From assembly GCA_003554965.1 (NCBI GenBank), contig PWHR01000078.1, positions 1 to 64,000 on the forward strand: a stretch of DNA of 64,000 nt. The letters are read 5' to 3'. Shown piece by piece: positions 1 through 64,000 of this stretch; within the stretch, counting starts at the first letter, position 1, and each line of letters begins with the position of its first letter. The stretch comes from Thermoplasmata archaeon. Its GTDB lineage: Archaea > Thermoplasmatota > Thermoplasmata > Halarchaeoplasmatales > Halarchaeoplasmataceae. Position numbers and translations under genes: made by a program. The notes under the pieces were generated by a model. That model was not told the origin of the DNA. It was given only the letters and a program-made list of their open reading frames with translations, and searched no databases.

Positions 1-27
1 AAAAAAAAAAAAAAAAAAAAAAAAAAA
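1..27. repeat. poly-A run at window edge
   Basis: The first 27 bases are all A. Nothing else in the window has such a homopolymer. It may be a contig end or library artefact, or simply an A-rich promoter tract in front of the first gene; the window alone cannot decide. Confidence 0.5.
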
Positions 28-41
28 CGGCCTAGAAACGT

Positions 42-497
42 GTGGCTGATGACAAAAGTGGTTTGGTATATAAATCCGATATAGAATTTCGAAGTAGCAA
101 AATTGTTAATAAGCTTAAAATGGATTTGCTAAAATTAACTAATATGGTTGAAACAGGTCTAGGAGGGAAGGATTTGAAGCCTGAGCATATAAGGGAGGTC
201 CATGAAGAGGTAAACAGGGAATTGAGGGAGCTGGATGCCCTTCTCCAGAAAGCGGAGGAAGTAGGGTTGAGAGCGGAAAACGAAAAAGGGAAAAGATCTA
301 TCAAAAATGCGGTAAAATTCGCAAACGAGAGAAGATATAAGGAATCACTTCAAGCCTTAAAGGAGAGCAAGAGATTCGTGATAGACTTGATCAACGAAAA
401 TATAGAGGGAAAAACAGAGGAAACGGTATATTCAAAGGATCCAGCCTTGGATGTTAGTGATGAGATACATAAAATCGTTGAACAGTGTGAAAGATAG
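42..497 (+). CDS. small helical hypothetical protein
   Basis: A 151-residue protein that I do not recognise. A GTG start at 42 is chosen because an in-frame TAG lies just upstream at 33-35. The protein is very rich in Lys and Glu, has no membrane segment or signal peptide, and reads as almost continuous helix, with heptad-like leucines around residues 20-75 (a VHEEVNRELRELDALLQKAEE stretch in part) that suggest a coiled coil. A single Cys lies three residues from the end. It stands alone, and tRNA-Asp on the opposite strand begins seven bases after its stop. The role is unknown. Confidence 0.6.
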   Translation: MADDKSGLVYKSDIEFRSSKIVNKLKMDLLKLTNMVETGLGGKDLKPEHIREVHEEVNRELRELDALLQKAEEVGLRAENEKGKRSIKNAVKFANERRYKESLQALKESKRFVIDLINENIEGKTEETVYSKDPALDVSDEIHKIVEQCER

Positions 498-503
498 AAG
501 GAG

Positions 504-576
<73 letters not shown>

Positions 577-644
577 ATTTCGAGTCTACTAAATAGCATT
601 TTGTATTAAAGTCTTACTGTTAATCCTAAGAAAAATCTGCCAAA

Positions 645-654
645 AATATAAAAG
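645..654 (+). promoter_or_regulatory. TATA-like box of the lipid operon
   Basis: The sequence AAATATAAAAG lies about 26 bases before the ATG at 679. This spacing predicts transcription starting at or next to the start codon, i.e. a leaderless mRNA, as is seen for several other genes in the window. Confidence 0.5.
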
Positions 655-678
655 CATCTGTTTTACTGTACATACGAA

Positions 679-1497
679 ATGAAACCATCGATAAGATTGA
701 TGAGACCATTAAACTGTTCTATATCTATGCTGAGTATTCCTATAGTGATGGTCACATTATACGGGATCGATATTCCAACCTCTGATCTATTCCTTACCAT
801 CATCGGTATGCTGGTTGTTTTCTCCTTCACCGCCGGAGGGAACATCTTGAACGATTACATGGATAGGGAGATCGACGAGATCAATCATCCTGAACGCCCT
901 ATACCTTCCGGAGAGATAAGTTCCCGGATGGCTTTGTACTTATCTATAATCATGTTTATCATCGGGATCATCCTATCTCTGTTACTACCTTTCTATCTCC
1001 CTCAGATAATAGTGATATCTGCCGTTATCTTGATGATTTCCTATGAACTTCGTTTCAAGAAGAAAGGATTGACTGGTAACCTGATAATATCTGGATTGAC
1101 AGGTATGCTTTTCATATTCGGTGGCTCTATCTATGGAGAGCTATACTTACCTACGATCCTGGGAGTTCTAGCCTTTTTCTCGAGTGTTGGAAGAGAGATA
1201 ATGAAGGATATACAGGATCTGAAAGGCGATCTGGACAGAAAGACTTTCCCCATGAAAGTGGGGCCAGAAAAAGCGAAGAGGACTGCATTCATATTCGTAG
1301 TACTGGCTGTCGCGCTATCTCCCTTTCCCTTCCTCTTAGGATTATTACCCTTAGAATATCTTATCATCGTGATATTAGCAGATATAATCTTTATATATTC
1401 CCTCTTATTACTAAAATCACCAGAGAAGACCCAAAAATATATCAAAGCGGCGATGATACTAGCTCTCGTCGCCTTCTTGGCTGGAGGCCTAGCATGA
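679..1497 (+). CDS. digeranylgeranylglyceryl phosphate synthase (UbiA family)
   Basis: This 272-residue UbiA-superfamily prenyltransferase adds the second geranylgeranyl chain to GGGP in archaeal ether-lipid synthesis, in the membrane. The first Asp-rich motif is NDYMDREIDEINHPERPIP (about residue 56 on), and the second is DIQDLKGDLDRKTFP (about residue 176 on); both bind the Mg-diphosphate of the donor. Around eight hydrophobic segments fill the rest, and the length is normal for the family. Its stop overlaps the start of the next gene (ATGA), and that gene makes its substrate, which strongly supports the DGGGP synthase call over a quinone-type UbiA. Confidence 0.93.
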   Translation: MKPSIRLMRPLNCSISMLSIPIVMVTLYGIDIPTSDLFLTIIGMLVVFSFTAGGNILNDYMDREIDEINHPERPIPSGEISSRMALYLSIIMFIIGIILSLLLPFYLPQIIVISAVILMISYELRFKKKGLTGNLIISGLTGMLFIFGGSIYGELYLPTILGVLAFFSSVGREIMKDIQDLKGDLDRKTFPMKVGPEKAKRTAFIFVVLAVALSPFPFLLGLLPLEYLIIVILADIIFIYSLLLLKSPEKTQKYIKAAMILALVAFLAGGLA

Positions 1498-2243
1498 ATC
1501 AAACAAAGGTATTAGCTCATCTTTATGATAAGATCAGCGAAGAAACTCTACACATGGGGCTTATCGATCCAGATGAACAAAGCCCTGAAGAGGGAGCGGA
1601 ATTAGCATCCACATTAGAAAAAGCTGGTAGTGATGCGGTGATGGTAGGAGGTTCAACTGGTATAACTCAAGAGAATCTTGATGAAACGGTAAATGCCATG
1701 AAAAAAGAGATCGATCTGCCTATCATCCATTTTCCCACAGAAGCTGGCGCGATCTCACCCCATGTTGACGCGATTTATTTTATGAGTATGCTGAACTCTA
1801 AGGACCTGAATAAAGTGATAGGAGAACAGGTGCGTGGTGCCCCGTATGTAAAAAAGATGGGTATAGAACCGATCCCCATGGGCTATGTGGTCGTGGAACC
1901 GGGCATGACAGTAGGGAAAGTGGGAAAAGCCGATATCATCTCAAGAGATGAACCTGAAAGTGCTGTGAATTTTGGATTGGCAGCTCAGTATCTGGGTATG
2001 CGTCTTTTTTACTTGGAAGCTGGATCTGGTGCTCCAGAGCCCATTCCAGTAGAGATGATCAAGTTGTGCAAAGAGAATTTAGATATCCCTGTGATCGTGG
2101 GTGGCGGAATAAGAGATCCAGAGCAGGCTAGAGAACTCGCTGTGGCTGGAGCAGATATTATAGTCACAGGTACCGTCTTGGAAGAGTGTTCAACATTGGA
2201 AAAGAAATTGACCGATATGATCGCAGCTATAAAACATGAATAA
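1494..2243 (+). CDS. geranylgeranylglyceryl phosphate synthase
   Basis: A 249-residue TIM-barrel enzyme of the GGGP/HepGP synthase family, joining geranylgeranyl diphosphate to sn-glycerol-1-phosphate, the first committed step of archaeal lipids. Visible family signatures are LIDPDEQ near the N terminus, VGGSTG, the YLEAGSGAP motif and the phosphate-binding VGGGIR loop followed by AGADIIVTGT. It is cytosolic. It is translationally coupled to the DGGGP synthase gene through a four-base overlap, so the two consecutive reactions are made from one message. Confidence 0.95.
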   Translation: MNQTKVLAHLYDKISEETLHMGLIDPDEQSPEEGAELASTLEKAGSDAVMVGGSTGITQENLDETVNAMKKEIDLPIIHFPTEAGAISPHVDAIYFMSMLNSKDLNKVIGEQVRGAPYVKKMGIEPIPMGYVVVEPGMTVGKVGKADIISRDEPESAVNFGLAAQYLGMRLFYLEAGSGAPEPIPVEMIKLCKENLDIPVIVGGGIRDPEQARELAVAGADIIVTGTVLEECSTLEKKLTDMIAAIKHE

Positions 2244-2338
2244 TGGATTTTCCTTATACCTCCCGTGAAAACAGTTATATATTCTATCTGACTGTGACTT
2301 TTCATAATCGAATTTCTTCTTCCACCGCACTTCGTAAA

Positions 2339-2411
2339 AGCCCGGTGGTGTAGCGGTCAAACATACGGGCCTTTGGAGCCCGTGACGGCGGTTCGAATCC
2401 GCTCCGGGCTA
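2339..2411 (+). tRNA. tRNA-Gln (UUG)
   Basis: AGCCCGG pairs with CCGGGCT across the acceptor stem. The anticodon arm CGGGC-CTTTGGA-GCCCG gives anticodon TTG, and the T-arm is GGCGG-TTCGAAT-CCGCT. The discriminator base is A. CCA is not encoded. The A-U first pair of the acceptor stem is compatible with tRNA-Gln. Confidence 0.93.
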
Positions 2412-2439
2412 TTCTTAGTTCTTCATTGTGAGGAAATAA

Positions 2440-3186
2440 ATGATGAGCTCAGAAGAGGAAGCTTGGCATGAGAAAGATGAATTTTGGGAAGACAATCCGT
2501 TCCCACAAAGGGTGATAGATCACGCCGAAGAGGAAGTAAAGGAACTGATCGATCTTGCAGATCTGAAGGAGGATATGAAGGTGTTGGATCTGTGCTGTGG
2601 GGTCGGTAGACATACAATAGAATTCGCTAAAAGAGGCTTTGACGTAACAGGAGTGGATAAGACTGATAACTACCTGGAAAAAGCCAGGGAAAGAGCTGAA
2701 GAAGATAGTCTCGATATCGAATTCATTAAGGAAGATATGAGAAAATTCAAAAGGGCAGAGGAATATGATTTGATATTAAACCTATTCACTTCGTTCGGTT
2801 ATTTTGAGGATGAAGAGGAGAACATAAAAGTTCTAGAGAATGTTCATACAACCCTTAAAACTGGTGGAAAGTTCATCCTAGACGTTATGGGCAAGGAGAT
2901 AATAGCGAGGATCTTTGAGGGAAAAGATTGGCATGAAATTGAAAAAGGATACCAGTTAGAGGAAAAACATGTAGAAAAAGACTGGTCTTGGTTAATGAAT
3001 AAAAGGACGATAATTACTGAAGATGGAAAAAGAGAGTATGATGTTTCACATCGGCTTTACTCCGCTAAAGAGTTGAAGCACATGCTTGAGAAAGTAGGAT
3101 TCGATACTATTGAAGTATACGGTAATTACAGCGGAGAACCCTACGATGAAAAAGCGGATAGATTAGTCGTTATAGCAGAAAAATGA
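2440..3186 (+). CDS. class I SAM-dependent methyltransferase
   Basis: A 248-residue cytosolic methyltransferase. Motif I reads VLDLCCGVGRHTIEFA, followed by an acidic residue ending strand 2 (VTGVDKTD), the signature of the Rossmann-like SAM-binding fold; FIKEDMRKF and LILNLFTSFGYF fit motifs II-III. The substrate cannot be read from sequence. The start at 2440 follows a GTGAGG ribosome site; a second ATG at 2443 is possible. It lies just after tRNA-Gln with no obvious operon partner, and a long AT-rich gap follows. Confidence 0.82.
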   Translation: MMSSEEEAWHEKDEFWEDNPFPQRVIDHAEEEVKELIDLADLKEDMKVLDLCCGVGRHTIEFAKRGFDVTGVDKTDNYLEKARERAEEDSLDIEFIKEDMRKFKRAEEYDLILNLFTSFGYFEDEEENIKVLENVHTTLKTGGKFILDVMGKEIIARIFEGKDWHEIEKGYQLEEKHVEKDWSWLMNKRTIITEDGKREYDVSHRLYSAKELKHMLEKVGFDTIEVYGNYSGEPYDEKADRLVVIAEK

Positions 3187-3919
3187 CCAAATTAATAATT
3201 ATTAGTTATAGATTTAGCATAAACTAATATATAATTAATATTAATAGGATATCCTAAACAGATGGTTTTTCCTAATTATTGAAAAAACACATTTACTATA
3301 TATATTTAATAAGTTTAGTAAAAAGCGTTTGTTATTTATCCATCAACTAAACAGATTAACTAGTGTTGATTCATTTATCTTACAAAACCTACGAAAAAAC
3401 GGAAAACTCGATAAAATATCTTTTTTAGGACGCGGGGGATACCCTCATTAAACTAAAAATACTAAAGGATCGACCTCTTTGTTAAAGAATAGAACAGAAA
3501 TCGTTACTTTTAAATATGTTAAACCGAGGATGTCGGAAAATGTAACTAATACGACGTTAACTTTAAATAAGAAAAGGAAAGACGTCGGAATTTCTATTAT
3601 TTATTACGTCTCACTCATTTTAACCTTTTTGAGAAACACCTCGTTTTTTCATAAATTTGCAAAAACACTATTTGCGCTTTATCTAAATTATTAAAGTGCT
3701 TCTGTAATAGCTTTATTTAGTAAAAATATTGCTTTATCATTGCTTTGAAGATAAAATGCAAAATTGTGTTTTCTATTAAGCCGCAATATATTAATCTTAA
3801 CTAGTAATTAGATATTTTTTAAATCAAAGACGAAAAGGTGTTTTTGTCTATTTTATACTAAACTATAATTATAGTATATTAGGTAAAAAGTAAATGAATA
3901 AAGCAAATACGTGTAAAAA
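3187..3919. other. AT-rich intergenic region, no convincing gene
   Basis: About 730 bases of strongly AT-rich sequence. I see no tRNA and no RNA I can name. The only open frame (3479-3694) encodes a Phe/Asn/Lys-rich peptide that looks like a by-product of base composition. Visible features are a 12-base palindrome TAGGATATCCTA at 3245-3256, two related GA(C/T)GTCGGAA words near 3530 and 3583, and a short GC-rich island ACGCGGGGGATACCC near 3430. A replication or regulatory role is possible but unsupported, since no Orc1/Cdc6 gene is nearby. Confidence 0.5.
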
Positions 3920-4528
3920 TTAAATCAGATGCAGATCAAATTCGCCGTCCTCTATATCTACCAATCCTAAGTGATCGTCTCCCGCCGGTCCCGGATTCAT
4001 GAAAGCTATGCTGTCCTCTTCAACTATTCCTCTATCTTCGTGAACGTGGCCGCTTAGGATCAATCGAGGTTCGTTATTTTTTACTATGGGCAGCAACTTT
4101 TTGCTACCTATATGCTTGCCCCTTGATGCTTCGTCAAGATATCCGTAGAGGGGCTGATGGAAGACATATACCTCTGCCCCAGCAGCTCTTTCCTTGAATA
4201 CCTTAAGTTTATCTTCACTGTACTCTGACCCTGATAATCCGATGAATTCTATACCTTTCTTCTCCACTTTCTTCAGTTCTATGTAATGATTGTCGGTCTC
4301 GTCGTAGGCTTGAGCAACTTCAGTTCCGTCACAGTTTCCTATAATGCCGATGACTTCCGTCGGCATCTTTTCCAGGATCTTCACCGCATCTTCCTTTCCT
4401 CCAAAATGGGTGATATCTCCACAACAGACTATGAAATCGAAGTCATACTTGTGATACGAGGCCTTGATCCGGTTTAAACTCTTCATAGAACCGTGAATAT
4501 CAGAAACTACCAGGATCCTAGCGCACAT
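3920..4528 (-). CDS. calcineurin-like metallophosphoesterase
   Basis: A 202-residue cytosolic two-metal phosphoesterase. The metal-binding motifs appear in family order: SDIHG (residues 9-13), CGDITHFGG (36-44), GNCD (63-66), FHQP (about 123) and GHVHED (about 159). This is the compact MJ0936/YfcE-type arrangement, usually associated with phosphodiesterase activity; the substrate is not readable. The gene is divergent from endA, with the starts almost touching if the longest endA frame is used, or 76 bases apart with the start preferred here. Confidence 0.88.
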   Translation of the reverse strand: MCARILVVSDIHGSMKSLNRIKASYHKYDFDFIVCCGDITHFGGKEDAVKILEKMPTEVIGIIGNCDGTEVAQAYDETDNHYIELKKVEKKGIEFIGLSGSEYSEDKLKVFKERAAGAEVYVFHQPLYGYLDEASRGKHIGSKKLLPIVKNNEPRLILSGHVHEDRGIVEEDSIAFMNPGPAGDDHLGLVDIEDGEFDLHLI

Positions 4529-4604
4529 GATCTATCATACCTTTTTTCATATTCAAAAAGAACACACTTTTATAATTCCTTTCCCCTTGAAGCCCCGATA
4601 TAAG

Positions 4605-5639
4605 ATGCCCGGTATCTTCAAGAAAAACAAAGTAGTGGTGGAAGATGAAAAAGAATCAAGCCGATTATATAACAAGGGTTACTTCGGTCAACCTCAATCT
4701 GGCAATTATCTAGAATTGGACCTGTACGAAGCGATTTACCTTTTGGAGAATGAGCGGTTAGAGATAACGGATGAGAATGAGGATGAGGTGGAAAGAGAGG
4801 AGATAATGGAGAATGTTCCAAAAGAACAATTCATGCGCGAGTATCCTGCTTATAAAGATATGAGATCCCGTGGTTACGTTCTTAAGAAAGCTTCCGATCC
4901 TGCATCATTCAGGGTCTTCCCCAGAGGAGGAGGTCCCGGTAAGACACCTACAAAGTATTGGCTTTGTACGGCCAGAGAAAAAGAGGATTTCAAGATCAAG
5001 GAGATCCTACGAGCCAATAAAAAGATCTCTAATCTTGGTAAAACCATGTTGACCGGTCTCGTCGATGAAGAAGGTGATGTCACTTACTACAAATTTTCGA
5101 CGATCGACTTAAAAGGCAAGGTCGGAAATTACGAAGGAGATGGGGTTAAGGGGATAATTTATGGAGATAAATGCTTCATAAATGAGGGATTTGAAAACCT
5201 CTACGAAAACAATTTTTACGGCTCAAAAGTTAAAAATACTTTGAAGCTATCATTCTACGAGACCTTATATTTGAAAGATAAAGGATCCTTAGAGATCGAG
5301 GAAGCTGAGGATTTCAAAAATCTTAAATCAAAACACTCAAAAAGAAAGGGCTTTAAATTGATGAACGAGGTCTATAGAGATCTAAGAGATAGAGGTCTTA
5401 TCCCAAAAACAGGGTTCAAATATGGAGCGGAATTCAGGGCTTACGCTGACAACCCTGATGATATCCATGCAGAGTATATCATACAGCCAGTAGAGAAGGA
5501 TCATGAATACAGGTGGTACGAGGTGAGTAGAGCTGTCAGGGTCGCTCACAGCGTGAGGAAAGACTTTCTATTCGGTGTGCCTGAGGAAAAAGAAAATGAT
5601 GAAGTATATTATCTTAAGATAAAAAGAAAGACGCCTTAG
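4605..5639 (+). CDS. endA: tRNA-splicing endonuclease, two-domain EndA
   Basis: A 344-residue archaeal splicing endonuclease that cuts bulge-helix-bulge introns. It contains two EndA-like halves. The C-terminal half holds the catalytic triad: Tyr in GFKYGAEFRAY, His in DDIHAEY and Lys in SVRKDFLFG. The N-terminal half is the degenerate repeat. This is the homodimer-type architecture described for Archaeoglobus and Thermoplasma. The frame is open back to 4527, but the ATG at 4605 is chosen because a TATA-like TTTATAAT sits about 30 bases before it and the upstream 26 residues look non-conserved. It converges on SRP19 with a four-base overlap. Confidence 0.9.
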   Translation: MPGIFKKNKVVVEDEKESSRLYNKGYFGQPQSGNYLELDLYEAIYLLENERLEITDENEDEVEREEIMENVPKEQFMREYPAYKDMRSRGYVLKKASDPASFRVFPRGGGPGKTPTKYWLCTAREKEDFKIKEILRANKKISNLGKTMLTGLVDEEGDVTYYKFSTIDLKGKVGNYEGDGVKGIIYGDKCFINEGFENLYENNFYGSKVKNTLKLSFYETLYLKDKGSLEIEEAEDFKNLKSKHSKRKGFKLMNEVYRDLRDRGLIPKTGFKYGAEFRAYADNPDDIHAEYIIQPVEKDHEYRWYEVSRAVRVAHSVRKDFLFGVPEEKENDEVYYLKIKRKTP

Positions 5640-5935
5640 GATCCATTACTGCGTTCTTTCAATTCCTTACCTAATTTCTTTAACAGTTTTTGTTTGCTTC
5701 CCTTCTGTTTTGGTATGAAGATACGACCGTTCCTTTTGAACCAGGTGGCGGGATGATGTTCACTTTCCTCCAATCTATTAGGGACGTCCCACGCATCTAG
5801 TACTTTTCCGATCTCTTCTAATTTAGGTGAAGAAACAGCGAACTTAATAGGTACTCGTCTTCCATCTGATCTAGAAAGATTTTTGTCAAAATATTCAGGA
5901 TATATTATCCAGGTTTTCCTCTTTTTTCTGACCAT
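5636..5935 (-). CDS. srp19: signal recognition particle 19 kDa protein
   Basis: A 99-residue SRP19, which binds helices 6 and 8 of SRP RNA and prepares it for SRP54. Family signatures are WIIYPEYFD near the start, SRSDGRRVP, and the basic C terminus KQKGSKQKLLKKLGKEL. The length is normal for archaea. Its start lies one base from the stop of the S8e gene on the same strand, so S8e and SRP19 form an operon linking the ribosome and protein targeting. Confidence 0.93.
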   Translation of the reverse strand: MVRKKRKTWIIYPEYFDKNLSRSDGRRVPIKFAVSSPKLEEIGKVLDAWDVPNRLEESEHHPATWFKRNGRIFIPKQKGSKQKLLKKLGKELKERSNGS

Positions 5936-5936
5936 C

Positions 5937-6317
5937 CTAATCCTCGATAAGGACAGCGTTCAGAATACCGTCTTGTCCAGGCCGAGATGTGATCTTCGCT
6001 CTACCTTCTTCGGTCTCGACTATCGCTCCCTTATTGAGGATATTCCGCTGGACAAAGTTTGGATTGGCTGGATTTTCAATAACATTTTTTACATCTACCC
6101 TTTCGACATTGCCCTTTTTATCGGAAAGATTCACTTCTTCAGCTCCTACGATCCGGACCTTTTGATTATTTCCTCTGCTATTCACTATTTTCTTTTTACT
6201 GTCAGCGATCATAGGCAGTTCATAATCTCTGCTGATCTCGAACTTCCTTTTCTTCCTGTGGAGATGCCTCTTACCGCCTGTTATCTTTTTATCTGATTTT
6301 CCTTGCCAGAGAGTCAT
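5937..6317 (-). CDS. rps8e: ribosomal protein eS8
   Basis: A 126-residue small-subunit protein. The N terminus WQGKSDKKITGGKRHLHRKK and the later motifs NPANPNFVQRNILNKGAIV and SRPGQDGILNAVLI are characteristic of S8e. It is very basic, as expected. It is the first gene of a two-gene minus-strand operon with SRP19. Confidence 0.96.
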   Translation of the reverse strand: MTLWQGKSDKKITGGKRHLHRKKRKFEISRDYELPMIADSKKKIVNSRGNNQKVRIVGAEEVNLSDKKGNVERVDVKNVIENPANPNFVQRNILNKGAIVETEEGRAKITSRPGQDGILNAVLIED

Positions 6318-6492
6318 CGTGAAACCTCTGTGGGATTTAGGAAAGGTATCATATTTAAGCTTTGCCTTCCACTGAACAACTATATGATTCTACCGATTAA
6401 TTTGTATTTTTTCCAAAACTATAAATCTAATAAACTAAATTGGTTATTAAGTAGATATAAAGTATTTATTCACCAAAATAGGAGACATAAAA

Positions 6493-7560
6493 ATGAATAA
6501 AAAATATATATTTGTGATAGGGGTCGCCTTACTTTTGGTGGCCGTGGCCTTTTCTGGATGTCTTGGAAACGACGATGATGACGATGACGAGGAAGAAAAT
6601 GACGAAGAACTAGCAGAATTTGAAGTGACCAACTTCAACGTTGATGAGGACGGACTAGAAGTGACTATAACAGCCGATATAGAGAACGTAGGAGATGGCG
6701 AAGGAGATATCTCTCTTTATGCTGATGGAGAAGAAATCAGCAGTTGGTCGCTGGGACCTGGTGATACTGAACCCGTTGACGAGAAACACACATTCGATGA
6801 GGATGGCACCTACGATATAGAACTCGGTGATCAGTCAGAGACGGTAACCGTCGAAGAAGAAGACGATGATAATGGATACGTAGGAAGCGGCGAAGAAACC
6901 TTCTCTGGTACATGGGAAGGCAAAGACGCTTTAGGGCAAGAAGAATATGATGGCACTTGGGAATTCACGATAGACTGGGAAGACGAAGATGTTTCGGGAT
7001 GGTTCGAAGGCGATGCAGCAGGAGACATAGATGGTTCAGTTTCTGAAGGGGAAATAACGGCTTCAGGTGATGCCGCGCTTGGCTACGTAACCTGGGAAGG
7101 AACTTTCAGTCCAGATGGATCATCGATCTCAGGATACTGGGAAGCTGAACAGGAAGGCATTACTGCATACTCTGGAACTTGGTCCGGCGAAGAAGGAGAA
7201 CTCGACAATGGAAACGGTGATAACGACAATGACAATGATGAGGAGAACGGTCTCCCGGATGATGACCAAGTGGATGGAGAAGAGCCGTTAGATAGATATC
7301 CTGATTCAGTGATGTTGGATCACGCGAAATATACCGGCCCAGACGCCGAAGTGACAGATATCGAGTACGGAACTGAGGACGTTTTGGATGATGTTGTAAG
7401 TTGGTACAAAGAGGAATTAGGAGATCCAATACAGGAAGAAGTTGAACCTGACGAAACTACTCTTTACTACCAATTCGAAGAAGGTCAAGAGACTGCTGAG
7501 ATAACTATTTCGGAGAATGAATATACCACCATCGACATCATTTACGGAATCCAGGAATGA
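6493..7560 (+). CDS. secreted acidic lipoprotein, function unknown
   Basis: A 355-residue protein with a signal peptide (residues 1-22, hydrophobic core IFVIGVALLLVAVAFSG) and a lipobox-type Cys at about residue 23 (FSGCLG), so it is probably lipid-anchored outside the cell. A run of Asp/Glu follows. Residues about 40-120 look like a beta-sandwich (CARDB-like: NVDEDGLEVTITADIENVGDG). A Gly/Trp-rich repeat region follows (GTWEG, GTWEFTIDWED, GTWSGEEG), then an Asn/Asp linker and a C-terminal alpha/beta domain. The very acidic surface suits a secreted protein, possibly in saline water. I cannot name the family. Confidence 0.75.
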   Translation: MNKKYIFVIGVALLLVAVAFSGCLGNDDDDDDEEENDEELAEFEVTNFNVDEDGLEVTITADIENVGDGEGDISLYADGEEISSWSLGPGDTEPVDEKHTFDEDGTYDIELGDQSETVTVEEEDDDNGYVGSGEETFSGTWEGKDALGQEEYDGTWEFTIDWEDEDVSGWFEGDAAGDIDGSVSEGEITASGDAALGYVTWEGTFSPDGSSISGYWEAEQEGITAYSGTWSGEEGELDNGNGDNDNDNDEENGLPDDDQVDGEEPLDRYPDSVMLDHAKYTGPDAEVTDIEYGTEDVLDDVVSWYKEELGDPIQEEVEPDETTLYYQFEEGQETAEITISENEYTTIDIIYGIQE

Positions 7561-7773
7561 TGGGGTTTAAGAACAGGAACAACAAATAATAAAACCACTT
7601 TCCTTTTCTTTATATATAAATGAGCACTTCTAGATGGTAAAAGAAAAAGTCTACAAAAACAAATGAACCGTCGAAAGTATGAAGAGCAAACCCCTAGGGA
7701 ACCCACATACCAAGAGGAACCTATATATGATGTGGATGTACCGGAGCAGAGAGAAGATTATTCACACATTACT

Positions 7774-8397
7774 TCACCTTGTGGAAGAATCCTGATAATG
7801 CCCCACACGTGTAGTAGATAAGAGCAAAGCAGAGATGAAAACTGAAAACCCGACACCGAAGAGTAATCCTGTAAAAGTTCTGAATTCGTTGAAACTCTCA
7901 TAATCGATAATGAGTTGTAACCCACCATCCAAGATCATCGGGAGGGCAAAAACGGAACCTAAAAGTATCAGTATGATCAATTTCTTTTTCTCAGAAAGAT
8001 CGGTGTCCAAATTAACGAGTTCTAAAAGTAGATTCTTCAGTTCTTTGCCTCCTCTAACAAAGCTCATCATCAAGAAGCCGGCGGTGAAACCGAGGAACAT
8101 ACCCAGACATCTTGCACAGAGAGGCATCTGATTTCCATTTATCGAATAGGATCGGTAGTATTTTTGGTGGCAGTTCAGATCACTGAATTGATAGATAACT
8201 CGATGATATAATGGTAGTTCTTCCCACTTTTCTGAATATACTATCCTGTTCGCTGCCCCATCTAATTCCTCCACTTCACCCGGCTCTAGTGTCAATGGAG
8301 CTATGAAGACCCCAGAAGTATAGATAAGAACGACTACGAAAATGACAAGGATCAACTTGTTCATGTTTCCTTTCAGATATTCAAACATCAGGTCCAA
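7774..8397 (-). CDS. DUF2085 membrane protein
   Basis: A 207-residue integral membrane protein. The sequence LNCHQKYYRSYSINGNQMPL followed by CARCLGMFLG carries the His/Cys signature typical of the DUF2085 family, whose function is not known. One hydrophobic segment lies near the N terminus (residues 14-34), and three or more follow the signature. Met1 and Met4 are both possible starts. The region between its end and the lipoprotein gene holds no convincing gene. Confidence 0.8.
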   Translation of the reverse strand: MDLMFEYLKGNMNKLILVIFVVVLIYTSGVFIAPLTLEPGEVEELDGAANRIVYSEKWEELPLYHRVIYQFSDLNCHQKYYRSYSINGNQMPLCARCLGMFLGFTAGFLMMSFVRGGKELKNLLLELVNLDTDLSEKKKLIILILLGSVFALPMILDGGLQLIIDYESFNEFRTFTGLLFGVGFSVFISALLLSTTRVGHYQDSSTR

Positions 8398-8439
8398 ATC
8401 TCAATGCCTCCTAGATTTTTTCCCAACTTCTCTGAGATT

Positions 8440-8454
8440 TCTCGTTAAACGAGA
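8440..8454. promoter_or_regulatory. 15-base palindrome in divergent promoter region
   Basis: TCTCGTT-A-AACGAGA is a perfect inverted repeat with a one-base centre. It lies between the start of the DUF2085 gene (8397, minus) and the flavin reductase-like gene (8546, plus), where a dimeric regulator could act on either. No regulator gene adjoins it. Confidence 0.4.
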
Positions 8455-8545
8455 TCTTTCGCTCATGATCGAATCTATGTGAAGATGGTATATAAGTCCT
8501 GACCCTATATGAAAAGGTTATTAGGGACTTTTTCGTTGCCTAATT

Positions 8546-9058
8546 ATGAAAGAACAGATTTCCTCTAAAGAAGGTTTAAGATCATTGCCACACTTTCCAA
8601 CAGTGCTTATAGGCACAGGAACTGGAGAAAAGAGCAACCTGATAACCGCTGCGATGGTTCATGTCTTTTCGATCGATCCGCCTATGATAGGGACCGGTAT
8701 ATCCCCGAAGAGACATTCTTTCTCACTTTTGAAAAAGAAGGGAGAGTTCACGGTCAACGTACCCGATAAGGAGAAATTAGAAGAATTAAAAGGCTGCGGT
8801 GAAGTCTCTGGAAAGAACTTCGATAAATACGAGAAATTCGGATTGGAAAAAGAAGAAAGTGAGACCATAGATGTACCAGGAGTAAAAGAGTTCCCTCTTA
8901 TAATAGAATGCACGGTTGAGAAAAATATCGAAACAGGTGATCATCTCTGGTTCATAGGAAAGGTAGTAAATGCAAAGCGTGATGAAGATTTCGATAGGTC
9001 TGACACGATCTTGTATTGGGGAGGAGAATTTAGAGAACCCGGCGAACTGTTAGAGTAA
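8546..9058 (+). CDS. flavin reductase-like FMN-binding protein
   Basis: A 170-residue split-barrel flavoprotein of the flavin reductase/flavoredoxin family. Recognisable pieces are the N-terminal FPTVLIGTGTGEKSNLITAA, PPMIGTGISPKRHSF (FMN-phosphate region) and the central GEFTVNVPD. It is a cytosolic dimer by family knowledge, carrying electrons between NAD(P)H, FMN and an unknown acceptor. It is isolated, convergent with the aminotransferase gene. Confidence 0.8.
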   Translation: MKEQISSKEGLRSLPHFPTVLIGTGTGEKSNLITAAMVHVFSIDPPMIGTGISPKRHSFSLLKKKGEFTVNVPDKEKLEELKGCGEVSGKNFDKYEKFGLEKEESETIDVPGVKEFPLIIECTVEKNIETGDHLWFIGKVVNAKRDEDFDRSDTILYWGGEFREPGELLE

Positions 9059-9067
9059 AAATGGATT

Positions 9068-10246
9068 TCAATCTTTTATCCTTTCCACTGCCTCTTTTAA
9101 CTGATCTATATCTTGAGAGAAGCAGAACCGCACTAAATCTTCTCCGCCATCGTGATAAAACGATGACCCGGGAACCACAGCAACGCCTTTTTCTTTGACC
9201 AGATAATCAGCGAACTCGATGTCATCCATACCATATTCGCTTATATCTGCAAGCATGTAGTAAGCGCCTTGTGGTTTAAATGGGTCCATCTTCGTCTCCT
9301 TTAGGCTTTTGTATAAGAAATCACGACCTCTCTTGTAATAATCCAACATATCCTCATAAAAATTTTCAGGCAGTTCTAAAGCCTTTATCGTGCCGTGCTG
9401 AAATGGAGTAGGCGCACAAACGGTGGTGTAATCATGTACTTTTCTTATCGGTTTCATGAGTCCTTTTGGTGCGGCGGAATACCCGACCCTCCATCCAGAG
9501 ACAGAATAGACTTTTGAAAAACCTCCGATTGTTACCGTCCTTTCCCACATCCCTTCTAATGAAGCTAGTGATGTGTGCTTGTCCTCATAGATCATCTTCT
9601 CGTACATCTCGTCGGTAATGGCGTATATTTCATTGTCCACACAAAGATCTCTCAAAAACCTTAGGTCATCCTTAGAAAAGACCTTTCCCGTTGGATTATG
9701 AGGTGTATTCAGCAGGATCGCTTTTAGGCCCCCTTCAGCCTTCTCCTTTAGATCTTCGCGATCGATACTCATATCTTTGCCGATGGTCGAAAATACAGGT
9801 TCCGCTGAAGCGATAGAGACAGCGGGAACATAATTCTCGTAGAAAGGCTGGAATATCAACACTTTCTCTCCTTTTTCGACTAGGCCGAGCATAGTGGACA
9901 TGATCGATTCGCTGGAACCACAGGTGACGGTGACTTCATACGTGGGGTCGTAATCGAGTCCGTTGAAACTACTCAATTTTTCTGATATCTCTTTTCGTAA
10001 TTCCTCAGTACCCCATGTTATGGAATATTGATTCAATCCAGAGTCTATCGCTTCTTTCGCCTCCTTTAAAACACTTTCTGGAGTTGGGTAATCAGGGTAG
10101 CCCTGAGAAAGATTGATAGCATCGTATTTTTTAGCCTTCCTGGTCATCTCTCTTATCACTGACTCTTGGATTACTCTGATCCTTTCTGTTCCTCTCAGAA
10201 TATCACCTTGAATAGATGTAAGTGCCAGTTTCCCCATCAAGTGCAT
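9068..10246 (-). CDS. class I/II PLP aminotransferase
   Basis: A 392-residue PLP-dependent aminotransferase. The motifs are NLSQGYPDYPTPE, TCGSSESI (PLP-phosphate loop), NTPHNPTGK, ITDEMYE (Asp binding the ring nitrogen), and GGFSKVYSVSGWRVGY with the Schiff-base Lys, ending RFCFSQD with the carboxylate-binding Arg. The closest match is the aspartate/kynurenine-type group; the amino donor is not certain. The start is at 10246 or Met4 (10237); either overlaps the end of carbamate kinase by 35-44 bases. A start after the overlap would remove the conserved ERIRVIQESVIREM helix. Confidence 0.88.
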   Translation of the reverse strand: MHLMGKLALTSIQGDILRGTERIRVIQESVIREMTRKAKKYDAINLSQGYPDYPTPESVLKEAKEAIDSGLNQYSITWGTEELRKEISEKLSSFNGLDYDPTYEVTVTCGSSESIMSTMLGLVEKGEKVLIFQPFYENYVPAVSIASAEPVFSTIGKDMSIDREDLKEKAEGGLKAILLNTPHNPTGKVFSKDDLRFLRDLCVDNEIYAITDEMYEKMIYEDKHTSLASLEGMWERTVTIGGFSKVYSVSGWRVGYSAAPKGLMKPIRKVHDYTTVCAPTPFQHGTIKALELPENFYEDMLDYYKRGRDFLYKSLKETKMDPFKPQGAYYMLADISEYGMDDIEFADYLVKEKGVAVVPGSSFYHDGGEDLVRFCFSQDIDQLKEAVERIKD

Positions 10247-11150
10247 CTAAAAGTTTTTCAGGTGTAGTTATCAGGACTTTTTCTCCACTATTTTTAAGGA
10301 AGTCTATCGAGGCTTCTATCTTTGGCCCCATACTACCTTCAGGAAAATGGCCTTCCTCCAAATATTTTTGAGCTTCCTGAACGTTCATCGAAGATATTGG
10401 TTCTTCGTTCTCTTCACCATAATTTAAGTAAACTTGTTCTACAGTAGTTAGGAGCACAAGAAAAGTTTCTTCTATCTGAGAGGCTAAAACGGCAGTCGCT
10501 TTATCTTTATCGATGACCCCTTCTACACCCTCCAGCTTGCCTCTTTCTTCGATGACTGGGACACCTCCGCCTCCAGCGGCTATGACCACATAGCTTTTGT
10601 CTTCAGCAAAAACTAAGTCCTGAATAAGATCAGATTCGACTATATTTTGAGGGTCAGGTGAAGGAACCACTCTTCTATATTTACCGTTTGATGTTTCCTT
10701 TATATCCCAGTCTTTAACTTTTCTCAGTTCCTCAGCCTTTTCTTTTGAATAGAACGGACCGACGAATTTAGTGGGATTTTTAAAGGCTGGATCATCTCCG
10801 TCAACGATGACCTGTGTGATGACACTGGATATGGTCATATCGATATCGTGTTTATTCAATTCGTTTTTCAATGTCTGTTGAAACATATATCCGATCTGTC
10901 CCTGTGATTCAGCTCCACAGACATCTAAAGGTAAGGGAGGTACTTCAGAGGAAGCTAATTCGTTCTGTATAAGGATATTACCGACTTGAGGACCGTTTCC
11001 ATGTGTCAAAACAAGATCATATCCTTTTTCTATCATGACTGCCAATCTTTCACAGGTCTTCTTCATCCTCTCGAATTGTTCCTCAGCGGTACCCTCATCT
11101 TCCTGTCTGAGTAAGGAATTTCCGCCTAAAGCTACAGTAGCAGATTTCAT
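10203..11150 (-). CDS. arcC: carbamate kinase
   Basis: A 315-residue amino-acid-kinase-fold enzyme that transfers phosphate between carbamoyl phosphate and ADP. Diagnostic segments are ALGGNSLL, LTHGNGPQVGN, the carbamate-kinase-specific GPFYSKEKAEEL and RRVVPSPDPQ, IAAGGGGVPV and GSMGPKIEA. In fermenting cells it makes ATP from carbamoyl phosphate. No ornithine carbamoyltransferase or arginine deiminase lies nearby, though ornithine aminotransferase occurs 20 kb away. It is first in an operon with the overlapping aminotransferase. Confidence 0.95.
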   Translation of the reverse strand: MKSATVALGGNSLLRQEDEGTAEEQFERMKKTCERLAVMIEKGYDLVLTHGNGPQVGNILIQNELASSEVPPLPLDVCGAESQGQIGYMFQQTLKNELNKHDIDMTISSVITQVIVDGDDPAFKNPTKFVGPFYSKEKAEELRKVKDWDIKETSNGKYRRVVPSPDPQNIVESDLIQDLVFAEDKSYVVIAAGGGGVPVIEERGKLEGVEGVIDKDKATAVLASQIEETFLVLLTTVEQVYLNYGEENEEPISSMNVQEAQKYLEEGHFPEGSMGPKIEASIDFLKNSGEKVLITTPEKLLDALDGETGTYIYSR

Positions 11151-11221
11151 AAATATCCTTCCTTATCTGGTCTTTATACGATCTCTACATGTTCGAAGGA
11201 CTCCCTTATTACCTATAGGTC

Positions 11222-11229
11222 TATTTAAA
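11222..11229 (+). promoter_or_regulatory. TATA-like box before queF-family gene
   Basis: TATTTAAAT at about 11221-11229 is the best TATA-like box upstream of the QueF-family gene. It predicts a transcript start near 11250 and therefore a leader of roughly 40-60 bases, unlike the leaderless genes elsewhere in the window. Confidence 0.35.
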
Positions 11230-11293
11230 TCTTGCAGAAATAAAATATCAAATAGTTTATGAAAGATGAAAAGAACTATTATTGAAAAGGAGA

Positions 11294-11716
11294 ATGCAGG
11301 AAAGAGATAATATGGAGATCGAAACCATCCAAAATGAACATTCAGATCAGGATTATAAGGTAAAAATAATCTCTCCTGAATTCACCTGCCTTTGCCCAGG
11401 AAAGCTAGATCAACCAGATTTTGCCACTATTTCGATAACTTATATCCCTGACGAAACACTGTTAGAATTGAAGTCTTTGAAGTACTATTTGGTAGGCTAC
11501 AGAGACGTCGAGATATACCATGAGACAGCTACGAACAAGATCTTAGATGATTTGGTCGAGGCTGTAAAGCCTAGATATATGATGGTAAGGGGGGATTGGA
11601 ATGTTAGAGGAGGAATTACGACTATCGTCGAAACCGAATATATCAAGGAAGGGTGGGAAGGAGATCCTGAAGATATCGCGGTTAAAACCAAGGAGCTTAC
11701 GTCCACCAGCAGATAA
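11294..11716 (+). CDS. QueF-family protein, probable archaeosine (QueF-L) or preQ0 reductase
   Basis: A 140-residue T-fold protein of the QueF family. FTCLCPGKLDQPDFATISI holds the catalytic Cys that attacks the preQ0 nitrile, and YHETATNKILDDL matches the family Glu/His region. In bacterial QueF the NADPH-binding motif begins E-S-K-S; here it reads ELKSLKYYL, with Leu for the Ser. In archaea, related QueF-like enzymes amidate preQ0 in tRNA to archaeosine without NADPH, so that role is at least as likely. The frame opens with TTG at 11282; ATG at 11294 or 11312 are better starts, and 11312 has the better-spaced AGGAAAG site. Confidence 0.85.
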   Translation: MQERDNMEIETIQNEHSDQDYKVKIISPEFTCLCPGKLDQPDFATISITYIPDETLLELKSLKYYLVGYRDVEIYHETATNKILDDLVEAVKPRYMMVRGDWNVRGGITTIVETEYIKEGWEGDPEDIAVKTKELTSTSR

Positions 11717-11857
11717 GTGTCTAATATAGAGGGCTAATTGAAAACTTTCCGAAATGATCGAAAAAGGTGAGAGCGAAAAAGAGTATATATGGTCGAATAT
11801 TACTTAGGAAAACATATATAAAAAGAAGGAAGAAGAGGAAAATTTTTTCAGTTGCCT

Positions 11858-12724
11858 TCAGTGCGCATAATTCTCCAAGAACTCATCTAATCTTGGTTCC
11901 TCTAGGTCTTCATCTCTCGGTTTCTCTGGTTTCTCATCTTTGTTTTTTTCTACGTATTTCAAAGCTTCAAGCACTGCTGGCTCTTTTTCCTCTTCTTCAT
12001 ATTCAACATCAGAAATGGTTTCAGTCAGATTCATCGCATCCAGCCCTATCTCCTCAAAGAACTCCGTAATGTAATCCATTTTCAGATTTTTGACCACTCT
12101 AGAAAGTAGTTTATCAGCCATGGCGAACGCGTCTTTAACAGATTGTTCGCCATCAGCTAGGGTTTGGTCGTTATCAAATACCGTGGTAGCATGGCTCAGT
12201 TTAGATAGGTGGTTCAATATGTTTTCTGCTCTTTTTTGTCTGTTTTCTCCTTCGGTGGAAAAAGGCATTACAGCATATGTGAACACCATCTTTCCGTTCC
12301 TTTTCGCTAGATCTGCGATCACTTTGGAAGCACCTCCTCCGGTGCCCCCTCCTAATCCTGCTACAACAACCACCATGTCAGACTCTTCAATAGTACTCAA
12401 AATCTGCTCTTCGCTGCGCTGAGCTGCTCTTTTTCCTACTTTTGGATCACCGTTAGCTCCTTTGCCATCGGTCAGGTCTTTGCCTATCAACATCTGTCTG
12501 TCTGCTTTCAAGTCTTCCAAAACTCTTTCATCTGTGTTCACTGCTATCGTTTTCACATTGTTCATTCCCTGTTCAGTGATGTGCTCGATCGTATTACATC
12601 CACATCCACCTACGCCTACCACGTGTAGGTTTGGCTCATAAAGGAGTGCATCCACAATCTCCCCAGCCGTTTCGTCTAGGAACTCGCTTTCGGGTGAAGG
12701 GTATTCGGGGCTTTTTTCTTCCAT
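11858..12724 (-). CDS. FtsZ-like GTPase lacking the C-terminal domain
   Basis: A 288-residue tubulin/FtsZ-superfamily protein. The GTPase domain is complete: VVGVGGCGCNTI (about 36-47), AVNTD, the tubulin signature as AGLGGGTGGGASKV (usual GGGTGTG changed to GGGTGGG), VMPFSTEG, FDNDQTL and helix H7 (VKDAFAMADKLLSRVV). After H7 the expected T7 loop with its catalytic acidic residues (NxDxxD) and the whole FtsZ_C domain are missing. Instead come about 90 residues, mostly acidic tail, ending in RLDEFLENYAH. A frameshift is unlikely: only 141 non-coding bases separate its end from queF. It lies 57 bases after an RHH gene and has a GGAGGAT ribosome site. It may be a regulator or cap of a true FtsZ encoded elsewhere (inference). 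Confidence 0.85.
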   Translation of the reverse strand: MEEKSPEYPSPESEFLDETAGEIVDALLYEPNLHVVGVGGCGCNTIEHITEQGMNNVKTIAVNTDERVLEDLKADRQMLIGKDLTDGKGANGDPKVGKRAAQRSEEQILSTIEESDMVVVVAGLGGGTGGGASKVIADLAKRNGKMVFTYAVMPFSTEGENRQKRAENILNHLSKLSHATTVFDNDQTLADGEQSVKDAFAMADKLLSRVVKNLKMDYITEFFEEIGLDAMNLTETISDVEYEEEEKEPAVLEALKYVEKNKDEKPEKPRDEDLEEPRLDEFLENYAH

Positions 12725-12781
12725 CTATTCTATCCTCCGATTCTATACTTTTATCCTACATGAAGGTGGTTTTACCATGCT

Positions 12782-13171
12782 TCATTTTCTCATGTATTCG
12801 CTTTCTTCCTGAGCAAAACTCTTGTAAGTCTCGACCTTACTGCTCAATGAATTGACAGCGTCATATTGTTTCTCCAGTTTTTCCATATCTTCTTTTAGAA
12901 GCCCTTCTCTGACGAGTTCATGGATAGCGTCCTGCCAATCATTGTAATGTCCCATCTTGATGAGATAACAAATGTTGTTCTTGATTTTTTTCGGCAGTTT
13001 TATCCTTTCAGGTACTTCTTCCTGTCCTTTAGGTTCACTGTATCTCTCGATGTAATCAAGAGCGGCTTCCCTTAAAAATTCAGAGCGGTTGCTGAAATCA
13101 TGTCTCGCTATGAATGAATCAATGACTTCGAGGTCTTCGTCGGACACCCGGAGTGAAACCTTTTTTTCCAT
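12782..13171 (-). CDS. ribbon-helix-helix regulator upstream of ftsZ-like gene (CdrS-like)
   Basis: A 129-residue protein. Residues 1-45 form a ribbon-helix-helix DNA-binding domain: basic strand KKVSLRVSDEDLEVIDSF, then helices with FSNRSEFLREAALDYIE. Residues 60-129 are a second, helical domain (IKNNICYLIKMGHYNDWQDA) ending in a coiled-coil-like tail. The placement directly upstream of an ftsZ-family gene matches the CdrS-ftsZ2 linkage of haloarchaea, where the RHH protein controls division genes; CdrS itself is shorter. It is probably autoregulatory, given the palindromes in its own promoter. Confidence 0.8.
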   Translation of the reverse strand: MEKKVSLRVSDEDLEVIDSFIARHDFSNRSEFLREAALDYIERYSEPKGQEEVPERIKLPKKIKNNICYLIKMGHYNDWQDAIHELVREGLLKEDMEKLEKQYDAVNSLSSKVETYKSFAQEESEYMRK

Positions 13172-13290
13172 CGTATAAACACCTTATTCGGACGATTGTC
13201 CTACATTATGACATTACGTCATACTTATTTCACCTTAGCGTAGGACATAATACACATGTATAAAGGAATATATAAACATTTTCCATACCT
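13172..13290 (-). promoter_or_regulatory. promoter and palindromic operators of the RHH-ftsZ operon
   Basis: On the minus strand a TTTATATA box at 13269-13276 predicts a start near 13245. Two dyads sit at and after that point: TGTCCTAC (13197-13204) mirrored by GTAGGACA (13240-13247), and TATGAC-n5-GTCATA (13207-13223). An AAGGTG site precedes the ATG. Placement over the transcript start and leader is what repression by a dimeric RHH protein would need. Further upstream, TTACATAT occurs twice (near 13333 and 13351). Confidence 0.6.
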
Positions 13291-13492
13291 AATAATCATA
13301 CGAGGATATAATTTGAAATACTTATTACAGTATTACATATAAGTTAACGTCTTACATATGAAGCTTTAGGTGACCATTTTACAAACGATGTCTAGAAACT
13401 CATAACCAAATGTCGGCCGGAAGATTTATTTTACAGATATCGATAGGGCCTTACCGAGACAATAGAAAAGACTTTCCACCTAGTCATACGCC

Positions 13493-13561
13493 CAATTTTG
13501 TGTAACAAAATTGCGGAGGAATCAAATAGATTCCTCCTTTCACTCGAGCAGAGCTCTCGTG
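13493..13561. repeat. three consecutive hairpins with 5-base loops
   Basis: Hairpin A is CAATTTTG-TGTAA-CAAAATTG (13493-13513), B is GGAGGAATC-AAATA-GATTCCTCC (13515-13537), and C is CACTCGAG-CAGAG-CTCTCGTG with two inner mismatches (13541-13561). All have five-base loops, and A and B are separated by one base. B shares its GAGGAAT stem core with hairpins inside the IS element at 51 kb. The chain runs straight into the partial tRNA copy at 13564. There is no reading frame. It could be a structured RNA or a nest of small palindromic elements. Confidence 0.65.
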
Positions 13562-13563
13562 AT

Positions 13564-13643
13564 GCCACCGTAGCTTAGGCCGGCAGTCCGTCGGAAAGGA
13601 TTTCCAACTTACTGCCGACTAACCTACTCGGCTCGTTCCACTC
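13564..13643 (+). repeat. partial copy of the tRNA-Thr 5' end plus hairpin spacer
   Basis: The 23 bases at 13564-13586 are identical to the first 23 bases of the complete tRNA-Thr at 13644. The copy then diverges into 57 bases that cannot finish a tRNA: no anticodon arm, no T-arm. The insert contains GGAAA-GGA-TTTCC (13593-13605) nested in CGGCAGT (13581-13587) with ACTGCCG (13611-13617). It is therefore a 23-base direct repeat flanking a hairpin segment. Integration usually copies the 3' part of a tRNA, so a 5' copy is unusual. Confidence 0.75.
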
Positions 13644-13717
13644 GCCACCGTAGCTTAGGCCGGCAGAGCGGCTGACTTGTAATCAGCAGGTCGTGGGTTC
13701 AAATCCCACCGGTGGCT
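13644..13717 (+). tRNA. tRNA-Thr (UGU)
   Basis: GCCACCG pairs with CGGTGGC. The anticodon arm GCTGA-CTTGTAA-TCAGC gives TGT, and the T-arm is GTGGG-TTCAAAT-CCCAC. The discriminator base is T and CCA is not encoded. It is the intact member of the duplicated pair described just upstream. Confidence 0.93.
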
Positions 13718-13783
13718 TCTATATTTGGGAAAAAAAGTTTAAATTTCTCCAAAATCTTCCTTCTTTTTCCTTCAAGATCTCTT

Positions 13784-14269
13784 TCATTCGACCTTCGGAT
13801 AGTCACAGTTTTTACATTCTAGGCTCCCATCAGATTTTACTTTCAAAGTATTCTTTCCACATTTTGGGCAGCTGTCCAGATGAGCGTCTTTTTCATCTAC
13901 TTCAACGCTATCCTCCCACTTTATTTCTTCAACCTCATCGACCTCGGCTTTTTTAACTACTCTATCCTCGGTTTCTTCAGATACTTCATCTTTCTTTTTC
14001 TGTACCTTCTTCGGCTTTCTTTTTCTCTTTTTCATAAAGAGGCTCACAAAGATGCCTATTCCTAAAAGGGCAAACCAGCCGCAACAACCATAAAATAGAA
14101 TACCTTCAAGGCTGCCTACGTCATAACGGATAGAGATTAAGATAGCGATTAACATCAGGAATGCAAATCCTAATATATATTTAACTATACCAGTACCTAC
14201 ACCTTTATGTATGATCTTTGTCATTCTCTTCTGTTTGTAAAGATCATCCCTACCTTCCATATATATCAC
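13784..14269 (-). CDS. membrane protein with C-terminal zinc ribbon
   Basis: A 161-residue protein of unknown role. Two hydrophobic segments (about residues 29-47 and 55-77) are followed by a highly charged linker, and a C-terminal zinc ribbon CPKCGKNTLKVKSDGSLECKNC (Cys pairs about 134/137 and 152/155). The topology would place the ribbon on the same side as the basic KKRKRKPKK stretch, i.e. the cytoplasm. The start is 14269 or Met4 (14260). Confidence 0.72.
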   Translation of the reverse strand: MIYMEGRDDLYKQKRMTKIIHKGVGTGIVKYILGFAFLMLIAILISIRYDVGSLEGILFYGCCGWFALLGIGIFVSLFMKKRKRKPKKVQKKKDEVSEETEDRVVKKAEVDEVEEIKWEDSVEVDEKDAHLDSCPKCGKNTLKVKSDGSLECKNCDYPKVE

Positions 14270-14323
14270 ACACCTTGGAGTATCAATTTAATCTTTGTCA
14301 TTCTTAAAAAGAAGAGCTACTCT

Positions 14324-14971
14324 TCACCGATGATCTCCACGATCCAAACTCTTCAGATGTTCTGTATCTCCGAACTGAATTATTTCGCCCTCTTCAAGTT
14401 TTTCGAAACCGTCTTCAAATCTAACATGGCTCAAACTGCACTCCCTCAAATGAGGAGGCTCTCTCAGGTTTTTCATAGGTCTTCCCTCGATGTGAGAGAG
14501 TATAGATTTCGAAGCTACCCCATGAGAGACTATCAGGACATTTTCTCCTACGTTTTTGGATAATACGTCTTCTACAGCCTCCAAAACTCTCTCTTTTACA
14601 TCAAAATAATCTTCACCCCATGGAGGATCGTATTTGTGAGGTTCTTCGATCGCTTTCCTATAAAGTTCTGGGTCTCTTCTTTCAGCTTCTTTTGACTTCA
14701 GACCTTCCCATTCTCCCAAATTTATCTCTTTTAACCTTTCGTCTTCTTCAACCTGAATCGAAAGGTCATCAAGAGCTATATCTGCGGTCATCTTCACTCT
14801 GCCGAGGGGACTGATGTATGCTTTTTTAGGAGAAATGTACTTCAACCTTTTTCCTAGTGATTTAGCCTGAGCTTTCCCTCTTTCGGTGAGTGCAGCATCT
14901 GTCCAACCCTGGAGCCTTCCTTCTCTATTCCATTGCGTTTCCCCGTGTCGAGCGATGTAAAGTGATGTCAT
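14324..14971 (-). CDS. histidine phosphatase superfamily protein
   Basis: A 215-residue phosphoglycerate-mutase-like phosphatase. YIARHGETQWNREGRLQGW has the catalytic RHG motif, the second His is in LIVSHGVASKS, and the acid is in INLGEWEGL. The family includes cofactor-dependent phosphoglycerate mutase, alpha-ribazole phosphatase (CobC) and broad phosphatases; the short length favours a small-molecule phosphatase, not the glycolytic mutase. It stands alone, divergent from the CARF-like gene. Confidence 0.85.
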   Translation of the reverse strand: MTSLYIARHGETQWNREGRLQGWTDAALTERGKAQAKSLGKRLKYISPKKAYISPLGRVKMTADIALDDLSIQVEEDERLKEINLGEWEGLKSKEAERRDPELYRKAIEEPHKYDPPWGEDYFDVKERVLEAVEDVLSKNVGENVLIVSHGVASKSILSHIEGRPMKNLREPPHLRECSLSHVRFEDGFEKLEEGEIIQFGDTEHLKSLDRGDHR

Positions 14972-15062
14972 CTTCCTTCCGAACTGTGAATCGGGGTTAT
15001 ACTAATTTAAGCTTTTCCTCGATAGTTGATATGCACGATCCAATAGTAAGCCATATGTATGA

Positions 15063-15072
15063 GGTATATATT
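15063..15072 (+). promoter_or_regulatory. TATA-like box of the CARF/PIN operon
   Basis: GGTATATATTG lies about 25 bases before the ATG at 15094, fitting a leaderless message for the two coupled genes downstream. Confidence 0.5.
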
Positions 15073-15093
15073 GCAACGCTGAGGTCAACTTAG

Positions 15094-15552
15094 ATGACAT
15101 GTTATATCGTTTTAGCTGGAGACGAGGCCTGGGATACTGTAAACGGCGTCTGGGCCGCTGTCAAAGAAGAAGGTCTAGAACCAAAGAGAGTATATATCCT
15201 TGGCGAGCAGGAGAAATACGTAAATGGAGTCCGGGAGAACCTAAAAAAATTACTAGTAAACTATGATATAAGCGCTGAGATGGAGACTCTACTCATCGAA
15301 GAAGATGAAAACAGTTTGAATAAGTTAAAAAGCGCCCTGGAAGATGACTCTGAAAAAACCGTTCTAGATATAACAGGCGGAACTAAGTTTCTCTCCGCGG
15401 ATATCTTGATCCGATCCGGAGCTGATTTTGATAACATTTATTGTTTGGTCTATCGGGATGATGAACATATGGATAAGCCTTACCCTATGATAGAGAATTC
15501 ACGTTTGGTTTTGAAAGATCTTAGAAGAGATTCCAGAGGCGAACAAAGATGA
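15094..15552 (+). CDS. CARF-like (Rossmann) ligand-sensor protein, stand-alone
   Basis: A 152-residue protein that reads as a single alpha/beta domain. The clearest sign is TVLDITGGTKFLSADIL (about 89-105): a strand followed by (D/N)xTGGTK, the ligand-binding motif of CARF domains in Csm6/Csx1/Can1/Card1 proteins that sense cyclic oligoadenylate. The N terminus YIVLAGDEAWDTVNGVW fits strand 1 and its loop, and VYILGEQEKYVNGVRENL fits strand 2. No effector domain is fused; the next gene, overlapping by four bases, encodes a PIN domain. No cas genes or CRISPR array occur in the window. The CARF assignment is from the motif only. Confidence 0.7.
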   Translation: MTCYIVLAGDEAWDTVNGVWAAVKEEGLEPKRVYILGEQEKYVNGVRENLKKLLVNYDISAEMETLLIEEDENSLNKLKSALEDDSEKTVLDITGGTKFLSADILIRSGADFDNIYCLVYRDDEHMDKPYPMIENSRLVLKDLRRDSRGEQR

Positions 15553-16631
15553 GGGAAGTATTTACAAAGGAACAACTGATGATGCTCATAAACGAATCAT
15601 TGGACAAAAATATCAAAAATATTGAGGTTTTTGAACCTTTTTTTGATAACCGTCTAATATGTATCACTTCAAAAAAAGATGGATACGAGATAGAATTGTC
15701 GACCAAAGATGATTTTGAGATACCTATCGAGAAAGAGGAATACTGGGATCGAAAGGAGATCCCCGATTTTACCGATTACAAAGAATGTCTTATCTCTTCA
15801 GGTTTTGTAGATTTCGCAAACTGGGAGGACTTTAAGGACTGGATAAATTACCATTATATTAGTGAAAAAGACCCCGGATTATCTAGCGAAGCTGTATTCA
15901 TCTCTATAGACACAAACCTTGCCTATTATCGTCTTATATCTAGAAGGTTCCCATTGAGATGTGGAGGCACCGAAATAAAACCGGAGGATTTTGACTACTT
16001 ACTCAGCTCTATAGTTGAGGAAGAGATCGATCATCATATCCGTTACAAGTATAGTGAGGAAGATCTTAGATTGATGGGACTGCATACAGAAATAAGCGAT
16101 ATACGTTATGACTTCAGAAACAGAGGTACTCTTGAGACCAGGAAAGCCAAATTCGCCACGGAAGAATTGAATTACTTGAGAGGAGGTCTTAACGCGGCGC
16201 GCATAAAGGCCGAAGCTTCTAAAACAGACTCCGAAAGAAATGATTATAGGATAGTCGAATCATTGGAGGATTTCGCATGGGACAAGAATATCGATGTGGC
16301 GTTGATCTCCACTGATAGGAATATGGCTAATCATGCTGAAAATTCTGAGATATCGTATTTCATACTTGAGATGCCTAAGAGTATACCAAAAACAAAACAA
16401 GTGGGCGCGGATACAATATTGAATCTTCTACATGACCTTGCTCTCACATATGGAGCAGTGAAGATACCTGAACTAAAAACGGTGCTTTTTGGGATATGGG
16501 GCGGGAAGAGAGACATCGATTATAAAAATGAAAGTGTGAAAGCGTGGATCAAACCCTCATCACCACTAGAAAAATCGCTCAAAAGGGACCTAAAAATAGT
16601 GAACTCTCTAGATCTTTCAAAAGATGGATGA
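15549..16631 (+). CDS. PIN-domain protein coupled to the CARF-like gene
   Basis: A 360-residue protein. Residues about 115-275 have the PIN nuclease pattern: strand VFISIDTNLAYY with Asp121, IVEEEID with Glu158, NDYRIVESLEDFA with Asp232, and LISTDRNMANHA with Asp256, four acids that would bind Mg for RNA cleavage. Residues 1-110 form an unrecognised domain, and residues 280-360 (ending near KRDLKIVNSLD) another. The start overlaps the stop of the CARF-like gene (ATGA), so the two are translated together and probably function together (inference). A VapBC-type toxin is less likely because the protein is far longer than VapC and the partner is not a VapB. Confidence 0.75.
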   Translation: MREVFTKEQLMMLINESLDKNIKNIEVFEPFFDNRLICITSKKDGYEIELSTKDDFEIPIEKEEYWDRKEIPDFTDYKECLISSGFVDFANWEDFKDWINYHYISEKDPGLSSEAVFISIDTNLAYYRLISRRFPLRCGGTEIKPEDFDYLLSSIVEEEIDHHIRYKYSEEDLRLMGLHTEISDIRYDFRNRGTLETRKAKFATEELNYLRGGLNAARIKAEASKTDSERNDYRIVESLEDFAWDKNIDVALISTDRNMANHAENSEISYFILEMPKSIPKTKQVGADTILNLLHDLALTYGAVKIPELKTVLFGIWGGKRDIDYKNESVKAWIKPSSPLEKSLKRDLKIVNSLDLSKDG

Positions 16632-16636
16632 AGCGA

Positions 16637-18088
16637 TCAGTCAGCAGAGTACCATCGAAAACCTTCTTCCGAATCCTCTACCTGGATACCTAATCCTTTC
16701 AATTCGTCCCTTATCTTATCCGCTAGTTCGTACTCCTTTTTGTCTCTCAGATTTTCCCTGACTTCTAGGAGTAATCTAATGTAAGGGTCTATATCTCTCA
16801 CTTTTTCTCCTTTCGTGGGTTTTTCCATTTTTATCCCGAGAACGTTTAGGAGTTCGATCAAGGTCTCTTTAGCCCTATCAAGAATAGATCTTTTGTTGTC
16901 AAGCTTTTTGTTTATTCTGGTGCAGAATCCTAGTAATTTACTGATCGATGAAGGAGTATTTAAATCGTCGTCCATCGCTTTTTCAAACTCCCGCTTCACC
17001 CGATCTATATCTTCAGACAAATCGTTTTTATCCCCATCTTTCGCCTCTTCGATATTCCTGAGAGTGGTGCGGAACTTTTTGAGCTTCTTTTCACTCTCTT
17101 CTAGAGCTTCTAAGCTAAAATCGCTCTGCGATCGATAATGGATGCTGGCGAAGAAAGTTCTTATGACTTCAGGTTCGTACTTTTCGAGAAGTTCTGACAC
17201 GGTGTAAAAGTTACCTTTGCTTTTAGACATCTTTTCTCCTTCGACTGTTATGTGTTCGCTGTGCAACCAATAATTCACGGGTTCATGATCTAGATCCTCG
17301 ATCGCGATGTTCTGAGCTCTTTCGTTCGGATGGTGGGGGAATATGTGGTCAACACCACCTGAATGTATATCAAATCTTTCTCCCAAATACTTCAACCCCA
17401 TGACACTGCACTCGAGATGCCACCCAGGATATCCTAAACTCCAAGGAGAGTGCCATTTCATTATATGTTCGGGGTCTGCCTTGATCCATAGGGCAAAATC
17501 GTATGGGGAACGTTTTTCATCCAGCTCTTTTTCAGATACTCTCCCACCTGCTCCCGTCTCCAGGGCTTCAAGGGTTCTCCCTCCTAATTTTGGATATCCA
17601 TGGTCTTTATTGAACTTCTCAACATCGAAGTACACGCTTCCGTTCTCCTCATAAGCATAGCCGTTCTCCATTATACTTTCTACCGCCTCTATCATCTCCA
17701 TCATGTGTCCCGTCGCTCTAGGATTCACGTTATGCCTCTTCATATTCAATTCATCCATCTCTCTGTACCATTTCCTAACTTGTTCCGTAACGAGTTCCAT
17801 CGGCTCTAAACTTCTTTCTTTCGCGGCTTTTTCTACCTTATCTTCTCCTCTATCAGCATCATCTGTGAGATGACCCACGTCAGTGATATTCATAACGTGA
17901 AAAACATCATAACCTTTCCACTCCAAATAACGATTCAGTATATCCCAGGCCGCATATGTTTTGGCGTTACCCACGTGCATGTCATCATAGATGGTCTGCC
18001 CACAGGAGTAGATCCTGACTAGACCATCCTCTGTCGCTTCGAATTCTTCCTTTTGATTGGTGAGTGTGTTGTACAGTTCAAGGGTCAT
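16637..18088 (-). CDS. cysS: cysteinyl-tRNA synthetase
   Basis: A 483-residue class I synthetase. The zinc/cysteine site starts at IYSCGQTIYD, the HIGH-type motif is DDMHVGNAKTYAAWD, GWHLECSVM and IHSGGVDHIFPHHPNERAQ give the other zinc ligands, and the KMSKS motif is GEKMSKSKGN. Its presence means this lineage charges tRNA-Cys directly and does not need to rely on the SepRS route. Small departures from consensus (CGQT for CGPT, HHPNE for HHENE) do not touch catalytic positions that I can identify. A neighbour of pheS on the same strand, 55 bases downstream of it. Confidence 0.96.
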   Translation of the reverse strand: MTLELYNTLTNQKEEFEATEDGLVRIYSCGQTIYDDMHVGNAKTYAAWDILNRYLEWKGYDVFHVMNITDVGHLTDDADRGEDKVEKAAKERSLEPMELVTEQVRKWYREMDELNMKRHNVNPRATGHMMEMIEAVESIMENGYAYEENGSVYFDVEKFNKDHGYPKLGGRTLEALETGAGGRVSEKELDEKRSPYDFALWIKADPEHIMKWHSPWSLGYPGWHLECSVMGLKYLGERFDIHSGGVDHIFPHHPNERAQNIAIEDLDHEPVNYWLHSEHITVEGEKMSKSKGNFYTVSELLEKYEPEVIRTFFASIHYRSQSDFSLEALEESEKKLKKFRTTLRNIEEAKDGDKNDLSEDIDRVKREFEKAMDDDLNTPSSISKLLGFCTRINKKLDNKRSILDRAKETLIELLNVLGIKMEKPTKGEKVRDIDPYIRLLLEVRENLRDKKEYELADKIRDELKGLGIQVEDSEEGFRWYSAD

Positions 18089-18143
18089 GCAGAATCATAG
18101 TCCAAATTGAGAGGAGCATATTTGAAACTTGCGTTGATACAGA

Positions 18144-19673
18144 TCATAAAAGAGGATACTCTCTCAAAGTTTCTATATCGTTCTCGTAGCATCTCCTTAT
18201 ATCATCCCAGCCTAACCTCAGCATGACCAATCTTTCAAGACCAAGACCCCAAGCTATAACAGGATGCTCTATACCATGAGGTTCCAAAACTTCTCTTCTG
18301 AAAAGCCCACCTGCCCCCATCTCCAGATAATCTCCTTTGAATTTAGCGAATACTTCCAAACTAGGTTCGGTGAATGGAAAGTAACTAGGTCTGACTTTTA
18401 CGTCCTCAAAGCCCATCTTCTTATAGAATTCCTTCATCATCCCCACGAGCATATTAAGGCTCGCGTTCTCTTCCATCACGATACCTTCTATCTGGACGAA
18501 CTGTGAAAGGTGGGTAGGATCGTGTTTTTCGCTCCTGAAGTTCCAGTCCACAGAAAAAGCTTTAACGGGAGGTTCTGGATTATCCGATAAGTACCTTATA
18601 CTGGCTACCGTTGTGTGTGTCCGAAGTACAGACTTTTTTGCCTCATCTTCACTCCAGCTATACTTCCATCCTTCAGAGCGTGTGTCCCCGCCGTCTTCGT
18701 GAACGTTCTTTATCGGTTCCAATTTATCTTCTGGGAGTTCTAGTTTTTCTGGGCTCTCCATATAAAAGGTGTCCTGCATATCTCTAGCAGGATGATCCTG
18801 AGGTATGAAAAGAGCATCCATGTTCCAAAAGGCGGGTTGGATGTAATCGTATTTCATCTCCGTGAAACCCATCTCTAAAAAGACTTGTCTTACTTTGTCT
18901 ATCTCTCTTTTCATCGGATGTTTCTTCCCTCCAAACTTTTTGGGGGCATATGCTTTAACGTCATAAGGTCTTATCCTTGCTTCCTTCCAAGCGTCGGTCT
19001 TGATTATTTCAGGAGTCAGTTGGTTGATCTGGGGTCTTAATTCGATGCCCTTTTCTAACTCCTTTTTCCCCTTTTCGGTCAAACGAACAGTCCTAAAAAC
19101 CTCCCTATCCTTGTCTAATATCTCTTTCCTAGAGAGCAATTTTTTTACGGTGTATTTATCGACCTCGCTTTCAGGTAACTTACCTTCTTTACCCAATCTT
19201 CTTATGAGTTCTTCATCTCTCCCCTTTTCCTTCAAGGCTTCCCTTCCCTTCTTCGTTATCTTCAGGTAGGATTCCCCACCTTCTTTGACTATTTCTGCCC
19301 AGTTTTTATCTTTTAGCCAGCCCAATGCGATCCCTACTTTCTTTTTGCTGAGATCACTCTCCTCTTTCATCTTAGGGATACTGCATCTACCGCCCTTTTT
19401 ATCGAGAAACTTCAGCGCCTTTCTTTCTGGTAGGTCCTTCTTTGCTTGACTCTTCTTGTAGAGAGAATAATAGTTTATGACTTCCTCTTCAACCTCCACC
19501 ATACTCTTTGAGTCAAGCCAAGAAACGGCATTCATGACTTTGACCTTTTCATCCAGTTTGCTCTTCTCCAGTATCTCATCTGGTGAGGCTTCACCGCCCA
19601 GCTCTTCAAGAGCCAACAGTGTCGCTTTTTCTAGATAGCTCAGTTCGCCTGCGTCTTCGTTTTCTTCAGACAT
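18144..19673 (-). CDS. pheS: phenylalanyl-tRNA synthetase alpha subunit
   Basis: A 509-residue class II synthetase alpha subunit of the archaeal/eukaryal type, with winged-helix DNA/RNA-binding repeats in roughly the first 190 residues and the catalytic core after. Motif 1 is near EIDKVRQVFLEMGF, motif 2 is FRSEKHDPTHLSQF, and motif 3 is IAWGLGLERLVMLRLGWDDI. The Phe pocket region GAGGLFRREVLEPHGIEHP is present. The beta subunit gene is not in the window. Confidence 0.96.
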   Translation of the reverse strand: MSEENEDAGELSYLEKATLLALEELGGEASPDEILEKSKLDEKVKVMNAVSWLDSKSMVEVEEEVINYYSLYKKSQAKKDLPERKALKFLDKKGGRCSIPKMKEESDLSKKKVGIALGWLKDKNWAEIVKEGGESYLKITKKGREALKEKGRDEELIRRLGKEGKLPESEVDKYTVKKLLSRKEILDKDREVFRTVRLTEKGKKELEKGIELRPQINQLTPEIIKTDAWKEARIRPYDVKAYAPKKFGGKKHPMKREIDKVRQVFLEMGFTEMKYDYIQPAFWNMDALFIPQDHPARDMQDTFYMESPEKLELPEDKLEPIKNVHEDGGDTRSEGWKYSWSEDEAKKSVLRTHTTVASIRYLSDNPEPPVKAFSVDWNFRSEKHDPTHLSQFVQIEGIVMEENASLNMLVGMMKEFYKKMGFEDVKVRPSYFPFTEPSLEVFAKFKGDYLEMGAGGLFRREVLEPHGIEHPVIAWGLGLERLVMLRLGWDDIRRCYENDIETLREYPLL

Positions 19674-19712
19674 CTTACTCCCTGAGAGGCAAGGTAATAA
19701 ATATATATTTTG

Positions 19713-21233
19713 TCAACTCAATGAACCTATCTCCTTCTCCACTTCCTCCACCAAGTGCCCCTTCGTTATCAATTCTCTAGCTTTTCTCATGTCGGGATTC
19801 AACGATCGGTCCCTCTTCAAAGGATCTATGTGCTCCCGTAGAAAATCGTAAGCGGCCTTTACTCCTTTTCCCGGAGATAGATCATGGAACTCTAGCGCTT
19901 GTGCTGCAGAGATCAACTCTATAGCTACGATGTTTTCTACATTATGTACTATCTCTCTTGAATGTCTAGCAGATATCGTGCCCATGCTCACGTGGTCTTC
20001 TTGACCCGCAGAGGTGGGTATAGAATCTACACTAGCTGGGTGAGCTAAAACTTTGTTCTCCGAGACCAGAGAGGCCGCGGTATACTGTGCGATCATAAAA
20101 CCTGAATTCAAGCCACTTTCTTCTGTCAGAAATCGCGGAAGTCCGCTTTCCTCTTCATACATCAACTTGTCCGTGGTCCTTTCAGAGATATTACCTATCT
20201 CTGAGATCGCGGCTCCGAAGAAATCTAGTGCAAGAGCTATAGGTTGGCCGTGGAAATTCCCCCCCGATATAACATCGCCATCATGAAATACAAGTGGGTT
20301 GTCATTCGCGGAATTCATCTCGACTTCAAGTATCCTTTCAACGTACTCAAAAGCATCTTTAGCTGCACCGTAAACTTGAGGCATGCAGCGTAAAGTGTAG
20401 GGGTCCTGGACTTTCTCACATTCTTTGTGGGATTCGATGATATCGCTGTCCTCGGTGAGTTTTCTTAGATTTTCAGCGCATCGAAGTTGTCCTTCATGTG
20501 GTCTGACCTGGTGTATCCTTTCATCGAACACCGCATCAGTACCCATCAGAGCTTCAAGACTCATAGCACTCGCTATCTGTGCCGACTTTAGTACTCTTTT
20601 ACCGTCCTGAAGTGCTAGGACACCTATGGCCGTCATGACCTGGGTCCCATTCAAGAGCGCAAGGCCCTCCTTTGCTTCAAGTTTGATCGCTTCCAATCCT
20701 GCACGATGCAAGGCCTCTTCTCCGGATAAGATCTCACCTTCATATTCCGCTTCACCCTCTCCTATCAAAACCAAACTCATATGAGCTAAAGGTGCGAGAT
20801 CTCCAGAGGCTCCAACACTTCCTTTTGCCGGTATCACTGGATGTACTTCATTGTTCAATAGGTCCAGAAGCAGCTCTATCACTTTCCTTCTTATACCACT
20901 GTGTCCTTTAGCTAATGTGTTAGCTCTCAGTAACATCGTACCTCTAACTATGTCTTTCTCAAGAGGTTCCCCGATCCCGCTCGCATGACTCCTTATCAGA
21001 TTTTCTTGGAGCTCTTCTGTTTTCTTCCCGTCTATCTTTACATTCGCAAGATCACCGAATCCAGTATTTATACCGTAGATATCCTCCTCTCCCTTCAACT
21101 TTTCTTGGACCACTTCTCTAGATGCTTTTATTTTTTCTTTGCAGATACCGGCTAGTTTCACTTTTTCATGATCCCTCGCAACACTTTCTAGCTGCTCAAT
21201 TGTCAGGTTCTCTCCATCGATCTCTACAACCAT
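19713..21233 (-). CDS. hutH: histidine ammonia-lyase
   Basis: A 506-residue lyase that turns histidine into urocanate and ammonia. The self-made MIO cofactor comes from Ala142-Ser143-Gly144 in GSVGASGDLAPLAH. YGINTGFGDLANVKI supplies the catalytic Tyr loop, RSHASGIGEPL has the His typical of HAL (not PAL/TAL), and PTSAGQEDHVSMG has the active-site Glu. The length is normal. No hutU, hutI or formiminotransferase is in the window, so the rest of the pathway must be elsewhere. Its start lies two bases from the stop of the dUTPase gene on the same strand. Confidence 0.95.
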   Translation of the reverse strand: MVVEIDGENLTIEQLESVARDHEKVKLAGICKEKIKASREVVQEKLKGEEDIYGINTGFGDLANVKIDGKKTEELQENLIRSHASGIGEPLEKDIVRGTMLLRANTLAKGHSGIRRKVIELLLDLLNNEVHPVIPAKGSVGASGDLAPLAHMSLVLIGEGEAEYEGEILSGEEALHRAGLEAIKLEAKEGLALLNGTQVMTAIGVLALQDGKRVLKSAQIASAMSLEALMGTDAVFDERIHQVRPHEGQLRCAENLRKLTEDSDIIESHKECEKVQDPYTLRCMPQVYGAAKDAFEYVERILEVEMNSANDNPLVFHDGDVISGGNFHGQPIALALDFFGAAISEIGNISERTTDKLMYEEESGLPRFLTEESGLNSGFMIAQYTAASLVSENKVLAHPASVDSIPTSAGQEDHVSMGTISARHSREIVHNVENIVAIELISAAQALEFHDLSPGKGVKAAYDFLREHIDPLKRDRSLNPDMRKARELITKGHLVEEVEKEIGSLS

Positions 21234-21235
21234 AT

Positions 21236-21718
21236 CTAACTCTCCTTATCTTTCTGAAGAGTGACTCCCTTCTGCCCTTGATAATTACCTGATCTTTCAG
21301 AATACACATGTTCGCTCTCCTCTGATAGGCGGATGAAGCATACCTGCGCGAACCTATCCCCTATAGGTATCTCTAGTTCTTTATGAGCGTTGTATGCGCT
21401 CAAGGTCAGGTTTCCTTCGAAACCCGCGTCTATAAGGCCAAAAGAGGATATAACTCCTTGTCTCGCATAAGTAGTCCTGATCCACAGTTCTCCGGCAATG
21501 TAAGAAGGGAGCTCTAGATACTCTAAAGTGGATACCGCGAACCATGTGTTCGCAGGTATGACGCTCTCACCTTCAGTTTGAGGTCTCCTATCCTCTACCA
21601 CAGTTTCCTCTATCGTAAGATCGTAGCCGTTAGGTGTGAGATTTTCCTTATCAAAATTTTCTATTCGGAGATCGCCTTTTTCCATCAATTCTTTTATATG
21701 GGTATCGGAAAGCATCAT
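21236..21718 (-). CDS. archaeal-type dUTPase (dCTP deaminase/dUTPase family)
   Basis: About 160 residues, hydrolysing dUTP to dUMP. Family blocks are LTPNGYDLTIEE, IRTTYARQGVISSFG, LIDAGFEGNLTLSAYN and GDRFAQVCFIRL, with RSGNYQGQKGVTL at the end. In dCTP deaminases the segment GxITLExxN carries the catalytic Glu; here it reads NLTLSAYN with Ser, as in the archaeal dUTPase branch, so a plain dCTP deaminase call would be misleading. The frame extends to 21757, but MMLSDTHIKEL (Met at 21718 or 21715) is the family-like N terminus. In an operon with hutH, which seems functionally unrelated. Confidence 0.82.
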   Translation of the reverse strand: MMLSDTHIKELMEKGDLRIENFDKENLTPNGYDLTIEETVVEDRRPQTEGESVIPANTWFAVSTLEYLELPSYIAGELWIRTTYARQGVISSFGLIDAGFEGNLTLSAYNAHKELEIPIGDRFAQVCFIRLSEESEHVYSERSGNYQGQKGVTLQKDKES

Positions 21719-21858
21719 CCATGTCACCAATTGTTTATGGTCGATAGGTTCGACCACCTATTTAGGATTTAGGAAATCTTTAAGGATTATTGATGAAGAT
21801 TCAGAAAAAATTTAAGGAATATCTCCATTGAAGCCTTAAAAACGAGCTGATATGGATC

Positions 21859-23286
21859 ATGGTGAAGAGAGATGGGAAAAATATCCTGATAGAGGCCATA
21901 CCTGCTTTTTTCTCTAAACTCGGTTTCTTAGATAAGAAAAGGGGGACAGAGGCCTTTGATCTAGCGTGGCCAATCATCATCACGGGTGGTCTTAGGGTCG
22001 CTCTCAGGCTAATCGACTTTCTTATGGTGGGTATAGCTATTGGAGCGGCAGGAGTGGCTGCATTGGGTTTCAGCTTTCAATTCTTTTTCATCGGTTTCGC
22101 CACCGCTCTCGCACTCTCCAGCGGCACGATAAGTTTGGTCTCGCAACATCACGGAGCGCGAGAATACAAAAAGGCTAATTTCGTGATCAAGCAGTCTACC
22201 TGGCTCGCTTTTATCATTTCGATACCTCTCATATTGATAACTTTAGGTTATGCCGATCAGATGATTGCTCTACTAGGGGCAGAGCCTGAAGTCGTCGACA
22301 TGGGGGCTCCTTACCTTCGAGTACTGATGCTCGGCGTTTTTTTTCGGTTCTATTCGATGATAGCTGCTAGAGCATTCGCGGGAGCTGGTAACACGATAAC
22401 ACCTATGTACGTCAGGATGATCGGGATACCGTTCAATATTGTTCTTAATTGGTTTCTCATCTTTGGTATTTGGAGATTTCCAGAACTCGGAGTTTTAGGG
22501 GCAGGTATAGGAACTACAATAACTAATGTTTCCCTAGCTCTCGTATTTTTTGTCCTATTAGTTTCCAAAAAATACGAAGTATGTTTTGATCTCGGCGGAA
22601 AACAGTGGGACTGGGAAGTGGTGAGACAGTTGTTCACAGTATCTTTCCCTCTTTTTGCTATGAGGATGGCAAGGACTTTGGGAAGATTTCCATTCCTTTG
22701 GATACTTTCACAATTCGGCATGGGAGCAGTCGCTGCTTATCAGGTCGGACAAAGAGTGGAGCTCTTCGCGATGGAGCCCGCTTGGGGGCTTGGCACCGCT
22801 ACTAGTACCTTGGTTGGTCAATCGCTTGGCGCTGGAGAAGAGAGGGAAGCCGAAAGATACAGCTGGGAAACTCTCAAACTCTCTATCGGTATAATGGTTC
22901 CTATCGGTTTTGCTATAGCGATCTTCTCGGAACCTATCTCTGGTCTATTTACGGATGAAGCAGAGACTATAGCCCTCAGCTCGATTTTCATATGGGTCAA
23001 TGCCTTCGGAGTACTCGGGTTCGCGATAAACAGGATCATGCGGGGCGGTCTAAGAGGAGCAGGAGATACTAGATGGCCGTTCTATGGAAATCTTCTAGGC
23101 TTTTATGGTTGGATGCTCCCGATATCCTACTTTTTCGGGATAGTGATGGACATGGGTATAGAAGCCGTCTTCCTCGGCATCCTAGGAAGCTTTTTCATCC
23201 CAGGATTTGTCAATCTATATCGTTTCAAAACGGGAAAGTGGAAAAAAGTCAGCAGGAAGATAAGAAAGATCGGTGAGATGGATTGA
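21859..23286 (+). CDS. MATE family multidrug/Na+ antiporter
   Basis: A 475-residue transporter with about twelve membrane helices in two homologous halves. N-terminal half: AWPIIITGGLRVALRLIDFLMVG and GTISLVSQHHGAREYKKA. Second half: GTATSTLVGQSLGAGEEREAE, the repeated VGQxLGAG motif of MATE proteins. It would export drugs or metabolites in exchange for H+ or Na+. The start at 21859 (ATGGTGAAG) is the first in frame; an overlapping ATG at 21850 is out of frame. Confidence 0.92.
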   Translation: MVKRDGKNILIEAIPAFFSKLGFLDKKRGTEAFDLAWPIIITGGLRVALRLIDFLMVGIAIGAAGVAALGFSFQFFFIGFATALALSSGTISLVSQHHGAREYKKANFVIKQSTWLAFIISIPLILITLGYADQMIALLGAEPEVVDMGAPYLRVLMLGVFFRFYSMIAARAFAGAGNTITPMYVRMIGIPFNIVLNWFLIFGIWRFPELGVLGAGIGTTITNVSLALVFFVLLVSKKYEVCFDLGGKQWDWEVVRQLFTVSFPLFAMRMARTLGRFPFLWILSQFGMGAVAAYQVGQRVELFAMEPAWGLGTATSTLVGQSLGAGEEREAERYSWETLKLSIGIMVPIGFAIAIFSEPISGLFTDEAETIALSSIFIWVNAFGVLGFAINRIMRGGLRGAGDTRWPFYGNLLGFYGWMLPISYFFGIVMDMGIEAVFLGILGSFFIPGFVNLYRFKTGKWKKVSRKIRKIGEMD

Positions 23287-23289
23287 AGA

Positions 23290-23832
23290 TCACTGTTCTC
23301 CTTCCTCTCTATCTTTATCACTATCTTTCTGGAATCGGATTATATCTCTCTTCATAGCTCTGTAAAATGATGGGAAATAAACGATGCTAGCCAATAAAGC
23401 TATCACTCCGACCGCGATCAGGAAGACCTCTCTATCTCCTCTATATGGCTCGATGCCACCGATTATGAAACCAACTTCATCTACGATAAGACCTAGACCG
23501 GCTCCATATAAGATCGAACTTATCCTAGCTATCGTCTTACTCCAGTAATTTATGGCAAGCCATGCTGCGAGAGCTAAAAGTATGATACCGTAGGTTATGT
23601 GATGAACATGGTATCCTCCCAAGATCAGGTTCCTACCCACTGCATAAGTGACCTCAGGGCTAGGTCCTGCGTCTGCACTCAACAGTATAACCCAGAGTCT
23701 AGCTCCTAGAAAGGTTATCAAAAACGAGATCGTTATCAAGAAAGGAGTCGACCTCCTTCTTTTATAGATCTCTCTTTTTATCGACCCCGGGATGTAACCC
23801 AATGCCCTGTAAAGTTTGCTCTTTTTAGACAT
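23290..23832 (-). CDS. polytopic membrane protein, unknown function
   Basis: A 180-residue protein with a basic cytoplasmic N terminus (KREIYKRRRSTPF) and about five hydrophobic segments. Conserved-looking polar residues lie within or beside membrane segments: GGYHVHHITYG (three His) and IVDEVGFIIGG, suggesting a metal or ligand site in the membrane. The C terminus is charged and cytoplasmic. I do not recognise a named family. It lies between MATE and a GT-C-like protein, convergent with MATE with only three bases between stops. Confidence 0.7.
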   Translation of the reverse strand: MSKKSKLYRALGYIPGSIKREIYKRRRSTPFLITISFLITFLGARLWVILLSADAGPSPEVTYAVGRNLILGGYHVHHITYGIILLALAAWLAINYWSKTIARISSILYGAGLGLIVDEVGFIIGGIEPYRGDREVFLIAVGVIALLASIVYFPSFYRAMKRDIIRFQKDSDKDREEGEQ

Positions 23833-23886
23833 CCCATATCGATATTAAATAGTCTATCAGAATCAATTAAACCTTTCGGTAAAGTT

Positions 23887-25545
23887 TCATCCTATAATAT
23901 ACGCCTGGCACTCTTCCGTAAGATATACCCGATAGAAGTTTTCCGTGTAATTTTGTTTCAACTCCTCGTTGAAAGGTCTTGGATTTTCTCCTTGGACGGT
24001 AACTGTACCTTTCAACATCTCTTGATCCCACATAAGATAACTCGCTTCATGATCATCTAGATCTCTGACCGCCTCGCTCAGATCAGGATTGAAATACATA
24101 TCATCTCCCTGCCTTCTAGTGAGGTTTAAGTTGCCGACGGAGAAGGCGGCAGTGCTCATCCTGTAATCCGTAGCAGTTTTTCTTTCTGTTGTGCTCCTCA
24201 GCCAGAAACCAGCCTCAACATCCTCCCAGTCAGTCCCTTCTGTAAAGCCTCCTGCTCTTTCTTGAGAGGGATAAGCTAGAGGGATCATAGTTCCAACCAT
24301 GATAAATATCACTAGGGATAGAACAGCGGTCTTTTTGGCTTCTTCTCTAGGGTTTGTCATCAAATGGAATTGAGTCAGACCTACCCCAAATAACAAAGCC
24401 ACTGAAAAGAGGAGGAAAGTCAGGTGCCTCATCGGAAGTAAGGAACTGGATTGAGTGATAACACCTGCAGTGATAGAAAGAACGATGAAACAGAACCAGC
24501 CGATGAGGGACGGACCTTCATTCAGGGCCTTTATTATCTTTCTAGATGAAAGACCGAATAAAGCTAAAACAACAAGAGGCAAGTATAACAAAACCATAGC
24601 CCCCAGTTCTATATCCCTGACAGGTAAAGTTCCTAATGCAACGTTGATCAAAATGGGGATAGTTATGAGCAGAGCGATAGAGAAAAACACTAGAAATGAT
24701 TTAATATTCTGCTTATGGACGTTTACAGGTACTTTAAAATCATACTTCCTGCGCAGCCGGACTAATATCTCTATGAATAGAAGCACCAGTAAAGGCACTA
24801 ATATGATCGAAAAAGAAGGAAGTCCTAGGGCACCTTGGATCCTCCTCTGGCCAAATGGCTCAGCGTAGAATATCCAATAGATGATCGTGAGTATGAAAAA
24901 TGAGATGAAAAGAAAGGTACGTTTTTTGTCCATATCCCATTCATGTGATCTCCAGAGTCGGGAAACGAAGACTCCTCCTAGAAGCATAAGTAGCAAAAAA
25001 TATGTTGACATGTGATGAGTTATTATCATCGCGGCTAGAACTATGAACATTATGAGTAGGGATTTTTTGTTTTTACGAAATGTCGTCACGCCTAACGTCA
25101 AGATGAATGCGAAAAAAAAGAATCCAAGGGTTTCAGGCCTTGGTTGAGAATAACCATAGATCACCGGAGGTAAAGTAGAGAAAAAGAAGGAGGAAAGTAT
25201 CGCTGGTCTCCAGTCATCCATCAATTTATTCACTATCAAAAATACGAACAATGGAGAAAGAGCGGATATCAATACCGGGACGAACATTGTGGAATAGAAA
25301 AGATCCGCTCCCGAAAGCATGCTGAAAGATCCTCCGATTATGAACATGCCTGGAAAGAATGGATAGGCCTGGCCCCATCCGTCGATGGAAAGATAAGATC
25401 CACCAGTTTGTACCCATTGGTTTGTATAGTAAAAGTATTCCCCAAAATCTAGCCCCCAGAGTGTATATTCGTAAAGAGGTAAGGTCCTGATCAAGACAGA
25501 GAAACTGATTATGGCTATGAGAGCGAACCAACCCGATCTTTTCAT
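23887..25545 (-). CDS. GT-C-like integral membrane protein
   Basis: A 552-residue protein with 12 or more membrane helices and a C-terminal soluble tail. The first extracytoplasmic loop after helix 1 has acidic residues (LWGLDFGEYFYYTNQW), the position where GT-C glycosyltransferases (PMT/STT3/ArnT) keep their catalytic Asp/Glu. FTEGTDWEDVEAGFWLR and the tail resemble sugar-transferase or STT3-like soluble parts. It may transfer lipid-linked sugars in surface glycosylation, but the family assignment rests on topology, and the exact substrate is unknown. It shares a strand with the 180-residue membrane protein. Confidence 0.62.
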   Translation of the reverse strand: MKRSGWFALIAIISFSVLIRTLPLYEYTLWGLDFGEYFYYTNQWVQTGGSYLSIDGWGQAYPFFPGMFIIGGSFSMLSGADLFYSTMFVPVLISALSPLFVFLIVNKLMDDWRPAILSSFFFSTLPPVIYGYSQPRPETLGFFFFAFILTLGVTTFRKNKKSLLIMFIVLAAMIITHHMSTYFLLLMLLGGVFVSRLWRSHEWDMDKKRTFLFISFFILTIIYWIFYAEPFGQRRIQGALGLPSFSIILVPLLVLLFIEILVRLRRKYDFKVPVNVHKQNIKSFLVFFSIALLITIPILINVALGTLPVRDIELGAMVLLYLPLVVLALFGLSSRKIIKALNEGPSLIGWFCFIVLSITAGVITQSSSLLPMRHLTFLLFSVALLFGVGLTQFHLMTNPREEAKKTAVLSLVIFIMVGTMIPLAYPSQERAGGFTEGTDWEDVEAGFWLRSTTERKTATDYRMSTAAFSVGNLNLTRRQGDDMYFNPDLSEAVRDLDDHEASYLMWDQEMLKGTVTVQGENPRPFNEELKQNYTENFYRVYLTEECQAYIIG

Positions 25546-25599
25546 CGAGTAAGTATAAAATGATGACTGCTTATATCGTTTTTCCTATCTGATCTCCCA

Positions 25600-25608
25600 A
25601 ATTATAAT
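25600..25608 (+). promoter_or_regulatory. TATA-like box before E1-like gene
   Basis: AAATTATAATT lies about 25-30 bases before the ATG at 25632, and this placement is the reason for preferring that ATG over the TTG at 25623. Confidence 0.4.
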
Positions 25609-25631
25609 TACAGCTGTCACGATTGAAGAAT

Positions 25632-26630
25632 ATGGGATCAAAAAGATATGCTCGCCACCTCGTTCTACCCGAGGTTGGTGAGGAAGGCCAAAATAGATTA
25701 AAAGAAAGCTCTGTTGCGGTATTTGGATTAGGGGCTCTGGGTTCAACCATAACTGATGCACTAGCAAGGACCGGTGTAGGAGAACTTAAACTCGTCGATA
25801 GAGACTTCGTGGAGATATCCAATTTGAATCACCAGATACTCTATGACGAAAAAGACCTTGACATGCCTAAAGCTGAAGCCGCTGCAAAACGAGTAAATGA
25901 GATCAATTCTGATATAGAAGCCCACGGTGTTGTAGCGGATATAAATCCCACCAATGTTGAGGAGTTGGTAGAGGGTGTAGATCTGGTCATGGATGGATCA
26001 GATAATATGGAACTTCGTTACCTCATCAACGACGCATGCATAAAAAAAGAGATACCTTGGGTATACACCGCTGTTCTAGCCACATACGGCATGACGATGA
26101 ACGTTCTTCCGGAAAAAGGTCCATGCATGAGGTGCTTGATCCCAAAGAAACCTTCTAGAGGGAGTATGGAAACATGCGAGACCGCCGGCATACTTTTCTC
26201 ACTTCCTAGGACCATGGCCAACATCGCCTGTACTGAAGCAGTAAAGTATCTTATCGGTGAAAAAAATCGTGAAGAGCTTTTGACCTTCAATATATGGGAT
26301 TCAGAATTCGAATTGACCAAGGTCGAAAGAAGAGATGAATGTAAAACCTGTAAACAGAATGATTTTGAGTTCCTGGAAATCGAAGAGGATATGATAAGCG
26401 AACTCTGTGGAAGAAATTCAATCCAGATAACCCCCTCAGAGGATGTACAACTGGTTTTGGAAGAGCTCCACGGAAGATTTGAGAGATCCGAAATAAAGGG
26501 AATAAGCATGTTGAAAGTCGATCTAGAAGATTATACCATGAATATCTTCAAGGATGGTAGAGTGATAGTCGAAGGGACCGAAGATCCGAAGAAGGCTAAG
26601 ACTCTCTATTCACAGTATATCGGTCAATGA
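25632..26630 (+). CDS. ThiF/MoeB/E1-like adenylating enzyme
   Basis: About 332 residues. The ATP-binding Rossmann domain is clear: VAVFGLGALGSTITDALART, VDRDFVEISNLNHQ and MDGSDNMELRYLIND. Two Cys pairs for structural zinc are CMRC (about 159) and CKTC (about 237), and METCETAGIL holds the probable acceptor Cys. These enzymes adenylate the C-terminal Gly-Gly of ubiquitin-like sulfur carriers (SAMPs, ThiS, MoaD). About 100 residues follow the last zinc Cys (ending YSQYIGQ). It converges on a ThiI-type gene, which may use the resulting thiocarboxylate (inference). Confidence 0.9.
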   Translation: MGSKRYARHLVLPEVGEEGQNRLKESSVAVFGLGALGSTITDALARTGVGELKLVDRDFVEISNLNHQILYDEKDLDMPKAEAAAKRVNEINSDIEAHGVVADINPTNVEELVEGVDLVMDGSDNMELRYLINDACIKKEIPWVYTAVLATYGMTMNVLPEKGPCMRCLIPKKPSRGSMETCETAGILFSLPRTMANIACTEAVKYLIGEKNREELLTFNIWDSEFELTKVERRDECKTCKQNDFEFLEIEEDMISELCGRNSIQITPSEDVQLVLEELHGRFERSEIKGISMLKVDLEDYTMNIFKDGRVIVEGTEDPKKAKTLYSQYIGQ

Positions 26631-26642
26631 AAATTTTTACGT

Positions 26643-27299
26643 TCAGGTTTCATTAGATTCGAAGTCTAACCCGTCCAAAAGTTCAGGTACATCTAATTTT
26701 TTCTCTTCTTCCCTAAGTATTTTGGAATCGCTCCTTATATTGGGTTCTTCCGGAGTCAACATGCAGCATACAGTCGGTTGGATCGATATCTCATACGTCC
26801 CTATCTTTTTGGCGATCTCGATGGTCTCATTTTTGTCCAAGCCGAGCAAGGGTCGATGGATGGTGACGTCCACAGCTTCATCTACAGCTCTCAGGTTGCT
26901 CAATGTCTGAGAAGCCACTTGACCGAGTGATTCTCCCGTGGCTATCGAGTCAGCATCCAATTTTTCTGCCAATTTTTTCGCGGCCCTGTACATCATCCTT
27001 CTACAGAGCAAACATCTCATATGTTTATTCCCTTCTCGAGCTATCTTTTTCTGCACATAGCCAAAACTAGCTACAAAGTGGGTGATACCGCCATGTATGC
27101 TTTTCAATCTCTCAGCTAATTCCTCAACTGTCTTGATAGTTTTTTCATCTGTAAAAGGTCTATTATCAAGGCTGAGAAGTATAACTTCTGCGCCGTTCTC
27201 GGCCAAAAGATGGGCGGCAACTGGTGAATCTATACCTCCTGAAAGTAACAAGACTGTTTTTTCTGTCATGCTTTGAGTGAATATTGGTTTATCTTCCAT
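26643..27299 (-). CDS. ThiI-type PP-loop sulfurtransferase domain protein
   Basis: A 218-residue protein matching the PP-loop (AANH) half of ThiI, which makes 4-thiouridine in tRNA. LLLSGGIDSPVAAHLL is the ATP PP-loop; MRCLLCRRMMYRAA, ATGESLGQVASQT and RPLLGLDKNETIEIAKKIG follow as in ThiI, and QPTVCCMLTPEEP holds the late Cys pair. The THUMP RNA-binding and ferredoxin-like N-terminal domains and the rhodanese domain are absent, so a partner is needed for tRNA binding, or it acts on another substrate. Met11 (27269, MTEKTVLLLSGG) may be the true start. Confidence 0.82.
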   Translation of the reverse strand: MEDKPIFTQSMTEKTVLLLSGGIDSPVAAHLLAENGAEVILLSLDNRPFTDEKTIKTVEELAERLKSIHGGITHFVASFGYVQKKIAREGNKHMRCLLCRRMMYRAAKKLAEKLDADSIATGESLGQVASQTLSNLRAVDEAVDVTIHRPLLGLDKNETIEIAKKIGTYEISIQPTVCCMLTPEEPNIRSDSKILREEEKKLDVPELLDGLDFESNET

Positions 27300-27386
27300 C
27301 GTTTAAAAACATATCGACCTGCCGCAGGCTCTAAAGAGCAAAAAACTTATAAATGGAATGTATGTACCACAAAAGGATTAAAGGAT

Positions 27387-27581
27387 ATGATTATGAAAAG
27401 AGAGTTCACCCGATTCGAAAAGGCAAGGATAATCGGCGCCCGTGCCCTTCAGGTTTCCATGGGAGCCCCTACTCTATTGTCGTTAGACGAAGACGAAGCC
27501 CTAGGGCCAGTGGATATTGCTATAAATGAGTTTGAAAATGATGTTATCCCGATAACTGTTATAAGAGAGGAAAAACGATGA
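27387..27581 (+). CDS. rpoK: RNA polymerase subunit K (omega-like)
   Basis: A 64-residue subunit. REFTRFEKARIIGARALQVS is the RpoK/Rpb6 core that clamps the large subunit's C terminus, with GAPTLL and DIAINEFENDVIPITVIR following. The frame is open from 27273, but ATG at 27387 follows an AGGAT site and gives the expected length; the upstream 38 residues are not family-like. It overlaps rps2 by four bases, the classic archaeal rpoK-rps2 arrangement. Confidence 0.93.
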   Translation: MIMKREFTRFEKARIIGARALQVSMGAPTLLSLDEDEALGPVDIAINEFENDVIPITVIREEKR

Positions 27582-28207
27582 CTGAGGAAGAAAAAGAAGA
27601 TGAAAATGAGGAGGAAGAAAAACTGATACCCGAAGAGACCTACCTTACTGCTGGAGTTCACATAGGTACTCAACAGAAAGCTAAGGATATGGAGCAGTTC
27701 ATCCATAAAGTTAGAAACGACGGCTTGTTCGTCTTAGATATCGATCAAGCGGACAGCCGCATAAGGAGTTTAGCGAGTTTTCTCTCTAATTACCCCGAGA
27801 ATAGGATCCTACTGGTCTCAGCAAGGCAGTACGGTAAACGTCCGATCGAAAAGTTTTCAGACATAATGGGAACTGCTAGTATAGCTGGTAGATTCATCCC
27901 TGGAACACTAACTAACCCTTCTCTAGACCAGTTCATAGAACCAGAAGTAATCGTTGTTATAGATCCCGCCGCTGATCGTCAAGCGGTCAAAGAAGCTGTA
28001 AACGCGGGATTGCCCATAGTCGGATTGGTCGATACGAACAACACGTTAGAAAACGTGGATTTTGCATTACCCACGAACAACAAAGGTCGTAAATCTCTAG
28101 CGCTTGTATTCTGGTTATTGGCGAGAGAGATGAAATTGATCAAGGGCGAGATCGACGATAGAGAGGAATTCGACTACGAGGTCGATGATTTCGAGCAGAC
28201 CCTTTGA
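27578..28207 (+). CDS. rps2: ribosomal protein uS2
   Basis: A 209-residue small-subunit protein. LTAGVHIGTQQKAKDMEQF, the basic strand RNDGLFVLDI, RIAGRFIPGT-type segment (read as SIAGRFIPGTLTNP) and PIVGLVDTNN are S2 hallmarks. The first 20 residues are acidic. It is translated with rpoK through the overlapping ATGA. Confidence 0.95.
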   Translation: MTEEEKEDENEEEEKLIPEETYLTAGVHIGTQQKAKDMEQFIHKVRNDGLFVLDIDQADSRIRSLASFLSNYPENRILLVSARQYGKRPIEKFSDIMGTASIAGRFIPGTLTNPSLDQFIEPEVIVVIDPAADRQAVKEAVNAGLPIVGLVDTNNTLENVDFALPTNNKGRKSLALVFWLLAREMKLIKGEIDDREEFDYEVDDFEQTL

Positions 28208-28429
28208 AATCGACTAAAGATCACGGACATCTTATCTTCTAAAAACCCTCTCTCATTTACCCTTTTATAGTAAAAGATACGACATCTACCATAACTCCCA
28301 TGAGGATCTCCTTCAATAATTTATATCGCCCTGTTTTTGGTATCTGTGAGAGAGATATAAAAACAAAAATGTTTTCCAAAAAACATATAAATTTCAATTA
28401 TATTAGCCTACTGCAGGGAAGATGATAGG

Positions 28430-29821
28430 ATGAAGGACAAACTCTCAAAACTCATCGAAAAGAGCGTTGGAGATTATGTAGAAGCTAGATTCCATGAAAG
28501 AGATGAAAAATTTATCGAAGTTAGTAACGGCGAAGTAGAGGATGTCCGTTCGAAGCTACTGTCAGGCGTAGGCCTAAGAGTACTGAAAAACGGCGCTTGG
28601 GGTTTTAGCAGTACGAGTAAAACGGATAAAAAGTCTTTAAAGACGGCTCTAAAAGAAGCCGAAAAGTCCGCAAAAATCTCCAGCGAGGCGAAGAAGGAAA
28701 GTATGGAGGGATTGAAAGAGGGAAATATAGCTGAAGGAAGATATGAAGCAGCAGTTAACGATAGTGCTAAAAATTACAGTATGGAAGAGAAGATGAATAT
28801 GGTCAAAGATACTGAGAAGATGGTCAGAAAGGAAGATGAGATAAGATCTGGAAAGTGTAGATGGCACGAGATACATGATGAGAAATCTATAGTTAACTCG
28901 TATGGAAGTGAAGTAGAGCTATCAGATGAGAAATTAGAATTCTACGTTCTAGCTTATTCACTCGATAACGGAGAAAGGATATCAGGAGTAGAATCCACTG
29001 GAGTCACCGGCGGATGGAAGGATCTTTTTGAAGAAGAAAGTCCGGAAAAGATGGGATCTAAAGCAGTTAAAACCGCCCAAGATCTTTTAGATGCTAAGAC
29101 ACCTAAAGGGGAGAGAACAACCGTGGTCTTAAATCCCGAGATGGTCGGTCTGATCTCTCACGAAGCTATAGGTCACACGGTAGAGGCCGATTTCGTCCTC
29201 TCGGGTTCGATAACTAAAGGAAAGATAGATGAAAAAGTCGCCAGCGATAAGGTAACCCTTGTCGATGACGGTAAGGCCGATCCACATGCAGGAGGTTGGT
29301 TACCCATCGATGATGAGGGTATTGAGGCTAAACGAACAGAGATAATAAAGAACGGGATCTTGAAGAATTACCTCTGCGACAGAGAGACCGCTGAGATATT
29401 GAATATGAAACCGATGGGGAACGCACGCGCCTATGAATATTCTGATGAACCTATAGTCAGGATGAGCAACACATTCATAGAGCCAGGGGACTACTCGCCC
29501 GAAGAGCTAATCGAAGAGATAGACGAAGGCTATTATCTTGAAGGTGCTCAAGGAGGACAGGCCGATGCCAACGCCGAATTCATGTTCGGAGTAGAGAAAG
29601 CCTACAAGATCGAGAATGGCGAGAAAAAGGATCTCTTCAGAGGAGTTTCCATATCCGGCTCTGGATTCGAAGTGTTGAAGAGTATAGATGCTGTAGCTGA
29701 GGACTTCAGATTCGATATGGGATCTGGCTTCTGTGGAAAAAGACAGATGGCCAAAGTCGATGGCGGAGGACCCCATCTGAGATGTGAAGCTATAATCGGC
29801 GGAAAACAGGAGGGGAAATAG
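28430..29821 (+). CDS. tldD: TldD metalloprotease subunit
   Basis: A 463-residue TldD/PmbA-family protein. It carries the zinc motif HEAIGHTVEAD (HExxxH), which marks the catalytic TldD subunit and is absent from its partner. AQGGQADANAEFMFGVEKAY and GGPHLRCEAIIGG near the end are family typical. With TldE it unfolds and degrades peptides, best known from microcin B17 processing in bacteria. A TATA-like ACATATAAATT lies about 45 bases before the start. The downstream tldE starts at the very next base after its stop. Confidence 0.93.
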   Translation: MKDKLSKLIEKSVGDYVEARFHERDEKFIEVSNGEVEDVRSKLLSGVGLRVLKNGAWGFSSTSKTDKKSLKTALKEAEKSAKISSEAKKESMEGLKEGNIAEGRYEAAVNDSAKNYSMEEKMNMVKDTEKMVRKEDEIRSGKCRWHEIHDEKSIVNSYGSEVELSDEKLEFYVLAYSLDNGERISGVESTGVTGGWKDLFEEESPEKMGSKAVKTAQDLLDAKTPKGERTTVVLNPEMVGLISHEAIGHTVEADFVLSGSITKGKIDEKVASDKVTLVDDGKADPHAGGWLPIDDEGIEAKRTEIIKNGILKNYLCDRETAEILNMKPMGNARAYEYSDEPIVRMSNTFIEPGDYSPEELIEEIDEGYYLEGAQGGQADANAEFMFGVEKAYKIENGEKKDLFRGVSISGSGFEVLKSIDAVAEDFRFDMGSGFCGKRQMAKVDGGGPHLRCEAIIGGKQEGK

Positions 29822-31174
29822 ATGTCCGAAATACTCTCACTAGGAAACACCCTTGTCAAAAGAGCAAAAGAGAAAGGAGCTGATGAAGCTGAGATCTATA
29901 TGGAAAACGAGAAGATCAAAGAAGTACTCGTCGAGAACGATCAGATAAAGATGGGGAAATCTCAGGTAAAAGAAGGCGTGGGTATAAGGGTACTGATAGA
30001 TGATAAAATCGGTTTTGCCGCGGTGAACAGTTTTGATAAAGACTCTATACTTCCTAAGATAGATGAAGCAATCAGTATCGCTAGATCTTCTATAAAGGAT
30101 GAAAATAACTTGATCCCATCTCCTAAAAAAATAGAAAAAATAAGCGGCATATACGACGAAGAAGCAAAAAACTTCGATATATCTGATGCTTTGGATCATG
30201 GAAAAAACATGCTGAAAGGGGCGAAGGATTACGATGATAGATTCCAGTTCAGCTCAGGGACGTTCACGTCGGAAATCACGAACCGAGCTATAGTGAACTC
30301 CAAAGGAATAGAAGAAGAGGAGAAATTTAGTAAATTCACCTATGACGGCCTTGGTATGGCCGTCGATGGATATGAAGTCTCTAGCTTCGACGTGAAAAGA
30401 GATGGTGTTTATCATATAGACGAAATCGACACGGAGGGATTGGGAAGAGAACTGGCTAAGAATACAGTGAATTCATTGGGAGCCAAAAAAGGAGAAAAAT
30501 TCGTTGGGACGGCTCTCTTCGCAACGGACAGTCTCCCCATTATCCTTTACATGGGCATGATCCGTCCATTAAATGCGAACAGAGTACAGAAAGGCCAGAG
30601 CAAATTTGAAGGGAAAGTCGGTGAGAAAATCACCAGTTCTAGACTGACCGTTCGAGATGATTCGACCACTAATGAAGGCCTCGGGTGCCGAAGTTTCGAT
30701 AGAGAGGGCCAGCCTACACCCCCTATTGATGTCATCAAAGAAGGTGAATTAAAAAATTACTATCATAATTCCTACACCGCTAAGAAGGCTGGGAAGGTTT
30801 CTACAGGCCACGCTTCCGGTGATGCGAGCGAGATGCCGGGCATCGGACCGACTAATTTCGTAATAGAGCCAGGAAAAAAGACTGTTGAACGGTTGATAGA
30901 GGAGATAGAAAAAGGTATTTTGATCAATCGATTCTCAGGAAACGTTGACCCTGTGAGTGGAGATCTTTCTGGAGTGGTCAAGGGAGGCCATCTGATAGAG
31001 AACGGAGAAAAAAAGTATCCTGTGAGAGAGACCATGATATCCGGTAACATCTACGAGATGTTGAATAAAATATCTGGTCTCTCCAAAAAAGTGATCAGCC
31101 GCCCGCTGTTTTTCGGCGGAGGGATCATCACTCCTTACATCAGAATCGAGGACCTATCTTTCACTTCTGAGTAG
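29822..31174 (+). CDS. tldE: TldE/PmbA subunit
   Basis: A 450-residue TldD/PmbA-family protein without the HExxxH motif; the equivalent region reads LFATDSLPIILYMG. N-terminal half (KEVLVENDQIKMGKSQ, GIRVLIDDKIGFAA) aligns with that of TldD, as expected for paralogous subunits. GFAS-type and late segments such as DPVSGDLSGVVKGGHLIENG are family typical. It forms the non-catalytic wall of the TldD/TldE heterodimer. Abutting placement with tldD supports equal production. Confidence 0.93.
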   Translation: MSEILSLGNTLVKRAKEKGADEAEIYMENEKIKEVLVENDQIKMGKSQVKEGVGIRVLIDDKIGFAAVNSFDKDSILPKIDEAISIARSSIKDENNLIPSPKKIEKISGIYDEEAKNFDISDALDHGKNMLKGAKDYDDRFQFSSGTFTSEITNRAIVNSKGIEEEEKFSKFTYDGLGMAVDGYEVSSFDVKRDGVYHIDEIDTEGLGRELAKNTVNSLGAKKGEKFVGTALFATDSLPIILYMGMIRPLNANRVQKGQSKFEGKVGEKITSSRLTVRDDSTTNEGLGCRSFDREGQPTPPIDVIKEGELKNYYHNSYTAKKAGKVSTGHASGDASEMPGIGPTNFVIEPGKKTVERLIEEIEKGILINRFSGNVDPVSGDLSGVVKGGHLIENGEKKYPVRETMISGNIYEMLNKISGLSKKVISRPLFFGGGIITPYIRIEDLSFTSE

Positions 31175-31209
31175 TAAGTCAAAAAAAAGAAAACAAGTGA
31201 GAAGGGAGT

Positions 31210-32469
31210 TCATCCCTCTAAAACCTTTTTTATCCTTTCAAGAGCCCAGTCCAATTCTTTTTTTGTTATCACAAGAGGAGGAGCGAACCTCAATACCGTT
31301 TCTTTAGTATCTTTGACAAGCACTCCTTCTTCTTTCAGTTCTTCCGCATAGGGTCTTGCCTTTTCTTTCAGTTCTACTCCTATGAAAAGACCTCTACCTC
31401 TAACGTCTTTTATCTTAGAGTTGTTTATCTCCTTCAGCTCATGGCGGAAGTACCTGCCCATCTCCCTCGAATTTTCTACAAAATTCTCTTCCTGTATGAC
31501 CTCTATAGCTCTAGTAGCTGCTGCGGCCCCTAAAGGATTTCCTCCAAATGTTGAACCGTGTGATCCAGGATTGAATACATCCATTATTTCCTCATCGGCG
31601 GCGATAGCCGAAACTGGATATACTCCGGCACTGAGAGCTTTACCCAAGATATAGATGTCAGGCTCCACATCCTCCCAATCGCATGCGAACATCTTACCTG
31701 TTCTTCCCAGACCCGTCTGTATCTCGTCGGCTATGAAAAGAACATTCTCTTTCTCACATATCTCCTTAGCCTCTTTCAGGTAACCGGTCGGTGGAAGGAC
31801 TATTCCTCCCTCACCCTGCATCGGTTCCACAAGGAATCCCACTGTGTTGGGTCCGATAGCCTGCTCTAGTGCTTCTATATCACCGAAGGGTACGACTTCG
31901 AACCCTTGAGTGAATGGACCATAACCTTCTCTATAATATGATCTAGTGCTGAATGATATGACCGTTATAGATCTACCGTGGAAGTTGTTTGAACATACTA
32001 TTATCTCTGCTTTATCCTCCTCGACTTCTTTCTCAAAATAACCCCATCTTCTGGCAGCTTTTATCGCGGTTTCTACAGCTTCCGTTCCAGAATTCATCGG
32101 AAGGACTTTTTCCTTACCAGTTATCTCAGAAACTTTTTCGTAAAAGCGCCCGAGCTGATCGTTCATGAATGCCCGAGATGTAAGTGTGACATCATCTGCC
32201 TGATCTTTCAATACTTCAACGACTTCAGGATGACAGTGACCGTGGCTCACGGCAGAATAAGCACTCAACATATCCATGTACTTATTCCCATCAACATCTT
32301 CTACCCAAACACCTTCTGCATCAGAGATAACCACGGGCAGAGGATCATAATTTTTTGCCCCGTATTTTTTTGTCAACTCTATAATCTCTTCACTTTTTTT
32401 CGAGGCTTTATCCTCGTTTTCAGTTTCCATCTCTTCATTTTCGATATTTTCGTTTTCTTCCGATCCCAT
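31210..32469 (-). CDS. rocD: ornithine aminotransferase (class III)
   Basis: A 419-residue PLP enzyme. [20 protein letters not shown] and [19 protein letters not shown] are the ornithine aminotransferase N-terminal pattern; [13 protein letters not shown] binds PLP phosphate, [12 protein letters not shown] has the ring Asp, and [10 protein letters not shown] has the Schiff-base Lys. It converts ornithine to glutamate semialdehyde, or the reverse. About 30 acidic residues precede the conserved core. Acetylornithine or 4-aminobutyrate transaminase is possible but fits less well. Confidence 0.88.
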
Positions 32470-32624
32470 GATATCAGCGGTATCCCCAAAATCTAGTTAT
32501 ATTAAAATCTTTGTTTGAGAGGTTAATAACATCGCTGATAAAGCATAATGAAAAAATCAAATAAAGGGATTTTAGCCTAAAACATCCTACCTTATCTCTA
32601 AAGGGTATTTTAAGGCTGTTACCC

Positions 32625-33173
32625 TTATGTTAGTAGTCCAGCCTTTTTTAATTCTTCTTTTATCTTTTCTACTCCCTCTTCGAGCTGTTCTTCGTTTTTA
32701 CCGCCGGTACAGACCATCCTACCTGATCCAAACAACAATAGAACCACGGGTGAATCATCTAGACGGTAAACAAGTCCGGGGAACTGTTCAGGTTCATACT
32801 CTACCTTTTCTAATCCCAAAGTTATAGCAACAGAGTTTAGATTGAGATCTGTATCCAATTCGTATGAAGCAACGATGTTTTGTATCTTAGCCTTTACTTC
32901 GTCAGCGGTTTCAATGCCCCCTTCGTTCAAAAGCCTCTTTATCTTGTCAACACTTTTCTGGGGCTCATCGAGTGTCACACCACCGGTACAGACCATCTTT
33001 CCGCTAGAGAAAAGTAAAAGAGAAGTGTTCGGTTCATCCATCTTGTAGATAAGTCCAGGAAATTTATCTGGATCGTACTCTGATCCTTCAAGCGCTTCAT
33101 TTACTTCCCATAGATCTAACTCATTTCCTATCGAGGAAGAAGCTACTACGTTTTCTATTGTGAGACCTTCCAT
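32625..33173 (-). CDS. tbp: TATA-box-binding protein
   Basis: A 182-residue TBP made of two direct repeats of about 90 residues. Each has the pattern PGLIYKMDEPNTSLLLFSSG / PGLVYRLDDSPVVLLLFGSG then K/RMVCTGG, with the Phe pairs that kink DNA. It recruits TFB and polymerase to TATA boxes. It has its own AAAGGAG ribosome site and a TTTAAATA box, so unlike many neighbours it has a leader. Confidence 0.97.
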   Translation of the reverse strand: MEGLTIENVVASSSIGNELDLWEVNEALEGSEYDPDKFPGLIYKMDEPNTSLLLFSSGKMVCTGGVTLDEPQKSVDKIKRLLNEGGIETADEVKAKIQNIVASYELDTDLNLNSVAITLGLEKVEYEPEQFPGLVYRLDDSPVVLLLFGSGRMVCTGGKNEEQLEEGVEKIKEELKKAGLLT

Positions 33174-33307
33174 ATATTATCACTCCTTTAAACCTAATTA
33201 TAAAGACCTATTTAAAAGCAAGGGTTGATAATTCAAGGTGATCGTTGATTATTAAGACATAGTAACAGATACTTTCTTAGACTATTGACGAATTAATCGT
33301 TCGACAA

Positions 33308-33316
33308 TTTTATATA
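33308..33316 (+). promoter_or_regulatory. TATA box of the mevalonate-entry cluster
   Basis: TTTATATATAG sits about 27 bases before the ATG at 33342. It is shared in a divergent region with tbp. Transcription from it would be leaderless. Confidence 0.55.
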
Positions 33317-33341
33317 TAGCTTTTTCATAGATGCCTCTAAG

Positions 33342-34013
33342 ATGACGGAATTGAAGGAAAAAATAGCTGGAGAAATAACCATCTCTGAAAGTCCTGGAAA
33401 GATCATCAAGAAATGGAGAAAGATGTTCGATGTTTCTCAGACAGACCTTGCAGATCATATGGATGTAGCTCCTTCTGTAGTAAGTGATTACGAAAAAGGA
33501 AGACGAAAACCAGGTACACCCCTTGTCAAGAAGATAGTAGAAGCACTCATCGGTATAGATGAAGAGAGAGGAGGAGATGTCATCAAAAGGTTTTCAAAAC
33601 CTGGTCAGCATGGGATAATCGATATGGAAGAGTATCCAACACCGATTAATTTATCTGAAATTGTAGAAGAGATAGATGGGGCCATCGTCACTGATGACCC
33701 CGCGGAAAGGGAGATATATGGCTACACCATAATAGACAGCATAGAAGCTATTTTGGCTATGAAATCATTTGATTACCTGAGCATCTACGGTTGGAGCACT
33801 GAAAGAGTGCTTTTCTTCGATGGGGTCGAGTACGGTCGATCACCTCTGGTAGCTATCAGATCAACTCCGTTGACTCCCGCAGCCGTATCTTATGTTAAAC
33901 CTAAAAAAATAGATGGGCTATCTATAGAGATGGCAAAAAGGGAGGGCATACCTCTGATAAAGACTGATCTTGATATAGAAGAATTGAATAATAAATTAAA
34001 AAAATGGTTGTGA
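33342..34013 (+). CDS. XRE-type HTH regulator of the HMG-CoA synthase cluster
   Basis: A 223-residue protein. Residues about 17-75 are a Cro/CI helix-turn-helix (IIKKWRKMFDVSQTDLADHM then VAPSVVSDYEKGRRKPGTP). Residues 80-223 are a conserved archaeal domain of unknown ligand (DSIEAILAMKSFDYLSIYGW, STPLTPAAVSYVKPKKID) found in regulators that sit beside HMG-CoA synthase in euryarchaea. It is six bases upstream of hmgS, so it probably regulates isoprenoid precursor supply and itself (inference). Confidence 0.85.
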   Translation: MTELKEKIAGEITISESPGKIIKKWRKMFDVSQTDLADHMDVAPSVVSDYEKGRRKPGTPLVKKIVEALIGIDEERGGDVIKRFSKPGQHGIIDMEEYPTPINLSEIVEEIDGAIVTDDPAEREIYGYTIIDSIEAILAMKSFDYLSIYGWSTERVLFFDGVEYGRSPLVAIRSTPLTPAAVSYVKPKKIDGLSIEMAKREGIPLIKTDLDIEELNNKLKKWL

Positions 34014-34019
34014 TATGTC

Positions 34020-35084
34020 ATGAAGACGAAGGAAGAAGTTGGTATAAAGGGATATGCAGGTTATGTACCCAGATATAGGATAACCCCAAAAGAGATCGGT
34101 GACGTTTGGGGAAAAGACGGAGAATCGATGGGAAAAGGTCTAAGGATCGAAAGTAAATCAGTACCATCACCCGATGAGGACGTCGTAACTATATCTACCC
34201 AGTCAGCTAAATGGGCTATGCAGAGAGCCGATGTGGATAGTCAGGATATAGAAGCTATCTACGTGGGCTCAGAGTCACATCCTTACGCTGTAAAGCCGAC
34301 CGCTACCATAGTGGCTGCTTCTTTAGCGGCCTCACCCGATCTGACAGCAGCTGATTACGAGTTCGCCTGCAAAGCTGGGACTGCAGCATTTCAAACATGC
34401 ATGGGGATGGTCGCATCGGGTATGATCGATAACGGTATCGCTATCGGTGCGGACACTTCTCAAGGTGCCCCGGGCGATGCTTTAGAGTACTCAGCCGCTG
34501 CCGGTGGAGCTGCATATATAATAGGATCAGACGATCTACTTGCTAAATTCCGGCACACCTGTTCTTACACCACTGATACGCCAGACTTTTGGCGAAGAGA
34601 GGGTGAAAAATATCCTCAGCACGGTGGTCGATTTACGGGAAAACCTGCTTATTTCAAACACGTAACTAACTGCACTAACAAACTACTAGATGAAACAGGT
34701 AGAGAACCAGAGGATTATGATTATGCCGTATTTCATCAACCAAATGGTAAGTTTCCGATGAAAGCCGCTAAACGGATGGGATTTTCAAAGGAGCAGATAG
34801 AACCTGGCCTCCTTGTACCCAAAATAGGGAACACTTATTCTGGAGCTGTTCCCCTTGGACTGGCAGCTACTTTAGATCATGCAGAACCAGGGGATGAGAT
34901 TTTGGTAACTTCTTATGGATCCGGAGCTGGCTCAGACAGTTTTGACATAGAGGTCACTGAAAACATTGTGAAGATAGACGATGAAAATGTACCTCGTATA
35001 GAGGAGATAATAGCTGACAACGAATTCATATCATACTCAGTATATGCAAAGTACAGAGAGAAGATATCTGAAGGAGGTGCCTGA
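34020..35084 (+). CDS. hmgS: hydroxymethylglutaryl-CoA synthase
   Basis: A 354-residue archaeal HMG-CoA synthase, joining acetoacetyl-CoA and acetyl-CoA for the mevalonate pathway. The catalytic Cys is in [14 protein letters not shown], Glu near the N terminus in [15 protein letters not shown], and His in [24 protein letters not shown] and [11 protein letters not shown] are typical. By family knowledge it works in a complex with the next two gene products, channelling acetoacetyl-CoA. Confidence 0.95.
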
Positions 35085-35085
35085 G

Positions 35086-36249
35086 ATGAGAGATGTAGCT
35101 ATAATAGGTGTAGGAGAAACCCAGATTGGAGAATTATGGAATAAATCTTTAAGAGAGATCGGTATCGAAGCTGGTCTGAAAGCTCTTAAAGATGCAGGGT
35201 TAGAAGGAGATGAAGTAGAAAAGTTGTACGTGGGCAACATGTCTGCTGGAAAATTGATAGATCAGGAGCATATAGCTCCTCTGATCGCGGATTACGCAGG
35301 GATCAGCGGTGTTCCTTCTACCAGGATAGAGTCAGGTAGCGCATCTGGGGGGATGGCTCTTGCGGAAGGTTATAAGGCTGTGGCCTCCGGCATGGAAGAC
35401 ATTGTTGTCGTTGGAGGGGCAGAAAAGATGACGGACGTGGGTGAACAAGAGGCAAAAGAGATCTTATCTTCCACCAATGATCAAGAATGGGAGACAGTTT
35501 TTGGAGCTACGTTCGAATCATTATACGCTATGATAGCTAGATACCATATGGAGAAGTATGGGACAACTAAAGATCAATTGGCTCAGGTAGCGGTCAAAAA
35601 CCATGCGAATGCGGCAAAAAATCCAAACGCGCAATACCCGCGGGAGACAACTAAAGATTTCGTAAAAAATGCGCCCATGGTGGCTGATCCTCTTGGGATG
35701 TTCGATTGTGCTCCGATATCTGACGGTGGAGCAGCGGTAGTTCTATGTCCTGCGGAGCAAGCCGAAAGTTTTGAGGGCGATCCAGTTGAGATAGTCAGTA
35801 TTGGCCAAGGTGGTGATTACATGGCAGTTCATGAAAGAAAAGATATCTGTACGATGAAATCGACAAAACATGCGGCAAAAAAAGCCTACCAGCGTTCTAA
35901 GCTTGATCCAGAAGACATAGATTTTGCAGAAGTACACGATAATTATACTATCACTGAAATAATGGCTATCGAAGATCTAGGTTTTTTTGAAAAAGGTCAG
36001 GGCGGTCCAGCGACTGAAAAAGGTAAGACAGAACTGAATTCAGAGATATCGATAAACACTTCTGGAGGCTTGAAAGCTAAAGGGCGACCTGTCGGAGCCG
36101 TGGGACTCAACCAGGCAGTAGAAGCTGTCATCCAATTGAGAGGAGAAGCGGGTGAAAGACAAGTAGATGATCCTGAGTACGGTCTTCTTCATAATATAGG
36201 TGGTACAGGAGCTAGTGCTATTGTTCACATTCTTCGGAGGTGGTCGTGA
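35086..36249 (+). CDS. acetyl-CoA C-acetyltransferase (HMGS-complex thiolase)
   Basis: A 387-residue archaeal thiolase. MRDVAIIGVGETQIGEL begins the core; the nucleophilic Cys position of bacterial thiolases is read here as Ser-rich RIESGSASGGMAL, as in SCP-x-like thiolases where residue identity varies, while AEVHDNYTITEI and NTSGGLKAKGRPVGAVG supply the His/Cys-type loops. The frame opens at 35044, but ATG 35086 has a strong AAGGAGGTG site and the family N terminus. It makes acetoacetyl-CoA for hmgS, with which it is almost contiguous. Confidence 0.9.
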   Translation: MRDVAIIGVGETQIGELWNKSLREIGIEAGLKALKDAGLEGDEVEKLYVGNMSAGKLIDQEHIAPLIADYAGISGVPSTRIESGSASGGMALAEGYKAVASGMEDIVVVGGAEKMTDVGEQEAKEILSSTNDQEWETVFGATFESLYAMIARYHMEKYGTTKDQLAQVAVKNHANAAKNPNAQYPRETTKDFVKNAPMVADPLGMFDCAPISDGGAAVVLCPAEQAESFEGDPVEIVSIGQGGDYMAVHERKDICTMKSTKHAAKKAYQRSKLDPEDIDFAEVHDNYTITEIMAIEDLGFFEKGQGGPATEKGKTELNSEISINTSGGLKAKGRPVGAVGLNQAVEAVIQLRGEAGERQVDDPEYGLLHNIGGTGASAIVHILRRWS

Positions 36250-36653
36250 TGCCTATCCCGAGATTTTGGAGAGAGATAGAACAGAGGTATAAAGGAATAG
36301 GTTCGAGATGTAAAAACTGTGGTGAAATCTATTTCCCACCGAGAAAAGTATGCCCAGAGTGTAGGAGAGAAAGCTTCCAGAACATGGAGGAATACGAACT
36401 TGAAGGAACAGGTGAAGTCGTGACCTACACGGAGATACATGAACCGCATCAGGAGTTCGAGATGTTGTCTCCCTATATCTTGGCGATAGTGGAGATGGAC
36501 GAAGGCGTGAGATTAACTGGACATCTTGTGAATGTTGATTATGATGAAGTAGAATCTGGTATGAGGGTAGAAGCCTCCATGAGAAAACTAGGTGAAGAGA
36601 GTCCAAAAGGTTTGATATACTACGGTTACAAGTTTTGGCCTATCGACGATTGA
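36249..36653 (+). CDS. DUF35 OB-fold scaffold protein of the HMGS/thiolase complex
   Basis: A 134-residue protein. Residues about 19-43 form a zinc ribbon (CKNCGEIYFPPRKVCPEC), followed by an OB-fold (GTGEVVTYTEIHEP, YILAIVEMDEGVRLTGHLV). In methanogen crystal structures this protein bridges thiolase and HMG-CoA synthase and shares a CoA site. ATG 36249 overlaps the thiolase stop by one base and is preferred over GTG 36240. Confidence 0.92.
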   Translation: MPIPRFWREIEQRYKGIGSRCKNCGEIYFPPRKVCPECRRESFQNMEEYELEGTGEVVTYTEIHEPHQEFEMLSPYILAIVEMDEGVRLTGHLVNVDYDEVESGMRVEASMRKLGEESPKGLIYYGYKFWPIDD

Positions 36654-36745
36654 AAGTAGAAACTTTTGCATCAAAAAACCATTCTCTATTTTTTACTCAT
36701 CCAAGCAACAGTAAATTTTAAAGAGTCTTTTTTGTTATCTCGGCC

Positions 36746-37240
36746 ATGGAGTTATCAGAGGCGATACGAAAGAGAAGGAACATACGGAGTTATACTGGAG
36801 AAGCGATAGATCAAGAGGACCTACAAAAAATGTTGAAAGCCAGTAGAGAGGCCCCTTCTTTTAGAGGGCTGAAACCTTGGAAATTTGTCGTGGTGATCGA
36901 CCCTTTTGTATTCGAATATCTTGTGTCTGTATGCCACAATCAGCCTTTTATCAAGGATGTTGGGGCTTTTATCATAGGCCTGGTAGAGGATATTAAATGG
37001 GCCAAAATCGATCTAGCTATTGCCATGGATCATCTGGGCCTCAAGGCGGTCGATCTGGGATATGGAACCTGCTGGATAAGATCTTTCGATACAGAAGAAT
37101 TAAAAAAAGAAATCGATCTTCCCGAGGGTTATGAAGCAAAAATATGCATGACTGTCGGTGTGCCATATGAGATCCCTGAACCTCGAACAAAGAAGTCCAT
37201 AGATGAACTGGTAGAATGGGTAGAGATAGAAGAAGATTAG
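36746..37240 (+). CDS. nitroreductase family FMN protein
   Basis: A 164-residue compact nitroreductase. KRRNIRSYTGEAI is the FMN-phosphate binding start; EAPSFRGLKPWKFVVV and AMDHLGLKAVDLGYGTCWIR are the other family blocks. It would reduce quinones, nitro groups or flavin with NAD(P)H; the physiological substrate is unknown. A TATA-like TTTTAAAGA is about 30 bases upstream. It converges on the peptidase gene. Confidence 0.87.
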   Translation: MELSEAIRKRRNIRSYTGEAIDQEDLQKMLKASREAPSFRGLKPWKFVVVIDPFVFEYLVSVCHNQPFIKDVGAFIIGLVEDIKWAKIDLAIAMDHLGLKAVDLGYGTCWIRSFDTEELKKEIDLPEGYEAKICMTVGVPYEIPEPRTKKSIDELVEWVEIEED

Positions 37241-37241
37241 C

Positions 37242-39260
37242 TCAACTTTGATCGATATAATGATCGAACCAGTCCACCATCTCTTCCAATCTTTTCATCC
37301 TCTGTTTAGGTCTTCCGTTCCTAGATAGATCGTGATTTTCATCTTCAAAAAGCAAGATTTTACTTTCGACTCCATGATACTTCAAAGCTGTAAACATCTG
37401 AATGGCTTCACTTTCCCAGCACCTATAATCTTTCCTAGAATGGATGAAGAGAAGGGGTGTTTCAACCTTATCGGCATATTTTAGAGGTGATCTGTCCCAC
37501 AGTTCCTCGAAGTCGCTCCAGGGAGTCTCTTCAAGCTGATCTTCTACAAAATAGTAACCTATATCGGTGGTGGAGAACATGGATATCCAATTAGAGATGC
37601 ACCGCTGCGTGACTGCGGCTTTGAACTTATCTGTTTGGGTGACTATCCAATTAGTCATGAATCCTCCGTAGGAACCTCCTGTGACGACCCAATTGTTCTC
37701 ATCTATAAAATCGAATCTTCTCTCAGCCTCCTCTACCACCTTCATCAGATCGTCAAAATCTTCTCTACCGTACTTTCCTATGATATCAGCGAACTCGTTT
37801 CCTTTTCCGGCACTTCCGAGGATATTAGAAAAGATCACAGCGTAGCCGTTATTAGCTAGGACTTGAAGCTCATGGAACAGTATCTCTCCAAAAGCTCCTT
37901 TAGGACCACCGTGGATGTTCAATATAGTAGGATATCTTTCTCCTTCCTCGAAATCTATCGGTTTGAGTACATATGCATCGATCTCTTTGTCGTTTGAATT
38001 TACATCGAAGTGTTCTACATCGGCCAATTCCTTTTCTATCTCATTGAAGTCCGTGATCCGCTCCTCGTCAGGAGGCTCATCGATCATATACAATTCCTGC
38101 CCTCTATCTTCTCTGAACCCGATATGAGCTATCTTTCCGTTCTTAATATCAAAGAAATCAACAGTTCCTTCTGATTCGGTCAATCTTTCCAGTCCCTGAT
38201 CGAGATCGTACTTGTATAGGTGAGCATCATGATTTTCGGTTATCGTGAAGTAATATTGGTAGTCTTCCACCAGTGCTGACTTTCCTCCTCCAAATCTCAG
38301 ATCCGTCAAAACTTTGTTACCTATCTCTTTATTCATCTGGGTCAGCTGTGTCTTTTTGCCTTTTTCCAGATCATAAAGGTACAATTCCTTATTAGTATTC
38401 AAACCGATCTCTTCCATATCCGTGGCTTCAAAAATTATCTTTTTATCGTCCAAAAATCGGACCCTCTCGATGCTCAATTCCTCCTCCGTTAGTCTTGATA
38501 GTTCGCCTTTTTCTAGGTCCAAGTGATGAAGGAAATTGACAGGTTCCATCTTATCTTCATATTCCACCAGGTTTAAACAGGCCTGGTGGCCCTGCACATC
38601 GAAATCTAGTACCATCTTGCTTCCGCCAACCAACAAGTTAAGATCCTTGCTATCGGGATCGTAAGAATATAGATGATTCCTTCTTTTATTGCTGAAACCA
38701 GTTTCATTAGACCAGAATGGTATCTCGTCCAGCTCGTGGTAATCTTTACCTTCCTCGAGTCTTTTCTCTTTATCGTCTTCTTTATCTTCCTTTTTCTCCT
38801 CCTTGCTCTCGAGAACAACGCCTTCGTCCTCTATCTTTTCATGGATCGTGAGGTAGAGTGAAGGACCACTCCGTTTCATGCCGGTAACTTTCTTTTCTAT
38901 GGTATCAAAATGACTTGCTTCTCCACCGTGTATATTGATCTTGAAAAATTTTGTTTTCTTTTCTTCATCTTCTTTTCCTTCCTCATCGTCCTCGACATCC
39001 ATGTCTCTTTCAGAGATGAACAATATCTCTTCGTCATCGAGCCAAACAAAATCTTTATCTTTTCCACTGGTTGTTAGTTGAATAACATTTTCGGTATCTC
39101 GTCGGTAGATATAGATGCTAGATTCATATTCATTTTCTTCAACATCCATGGAATGCTTGTTGAAAGCGATACGTTTACCGGTAGGAGAGAACTTCACATT
39201 AGACAAAAAATCAAAATCCGCTAAATCTTTGATCCGAAGACCCATGTCTTTATCTTTCAT
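37242..39260 (-). CDS. S9 family serine peptidase (acylaminoacyl-peptidase-like)
   Basis: A 672-residue cytosolic peptidase with an N-terminal beta-propeller (residues about 10-400, repeating IYIYRRDTENVIQLT-type blades) and a C-terminal alpha/beta-hydrolase. The nucleophile is in GGSYGGFMTNW, the acid in LLFIHSRKDYRC and the His in FEDENHDLSRNG. It cuts short peptides or removes N-terminal residues, consistent with peptide use. An unusually acidic insertion (about 140-175, rich in Glu/Asp/Lys) lies between blades. Confidence 0.92.
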   Translation of the reverse strand: MKDKDMGLRIKDLADFDFLSNVKFSPTGKRIAFNKHSMDVEENEYESSIYIYRRDTENVIQLTTSGKDKDFVWLDDEEILFISERDMDVEDDEEGKEDEEKKTKFFKINIHGGEASHFDTIEKKVTGMKRSGPSLYLTIHEKIEDEGVVLESKEEKKEDKEDDKEKRLEEGKDYHELDEIPFWSNETGFSNKRRNHLYSYDPDSKDLNLLVGGSKMVLDFDVQGHQACLNLVEYEDKMEPVNFLHHLDLEKGELSRLTEEELSIERVRFLDDKKIIFEATDMEEIGLNTNKELYLYDLEKGKKTQLTQMNKEIGNKVLTDLRFGGGKSALVEDYQYYFTITENHDAHLYKYDLDQGLERLTESEGTVDFFDIKNGKIAHIGFREDRGQELYMIDEPPDEERITDFNEIEKELADVEHFDVNSNDKEIDAYVLKPIDFEEGERYPTILNIHGGPKGAFGEILFHELQVLANNGYAVIFSNILGSAGKGNEFADIIGKYGREDFDDLMKVVEEAERRFDFIDENNWVVTGGSYGGFMTNWIVTQTDKFKAAVTQRCISNWISMFSTTDIGYYFVEDQLEETPWSDFEELWDRSPLKYADKVETPLLFIHSRKDYRCWESEAIQMFTALKYHGVESKILLFEDENHDLSRNGRPKQRMKRLEEMVDWFDHYIDQS

Positions 39261-39343
39261 ACTCCCGTACTAAAATGTGGTCCATTTAATCCTTTCGGAA
39301 AGAATAGTAGAAAAGAGGAAAGGGGTTTTTGTCTTCTATCGAT

Positions 39344-41029
39344 TCAATACGGCAGTTGGTCGTGCTCTTCCAAGTATTTTTCTTCTGCTCTATCCCTGAG
39401 TTCTGTTCTTCTGATCTTACCGCTTATAGTTTTTGGAAGTTCATCCACGAACTCGATCTCTCTCGGATACTTATATGGTGCGGTCACCTGTTTAACATGA
39501 TCCTGCAGCTCTTTTTTCAGCTCCTCACTGGGCTCATAATCGTCATTCAATATGATGTAGGCCTTGACGATCTTCGTTCTTATCTCGTGAGGTGCTCCGA
39601 TGACCGCTGGTTCCTGTACCGCTGGATGTTCTTGCAGGGCGCTTTCTACTTCGAATGGGCCGATCCTGTAACCCGATGCTTTGATAACATCATCGTCTCT
39701 ACCGACGAACCAGAAATAGCCGTCATCATCTTTGTAGGCTCTGTCTCCAGTGAAGTACCACTCGCCATCGAATACGCTTTCAGTCTTCTCCTCATCTTTC
39801 CAATACTCTTTGAATAGGCCTGGGGGTCTCTCGGGTTTTACTTTCAATGCTATGTGACCTTCTTCACCAGTATCTACTTTGTTACAATCGTCATCTATTA
39901 TTTCAACATCATGACCTGGAGTCGGTTTACCCATTGAGCCTGGTTTTACTTCCATGGTCGGGTAATTCGCGACTAAGGCAACGCTTTCAGTTTGCCCGTA
40001 ATAATCGTATATCCTCAGACCTGTGTAATCTTCCCACTTATCTATAACATCTGGGTTCAGTGGCTCACCGGCACTGAGACAATGTCTCAAAGAACTAAGG
40101 TCATAACTCTCCACGTCCTCATTGATCATCATCTTGTAGATGGTAGGAGGCACGCAGAAAGTGGTTACCCCATAATCTTGAAGGATCTTTAGGGCCTTGG
40201 TAGGATCAAATCTTCCTGTTATGTTTTGCTGAACGACTGTTGCTCCAACGATCCACTGGCCAAAGAGCTTTCCCCAAACAGCTTTCGCCCAGCCGTTATC
40301 CGCTATGGTCCAATTGATATCGTCTTCACGGAGATCCTGAACGAATCTCGCCGTGACTTCATGTCCAAGAGGATAGGAGTGCGTGTGGAGGACCATCTTA
40401 GGTTTACCGGTGGTTCCTGAGGTGAAGTATATGAGAAGTGGTTCGTCACTTTTTGTTCTTTCTACATCTTCTTTTTCCATATCTGAATCGACTTCATCCA
40501 TCAGTTCTTCAAAATCATCCCAACCTTCTTTATCTTCTTCCGCTTCTACAAGGATGAAGTTTTCCAATGAGGCCATGTCATCATGATCCCTTACCTTTTC
40601 TATCTTCTCATGGTTCGACCAGTCAGTCACTATCGTGCTAGCTTCCGATCTTCCGATCCTGTAAGTTATGTCTTCAGAAGTAGCGAGATTCGGAGTCGGT
40701 ATCGGTATAACACCCAATCTCATCATACCGAGCATAGCGATGTACCACTCTGGTATCCTATGGACCAATACCATGGCTCTGTCCCCTTTTTCCAGCCCCT
40801 TATCTTTCAGAATGTTAGCGAATTTTTTAGACATATCGCTTAACTCCTTGAAGCTGTGTTTTTGAGCGTTCTCGCCGGAGTTATCTATCGAGACCAGGGC
40901 GGTTTTATCGGGCATATCCTTCGCTCTCTCGTCGATTTCGTCCCAAACGAAATTGTAGTACTCTGGAACTTCCCATTCGAACTCCTCTCTCACTTTCTCA
41001 TAATCGTACATGTTGTGTTCTTCAGTCAT
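39344..41029 (-). CDS. acyl-CoA synthetase (medium-chain type, AMP-forming)
   Basis: A 561-residue ANL-superfamily enzyme. YFTSGTTGKPKMVLHTH is the P-loop-like AMP motif, YDYYGQTESVALVANYP is A5, WYFTGDRAYKDDDGYFWFVG is A7-A8, and KTISGKIRRTEL holds the A10 Lys. The pattern matches ACSM-type acyl-CoA synthetases. It would activate fatty or aromatic acids, feeding the thiolase/dehydrogenase/hydratase operon that diverges from it 140 bases away. Confidence 0.9.
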   Translation of the reverse strand: MTEEHNMYDYEKVREEFEWEVPEYYNFVWDEIDERAKDMPDKTALVSIDNSGENAQKHSFKELSDMSKKFANILKDKGLEKGDRAMVLVHRIPEWYIAMLGMMRLGVIPIPTPNLATSEDITYRIGRSEASTIVTDWSNHEKIEKVRDHDDMASLENFILVEAEEDKEGWDDFEELMDEVDSDMEKEDVERTKSDEPLLIYFTSGTTGKPKMVLHTHSYPLGHEVTARFVQDLREDDINWTIADNGWAKAVWGKLFGQWIVGATVVQQNITGRFDPTKALKILQDYGVTTFCVPPTIYKMMINEDVESYDLSSLRHCLSAGEPLNPDVIDKWEDYTGLRIYDYYGQTESVALVANYPTMEVKPGSMGKPTPGHDVEIIDDDCNKVDTGEEGHIALKVKPERPPGLFKEYWKDEEKTESVFDGEWYFTGDRAYKDDDGYFWFVGRDDDVIKASGYRIGPFEVESALQEHPAVQEPAVIGAPHEIRTKIVKAYIILNDDYEPSEELKKELQDHVKQVTAPYKYPREIEFVDELPKTISGKIRRTELRDRAEEKYLEEHDQLPY

Positions 41030-41128
41030 AGTGATCAGGGCCTAACTAAATTTGGAATAGATAAATTTTTCCCCGCCCTCTTTATTTGATATATGCAATT
41101 GCTTAGATGACCTATTTCAAAACAAATA

Positions 41129-41137
41129 ATATTTATA
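41129..41137 (+). promoter_or_regulatory. TATA-like box of the beta-oxidation-type operon
   Basis: AATATTTATATTTG lies about 40 bases before the ATG at 41173, in the gap shared with the divergent acyl-CoA synthetase gene. Confidence 0.4.
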
Positions 41138-41172
41138 TTTGATTCTACTTGAGATGTTAAAAGTGATATAGT

Positions 41173-42477
41173 ATGAAAGAGGTAGTAATAGTTGCGGGAT
41201 TGAGGACTCCTCAAGGAAAATTCGGAAAAGGATTGAAAGGCTTGAGCGCCGTGGATCTTGGGACCACCGTTATCCAAGCTTTGTTTTCTGAAATAGATGC
41301 GAAACCCACTGTTTCAGAAAAGACAAAAAATTTCAGACCGGATAAGTTCAAAAACTTTGAAAAAGCTCCGATCGAAGAAGAACATCAAGATTGGGGTGAC
41401 ACTGATAAGGAATTAGAGGTAGACGAGGTCATCATGGGGAACGTCCTACAGGGAGGACAGGGTCAAAATCCCGCAAGACAGGCCAGTATCTATGCTGGTA
41501 TGCCCACTGAAGTACCTGCTTTCACCGTGAATAAGGTCTGTGGCTCCGGTATGAAAGCGGTAACATTAGCGGCAGAAAAGATAAGAGGCGGCAGCGCCGA
41601 TGCGATAGTAGCTGGTGGATTTGAAAGTATGACCAACGCTCCATACTTGCTTCCGAAGGCGAGATGGGGCTACACCATGGATATCGACGGTAAAGGTGAT
41701 CTCAAAGACATGATGGTTTGGGACGGTCTATACGAGAAATTCTATGACTGTCATATGGGCATCACTGCAGAGAATCTAGCAGAGGCTTACAATATCTCAA
41801 GAGAAGAACAGGAGAGATTGAGTGTCGAGAGCCATAATAGAGCCCTGAAAGCTAAGGAAGAGGGGATCTTCGAACAAGAGATAGTGCCTGTTGAAACTAG
41901 AGATGGTGTTATCGAAGAAGACGAAGGACCTAGAAAAACTAGTTTAGATAAAGTACAAGGATTGCCCACCGTGTTCAAAAAAGATGGCACGATAACTGCT
42001 GCAACTTCTTCGGGCATCTCTGATGGCGCTGCAGCTTTGATGGTCACTTCCAAGGAATTCGCTGAAAAAAACGACCTAGAGATAATGGCAAAGCTCAAAG
42101 AAGAGGCCTCTGCAGGTGTGGATCCTCAATATATGGGTCTTGGGCCTATTGCCGCTAACAAAAAATTATTCGATAAAGTAGATCATGATGAGGAAGATAT
42201 CGATGTGATCGAGGAGAATGAAGCTTTCGCTGCGCAAGTGTTAGCGTGCATGGAGGAAACCGGCCTGCCTAAATATGGGATAGGTATGAATGAAGAAAGG
42301 AGTGAGCGGATCAACCCTAATGGATCAGGTATATCACTAGGTCATCCAATAGGCGCCACAGGAGCAAGGATCATAGTTACACTTTTACATGAGATGGTCA
42401 GGAAAGAACACGAAACGGGTCTAGCCACCCTCTGTATAGGAGGAGGTATGGGTATATCGACTTTATTTGAAAGATAG
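41173..42477 (+). CDS. acetyl-CoA acetyltransferase (classical thiolase)
   Basis: A 434-residue thiolase with all three catalytic blocks: NKVCGSGMKAV (nucleophilic Cys), NPNGSGISLGHPIGATGAR (His) and LCIGGGMG (second Cys). It condenses or cleaves acetoacetyl-CoA or longer 3-ketoacyl-CoAs. Compared with the usual about 390 residues it carries an extra charged segment at residues about 42-75 (DAKPTVSEKTKNFRPDKFKN region) between the first helix and the GNVLQGGQGQNPAR block. It is first in an operon with the hydroxyacyl-CoA dehydrogenase and enoyl-CoA hydratase. Confidence 0.95.
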   Translation: MKEVVIVAGLRTPQGKFGKGLKGLSAVDLGTTVIQALFSEIDAKPTVSEKTKNFRPDKFKNFEKAPIEEEHQDWGDTDKELEVDEVIMGNVLQGGQGQNPARQASIYAGMPTEVPAFTVNKVCGSGMKAVTLAAEKIRGGSADAIVAGGFESMTNAPYLLPKARWGYTMDIDGKGDLKDMMVWDGLYEKFYDCHMGITAENLAEAYNISREEQERLSVESHNRALKAKEEGIFEQEIVPVETRDGVIEEDEGPRKTSLDKVQGLPTVFKKDGTITAATSSGISDGAAALMVTSKEFAEKNDLEIMAKLKEEASAGVDPQYMGLGPIAANKKLFDKVDHDEEDIDVIEENEAFAAQVLACMEETGLPKYGIGMNEERSERINPNGSGISLGHPIGATGARIIVTLLHEMVRKEHETGLATLCIGGGMGISTLFER

Positions 42478-42497
42478 ATATAATAGGAGGAAAAAAT

Positions 42498-43349
42498 ATG
42501 GATGTAGAAAAGATAGGTGTATTAGGCGCAGGAATAATGGGAAGTGGGATTACTCAGGTAACGGCTCAGAACGGTTTTCAGGTAGTTCTGAGAGACATAG
42601 AAAAGGATCTCATCAAAAAAGGGATTGATTCTATAGAAAAAAGGTTATCGAAAGGTGTTGATAAAGAATACATCTCTGAAAAAGAAAAAAAAGAAGCTTT
42701 GTCAAACATCGAAACAACGCTGGAACTAGAAGCACTTGAGGATTGCGATGTTGTGATAGAAGCGGTAGTCGAAGAGAAGGAAATAAAAAAGGAAGTCTTT
42801 ACAGAATTGGACGATATCTGTAAGGGAGAAACGATCTTCGCATCCAATACCTCCACCATACCGATAACAGAACTTGCATCTGTTACTAACAGGCCGGAAC
42901 GCTTCATAGGTATGCATTTCTTCAATCCTGTTCATATTATGGATTTAGTCGAAGTGATACGAGGACTGGAGACCGATGGAAAAACAACCTCTACGATAAT
43001 ATCTCTTGCACAGGATTTCGGCAAGAAACCAGTTTGTATAGAGGACACCCCTGGATTTGCAGTTAACAGGATGTTGATCCCTATGATAAATGAGGCCGTT
43101 TTCGCTTACTATGAAGGCGTTGCTGAGAAAGATGACATAGATAAAGTTATGGAACTCGGTGCGAATCATCCTATGGGCCCTCTTAAATTGGCTGACATGA
43201 TCGGACTTGACACAGTTCTCCATATCATGGAAGTGCTTTATGAAGAATTCAACGATCCAAAATACCGACCATGTCCTTTGTTGAAAAAGATGGTTAGAGC
43301 CGGAAGACTCGGTAAGAAAACCGGTGAAGGATTTTATGAATACGGTTGA
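42498..43349 (+). CDS. 3-hydroxyacyl-CoA (3-hydroxybutyryl-CoA) dehydrogenase
   Basis: A 283-residue NAD-dependent dehydrogenase. IGVLGAGIMGSGITQVTAQNG is the dinucleotide fold; GMHFFNPVHIMDLVEVI has the catalytic His, and DTPGFAVNRMLIPMINEA follows. The length is that of the stand-alone short-chain enzyme. AGGAGG precedes the ATG. It links the thiolase and the hydratase in an operon, either for beta-oxidation or for building C4 acyl-CoAs. Confidence 0.96.
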   Translation: MDVEKIGVLGAGIMGSGITQVTAQNGFQVVLRDIEKDLIKKGIDSIEKRLSKGVDKEYISEKEKKEALSNIETTLELEALEDCDVVIEAVVEEKEIKKEVFTELDDICKGETIFASNTSTIPITELASVTNRPERFIGMHFFNPVHIMDLVEVIRGLETDGKTTSTIISLAQDFGKKPVCIEDTPGFAVNRMLIPMINEAVFAYYEGVAEKDDIDKVMELGANHPMGPLKLADMIGLDTVLHIMEVLYEEFNDPKYRPCPLLKKMVRAGRLGKKTGEGFYEYG

Positions 43350-43361
43350 AAGGTGACCTAT

Positions 43362-44117
43362 ATGATAGAGATCAAAAGAAAAGGAGATATAGCCATAATA
43401 GAGATCGACAACCCCCCTATGAACGCTGTATGTAAGAAGATGCTGGGTGAGATGGAAAAAAAGCTTAAAGAACTTTCAGAGGAAGATGGTCTTAGAGCTG
43501 CTATACTGACAGGTAATGGAGAGATATTCGTAGCCGGGGCGGATATAAAAGAGATGAAAGATATGGATCCAAAGGAGGCAAGGAAATTTTCTAGAAGAGG
43601 ACAGAAGTTATTCCATGATCTTTCTGATTTACCCTTTGCCGTTATCAGTGCGGTCAACGGATATGCTCTTGGCGGGGGTCTAGAATTAGCACTCAGTACT
43701 GACATCGTGATAGCCTCTAAAGGGACTAAATTTGGGCAACCAGAAGTGGGATTGGGTATCATACCTGGTTTCGGCGGTACAGTACTCCTTCAAAGAGCGA
43801 TAGGTGAATCGAAGGCTAAAGAGTTGATCTTCACAGGAAAGAAGATCAAAGCCGAGAAAGCTGAAGAATTAGGGATAGTGGATAAATTGGTTGAAGAAGA
43901 AGAACTGATGGAAGAAGCGGAAGCTTTTGTGAAAAAGATCACCAGTAATTCACCTGTAGCGATAAAAAATGCAAAGAAAGTTATGAATAAAACCGGTCAT
44001 CTACCAAAAAGAGAAGCCTTGAAAAAAGAAGCTGAATTCTTTGAAAAGTGTTTTGAAAGCGAGGATCAAAAAGAAGGCATGGAAGCTTTCCTGGAAAAAA
44101 GAGATCCAGAATTCTGA
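43362..44117 (+). CDS. enoyl-CoA hydratase
   Basis: A 251-residue crotonase-family hydratase. AGADIKEMKDMD forms the first oxyanion-hole strand; YALGGGLELALSTDIVIASKGTKFGQPEV contains the GGG turn and the catalytic Glu in FGQPEVGLGIIPGFGGT. The second catalytic Glu is the E in GLELAL region. Start at ATG 43362 with a GAAAGGTGA site is chosen over GTG 43353. It is last in the three-gene operon. No acyl-CoA dehydrogenase is in the window. Confidence 0.94.
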   Translation: MIEIKRKGDIAIIEIDNPPMNAVCKKMLGEMEKKLKELSEEDGLRAAILTGNGEIFVAGADIKEMKDMDPKEARKFSRRGQKLFHDLSDLPFAVISAVNGYALGGGLELALSTDIVIASKGTKFGQPEVGLGIIPGFGGTVLLQRAIGESKAKELIFTGKKIKAEKAEELGIVDKLVEEEELMEEAEAFVKKITSNSPVAIKNAKKVMNKTGHLPKREALKKEAEFFEKCFESEDQKEGMEAFLEKRDPEF

Positions 44118-44143
44118 CTTATTAGGCAAAATTACTAACCCTC

Positions 44144-44160
44144 TTTTTTAATTTTTATTA
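44144..44160 (+). terminator. T-rich terminator after the enoyl-CoA hydratase gene
   Basis: Two T-runs (TTTTTT and TTTTT) occur about 30 bases after the stop of the operon. Archaeal termination uses T-tracts without needing a hairpin, so this is the likely end of the message. Confidence 0.4.
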
Positions 44161-44272
44161 AAAAATCTAGACTGTAGATGATATATGATGTATCACCGAA
44201 TAAGATCTTAAAAATATATCGATATTATAGAATCTACTTAAAGAGAAATAGGGTTTGAGTGGAAGAAGATCG

Positions 44273-44298
44273 AGGGTCTTATTTAAAATAAAGACCCT
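44273..44298 (-). terminator. inverted repeat at the end of the L12 gene
   Basis: AGGGTCTT (44273-44280) mirrors AAGACCCT (44291-44298) with an AT-only centre. The repeat spans the rpl12 stop codon, so it would fold at the 3' end of the L1-P0-L12 message. It may protect or end that transcript. Confidence 0.45.
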
Positions 44299-44609
44299 AG
44301 TCCTTCCGCTGCTTCTTCTTTTTCTTTCTCTTCGTCTCTTTCTTCTTCCTCTTCTTCCTCTTCTTCTGGTTCTTCCTCTTCTTCAGCTTCAGCAGCTTCT
44401 GGAGCAGCAGCTGGTGCGCCACCTGCCGGCATCGCAAATCCTTCTTCGATGGCTTCGTCTATATCTACATCTTCAAGGCTAGCGGTAAGAGCCTTCACTC
44501 TTGCATCGTCGACTTCTATATCTGCAGCCTCCAAGATGTCAGTGATTCCATCTTCTGTTATCTCCTTACCTGCCGAATGAAGCAGCATCGCGCTGTACAC
44601 ATATTCCAT
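44283..44609 (-). CDS. rpl12: ribosomal stalk protein P1/L12 (archaeal)
   Basis: A 108-residue archaeal stalk protein. [18 protein letters not shown] is the N-terminal P0-binding domain, an Ala/Pro hinge follows ([10 protein letters not shown]), then a very long Glu run, and it ends in the conserved-type GLGSLF that contacts elongation factors. It is third in the operon L1-P0-L12, as in other archaea. Confidence 0.96.
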
Positions 44610-44647
44610 ATTTTATACCTCCTTTGAATAGCATTTTTGTTCTTTAT

Positions 44648-45601
44648 TTATTCATCTTCTTCATCTTGAGTATCTTCTTCTTCAGATCCTGATCCATCAG
44701 AACCATCTGTCTCAATTCCAAGTTCCTTCTTTAATTCTTCATCTAGTGCTTCCGGATCGAGTTCAGATGCCAAGGACATCATATCCTGATGTGATTTGGC
44801 TAACATCGGTTTTAGAGTATCCTGATTAACTATATCAGCATTGAAAGCCACGCTTAAAGCATCGCTTTGCATCTTTTTCAACATGGTAGTGATGTTCTCT
44901 TTAGTGGGATATCCTGCATTTACTGAGAGTGCAAATGCTGAGCTAGCAGCTTCCTTAAGATCATCGATATATTGAGAGGGGTCTATATCTAGATCGTCTT
45001 TCTCGTATATTATCCCATCTTCAAAGACCGACTTAAGGTCTAATCCCACAGTTATAGGATTTATCTCCAACCTTCTGAGCATCGATGCCAATTCCTGGTT
45101 TATAGTTTCGCCTTCTTCAACCACTGTTTTCGTTTGATTTATAACTACTTTCCCGCTTTGTATCGATGCAGGTATACCTACCTTCTGAAGATCGCCCACT
45201 ATCGGACCAGGCTTGAATGGGGTATCACCTTCTTCTACTTCCACGTCTTCAGGTGCGGTTTCACCTCCGCTCGCAGGAGCCTTGGTTTTAGTATCTTCCA
45301 TCTGATTGAAAAGCTTGAAAGGATTGAGATTCGTAGAAACTATGGCGATCTGTCCTTCGATAAATCTCTGCATCTCATCGAGTCCTTCACGCTTTTCCGA
45401 GGCTCTTTTTATGGCTTTTTCTAAAAGAGTGTTCTTTGAAACTCTTAAGTTAGCCGTTCCTCTTAGCTTGGATCTCATCTGCTGCATCTGATAGGCCGGT
45501 ATCCCTTCTATATTGACTATACCTATCACAGGTGAAGTTTCCAAAAGGTTAGCCAGCTTTTCTACTTCTTTTTGTTTCCACTTCGGTATTTCTTCGCTCA
45601 T
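44648..45601 (-). CDS. rpl10: ribosomal protein uL10 / P0
   Basis: A 317-residue P0-type protein. WKQKEVEKLANLLETSPVIG begins the rRNA-binding domain, RVSKNTLLEKAI is the KN(T)L signature, and VEEGDTPFKPGPIVGDLQKVG is the archaeal insertion domain. The C terminus has helices that bind L12 dimers and an acidic tail. It lies between L1 and L12 with an 10-base gap to L1. Confidence 0.96.
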   Translation of the reverse strand: MSEEIPKWKQKEVEKLANLLETSPVIGIVNIEGIPAYQMQQMRSKLRGTANLRVSKNTLLEKAIKRASEKREGLDEMQRFIEGQIAIVSTNLNPFKLFNQMEDTKTKAPASGGETAPEDVEVEEGDTPFKPGPIVGDLQKVGIPASIQSGKVVINQTKTVVEEGETINQELASMLRRLEINPITVGLDLKSVFEDGIIYEKDDLDIDPSQYIDDLKEAASSAFALSVNAGYPTKENITTMLKKMQSDALSVAFNADIVNQDTLKPMLAKSHQDMMSLASELDPEALDEELKKELGIETDGSDGSGSEEEDTQDEEDE

Positions 45602-45611
45602 CTTTTATCCC

Positions 45612-46250
45612 TCACATGATCCTCACGGCAGGACCCATGGTCGTTTTTACATACATGCTCTCGATGTTCGCCTCTCTCCTGTCCATATTCTGAACTATCC
45701 GCCTTTTAACTGTATCGATATTATCAGCAATATCCTCGGGATCCTGTTTTTCAGTTCCGACGGGAACATGAAACGTTCTTCTATCCCTTGATCTCACCCT
45801 GACTGTACCTTTAAGTGAAGCGACCATCTTCTCGAGATCATCATCTGGTTTGATTGGGTTCGGCATCTTCCCTTGAGGTCCTAAGATAGAACCCAATTCC
45901 CTACCTATCACCGTCATAAGGGGTGGTTCGGCCAAAAAGAATTGATGTTCCTGGGCTATTTTTCTAGCTCTACTTCCATCTTCAGCAAGATCTTCGATCT
46001 CGTCTGGCTCTATAACCATATCAGCGACATCTTTAGCTTGGTGAGCTAATTCACCACTTCCAAAAACTCCGACTTTGATCTCTTTGCCCCTTCCATTGGG
46101 TAGTACGACCTCTTCGTCTAACCTGTTCTGGGGTTGGGAGAGATCAACTTCTCTTAGATTCACAGCTAACTCTATACTCTCCATAAAATTCCTTTCGGGT
46201 GCGTAATCTAGGGCTTTTTGAACTGCCTCTATAGTCTCGTCATCTGCCAC
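45612..46250 (-). CDS. rpl1: ribosomal protein uL1
   Basis: A 212-residue L1. RNFMESIELAVNLREVDLSQ, then GILGPQGKMPNPIKPDDD (the L1 signature region read as SILGPQGKMPNP) and VRSRDRRTFHVPVGTEKQDP are family typical. The GTG start at 46250 has a strong AGGAGGTT site. Archaeal L1 proteins often repress their own operon by binding a leader or early-gene RNA that mimics their 23S site; a structured leader is present here. Confidence 0.96.
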   Translation of the reverse strand: MADDETIEAVQKALDYAPERNFMESIELAVNLREVDLSQPQNRLDEEVVLPNGRGKEIKVGVFGSGELAHQAKDVADMVIEPDEIEDLAEDGSRARKIAQEHQFFLAEPPLMTVIGRELGSILGPQGKMPNPIKPDDDLEKMVASLKGTVRVRSRDRRTFHVPVGTEKQDPEDIADNIDTVKRRIVQNMDRREANIESMYVKTTMGPAVRIM

Positions 46251-46261
46251 GTTGATAACCT

Positions 46262-46312
46262 CCTGTAGTAGTTACGGAACCTGGGAAACCCTTTTAGGGT
46301 TCCTCCTACAGG
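46262..46312 (-). promoter_or_regulatory. structured leader upstream of the L1 operon
   Basis: CCTGTAG (46262-46268) pairs with CTACAGG (46306-46312) and encloses an inner hairpin, GAAACCC-TTTTA-GGGTTCC in plus-strand sense, so the minus-strand leader can fold into a nested stem just before the L1 ribosome site. Placement fits an L1 autoregulation site. L1 binding itself is inferred, not seen. Confidence 0.5.
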
Positions 46313-46384
46313 TTTGACCTTTCAGAACCACGGTTCTTATTTAAAGATTTTGGTATGCTTTTTTTAATGCTATAATATAGGCCA

Positions 46385-48160
46385 CTATATACCAGGTATT
46401 ATATCCCATAAGGTTAAAATTATATAAAACAAACTTAGTGAATAGATGCTTATAGGGAGGTATGATAAATCTTCATCCGTCAATATAACAGCTATTAGTG
46501 CCATTAGCCCAAAGGTTATGAGATGGTGAATTTCGTTGAATATTATGGCGGGAAGGAAAGCTAATATAAAAATTAGAGCAGGGAGGATTAAATATGAATC
46601 AAACCATTTCTCCAAGAGGCCCTCATCGATTACATAAGTCAAAAAGGTAAGTGAAAAGAACAAAACGAAGAGTATAGCTCCCAACATCAAGATTTCTGAT
46701 GTCAATTCAGGAGTCCTAGTGATATTCACAGTGCTGTATGTACCTCCTTCTTGTAATTTAGTTTTCCATATCTCTGGGGTATATATTCCAATAAAATATG
46801 TCACAACACATGCTCCAGAAAAGCTGAGTGAAGATATTTTGTCAAACATATCACTATCTCTACGAAATCGAAATGTCATGTAGACCAAGACTGCAGCAAT
46901 AGAAAAAATTGAGAGCACACGTAATCTTCCAGTCAAAAATGCGAAGGATCCACCTGCTAAAATAGAAACAATACACAAGTTTTTAGATTGTGTTTTAGAT
47001 AAAATTTTCTCTTCTCGATAATAATCTGCTACGAATGATCCCAAACATCCTAGAAAGAAACCCATGGCCCCGATATAAAATATGTAAGGAAAATGGAGTA
47101 CGTATGAGGGATCAAGAGCCCAACCTTGAGCAAAGTCAGAATCGATAAGGTGTAACACGGCACTGCCTAAAAGGGCACTTGATGTAAGAGGCAAGATTAT
47201 AGTCAATTTCAAACTTGAAAATATTCTTTTTAATAAATCCTTATGGATTAAATGTAATGAAATCAACATGAATATTATTGATATGATCACGAATGACATA
47301 GTTATGTAAAGAGATCTTTGCTGTAAGATCATGAGTTCAGCCATGCCTGAATATCCGAATACTTGTTCCCACGCATACTCATACTCAAGAAGAAATCCAT
47401 AATATGGTCCAACACCTTCTGCTCCAACGATAGGTGTTGCAAAATAATCAAAGATTATGATCCCTTCTTTCCCAATACGGATCATCGTGGGTACTATGGC
47501 GACTATGAACCAAACTACCATCCATATGCCAAATACTCCAAAAAAGATAGAGCAAATCTTCTTAAGGACAGGTTTAAATTTTTTTTCAGCGATCAGCTTT
47601 ATTGATTCGCCTAGGCGCACTTTAACAGCGATATATAACCCACTAAGACTTGTGATGGTAAAAACCATCCTCTGGAGACCCGAGCTAACTTCTTCTGAAA
47701 AAAGTATATTCTGGGGATAGATTTCACCTATCATCTGTATGAATTCCATTTCTGCTCCATAATAAGCGTAAAGACCACTATATTCCATACCAGCATACCC
47801 TTGAAGGTAATCGATGAAAGGCGGTAACATCACTATCGCAAATCCGGGTAAGATCGCGTTGTATACTTTGCGTAGAGGTGTTCCCGAAGCTAAAGAAAGG
47901 ACCAGGGAACCCATTATCAAAACAGGAAAGTTGAATCCTATATGTTGAATCAACAGGTACATGGAAAAAGTTCTTTCGAACTCAAAAATATGAGATTCTG
48001 CAACAGATCTAACTGCCCCTACCGCCACTAGAAAGAGAAAAGCGGTCAAAGGGGTAAATCGATCTTTTTCAAAAAACTCGATAAGTGACTCTAATGTTCC
48101 TGCTATCCGACCAGGCTCATATTCTTGTTTTTCTATTCCCGTTTTATTTTCTTCAGTCAT
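46385..48160 (-). CDS. large polytopic membrane protein, unknown
   Basis: A 591-residue protein with about 14 hydrophobic segments and no signature I recognise. A soluble N terminus (residues 1-40) precedes the first helix. Several loops carry aromatic and acidic residues (LQGYAGMEYSGLYAYYG, YEYAWEQVFGYSGMAEL). It follows the transglutaminase-like gene by 23 bases on the same strand, so the two are probably co-expressed. The base composition is AT-richer than the housekeeping genes around it. Confidence 0.6.
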   Translation of the reverse strand: MTEENKTGIEKQEYEPGRIAGTLESLIEFFEKDRFTPLTAFLFLVAVGAVRSVAESHIFEFERTFSMYLLIQHIGFNFPVLIMGSLVLSLASGTPLRKVYNAILPGFAIVMLPPFIDYLQGYAGMEYSGLYAYYGAEMEFIQMIGEIYPQNILFSEEVSSGLQRMVFTITSLSGLYIAVKVRLGESIKLIAEKKFKPVLKKICSIFFGVFGIWMVVWFIVAIVPTMIRIGKEGIIIFDYFATPIVGAEGVGPYYGFLLEYEYAWEQVFGYSGMAELMILQQRSLYITMSFVIISIIFMLISLHLIHKDLLKRIFSSLKLTIILPLTSSALLGSAVLHLIDSDFAQGWALDPSYVLHFPYIFYIGAMGFFLGCLGSFVADYYREEKILSKTQSKNLCIVSILAGGSFAFLTGRLRVLSIFSIAAVLVYMTFRFRRDSDMFDKISSLSFSGACVVTYFIGIYTPEIWKTKLQEGGTYSTVNITRTPELTSEILMLGAILFVLFFSLTFLTYVIDEGLLEKWFDSYLILPALIFILAFLPAIIFNEIHHLITFGLMALIAVILTDEDLSYLPISIYSLSLFYIILTLWDIIPGI

Positions 48161-48183
48161 GGATTGAGCATCCCCAATTTACA

Positions 48184-50295
48184 TCATAATCTCTTCATCA
48201 CTATGTATGATATAATCCATAGGATAAGTATGATTGTAGCAAAAAGGTGATCAATAGCTATCAAATCCTCTTCTTCTGCATACTCAACAGTTAACGTATA
48301 CCTACCAAAGTTGCCTTCCTCCGATCTGTTGCCGTTACTAGGTGCATAAATCGAGATGTAATAGGGTCCTCCAACTTCCTCACCACGAATACGAGAATCA
48401 GTGACTAATTCGGCTTCCCCACCTTCATATTCCATCGGCTCTCTAAAATGTGGCCCTTCAGTAGCGGTTGGTATTATAGGGTAATTCTCGTTGGAGACAT
48501 ATATACTTGCTTCTATCGAATCATCCGATTCGATCGTGATATCCTTTGCCCTATCTAAATCGATTCTATAAAAATCTCCACCGCCTCTTCCTATTATCTT
48601 CTCTACAGAGCCTTGTTCAAGCTCGTGTTCTGGAGCTTCAGAATATTTCTCAGTAATTCTTTTGGGTTCAGGTGACTCCCCTGGTCCGAAAACATAAATA
48701 TCCTGTGTTTCCCATCTCCCATCGAATAATAATTCCACCGCCTGGAGGTAGTTCTTCCTTGAGGCGAATGTTTCTCCCATAGGCATGAAAAAATCCGGTT
48801 CCCCCTCTATACCAGAAGGAAATCTCACGCCCCATTCATCAGGATCAAGTACATACCAGTCTCCTTCGTTGGTCTCTTCCTCCCACGAAACATCATACAT
48901 GGATTCTTCAAGCCATATCTCAACAAAGTAATGCTCCATAAGATCTTCCTGAACTTCAGGAGTCGGATGTATGGAAGCCACTCTACTAGGTATCCCTATC
49001 GACCGTAAAAGTGCAACCATCGCAAAGGAGACTTCATCACACCATCCATTGATAACTTTAGATCTATCTTCAGATTCTAAGTCGTGCATCGATACTCCGT
49101 TCAACGCTAATTTTTCAGCATCTTCTAAAGTCAAACCCTCAACTTCCTTGACTTCTTCGTCCAAAAAAGTTTGAGTTAGTCCTTCGAATATCTCTAATAT
49201 CTCTGTACTTTCGCCTTCTTGTTCAATTTCTTCTTCTTCGATCCTGTATATTTTTCTGCTTTCTTCTTTCACCCATAAATCATCCATCGATTCTGATATT
49301 TCGGCTTCTTCACTTAACTCTATCTCTACTTCGTCAAATTTATCCCTAAGCCATTGTGGTATTTCTCCCTCTGATAAATCATCTTCTTTTTCTACGGAAC
49401 CTCTATATGTTTGTCTATGGTTATCGTTAAAAAAGGAGGGGCTTTCTTCACCATAGAATAGTATGTCCGATGCATCCCTTATGAGGGGTTGGAACTCAGG
49501 TCTAGCATCATTCCGTTGTGCGACTATCCTCTGAAATCTAGCTGCACTTTCTTGTGGATCTGTGGTGTTACCTGCACCTGCTAGAGCAAACTCATAGATG
49601 CTAGGTCGGTCGTCGTAATCATCCCCGAATGGATGCAAATTCGGTATCAGATCTTCTCTACCGGGATGTACTGTATCGCCACTAGTATATATAAAGCCTT
49701 TTTCATCTCTCGTTCCATCTTCATCATACGCGTAAGCTTTTAACTTTTCTTCTGGTATGCCAAACTCTTCAGGGTCGTATATGACATATATCTCTATTTC
49801 TTCCGTCCAGTCCTCATTTGAAAGCTCAAATCTGTAACCACCGATAGTGTTTTCTTCAGGTATATCCACTTCCCAACCCTGATCTCTCTCATCAATACTA
49901 AGCTCATCCATATCATCTTTTAAAGGTTCAATATCAGATTCTGCGCCGGTATCACCTTTTATATTAAGTGTGGTACCTCTTCTTACAACCACGGTATCAT
50001 TGGCCACGATAACATCTTCTTCACCGTAAAATTTCTCCCATCCCTCGTAATTCCGAGTGTTGTATTCTTCCTTATATGGTACATATAGCCTAGGCAGTTC
50101 TTCATTTTCATCTTCTAAAATTTCTTCTATTTTCTCTGTTGATGATCCAAAACCCATATCTTTTTCATCTTCATATATATCCTCTGTGGAAATGGCGGGT
50201 AAAACTAAAGAGCTAATAAGTACCAATAACATAAAAATTGTAAGAATTGTCCTATCTGTTGATTTTGATAGCATGTTATACTTAATAATATCCAA
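48184..50295 (-). CDS. secreted, membrane-anchored transglutaminase-like protein
   Basis: A 703-residue protein. An N-terminal hydrophobic segment (ILTIFMLLVLISSLVLP) acts as signal or anchor, and a C-terminal segment (IDHLFATIILILWIISYIVM) with a short basic tail anchors it, leaving a large acidic outer domain. The transglutaminase/cysteine-protease-like triad is visible: Cys in INGWCDEVSFAMVALLRSIG, His in LMEHYFVEIWLE and Asp in GDWYVLDPDEW. IPSRVAS follows the Cys helix as usual. It may crosslink or cut surface proteins. It is first in an operon with the polytopic protein. Confidence 0.8.
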   Translation of the reverse strand: MDIIKYNMLSKSTDRTILTIFMLLVLISSLVLPAISTEDIYEDEKDMGFGSSTEKIEEILEDENEELPRLYVPYKEEYNTRNYEGWEKFYGEEDVIVANDTVVVRRGTTLNIKGDTGAESDIEPLKDDMDELSIDERDQGWEVDIPEENTIGGYRFELSNEDWTEEIEIYVIYDPEEFGIPEEKLKAYAYDEDGTRDEKGFIYTSGDTVHPGREDLIPNLHPFGDDYDDRPSIYEFALAGAGNTTDPQESAARFQRIVAQRNDARPEFQPLIRDASDILFYGEESPSFFNDNHRQTYRGSVEKEDDLSEGEIPQWLRDKFDEVEIELSEEAEISESMDDLWVKEESRKIYRIEEEEIEQEGESTEILEIFEGLTQTFLDEEVKEVEGLTLEDAEKLALNGVSMHDLESEDRSKVINGWCDEVSFAMVALLRSIGIPSRVASIHPTPEVQEDLMEHYFVEIWLEESMYDVSWEEETNEGDWYVLDPDEWGVRFPSGIEGEPDFFMPMGETFASRKNYLQAVELLFDGRWETQDIYVFGPGESPEPKRITEKYSEAPEHELEQGSVEKIIGRGGGDFYRIDLDRAKDITIESDDSIEASIYVSNENYPIIPTATEGPHFREPMEYEGGEAELVTDSRIRGEEVGGPYYISIYAPSNGNRSEEGNFGRYTLTVEYAEEEDLIAIDHLFATIILILWIISYIVMKRL

Positions 50296-50321
50296 AATGG
50301 GGTTCGTAATTAACTTTTTTG

Positions 50322-50336
50322 GTTGTTAACTGAATG
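50322..50336 (+). repeat. left 15-base target-site duplication of the IS element
   Basis: GTTGTTAACTGAATG, identical to the copy at 51521-51535. The two copies directly abut the terminal inverted repeats of the insertion. Confidence 0.85.
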
Positions 50337-50790
50337 TGTAGTATCCCGAAATCATTTATTAAAGATAAAATATCATCTATAATGAAGAAACTTGAAGATC
50401 GGTAGATCAAGTGGATCATCAAGATACTTGAGGAAGGAAACAGGACCCAGAAAGAGATAGCTGATCTAAAGAATGTATCTCAAGGAAGGATCAGTCAATT
50501 ATGGAACGAATACAAAGAAACAGGAAAAATACCGAAGTTGAGGAACCTAGTAGACCAAGAGAACAACTATCTAAAGAAGAAAAAAGGTGATCAAAGATAG
50601 CTATGAGAAATACAGAACTTGTGCAGAATACCTTGAGGACATCATTCAGAAAGAATATGGAATGGAAATCAGCCACAATAAGATCCAAAACTATATTAGG
50701 AGATTAGATATGGCTTCTGAAACCAAGAAGAAACAAGAAAAACGCAAATGGGTTCGTTGGGAAAGAAATCATTCTATGAGCCTTTGGCAT

Positions 50791-50838
50791 CTAGAGTAAC
50801 AGAGTTCCTCATCTCACTCGGAAAGTATTCCTCGTAAT
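50791..50838 (+). repeat. insert 1 in transposase gene (48 bases)
   Basis: The coding sense jumps from SLWH (ending 50790) to TDYKWF (starting 50839), so these 48 bases are extra. They contain CGGAA-AGTA-TTCC-T-CG and a weaker first stem, resembling the second hairpin of inserts 3 and 4 (GGAA...TTCCTC). The end points are fixed by the flanking codons. Confidence 0.6.
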
Positions 50839-50935
50839 ACAGATTACAAATGGTTTACTGATCTAAATAAGTGGATGATAGCCTATGAAGACGATGCTTC
50901 AAGGATGATGATGAGTTATAATATGGTAGATGAAG

Positions 50936-50975
50936 ATTGTAGGGATTTCATCCCATAATCCTCGGTAACCTGCGG
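50936..50975 (+). repeat. insert 2 in transposase gene (about 40 bases)
   Basis: The coding sense jumps from MVDE to TTENAIKTLDEG. The extra bases fold into GGGAT-TTC-ATCCC (50942-50954) and a second imperfect stem TCCTCGG-TAA-CCTGCGGA. It has the double-hairpin layout of inserts 3 and 4 but a different sequence. The borders are uncertain by a few bases. Confidence 0.55.
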
Positions 50976-51078
50976 AAACTACTGAAAATGCTATTAAAAC
51001 ACTTGATGAGGGCATCAAGCAGTGGGGTAAGCCAAGAGAGATACTAACAGACTAAGGAACTCAATTTTATGCATCTAC

Positions 51079-51131
51079 TGGAATTTGTATGCAAATTCCA
51101 TCGACATGAGGAATTTAGAATAAATTCCTCA
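51079..51131 (+). repeat. double-hairpin element, copy A (insert 3)
   Basis: Hairpin 1 is TGGAATTTG-TATG-CAAATTCCA (51079-51100), the spacer is TCGACA (51101-51106), and hairpin 2 is TGAGGAATTT-AGAAT-AAATTCCTCA (51107-51131). Both stems are perfect. The element sits just after the DDE-core block GTQFYA, whose reading resumes with KEKGLSEFEEYL. Confidence 0.85.
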
Positions 51132-51249
51132 GTGAGTGGTGGTGACAAGAAAGAGAAAGGACTATCTGAATTTGAAGAATATCTTCCTTGTCAAGATATT
51201 CATCAGATCGTTGGAAGAGTTAGCCATCCGCAAACTAATGGCAATCTAC

Positions 51250-51303
51250 TGGAATTTCCGAGAGAAATTCCATCGACATGAGGAATTCTTGGTGAATTCC
51301 TCA
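51250..51303 (+). repeat. double-hairpin element, copy B (insert 4)
   Basis: Hairpin 1 is TGGAATTTC-CGAGA-GAAATTCCA (51250-51272), the spacer TCGACA is identical (51273-51278), and hairpin 2 is TGAGGAATTC-TTGGT-GAATTCCTCA (51279-51303). Compared with copy A the loops differ, but the last pair of each stem changes on both sides (G-C to C-G, T-A to C-G), so pairing is kept. It interrupts the transposase just after SHPQTNG. Confidence 0.85.
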
Positions 51304-51520
51304 GTGGATCGAACGACTTTACAGAACATTAGAAGAAAAACTTCATTTGTTTGATTATGACATGGATGAAGTTGTAGAATGGTATAACGAGCTTAAACCT
51401 CATGGAAGTTTGGTTTTTCGAGGACATTTTGATACTCCTGAAAGTTGGTTCTGGAAGTGATATCATGACCAAGGAAAGAAAAAGCAAAAAAGAAAATATT
51501 AAAAATTTCAGGATACTACA

Positions 51521-51535
51521 GTTGTTAACTGAATG
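51521..51535 (+). repeat. right 15-base target-site duplication of the IS element
   Basis: Second copy of GTTGTTAACTGAATG, directly after the right inverted repeat ending at 51520. The exact identity of both copies suggests that the insertion is not very old. Confidence 0.85.
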
Positions 51536-51579
51536 GCTAAACGAAAAAACATTATTAACATGATCAATAGCGTTCTCAA

Positions 51580-52729
51580 ATGAATATCAGATTATTTTAT
51601 AAAAGTGAAGATAACTATTTAATCATCACATTCATATACATACTTTTCATATCTTCAATCAGGACCATAGTCAAAATCAATATTCAGAGTCCACCAGAAT
51701 ATTTGTATCCATTGTCAATACTGATCATCGAATTCTTGGTCATCTCGATTTTATTCCTTATCTCTTTATATCTTTTAACATCGAGTTTATCCCGATACTA
51801 TACCAATATTATCCCACGAGTAGTTTTTTATCTATATTGATTCTGATTCTCCTATCATTGCTTACAATTTTATTTTCACTATTAACATACGTGTTGGCGA
51901 GAGAAAAGTTAATAGCTCTATTTAAAAGCATTAAACCTTTTAGAACACTTCATTTTATTGGTTTGACATTGGTCGGTTTTATCGTAGCTTACAGTTATGA
52001 AGTAGATATTGTTCTATTAGATATCTCAATTTTCTTCCTGTTATTTTCATGATCTTTACATGCCAGTTCTCCAACATGGTAAGTGATTTTTTGACATTGA
52101 TACTGATGAAATTGTACATCCTCATAGGCCTTTGATAAGGAGTATGGTTTACCCTAAAATCTTCAAGCTGATCGGAATCATTTGTGCTATGTTTTCACTT
52201 ATACTTTCATTACTATTTAGTTTAGAATTGTTTTTTCTGAATCTTGGTTTTGTAATTGCAGGCGCAGTTTATTCTATCCCTCCTATCAGATTGAAAAACA
52301 GAATATTTGGTCACATCTAGTGTTAGACATGCTAGTGTAACTGCTTTCCTTTATGGAGTATATGGGACATTTGGATTTAAAGAAGTTGAACTCTTTCTAG
52401 CAGGAGTCTATTCCTGAGTTCCATTCCTTCCAGATATCTTCTCTTTTACCTTATTGATTTTCGTTGTGTTTTCTTTATCCCCTTTCATCAATGCGATCTA
52501 TGACTTTGAGGGAGACAAAAAGGCAGGTGTCAGAAATATTTACACCGTTCTAGGCTTTGAAAAAGGAAAGAAAATAGTCTCATATCTGATAATTATACTA
52601 TTCTTGACTCCATTATTGATCTTTCAGGGAACAACCGATATGCTCCAGATACTTCCTGCTTCTATCATTTCCTCCTTCATATTCTACAAATTTGAAATTA
52701 TAAGTTCGTTCTTGGACTTTAATTTCTAA
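51580..52729 (+). pseudogene. UbiA-family prenyltransferase, broken
   Basis: Reading across frames gives about 290 residues of a UbiA-type membrane protein after a short hydrophobic leader frame (51580-51840). The first Asp-rich motif reads NMVSDFFDIDTDEIVHPHRP (52074-52133) and the second INAIYDFEGDKKAGVRNIYT (about 52490-52550). Breaks are a frameshift near 52045, one in the T-run at 52087-52092, one near 52317, and an in-frame TGA at 52415-52417. Two of the shifts fall in homopolymers, so sequencing error cannot be excluded, but the TGA argues for real decay. It starts 60 bases after the IS element. Confidence 0.75.
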
Positions 52730-52776
52730 CACTGCTATATATACTAGGCAGATTTTTAGGATTTTAAAATTTTTAT

Positions 52777-54084
52777 TCACGAACGTATATCAACATCTGC
52801 TCCCAGATTAGATATTATGAAATCTTTGATCATTTTCGACGTAGTTCTAACATGACCATATCTTTCCTTTCTCCGAAAGTAATGTTTAGTAGGAGATTTT
52901 AAGAATTTTAGATGTGTATAAGCTTTTTTGAAACCCCATCCCAACACATCTCTCATCTCTTTTTGAGATATTTTTGGATGGTTCCAGACAAGATGTTTAG
53001 TATTCCATTTACTCCAGTCATTTTCGATTATACCGTATTTTTCCTTTATATCATGCCAAAGTGGTGTTTTTGGAAAAGGGGTCATCACGCAAAGTTGTAT
53101 CAGATCAATTGAATACTTTTTTAGTTTTTTGATACTCTTTTTTATTGAATCTACTGTATCTTCTTCAAAACCTATCATATAGTACCCGATAACAAAAGAA
53201 TTCTTTTCTTCCAACCTATTAAGCAGGTCAAGGGTCTCTCTAACATCTATATTTTTTCCGATATCATCTAGTGAGTCCTGGTGTAGACTTTCAACACCTA
53301 GATGGACTCCAACAAATCCCCTTTCGTGCCACTCATCTAGATTTTTACTCAATATATCTACCCGGGTCATCGCGTACCAGTTCATATCGTACTTTTCAAG
53401 TAGAGATATCACTTTGTCGGTATGTTTTGGATATAAGCCAAAACTTTCATCTTCCACGAGGATTTCATCGATTCCTGCCTTATTGTATTTTCTAAGGACT
53501 TTTTCGATAGAGGACAAAGAGAGTTTGTAAGGTTCAGAGCAAAATTTGGGGGTCTGGCAAAACTCACAGCCCTGACTGCACCCTCTAGTAGTAAAAAGGA
53601 TGCCCAAAGGGAATCCTCTAATCCCACCGGTTATACCGATATAATCTACTATCATCGGGTGTTCTATTTTGTCAATTTCTTTACCTAGAGCTTCAGCAAC
53701 TTCCTGTTCAGAATAACCAATGAATGAACGATCAAAATATTCTTCAACACCATAAGTTAAAGCTCCATAGTTTCCGGCCCATACTTCGGGGACACCCTGT
53801 CTTTTGGCCTCTTTAACCATCTTTTTTGTTCTAGGCCATTCATAAGTAAAAAATGAAAAACCTACTACATCATAGTCTTCTTCATTCAATGCTTTTTTAT
53901 ATTCATTCCACGATGACCACTCTAATATATCTATCTGGGGAATGTTCTTTTTGAGAAATCTTAGACCGTTCGAGTTGTTTTTATCATAAGTATATGTTAT
54001 CTTCCTGTCGACGTTGCTACTCCAATACTCGTACCGTTCTCCTTTTTCTCTGTAGGGTGTTGTTATAAGTACTCTTTTTTCCAT
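52777..54084 (-). CDS. B12-binding-type radical SAM protein
   Basis: About 435 residues. A Rossmann-like N-terminal domain (RVLITTPYREKGE; YDVVGFSFFTYEWPRTKKMV) of the kind that binds cobalamin in this family, then the radical SAM core with the 4Fe-4S motif TTRGCSQGCEFCQTP, EILVEDESFG and GVHLGVESLHQ. The substrate is unknown; many relatives methylate or rearrange lipids or natural products. The frame begins at 54144, but ATG 54084 is preferred: a CTTATAAATAC box lies about 35 bases upstream of it, and the extra 20 residues are not family-like. Confidence 0.82.
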   Translation of the reverse strand: MEKRVLITTPYREKGERYEYWSSNVDRKITYTYDKNNSNGLRFLKKNIPQIDILEWSSWNEYKKALNEEDYDVVGFSFFTYEWPRTKKMVKEAKRQGVPEVWAGNYGALTYGVEEYFDRSFIGYSEQEVAEALGKEIDKIEHPMIVDYIGITGGIRGFPLGILFTTRGCSQGCEFCQTPKFCSEPYKLSLSSIEKVLRKYNKAGIDEILVEDESFGLYPKHTDKVISLLEKYDMNWYAMTRVDILSKNLDEWHERGFVGVHLGVESLHQDSLDDIGKNIDVRETLDLLNRLEEKNSFVIGYYMIGFEEDTVDSIKKSIKKLKKYSIDLIQLCVMTPFPKTPLWHDIKEKYGIIENDWSKWNTKHLVWNHPKISQKEMRDVLGWGFKKAYTHLKFLKSPTKHYFRRKERYGHVRTTSKMIKDFIISNLGADVDIRS

Positions 54085-54240
54085 TTTGTTCAACAAATGA
54101 TAGATTTTTAGTTTGTATTTATAAGTTGGGGTTCTAACGGACAAAAGGAATATGTTTATTTAAAAATCCAAGTATTCTTACTTTATGACCAATGGATAAT
54201 TTATAAATAGCCTGGGTTTTTATTCTCCTACAAGAACCAT

Positions 54241-55320
54241 ATGTCTATCGATAAAAATTTTGCTATCTTAGCAGTGGTGATAGCTTCGATCATCCTTTTG
54301 ATATATACCATCTTTTTCACTCCTTTGTTCATCCGGTTCAACGGAGAGGAGGATGAGGATGATATAGAAGATTGGAATGAGTATCCCTACGAGATACCCG
54401 ATACCGATATCAGATTTCCCGATGAGGAGGGACGTTATCCAAAAGAGGCCGAATATATAGATGGGGATACGTGGATTTCTCTTGGTATGAGGTTGGACCT
54501 GGAAGATCCGGACCTCCAAGAAGTATGGCTCGTTTTTCTTTACCACGATACTTACAAAGATGTTTTTCTCAGCACGCCAGAAGAGACTCGTACTAGAAGG
54601 ATCAGAGAAGGTGAGAAAACACTACCCGAAGGAAAGATGAATATGACTTTCCATAATGACGATCCCTCTTTACCTGATGATAAATTGATCGCTGATGAGG
54701 AGAATGCTTTCCAATATGATTTCAAATCTTTCTTCCAAATAGACGGAAAAAATTACGAAATCGACCTTGATATAGAGGCTGAAAAACCTCCAGTTACGAT
54801 GACAGATTACGATGGGGAAGTCGATCTTGGAGAGAACTACTACAGGATACACTCATTGACACACTGTCCAATAAACGGTTCATTTACAATTGATGGAGAA
54901 ACTCACGAAACAGACGGAATAAGTTGGATAGAAAACCAAAGAGGAAAATCCTTTTCCTACCCCGAGATGCAGTGGGACTGGTTCGCACTATGGGGTGGGA
55001 GGGATAATGAATTTAAAGGGATCGATGTAGCAAATCTAGACGGACAGCAGAAACAATACGGTATGTACGTTCATCCAGACGGAGGAATCGATACTATCGA
55101 CGATCTAAATATCGAAGTGACTTCACTAGAGGAAGAATTCGGTTACTCATGGGAGTTGACTTCAGATCAATATCCGATTTCTCTTAACATAACCGCTGAC
55201 GAGGACAAGATTATATACGGAGATTTTGGTGTCGGATTGGGAGTTGCTAATGGAGAATTGATGGGCCAAATACTCGATGATGTTCAAGTATACCTTGAAT
55301 TGACACAATATCATCAATAA
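54241..55320 (+). CDS. CrtC/AttH-like lipocalin, membrane-anchored
   Basis: A 359-residue protein with one N-terminal hydrophobic segment (residues 8-30), then an acidic outer domain. ISWIENQRGKSFSYPEMQWDWFALWGG matches in part the tandem-lipocalin family of CrtC (carotenoid 1,2-hydratase) and AttH, with the W-x-x-x-Q-x-G and WDWF pattern. These fold as two lipocalin barrels and bind hydrophobic, often isoprenoid, compounds. A broken UbiA gene and a radical SAM enzyme nearby hint at an isoprenoid-modifying neighbourhood (inference). Confidence 0.68.
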   Translation: MSIDKNFAILAVVIASIILLIYTIFFTPLFIRFNGEEDEDDIEDWNEYPYEIPDTDIRFPDEEGRYPKEAEYIDGDTWISLGMRLDLEDPDLQEVWLVFLYHDTYKDVFLSTPEETRTRRIREGEKTLPEGKMNMTFHNDDPSLPDDKLIADEENAFQYDFKSFFQIDGKNYEIDLDIEAEKPPVTMTDYDGEVDLGENYYRIHSLTHCPINGSFTIDGETHETDGISWIENQRGKSFSYPEMQWDWFALWGGRDNEFKGIDVANLDGQQKQYGMYVHPDGGIDTIDDLNIEVTSLEEEFGYSWELTSDQYPISLNITADEDKIIYGDFGVGLGVANGELMGQILDDVQVYLELTQYHQ

Positions 55321-55406
55321 TAGAGTGATTAACAGGAAGTAACGGATCTTACGACTCTCTTAGAGTCCTAAATTAAAAATAACATGATACTATTATTCTA
55401 AAGAAT

Positions 55407-55781
55407 ATGAATCCAAAAAAGCCTATAATCCTAGATTCAAAAAAAGTAGGGCTAGAGAAGGTAGATAAAGGCAAAGGAGTCTTCATCCAGCGCTTGATAG
55501 TGGATGAGCAGGGATCGGAGAACTGTTTCATGAGGAAGTTCACGATCAAACCTGGAGGATCTATGCCAGACCACAGGCACGAGAACACGGATCACGTCCA
55601 ATATATACTTGAAGGAAAGATGGAAGTAAACCTTGAAGGAGATAAACACACCGTTGAAAAAGGCGACTCACTGTACATCCCTACAGGAACGAAACATTCC
55701 TATGAGAATCCTTTCGATGAAGAAGTCAAATTCATCTGTGTGGTTCCTGCCGTAGAGATCAAAACGGAGATCATGGAGTGA
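55407..55781 (+). CDS. cupin-domain protein
   Basis: A 124-residue single-domain cupin. Motif 1 is GGSMPDHRHENTDHVQYILEG (metal-binding His/His/His or Glu), and motif 2 is GDSLYIPTGTKHSYENP with the last His. It probably binds a divalent metal; activity cannot be predicted. It stands alone between the CrtC-like gene and the biotin ligase. Confidence 0.85.
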   Translation: MNPKKPIILDSKKVGLEKVDKGKGVFIQRLIVDEQGSENCFMRKFTIKPGGSMPDHRHENTDHVQYILEGKMEVNLEGDKHTVEKGDSLYIPTGTKHSYENPFDEEVKFICVVPAVEIKTEIME

Positions 55782-55798
55782 GTCCTGATTCAAAATAG

Positions 55799-56458
55799 TT
55801 ATCCATCTTTCTTTCTGAGGTGGGTAACATCTCCTGCAGTTATCCTCTTTCCTCCTTCAAGAACGAGCCTTCCCCTCTCATCTACATCCTTGACAGTAGC
55901 TTCAAAATCTTCAGATGGAGTCTCTATCCTGACTTTACCTCCTAAAGTTTCACAGAAATTTCGATACATATCCAATACTCTTTCATCTTCCAATCTATAA
56001 AATCCTCTCACTATACTTTTCATCAGATCATCTGTAGGTGGGGATTGTTCTACGTGGTCGTTCAAACAGGTGCTCCCGTTCAAAGGTGCCTTATTAATAT
56101 TCAACCCAACCCCAACGACGCTTCTCTCCTCCAAATTTTCGACAAGTATACCGCACAATTTTTTTCCATCCAAAAGGACATCGTTAGGCCATTTTAATGA
56201 AGGTGATAGGTCTAAACATTCCAACGTTTCAACTACTGCTACAGAAACCTTCAAGGAAATAATGCTCTCTTTCGGCAAACATAGAGAGAAGTAAAGGCCG
56301 CCTTTAGGAGAGCGCCAAGAACGATCTTTTCTTCCTCTTCCCGCTGTTTGTTTTTCAGCCGATACAATGAAGTCATCCTCTAGCTTTTTCGCTAAATCTT
56401 TTGCGACTTCATTGGTAGATGAAACCTTCTCGAAATGGTATACTTTTATGTAGTCCAC
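55799..56458 (-). CDS. birA: biotin-protein ligase (no HTH domain)
   Basis: A 219-residue ligase that attaches biotin to carrier lysines. The biotinoyl-AMP loop is TAGRGRKDRSWRSPKGGLYFS and KWPNDVLLDGKKLCGILVE is the catalytic Lys region; VVGVGLNIN follows. There is no N-terminal DNA-binding domain, so it is not a repressor. It ends an operon whose first gene encodes a biotin carrier, its obvious substrate. Confidence 0.94.
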   Translation of the reverse strand: MDYIKVYHFEKVSSTNEVAKDLAKKLEDDFIVSAEKQTAGRGRKDRSWRSPKGGLYFSLCLPKESIISLKVSVAVVETLECLDLSPSLKWPNDVLLDGKKLCGILVENLEERSVVGVGLNINKAPLNGSTCLNDHVEQSPPTDDLMKSIVRGFYRLEDERVLDMYRNFCETLGGKVRIETPSEDFEATVKDVDERGRLVLEGGKRITAGDVTHLRKKDG

Positions 56459-56459
56459 C

Positions 56460-56810
56460 TCACATGAACGTGGGTGGTGTGCTCACTGTAAGATATATGG
56501 CCTTTTTTTCCCCTAAGTTCTCAGCACTGTGAGGTACGTCTGAAGGATGCCAAAGAGTATCTCCTTCTTTCATCTCAAATACCTGGTTTCCGACTCTGTA
56601 TTCTATCTTCCCTTCTAAAACAAGATGTATCTCTTCACCTTTGTGGAAGTACTCGTCCGATTTGGCACCCACTTCTAGTTCAGCGATTATCGCTTCCATC
56701 TCGTCCGATTTTTGAAGCAAACGGAACAACTTCCCATCAACTTCTTCTATTTCCTTTTCCTCTCCTCCTTCGATATATACACATTCTTTTTCCATCTTAT
56801 CAAACTCCAA
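56460..56810 (-). CDS. cupin-domain protein in the decarboxylase operon
   Basis: A 116-residue cupin. KSDEYFHKGEEIHLVLEGKI is motif 1 and GDTLWHPSDVPHSAEN is motif 2. It resembles small cupins attached to HTH regulators but has no DNA-binding domain. It abuts both oadB (ends and starts touching) and birA, so it is a fixed member of the operon; its role there is unknown. Confidence 0.82.
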   Translation of the reverse strand: MEFDKMEKECVYIEGGEEKEIEEVDGKLFRLLQKSDEMEAIIAELEVGAKSDEYFHKGEEIHLVLEGKIEYRVGNQVFEMKEGDTLWHPSDVPHSAENLGEKKAIYLTVSTPPTFM

Positions 56811-57935
56811 TCAGCCTAAAAGGCCGATCAATATACCGGCTGCAGTTGCAGACCCTATGACGCCGGCGACATTAGGACCCATCGCGTGCATAAGTAGATG
56901 ACTTCCTGCGTCTTCTTTCTGCCCTAGATCCTGGACGACTCTAGAAGCCATCGGTACCGCAGAGACACCTGCTGCTCCGATCATTGGGTTGATCTTACCT
57001 TTAGATACCTTGTAATATAGTAAACCTAGAACAGTTCCTCCAGCGGTCGCAGCAGCAAAAGCTAGAACTCCCAAACCGAATATTCCAAGGGTGCCCGGCC
57101 TCAAGAACTCTTCGCCGATCATTATAGAACCGACTCCAAGGCCCAAAAGAATAGTGGCGATATCCATCAAAGCATTACCTCCAGTATCGGAAAGCCTATC
57201 CATTACCCCAGAGACTCTGAATAGGTTACCTAACATCAGCATACCGACGAGAGGCAGTGCAGTGGGGATTATGAGACCTACGATGATGGTGACCATTATC
57301 GGAAAGGCTATCTTTTCAAGCCGGCTTACCTCTCTCATCTTTCCCATACGTACCTTCCGCTGTTCTTTTGTAGTGAGAAATTTGATTATCGGTGGCTGGA
57401 TTATAGGTACTAAAGCCATGTATGAGTAAGCCGCTACAGTGATAGCTCCGAACATCCACTCGTCCACACCCAATGCTCCTCTGCTTGCAGCGTAGATAGC
57501 GGTCGGTCCGTCGGCACCACCGATTATGCCTATGGCCGCGGCTTCGTGAAGTTCGAAAAAGATAGCTGAAACTCCAAGAGCCACGAAGATACCGATCTGA
57601 GCCGCGGCTCCGAGTAAAAAGGCTTTTGGCCGAGCTAACAATGGACTAAAATCAGTCATGGTACCGATGCCTAAAAAGATGAACAAAGGTATCAGCCCAT
57701 TAGCGATAGTATAAGTGTAAACTACATCCATGATCGCCCCTAATTCTTCCAGGCCACCTGGATTCAAGAGATACTCCTGCTGCAGCGGCATATTGGCTAG
57801 TATCGCCGCAAAGCCGATCGGTCCCAATAAAAGGGGTTCCATATTTTTTGAAATGGCTAGATAGATGAAAAGTAATCCGACGCCTATCATCACTAGATTC
57901 TGCCAACTCAGTTCTAAAATTCCAATCTCCCACAT
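56811..57935 (-). CDS. oadB: sodium-pumping decarboxylase beta subunit
   Basis: A 374-residue membrane subunit with about nine or more helices. GIIGGADGPTAIYAASRG contains the conserved Asp used for Na+ translocation, and GPNVAGVIGSATAAGIL is the second conserved block, with GAAGVSAVPMASRVVQ between. It couples decarboxylation of carboxybiotin to Na+ export, building a sodium gradient. It touches the gamma subunit gene with no gap. Confidence 0.94.
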   Translation of the reverse strand: MWEIGILELSWQNLVMIGVGLLFIYLAISKNMEPLLLGPIGFAAILANMPLQQEYLLNPGGLEELGAIMDVVYTYTIANGLIPLFIFLGIGTMTDFSPLLARPKAFLLGAAAQIGIFVALGVSAIFFELHEAAAIGIIGGADGPTAIYAASRGALGVDEWMFGAITVAAYSYMALVPIIQPPIIKFLTTKEQRKVRMGKMREVSRLEKIAFPIMVTIIVGLIIPTALPLVGMLMLGNLFRVSGVMDRLSDTGGNALMDIATILLGLGVGSIMIGEEFLRPGTLGIFGLGVLAFAAATAGGTVLGLLYYKVSKGKINPMIGAAGVSAVPMASRVVQDLGQKEDAGSHLLMHAMGPNVAGVIGSATAAGILIGLLG

Positions 57936-58136
57936 CTAACGCTCACCTCCGGAATGAATTGCGGCAACGATAGCAGCGACCTTTTCACGCTCTAGCTCCT
58001 CTTCAGCCGTATCCACTTCTTCTTCTAAAAAATACCTATTTATTATCCTCTGCTGTATCTCAGTGGCTATAGTCAGTATCCCGAGAGTCAGGAACACCAC
58101 ACCGAGACCGATCAGGATGACTTCGTAAAGATACAT
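57936..58136 (-). CDS. oadG: sodium-pumping decarboxylase gamma subunit
   Basis: A 66-residue protein with one N-terminal membrane helix (VILIGLGVVFLTLGILTIA) and a charged tail, the OadG pattern. It assembles the alpha and beta subunits. The usual Pro/Ala linker is absent and the tail is short. Position between alpha and beta genes makes the assignment secure. Confidence 0.85.
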   Translation of the reverse strand: MYLYEVILIGLGVVFLTLGILTIATEIQQRIINRYFLEEEVDTAEEELEREKVAAIVAAIHSGGER

Positions 58137-58137
58137 T

Positions 58138-59961
58138 CTAAACCACCATGGTAGCGATCAGATCGTTTTCTTCAACATCTTCTCCTTTACCCACATGGAA
58201 CTCTTTTACAGTTCCATCCTTGGGTGCCGAAACGTCATTCTCCATCTTCATAGCTTCCAATATAGCTATAGGTTCATCTTTTTTCACTTGATCCCCTGGA
58301 TTAGCTTTCAAATCTAAGACGGTACCGAGCATAGGTGCTTTGACCTCTAACTCTTCACCTGATGGATCCTGGGTTGGTTCTTCTTTTTTTGGCTTTGTTG
58401 TAGCTCCTTGTGATCCACTCCGATCAGGGAAAAGCACTGAGACTTTATACTCCTTCCCGTTAACTCGAACGGTCTCCTCACTTTCCATCTTGACCTCGTA
58501 ATCTTTTCCGTCGATATTCACCTTGCCTTCAAACGGATAACTAACAGGTGGTTTTTTGACTTCTTTTTCTTCTTTCTCTTTTTCTGGCTCGAGGGGCAGT
58601 TCATCTGATGTGAATTCAGCTTCGACTTCTCCTTTCAAGAACTTCAACCCTATATCAGGGTAAATGGCATATGTCAAAACATCCTCCGGTTTTTTTAGAA
58701 GACCCATATCCTCGAGCTCATCTCTCTTCTTTTTAAATTGTGGTTCTAAAAGGCTAGCGGGTCTCTCTTCTATTACCTCATCCTCCCAATCGGGACCCAA
58801 TATCGTTTCATACATTTCCTCAGATATCTCTCCAGGTGGTCTTCCGTACATCCCTCTAAAGTATTCTTTAGTATCGTTAGTGATCTTCTCATATCTGCCG
58901 AACTTGACGTTCATGACTGCCTGCACGCCGACTATCTGTGAAGAAGGAGTGACCAGTGGAGGATAACCAAAGTCCTCTCTTACTCTTGGAACTTCCTTCA
59001 GTACTTCCTCATATTTATCTGCAGCACCCTGCTTTTCCAATTGATTTACCAGATTGGATAACATCCCTCCTGGTATCTGGTGCACGGTCACTGATGGATC
59101 GACTCTGAGAGCTTGATTACGATGTAGATGTCTGTATTTAGACCATATCCCTTCAAAATACTCTCTTATGTCCATCAGTAAATCCATATCATAACCGGTA
59201 TCATATTCCGTATCCTGGAGAGCCGCGGTAACAGACTCTGTTGAAGGCTGACCGGTGGCTCCGGTGAGTGAGGATATCGAAGTATCCAATACATCAACAC
59301 CGGCTTCGCAGGCTTTCATGTAAGCAAAACCAGTCATGCCGGAAGTTTTGTGGCTGTGAAGATCGATAGGTATCTTTATCCCGGTCTCCTTGCAGCCTTT
59401 TATTATATTATAGGCTCGTGTAGGGGAGATCATCCCCGCCATATCTTTTATGCACAGAGAATCGCACCCCATCTTTTCAAGTTCTTTGAACTTTTCAACG
59501 TACTGCTCTACCGTATGGATCGGAGAGATGGTGTAACAAAGGGAGCCTTGTACATGAGCTCCCTCTTCATTTGCCGTTTCGATCGGAACCTTCATGTACC
59601 TTAGGTCGTTCAACGCGTCGAAGATCCTGAAGCTCTCACAACCATTCCTATAAGCATAACGTACGAAATTTTTGACTATATCATCGGGATAGTTACTGTA
59701 GGCAACTATGTTCATGGCCCTCTCCAACATCTGAACTCTTGTATTGGGAAGCGCGTCACTCAGTTTATTCAACCTTTCCCACGGATCTTCGTCTAGATAT
59801 CTGATACAAGCATCGAAAGTGGCTCCACCCCATATCTCCATCGAATCGAAACCTACCTGATCCATCTTATCGCATATCGGCAGCATATCTTCTGTCCTAA
59901 GTCTTGTTGCGAGTACCGACTGATGAGCATCTCTCAACGTCTGATCATGAAGCTGTACCAT
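58138..59961 (-). CDS. oxaloacetate decarboxylase alpha / pyruvate carboxylase subunit B
   Basis: A 607-residue protein. The carboxyltransferase barrel occupies residues 1 to about 460: LHDQTLRDAHQSVLATRLRT, WGGATFDACIRYL, KDMAGMISPTRAY and LHSHKTSGMTG supply the metal and substrate residues. A Pro/Lys/Glu linker follows, and a biotinyl domain ends the protein with EAMKMEND (Lys about 572). With OadB and OadG next to it, sodium-pumping oxaloacetate decarboxylation is the best reading; pyruvate carboxylase use with a separate biotin carboxylase is the alternative, and no such gene is in the window. Confidence 0.93.
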   Translation of the reverse strand: MVQLHDQTLRDAHQSVLATRLRTEDMLPICDKMDQVGFDSMEIWGGATFDACIRYLDEDPWERLNKLSDALPNTRVQMLERAMNIVAYSNYPDDIVKNFVRYAYRNGCESFRIFDALNDLRYMKVPIETANEEGAHVQGSLCYTISPIHTVEQYVEKFKELEKMGCDSLCIKDMAGMISPTRAYNIIKGCKETGIKIPIDLHSHKTSGMTGFAYMKACEAGVDVLDTSISSLTGATGQPSTESVTAALQDTEYDTGYDMDLLMDIREYFEGIWSKYRHLHRNQALRVDPSVTVHQIPGGMLSNLVNQLEKQGAADKYEEVLKEVPRVREDFGYPPLVTPSSQIVGVQAVMNVKFGRYEKITNDTKEYFRGMYGRPPGEISEEMYETILGPDWEDEVIEERPASLLEPQFKKKRDELEDMGLLKKPEDVLTYAIYPDIGLKFLKGEVEAEFTSDELPLEPEKEKEEKEVKKPPVSYPFEGKVNIDGKDYEVKMESEETVRVNGKEYKVSVLFPDRSGSQGATTKPKKEEPTQDPSGEELEVKAPMLGTVLDLKANPGDQVKKDEPIAILEAMKMENDVSAPKDGTVKEFHVGKGEDVEENDLIATMVV

Positions 59962-60081
59962 ATTTTATCCTCCATATATTTTTAAAATCGTTTCCGAATA
60001 TGTTGGGTTTCGGCATAATGCGTGGAGGAATCGAAGTCATATAAAAAGCTTAGTGTATTATTAGAAAAAAATTAAAAAGTC

Positions 60082-60104
60082 CATGGAAAAGAATATTTTC
60101 CATG
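60082..60104. promoter_or_regulatory. 23-base palindrome between oad and sucCD operons
   Basis: CATGGAAAA-GAATA-TTTTCCATG is a perfect inverted repeat with nine-base arms. It lies 120 bases upstream of the decarboxylase operon start and about 20 bases before the TATA-like box of sucC (TTTATAAAT at about 60124), a good position for a dimeric regulator of either operon. Confidence 0.5.
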
Positions 60105-60160
60105 TTATCACGTTACACAAAAACTTTATAAATGAATTGGTAATCCAGTTCTGGTCAGAT

Positions 60161-61315
60161 ATGCGTTTACTAGAGTTTGAAGGAAAAGATATCTTTCAGG
60201 AGTTCGAAATAAACGTTCCAGAAAGGATATTAATAGAGCAGAGAAAAGATTTAGATGAAGCAGTCGAAAAGATCGGTTTTCCGATGGTTTTGAAAGCTCA
60301 AGTGCCTCTTGGGGGAAGAGGGAAAGCAGGCGGGATAAAAATAGTCGAGAGAGAATCTGAAGCTGAAAAGGCAGTAAAAGAATTACTGGACAATGAAATC
60401 AAAGGACACCCTGTAAATTATCTGCTCGCTGAAGAAAAGTTAGATATCAATAGAGAGATGTACTGTGGTATAGTGGGAGATGATAAGAATGGATCTCCAG
60501 AGATAATAATAAGTTCGGAGGGAGGCATCAACATAGAGGAGATCGCTGAGAAAAGTCCTGAAAAGATCAAGAGAAAGCGAGTTGATCCTTATAAAGGTTT
60601 GAAACCTTATCAATGCAGGAACTTGGCTAAAGAACTCGGTCTTGAGAAAGATGGTTTTAAGGCCTTCAGTGAAGTTCTATTCAAGCTGTATAATGTTTTC
60701 GAGGGATGTGATGCCAAACTTTCGGAGATAAATCCGCTGGTGGAGACCAATGACGGCAAGTTCCTCGCCACAGATTCAAAGATAATAATGGATGACCATT
60801 CGCTGTTCAGTCATCCTAAGTTTGAAAAGAAGAAGGACAGACACATCGAAGATGAACTTGAACGGGAAGGAAGCGAAAAGGGCGTTAATTACGTAGATTT
60901 AGATGGCAACATAGTCGTGATGGCAAATGGGGCTGGATTGGCCATGGCGCTGATGGACCTGATAAACAAGATTGGTTATTCTCCCGCAGCTTTCTTGGAC
61001 ACGGGAGGAGGTCTCAGCGAAAAGAGGATGGAGGATTCCTTGAATTTATTGTTCAAAAAAGCTCACAGAGACGAAGGAGTTAAAGCCATTCTAGCTACAA
61101 TAAGGTTCATGATAAGCCCTCCTGATGCGATGGTAAAAGGTCTTAAAAACGCCTTACAAAAGAAAAATGTCGATGTACCTTTGATTTTGATAGTTCGTGG
61201 AAGGAAGAGATATGTAGATAGTGCAAAGGACCTTTTGAGAGATACTGACATTGAGATTTACACGGATATTGAACAAGGTGTGAAAGCAATTAAAGAACAT
61301 ATATCTGAGAGGTGA
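60161..61315 (+). CDS. sucC: succinyl-CoA synthetase beta subunit
   Basis: A 384-residue ADP-forming beta subunit. MRLLEFEGKDIFQEFEI begins the ATP-grasp domain; VLKAQVPLGGRGKAGGIK holds the nucleotide Lys/Arg/Gly residues, KLSEINPLVET has the Mg-binding Glu/Asn, and FLDTGGGLSE the CoA-ligase phosphate loop. The frame is open back to 60083, but ATG 60161 fits the family N terminus and lies about 30 bases after a TTTATAAAT box. TCA cycle or substrate-level ATP formation. Confidence 0.93.
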   Translation: MRLLEFEGKDIFQEFEINVPERILIEQRKDLDEAVEKIGFPMVLKAQVPLGGRGKAGGIKIVERESEAEKAVKELLDNEIKGHPVNYLLAEEKLDINREMYCGIVGDDKNGSPEIIISSEGGINIEEIAEKSPEKIKRKRVDPYKGLKPYQCRNLAKELGLEKDGFKAFSEVLFKLYNVFEGCDAKLSEINPLVETNDGKFLATDSKIIMDDHSLFSHPKFEKKKDRHIEDELEREGSEKGVNYVDLDGNIVVMANGAGLAMALMDLINKIGYSPAAFLDTGGGLSEKRMEDSLNLLFKKAHRDEGVKAILATIRFMISPPDAMVKGLKNALQKKNVDVPLILIVRGRKRYVDSAKDLLRDTDIEIYTDIEQGVKAIKEHISER

Positions 61316-61320
61316 AAAAA

Positions 61321-62193
61321 ATGGGAATGTTGATAGATTCTAGATCTAAAGTTCTAGTTCAAGGCATAACTGGAAGGTTGGGTAAAAAACAGACAAAGTT
61401 AATGCTTGAATACGGTACAGATATCGTTGCGGGAGTCACTCCAGGTAAAGGAGGAGAGACTATCCATGGCGTTCCAGTTTACGATACGGTACAAGAAAGT
61501 TTAGAACATCACGATATCGAAATTTCCACATTCTATGTTCCAGCACCCTCTGTTGAAGACGCAGTGAACGAAGCCATCGAAGCTGGTATCGAATTTGGAG
61601 TGATAATCAGTGATTGGGTGCCCTATCAAGACGAGATGAAGATAAAGAGGGCTGCTTTGAACAGTGAAAAGTTCAGATACATCGGTCCCAATACGCCTGG
61701 TATAGCGATACCAGATGAAATAGCCCTTGGTATGTTGTCTTCGCCCTCTGTGATGACCGACGGTAATGTCGCTATAGTGTCAAGGAGCGGTACTCTTACA
61801 GATGAAATCGCCGAGGAGCTGACTGAGAGAGGTATAGGACAGAGCGTCGTCATGGGCCTCGGTGGAGATCCGATAGTAGGTACTAGGATGGTAGAAGCTG
61901 TAGAGATGTTGGAGAAAGACGATGAAACCGAAGTAATAGTTTTGGTTGGTGAGATCGGGGGTACAATGGAAGAAGAGGCTAGTGAGTTTATCAAGGAGAA
62001 TGGAACAAAACCTGTGGTAAGTTTCCTTGCCGGAAGGAGTGCGCCAAAACAAAAACAGATGGGTCATGCTGGAGCTATCGTGAGAGGGGTTAAAGGGACA
62101 ATAAAGAGCAAGATTAGAGCCTTCGAAGGAGCTGGTGTAGAAGTTGCTGAAACCCTTTGGGAGATACCGGATATAGTGGAAAAACATCTTTGA
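61321..62193 (+). CDS. sucD: succinyl-CoA synthetase alpha subunit
   Basis: A 290-residue alpha subunit. [20 protein letters not shown] binds CoA, GPNTPGIA and [14 protein letters not shown] are conserved, and QMGHAGAIV contains the phosphorylated His. ATG 61321 follows a GAGGTGA site and is preferred to GTG 61312, which overlaps the sucC stop. One operon with sucC. Confidence 0.95.
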
Positions 62194-62298
62194 GGCATCC
62201 TTATCTTCTTTGTTTCTATCATCGTAAAATTTCTTAAATGTCTCTTGAAGAAAAAAGTAAAATTTATATCATCACCTCTTTATCCCCGAACCGATAAG

Positions 62299-63552
62299 AT
62301 GGAGAACTACAGGGATGAGATATTCACCTTGGACGATTTCGATTTCGAAGGCAAAACAGTTCTTTTGAGGGTAGATATAAATTCCCCACTAGATCCGAAA
62401 AGTGGAAGGATATTGGACGATCATCGTATCCAAAGTCATATAGAAACTATCAGAAGATTGAACGATTCGAAATTGATCATTATAGCTCACCAGAGCAGAC
62501 CCGGTAAAAATGATTATACCACGCTTGAACCCCATGCAGAGAGACTTTCAAAGATCTTGAGAAAAGAGGTAAAATACGTCGATGGACTCTTTGATACCCA
62601 CGTTTTAGAGAAAATCAGAGATATGAAAAAAGGTGATATATTACTTTTAGAGAACGCTAGATTCTTTGCTGAAGAGACCTATTTAAAAGGCGAAGAAGAT
62701 CTTAACAAACATGAGAACACCCATATTGTTAAAAAACTCAGCCCTGAGGTAGATTTTCATGTTCATGATGCATTCGCTGCAGCTCACCGCGCTCAACCGA
62801 CTCTGGTTGGCTTTGCTAATGTGGTGCCCTCCATCGCCGGCAAAGTGATGGAAAGAGAGCTTGAAAATTTGAACAAAGTATTCACATTAGATGTATCACC
62901 CAAGGTTGCATTCTTGGGCGGTATGAAAGCCGATGATTCGATAGAGGTAGCGAGGCACATGTTAGAAAAAGGTGTAGTAGACAAGATCCTCACCGGGGGA
63001 GTCATAGGGAACATCTTCTTGATGGCTTCCGGTTATGATTTGGGTGATGGAAACCGAAAATTTTTGGAGAGCGAACTTACGAATTATAAGAAGATCGTTG
63101 ATGAGGCAGATAACATCCTAGATAGATGGCCTGAAAAGATCGACGTCCCTGTAGACGTAGTTCTTAATGTTAAGGGTGAAAGAAACGGGATACCTTTAAA
63201 AGATCTGCCTTCAGAATATCCTGTATTTGACATAGGTCTAGATACGATCACTGAGTACAGGAAAAAGATAGATAAAGCTTCCTTGGTAGTTTTGAATGGA
63301 CCGGCTGGAGCATTCGAGATCGAAGCTTTCTCTATAGGTACAAGAGAGATCTTCAAGGCGATAGCTCTGTCAGATGCATATTCTATAATCGGTGGAGGAC
63401 ACAGCACGGCAGTTCTAGATAAACTCGATCTAGAAGGAGAGATAGATCACATCTCGACAGGAGGAGGCTCCTGCATCAATTTCTTGACCGGAAAAGAATT
63501 AGAAGGAGTACAAGCTCTTCGACGTTCTGGGGAAGTCTTCAAGAAAAGATGA
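62299..63552 (+). CDS. pgk: phosphoglycerate kinase
   Basis: A 417-residue archaeal-type Pgk. LLRVDINSPLDPKSGRILDDHRIQ is the N-terminal substrate motif in part (usually RVDFNVP), IIIAHQSRPGKNDYTTL binds 3-phosphoglycerate, and GGGHSTAVLDKL with STGGGSCINFL forms the nucleotide site. The frame is open from 62245; ATG 62299 is preferred because MENYRDEIFTLDDFDF is the family start and a TTTATAT box lies about 30 bases before it. Confidence 0.94.
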   Translation: MENYRDEIFTLDDFDFEGKTVLLRVDINSPLDPKSGRILDDHRIQSHIETIRRLNDSKLIIIAHQSRPGKNDYTTLEPHAERLSKILRKEVKYVDGLFDTHVLEKIRDMKKGDILLLENARFFAEETYLKGEEDLNKHENTHIVKKLSPEVDFHVHDAFAAAHRAQPTLVGFANVVPSIAGKVMERELENLNKVFTLDVSPKVAFLGGMKADDSIEVARHMLEKGVVDKILTGGVIGNIFLMASGYDLGDGNRKFLESELTNYKKIVDEADNILDRWPEKIDVPVDVVLNVKGERNGIPLKDLPSEYPVFDIGLDTITEYRKKIDKASLVVLNGPAGAFEIEAFSIGTREIFKAIALSDAYSIIGGGHSTAVLDKLDLEGEIDHISTGGGSCINFLTGKELEGVQALRRSGEVFKKR

Positions 63553-63633
63553 AGTTTTTTTCTATGATGATGCAACTCAACGGAAGATTTATTATGAACT
63601 CCTAAATGGGGTCACCCCCGAGGTTAAGATAAA

Positions 63634-64000
63634 ATGAATGCGCTTATATTTGGAGCAGGCAGGCAAGCAAAAGGTGTTGCATGGTATTTAGCGAAAAAGT
63701 CGGACTTCGATCAGATAGGTATATTGAGCAGATCGGAAGGACCGATAGATGAGATAATAGATTTTGTCGGGAGCGAAAAATTGGAAAAATACGTTGTCGA
63801 TGTTATAGAAGAAACGGAAAGGCTGAAAGAAGTAATGAAGGAATACGACGTAGGGATCAATGCACTTCCCACGAGGAAGACATGTTACGCTACAGTAGAG
63901 GCCGCTCTCGATGTTGGACTAAACATGATCGATATGTTGGAAGAATATCATAGACGACCAGATCCTTATGAGGTGGAAGGTCTCGAGATCCCTGAAGGGA
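63634..64000 (+). CDS. saccharopine dehydrogenase-like protein, partial
   Basis: The first 122 codons of a gene that continues past the window. ALIFGAGRQAKGVAWYLAKK is a dinucleotide-binding GxGxxG strand-turn-helix of the saccharopine dehydrogenase/lysine ketoglutarate reductase type, and INALPTRKTCYATVEAALD followed by MIDMLEEYHRRPD matches that family's second conserved block. The start has no strong ribosome site; a short dyad GGGGT-C-ACCCC lies 16 bases upstream (63608-63618). Confidence 0.75.
   Translation, partial: MNALIFGAGRQAKGVAWYLAKKSDFDQIGILSRSEGPIDEIIDFVGSEKLEKYVVDVIEETERLKEVMKEYDVGINALPTRKTCYATVEAALDVGLNMIDMLEEYHRRPDPYEVEGLEIPEG

Follow-up and report, generated by a model that had tools for sequence, protein, structure and literature searches.

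A conserved FtsZ reduced to its GTPase domain and paired with an RHH gene in Thermoplasmata, a possible GTP switch

A gene in the window (the whole 64,000-nucleotide stretch of Thermoplasmata archaeon DNA that was analysed) encodes a protein of 288 amino acids, here called FtsZ-short, which consists of the FtsZ GTPase domain and H7 and has neither a T7 loop nor a C-terminal domain (CTD) (11858..12724, minus strand). Our preferred explanation, with a probability of roughly 0.45, is that this G-domain-only FtsZ serves as a GTP switch coupled to the ribbon-helix-helix (RHH) protein encoded next to it and helps to control the cell cycle or division, by a mechanism that we infer. A GTP switch had already been suggested in a preliminary description of this DNA; we keep the idea in RHH-coupled form, with GTP binding predicted from the pocket. 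The strongest functional clue is the combination of a constant RHH gene and an operator array upstream of FtsZ-short.

The open reading frame starts with ATG at 12724 and ends at 11858 on the minus strand, and the next gene downstream, queF, lies on the opposite strand. The Tubulin GTPase domain is the sole Pfam domain in the protein (residues 34–188, profile positions 3–185 of 190, E = 5e-41), and the NCBIfam ftsZ model TIGR00065 aligned over 17–207 of 353 only, with 189.9 bits against a cut-off of 295.2. FtsZ-short has the canonical nucleotide-binding signatures GGxGxN, NTD, GGGTGTG, and PFxxE; in a set of 39 short-form proteins these take the forms GVGGCGCN, NTD, GGGTGxG, PFSxE, and ND, all present in FtsZ-short and most of them invariant. 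No NxDxxD T7 motif was found after H7 in FtsZ-short or the other short forms collected; when 28 named cellular FtsZ loci were checked for the same simple pattern, 24 had it (a short form being among the four misses), as did 26 of 27 viral loci. FtsZ_C (PF12327) had no match in FtsZ-short or elsewhere on its contig, which argues against a detached or frameshifted CTD near the gene, and a profile search gave five FtsZ_C matches elsewhere in the genome. Judged by its T7 loop, its CTD, and the TIGR00065 cut-off, FtsZ-short would thus not qualify as a canonical FtsZ. FtsZ is also a better match to it than CetZ or Tubulin_2: Tubulin_2 scored 14.2 bits, below its cut-off, and the best PDB sequence matches were FtsZs (1e-38, over residues about 30–220), other tubulin-like chains reaching 3e-13 or weaker. 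Pfam, TIGR00065, FtsZ_C, and the signatures therefore agree with the preliminary description, which had reported a complete GTP-binding half with no T7 loop or C-terminal domain. Its further claim, that such a protein could not complete the active site of a neighbour, is supported by the absence of the T7 acids.

FtsZ-short is a real gene and not a broken one. The short form occurs in 13 of the 16 genomes of the window's family (the three genomes without it are 64, 83, and 90% complete), and the 12 other copies are 276–295 amino acids long and 50–80% identical. The preliminary description had considered that relatives might have a full-length protein here and the window an indel; the equally short orthologues contradict this, and together with the lack of a CTD on the contig they rule out an assembly error or frameshift. 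The dN/dS ratio versus genus members was about 0.05 where it could be computed, with dS near or at saturation, and purifying selection acts on both the core and the tail. The notion of a degenerate or mis-assembled FtsZ with no function, for which the missing half and nothing else speaks, can practically be dismissed given this ratio, conservation across families, a single branch in phylogenetic trees, an invariant pocket, and a constant partner gene.

An AlphaFold2 model based on 39 sequences (mean pLDDT 76, core mostly >90), which improved on an earlier one from 10 sequences, has the shape of a normal FtsZ N-terminal domain with H7, followed by one helix and then an unstructured tail. The GTP-binding domain (residues 33–190; 12155..12628, minus strand) is predicted to be complete on the basis of pLDDT values mostly >90, the conserved signatures, and a fold search, in which the nearest folds were FtsZ of S. 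aureus and M. jannaschii (best rmsd 1.2–2.4 Å, 39–40% identity). H7 and the post-H7 helix (residues 196–237; 12014..12139, minus strand), modelled as helices 196–225 and 230–237 with low confidence past about residue 220, lie where T7 and the CTD would begin; E221 and F222 are invariant in the window-family alignment. The remaining part (residues 238–288; 11861..12013, minus strand) is an acidic, probably disordered tail of low pLDDT with the end LDEFLENYAH. The preliminary description was right that an acidic tail stands in place of the missing parts, but this tail is not featureless: two motifs are kept inside the window's family, P-x-[VIL]-[LI]-x-A-[LI] and the C-terminal L-[DE]-x-[FN]-L-[ED]-[NT]-[YH]. 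Short forms of other families have tails which differ from these.

Using a window-family profile, we detected further CTD-less FtsZs of about 220–300 amino acids in families f3, f6, f15, f20, f29, f30, and f32. The conservation in relatives raised by the preliminary description is thus borne out, with the short form present in the window's family and in seven or more further families of this class. Among the families tested, mcrA was present in f6, f20, f29, f30, and f32 and absent from the others, and an f6-type short form is also encoded in L193, a record named as a Methanomassiliicoccaceae archaeon. Because of mcrA and this record, the mcrA-positive families are presumably Methanomassiliicoccales, and f6 would be Methanomethylophilaceae or a close relative. 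In a sample of the phylum, confirmed short forms among the matches listed were found within the class only; the matches listed for other classes were full-length, except for two short open frames (G499 and G480). Two side observations concern distribution. Identical short FtsZs were found in two genomes of different genera (L018 in G007 and L019 in G015; contamination of G015, 6%), which suggests a misbinned contig. In near-complete f17 g32 genomes (G046, G062, G094, G106, G117, and others), the short-form FtsZ profile had no match, though such profiles match full-length FtsZ elsewhere; in G046, FtsZ_C, SepF, and Snf7 were also without match.

In a quick tree of 78 rows, all short forms fell on one side of a branch and all full-length FtsZs on the other (SH-aLRT 98, the only support calculated for this tree), and a second tree of 55 rows and 180 GTPase columns gave the same split (95/95); both trees are unrooted. 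The full-length proteins nearest the short forms look FtsZ2-like, a label which we take from haloarchaeal FtsZ2 and from the CdrS gene upstream. Separate truncation in each family is not favoured, as the short forms lie on one side of a branch, albeit in unrooted trees. A viral origin was also rejected: many viral contigs (L233–L300) encode a full-length FtsZ of about 310 amino acids with an intact T7 (NIDFAD), and no short form was seen among the 26 readable of 27 viral loci checked, whose proteins have intact T7 and are mostly of that length.

A full FtsZ on which FtsZ-short might act, as the preliminary description had envisaged, does exist: the same genome encodes full-length FtsZ1- and FtsZ2-type proteins. 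One of them (L005, contig C82 of G000) has the T7 sequence NLDFND and an FtsZ_C match of 1.4e-16. With an RHH gene of its own, whose product is clearly related to CdrS (1.6e-22), it forms a normal CdrS-FtsZ2 pair. Synteny of CdrS and ftsZ2 is known across Euryarchaeota (PMC7439475). In Haloferax, CdrS controls transcription and influences division (PMC8406309); it is a regulator of cell division that shares a transcript with ftsZ2 (PMC7439475, PMC8406309). The short-form locus resembles the CdrS-FtsZ2 operon of Halobacterium and Haloferax (PMC7439475, PMC8406309) in having a homologous GTPase domain and an RHH gene upstream on the same strand. It differs in the absent T7 loop and CTD, in a longer RHH protein (about 125 amino acids) which matches CdrS distantly, and in a different upstream site, so that of the marks of a CdrS-FtsZ2 unit it has the upstream RHH gene and lacks both a CdrS match above cut-off and a full-length FtsZ2. 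The simplest history is that a cdrS-ftsZ2 unit was duplicated and that one of the two copies lost its filament half. Based on the tree and the shared RHH neighbour, the short-form family probably arose once, the T7 loop and CTD having disappeared after duplication of this operon.

Other FtsZ-like families have been described as well. FtsZl1 and FtsZl2 are highly diverged members of the FtsZ superfamily which carry other C-terminal regions (PMC2875224), and FtsZl1 lacks the standard elements around T6-H7 and the known FtsZ C-terminal domain (Makarova and Koonin 2010, PMC2875224). The short form, in comparison, is clearly an FtsZ and has no extra domain. The open-access papers searched describe other FtsZ-like families and CdrS-FtsZ2, but we came across none on an FtsZ family without a CTD from Thermoplasmata or Methanomassiliicoccales.

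The partner gene of FtsZ-short, rhh (12782..13171, minus strand), comes first in the pair, separated from ftsZ-short by 57 bp, and encodes a 129-amino-acid protein with an RHH_1 domain (1.7e-6). The CdrS model matched it at 2.2e-7 with 30.7 bits against an equivalog cut-off of 100, a cut-off which is haloarchaeal and which even the clear CdrS relative of L005 misses (79.3); the partner is a distant relative of CdrS. An RHH gene lies directly upstream on the same strand at 46 of 46 short-form loci in at least eight families, with a gap of 7–322 bp in the first 40 loci. It is this never-changing element that leads us to prefer an RHH-coupled GTP switch over capping of FtsZ filaments.

Upstream of rhh we found an operator-like array (13198..13355) with six matches to GTANKAC (13198–13204, 13218–13224, 13240–13246, 13330–13336 on both strands, and 13349–13355). 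It is the densest 200-bp stretch for this motif in the 64 kb, and three of 5000 dinucleotide shuffles reached six matches. Across 40 loci, GTANKAC occurs upstream of short-form RHH genes at 12.6 per kb versus 0.70 per kb, an 18-fold enrichment which is descriptive, the motif having been picked after inspection of the same loci; more weight lies in the motif turning up again in independent families. The CdrS-FtsZ2 pairs (L005, L021, L022, and L024) are preceded by a conserved inverted repeat of about GTCTGAC...GTCAGAC and have no GTANKAC there, and this repeat is likely a CdrS-type operator in the class. Close to the array, a tRNA-Thr(TGT) gene is located at 13644–13717 (plus strand), and a 32-nt copy of its start (88% identical) at 13564–13595 may be a tRNA remnant or integration scar.

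The window RHH protein also weakly matched the model of aCcr1, the RHH cell-cycle regulators of Sulfolobales (7e-4). The aCcr1 site is presumably AGTATTACA, and the same letters occur in the array at 13329–13337; aCcr1 regulates ESCRT-type division genes and is not known to be paired with an FtsZ. Small DNA-binding adaptor genes beside cytomotive NTPase genes are a feature of TubZ-TubR and ParM-ParR, and the two-gene layout, with an adaptor-like RHH gene first and a site array ahead, would also fit a DNA partition module in which the RHH protein sits on a centromere-like array and works with a cytomotive GTPase. We consider such a module very improbable: the TubZ-TubR and ParM-ParR NTPases are complete filament formers on plasmids, whereas FtsZ-short has lost the filament-forming half, the pair has been retained in family after family, as a chromosomal gene would be, and many methanogen loci have only 0–4 GTANKAC copies, which fits an operator rather than a centromere.

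Under the RHH-coupled switch, FtsZ-short would bind GTP, as its intact pocket and model suggest, and would build no FtsZ-type protofilaments and show no self-activated hydrolysis, because every lower-face element is gone. The RHH protein would bind the GTANKAC array and autoregulate the pair. Depending on whether it carries GTP or GDP, FtsZ-short would either alter RHH activity or signal to the division machinery via the C-terminal tail. Several features are consistent with this: a near-invariant, complete GTP pocket alongside missing T7 and CTD, purifying selection, the constant RHH gene, a conserved site array distinct from the inverted repeat of ordinary CdrS-FtsZ2 pairs, and one branch in the trees. 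The RHH gene beside FtsZ has a precedent in CdrS (PMC7439475, PMC8406309). However, a shared operon and autoregulation would be equally expected of an ordinary regulator of some cell-cycle GTPase gene, CdrS-FtsZ2 being an example, and a switch needs GTP turnover, yet no T7-like acid was identified either in cis in FtsZ-short or in the RHH protein. It also counts against the switch that full-length partners exist in the window's organism.

With such partners available, FtsZ-short might instead be a one-sided cap or hetero-subunit. Loaded with GTP, its nucleotide face would attach to the exposed T7/CTD face of a full-length FtsZ, for which the genome's own FtsZ2 is the likeliest candidate; filament growth would be stopped or limited, and the T7 acids of FtsZ2 would hydrolyse the GTP in trans. 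Its top face is intact and its bottom face gone. In S. aureus FtsZ (SaFtsZ), the next subunit supplies two T7 acids for hydrolysis, D210 and D213, and new monomers are believed to join by bringing their GTP-bound top surface to the exposed T7 surface (PMC8936486), which would make a top-only subunit a natural cap; capping by MciZ, as cited in PMC5414002, offers a precedent. SaFtsZ residues D46 and R143, which contact the next subunit, correspond to D65 and R162, both kept in FtsZ-short. These residues touch the nucleotide too and cannot separate docking from switching, a point which counts against the switch. In an alignment by eye, the position of the SaFtsZ salt-bridge residue R67 is D in the window protein, which disfavours a cap. 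Capping of full-length filaments is possible in the window's organism, but as an explanation of FtsZ-short we place it second, and regard it as unlikely, in view of family f6.

When 81 f6 genomes were searched for tubulin-family proteins, the best match was usually an open frame of about 230–300 amino acids. Those that were translated proved to be short forms, with the exception of L103 and L104, two second homologues that do carry a CTD. FtsZ_C had no match in any of seven f6 genomes tested; Snf7 was likewise absent from these seven and SepF from three of them. The short form is the best FtsZ in f6 and, in these seven genomes, the only well-preserved one left, so the usual FtsZ mode of action is impossible there and capping of full-length filaments cannot be the shared function. 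The proposal of the preliminary description that the protein caps, nucleates, or poisons a full FtsZ therefore does not hold as a general function, f6 having kept the short form and its RHH gene. This persistence argues for a function independent of FtsZ filaments, as expected of an RHH-coupled switch.

A second, degenerate FtsZ homologue was found in 12 of 20 f6 genomes tested with a profile to which some of the 12 had contributed. The same profile gave no match to a second tubulin-family protein in G020, G167, G175, G203, and G252 (94–99% complete), a result which is not proof of absence. The degenerate homologue aligns into the CTD of full-length FtsZ (with a weak FtsZ_C match in L104), has lost its T7 acids, and likewise has an RHH gene upstream; many members are without the P-loop and the NTD motif as well. 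Degenerate FtsZs of this kind, with T7 lost, the CTD at least partly kept, and GTP signatures lost in many, were seen at L213–L226 in f6 and at L006 and L227–L232 in other families. That many f6 members lost the GTP pocket yet kept part of the CTD would suit a complementary partner of the short form, but as an obligate partner (whether of the L006 type or the f6 second homologues) they were rejected because of their presence in only 12 of the 20 genomes, which also speaks against a cap.

As the f6 short form is the best and sometimes sole recognisable tubulin-family protein where FtsZ_C and Snf7 are missing, it might also assemble by itself in a non-FtsZ manner (e.g., as nucleotide-face dimers or H7-mediated bundles) and serve as a structural division protein where FtsZ was lost. 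This we think improbable and place third, since the longitudinal contacts known for FtsZ depend on the part that is gone, three of the seven genomes have no SepF, and in other families the short form coexists with complete FtsZ sets. A broader proposal, which we advance only tentatively, is that this class turned FtsZ into a non-polymerising GTP switch coupled to a transcription factor and that f6 lost canonical FtsZ and divides without any FtsZ that forms filaments of a known type.

Polymerisation driven by GTP is what defines FtsZ and tubulin, whose catalysis depends on the next subunit. A conserved family of probably single origin which has the GTP pocket and lacks the polymerisation half would reveal what this domain does alone, and provides a naturally occurring test case for models of capping and trans-activation. 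The f6 genomes pose the question of how a methanogen divides without canonical FtsZ and without detectable Snf7, and the constant RHH partner links the short form to the emerging theme of archaeal RHH cell-cycle regulators.

Follow-up and report, generated by a model that had tools for sequence, protein, structure and literature searches.

The double-hairpin element described here is a structure-defined, mobile, non-autonomous unit, two copies of which lie in a degenerate transposase gene of the window, the 64,000-nucleotide stretch of DNA that was analysed. Judged from sequence, it would be a short non-autonomous mobile DNA element special to one halophilic family of the Thermoplasmatota, a reading to which we assign a probability of about 0.75. 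The element family is large and apparently undescribed before; the first-pass annotation of this DNA knew of no archaeal description, and none was found in the open-access literature searched, which is not proof of absence.

Two copies in a degenerate transposase gene

Both copies were present as the first-pass annotation had described them, with common stems, a TCGACA spacer, and differing loops (Table 1). The hairpins of element 1 read TGGAATTTG tatg CAAATTCCA and TGAGGAATTTA gaa TAAATTCCTCA, and those of element 2 read TGGAATTTC cgaga GAAATTCCA and TGAGGAATTC ttggt GAATTCCTCA. The copies differed in their loops and in the loop-proximal stem pairs, and stem changes were always on both sides, including the paired differences reported at the stem ends (G-C against C-G; T-A against C-G). 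Both elements folded far more strongly than shuffled sequences (DNA z of -7.9 and -5.8; 0 of 200 shuffles), and these four were the only tightly clustered GGAA/TTCC hairpins in the window.

Table 1. Positions of the two elements, their spacers, and the host gene in the window
Feature	Position	Strand	Description
Double-hairpin element 1, 61 nt	51074..51134	+	TCTAC - hairpin 51079-51100 - TCGACA - hairpin 51107-51131 - GTG
Double-hairpin element 2, 62 nt	51245..51306	+	TCTAC - hairpin 51250-51272 - TCGACA - hairpin 51279-51303 - GTG
Element 1 spacer TCGACA between hairpins	51101..51106	+	TCGA fixed in nearly all family copies, then variable bases
Element 2 spacer TCGACA between hairpins	51273..51278	+	
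Degenerate transposase gene, HTH_28 + rve integrase core	50382..51460	+	Host of both elements

The insert length of 53-54 bases proposed at first was corrected to 61 and 62 nt, since intact relatives of the transposase placed the ends at TCTAC and GTG. For element 1, the ends followed from the flank join TTT TAT GCA^AGT GGT (FYA^S) and the rule given by the empty sites; for element 2, they followed from the join GGC AA^G ATC GAA, which reads G-K-I-E. Conserved transposase motifs were indeed interrupted exactly, as had been claimed: besides FYA^S, the motif HPQTNGK^IER was split by element 2, and NGK-IEK ran uninterrupted in four intact relatives. An intact relative (L240) matched Pfam rve, rve_3, and HTH_28, and the host gene itself carried frameshifts and stops of its own besides the elements.

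Several other features were observed in the surrounding DNA. Beside the dead IS, positions 51580-52729 resembled by eye a UbiA-type membrane prenyltransferase split over several frames, and this gene thus looks like a pseudogene. Three hairpins stood in a row at 13480-13567 (CAATTTTGT/ACAAAATTG, GGAGGAATC/GATTCCTCC, and CACTCGAGC/GCTCTCGTG), immediately before a second, partial copy of tRNA-Thr(TGT) that comprises its 5' half, with the full tRNA at 13644-13717; the second and third hairpin types recurred beside elements at other loci, such as G012:C57. Other small repeat families were seen around elements (L010, L022, L149, and others), namely CAAAGAC..CTATA-ending units and CTGACGG..TTCGT palindromes in G008/G010/G012.

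Anatomy and covariation of the family

The 67 non-redundant copies shared one plan: TCTAC, hairpin 1, TCGA and usually two further bases, hairpin 2, and three closing bases. The unit measured about 51-71 nt, beginning at TCTAC and ending six bases past the last TTCC. Hairpin 1 mostly had 8-9 pairs and a loop of 3-5 bases. Its pairs 2-5 (GG/CC, AA/TT) were near-invariant among the 67 copies, and the unpaired TCTAC and TCGA were fixed as well. Pair 1 and pairs 6-9 varied on both sides, with most of the pair types and few broken pairs at 6-9; counts in the same set were TA 53, AT 11, and CG 1 at pair 1, TA 45 and AT 17 at pair 6, and TA 26, CG 17, and GC 10 at pair 8. Loop sequences were almost all distinct (53 of 67). 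An alignment of 43 copies had 98.2% paired cells and 35 two-sided changes, against 8.3 in shuffles. In line with the proposal that the folded form was selected or copied, two-sided changes maintained the stems.

Hairpin 2 mostly carried the same GGAA/TTCC core with covarying ends of its own. Tandem or nested units built arrays of 3-6 hairpins; for example, G008:C23 and G012:C76 shared one insertion site, at which G008 had two extra hairpins between hairpins 1 and 2. No match to the Rfam 15 covariance models was found at E<=0.5 for seven loci.

Distribution

Many further copies, whose absence would have spoken against the original reading, were found when the genome and its relatives were searched by DNA similarity, by pattern, and with a covariance model. 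A screen of 300 genomes of the class with the first-hairpin model yielded at least 77 matches (E<=1e-4), copy numbers per genome being minima. Every one of the 16 genomes from the host's archaeal family (relatives of Ca. Saliniplasma/Haladaptatiplasma; NCBI family Halarchaeoplasmataceae) contained matches, and the remaining 284 contained none. In an exact-pattern search of GTDB, most matches and, with two exceptions, every full array came from related MAGs, many of them from soda-lake or Great Salt Lake projects; the full arrays were in Candidatus Saliniplasma, Haladaptatiplasma, and other Thermoplasmata MAGs. The real pattern yielded 38 matches and the reversed-pattern control none. True arrays were also seen on contigs binned as 'Mollicutes' and 'Aenigmatarchaeota' (L070, L083) with sample names belonging to the series of these Thermoplasmata MAGs, and were either misbinned or transferred. 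GTDB matches in Clostridiaceae, Bacteroidia, Proteobacteria, Acidobacteria, Saprospiraceae, and Acinetobacter were lone and partial, without an array, and were taken as chance, as were two matches in IMG/VR, neither of which had a second hairpin.

Empty sites and movement

Comparison of genomes led us to infer that the elements are mobile. At the site filled in G012:C45, the intact transposases G006:C92, G007:C1, G005:C83, and G001:C46 read GGTAAGATCGA/GGAAAGATCGA; the intact relatives L240-L243, L253, and L254 read one or the other of these sequences. An intact relative of this IS containing the inserts as ordinary coding sequence had been named as an observation that would speak against the original reading; the relatives instead lacked the inserts and had exact empty sites. 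In the G012:C45 transposase, a site uninterrupted in relatives read GGTAA-(61 nt)-GATCGA, and element 2 of the window was inserted at the same codon; the empty and filled forms of this IS were compared as GGTAA^GATCGA in L240 and L159. For AbiEii, the empty form came from the intact gene G005:C70 (L270) and the filled form from G011 and G012 (L161/L200). In the paralogous repeats C68 (filled) and C46 (empty) of G010, a 54-nt sister-type unit sat exactly at the site vacant in the other copy.

At the compared empty sites, no bases were lost and no target-site duplication was found, apart from a single T at most, whose assignment is ambiguous. Precise removal of the element in silico gave complete ORFs for a 336-aa rve transposase, TnpB, HepT, a DUF234 ATPase, and AbiEii, and for the AAA/TPR gene a long ORF that was truncated where the analysed sequence stopped. 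The insertion target had an A at -2, before the element's leading T, in 61% of cases, and this was the sole enriched position. A fixed insertion site was considered and rejected; the pyrimidines at -10/-9 appeared largely due to preceding hairpins in arrays.

Two RHS genes from different genera (G005:C3, L176; G009:C26, L195) carried an element in frame at one shared codon; the two copies agreed at 59 of 60 bases, and their flanks were 57-77% identical right up to the element ends. Such a near-identical element in diverged flanks is not explained by simple vertical descent. Similarly, the elements of G011:C43 and G012:C44 were identical at 59 of 60 bases, with a diverged left flank and a right flank 86% identical. 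Possible explanations for these cases are repeated insertion into a favoured site and conversion confined to the element.

Interrupted genes

The 14 listed insertions in genes comprised 6 in sense and 8 in antisense orientation. No core gene was found among the recognisable interrupted genes, which were mobile, toxin-antitoxin, RHS, or accessory genes. In the RHS, DUF234, and AAA/TPR genes, the element kept the reading frame and contained no stop codon, and translation straight through it is therefore all that is needed. The AbiEii and transposase insertions were out of frame, as was the majority of coding insertions. Copies in frame and open made up 3 of 5 insertions in non-transposon genes, against 16% expected. 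The G012:C45 transposase had lost its catalytic middle, and transposase copies with several elements were themselves decayed. Because the window transposase is frameshifted and that of G012:C45 decayed, these copies are uninformative on gene function.

The window copies would be harmless, sitting in a dead transposase gene. In live genes, copies would persist if the gene were dispensable or if the insert were in frame and open, adding about 17-21 residues. Several elements (L165, L171, L211, L173, L083) lay in or close to the 3' end of a TnpB gene, the region that yields the guide RNAs of IS605 elements. Use of TAG as a sense codon, which would rescue HepT and TnpB, was rejected, because 12 of the window's 58 long ORFs terminate at TAG.

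Comparison with known systems

The closest known kinds were the double-hairpin elements of fungal mitochondria and the Rickettsia palindromic elements. The fungal elements, known from Allomyces (Paquin et al. 2000, as cited in PMC2800124 and PMC4478555), likewise consist of two adjacent hairpins of tens of bases, keep structure, and occur in many optional copies, optional at homologous sites without flanking duplication. The archaeal element resembles them in its unit, its size, and the absence of flanking duplications and so works like them. The archaeal elements differ in being chromosomal and in having fixed TCTAC/TCGA feet and a GGAA stem core; common descent is unsupported, there being no shared sequence known. 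The fungal likeness drawn in the first-pass annotation thus held for mobile double-hairpin elements. The ribosome-bypass reading was not supported, given the degenerate host transposase, the insertion in both orientations, and the dispensable or in-frame-readable genes, although AbiEii keeps that reading alive. Translational bypass elements (byps) are present in the mRNA yet left untranslated, and the genes that they interrupt stay functional. The byps of Magnusiomyces mitochondria (Lang 2014 and Nosek 2015, as summarised in PMC8211752) are, in that account, also short, mobile, hairpin-forming, and inserted exactly within coding sequence. The archaeal elements did not share their same-sense orientation, being often antisense, and were not seen in essential genes and mostly lay outside intact genes.

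Rickettsia palindromic elements, of about 150 bp, can sit in frame in coding genes and be translated (PMC10969869), as with the open insertions in RHS, DUF234, and AAA/TPR genes; the present elements differ in their 51-71 nt, their two hairpins, their mostly out-of-frame position in coding genes, and their lack of a CGTC tag. Yeast mitochondrial GC clusters (PMC4478555) show similar loop-concentrated changes and merging of clusters, but their AG target was absent here. A MITE of a DDE transposon was rejected on the lack of target-site duplication (at most one shared T), and an IS200/IS605-derived element on the lack of a fixed tetranucleotide at insertion, where only the A at -2 was found.

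Alternative readings

Chance palindromes or an assembly artefact, for which only the short length and the MAG origin speak, can be practically dismissed: the element recurs in MAGs obtained independently at several sites, its stems covary strongly, it is restricted to one lineage, and its empty sites are exact. Removal of the element from RNA or skipping by the ribosome, in the manner of introns or byps, would let interrupted genes yield normal protein and so enable spread. The insertion is exact, as with introns and byps, and a transposase (L197), a TnpB (L171), and a HepT (L163) were otherwise intact apart from the element. The AbiEii toxin gene of G011 and G012 holds a single inherited copy that is out of frame; its two versions, of 61 and 62 nt, are almost the same in sequence. 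Between the two genomes, dN was 0.057 and dS 0.296 over the 231 codons compared after the element. Among the polarised changes, the two interrupted branches had 26 replacement and 35 silent substitutions and the intact branch 28 and 32; without selection, a replacement-to-silent ratio of about 3:1 would be expected by our own estimate. The short first exon had 3 silent changes and 1 replacement. The element itself differed by one compensatory pair (CTAC/TCGA to CTGC/CCGA) and two loop changes, with no stem pair broken. By these substitution patterns, AbiEii is still under purifying selection although out of frame in two genera, which suggests that the gene can work despite the copy. Restart at an internal TTG, with about 30 residues lost, could also account for this. 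Against RNA removal or ribosome skipping, about half of the insertions were antisense, so the transcribed RNA would differ from the sense element; the genes hit included no core gene, in-frame open copies were over-represented where genes look alive, and transposases with several elements were decayed. Archaeal bulge-helix-bulge introns have an exon-intron helix with two 3-nt bulges. Upstream flanks here were without conservation beyond -2, and a fixed exon helix of that kind is therefore unlikely. Bypass or splicing was kept as a minority reading because of AbiEii and is, on balance, unlikely; an archaeal counterpart of byps, with RNA excision or ribosome skipping in at least some genes and AbiEii as best candidate, would be the first in Archaea and is rated marginally lower still.

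In REP sequences, the tag stands at the 5' foot of the hairpin. Palindromes of the REP/RAYT type, mobilised by a tyrosine (Y1) transposase, resemble the elements as short imperfect hairpins grouped in arrays without target duplication, and Y1 genes were found in all nine family genomes at least 90% complete. A REP carries GTAG or CGTC as a tag on one of its ends (PMC3733652), whereas the foot here is 5'-CTAC, of opposite polarity, and the second hairpin has no tag. Unlike REP sequences, the elements lie not only between genes but also within genes and within other mobile elements, and they have no associated RAYT; the hairpins do not flank Y1 genes, and in two such genes (G000:C68, G001:C110) an element lies within the domain or next to it. 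A REP/RAYT origin is improbable. Spread through RNA, by reverse insertion of the folded RNA and then reverse transcription, was suggested for the Allomyces elements because flanking duplications are absent (PMC2800124), a property shared here, and structure is likewise kept more than sequence. Reverse transcriptase (RVT_1) was not found in 15 of the 16 family genomes and was represented in the other by a fragment with a stop, making this route very improbable.

Mobilisation and significance

For a non-autonomous mobile DNA element, the form recognised would be the folded single strand, as suggested by fixed unpaired feet on a freely varying stem; proteins would contact it at the GGAA stem base and at the two unpaired feet, TCTAC and TCGA. 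Because no duplication accompanies insertion, a single-strand route is suggested, probably as single-stranded DNA and with an enzyme acting in trans, supplied by the host or by another mobile element. The best guess for this enzyme would be a transposase of the Y1/HUH type, although the target preference, limited to the A at -2, is unlike that of known Y1 elements. Y1 transposases occurred in 12 of the 16 family genomes, at 0-3 per genome, and none was found in the incomplete assembly of the copy-rich G012. The Y1 transposase ends examined in the family genomes were without these hairpins; a Y1 transposase as autonomous partner was rejected, as its ends do not match the elements.

Mobile hairpin elements without target duplication were previously known mainly from organelles. 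An archaeal lineage in which copies are numerous, empty sites exact, arrays nested, and stems hypervariable yet paired provides a prokaryotic system for finding and testing the mobilising enzyme, and the interrupted AbiEii allows a direct test of RNA excision or ribosomal bypass in Archaea.
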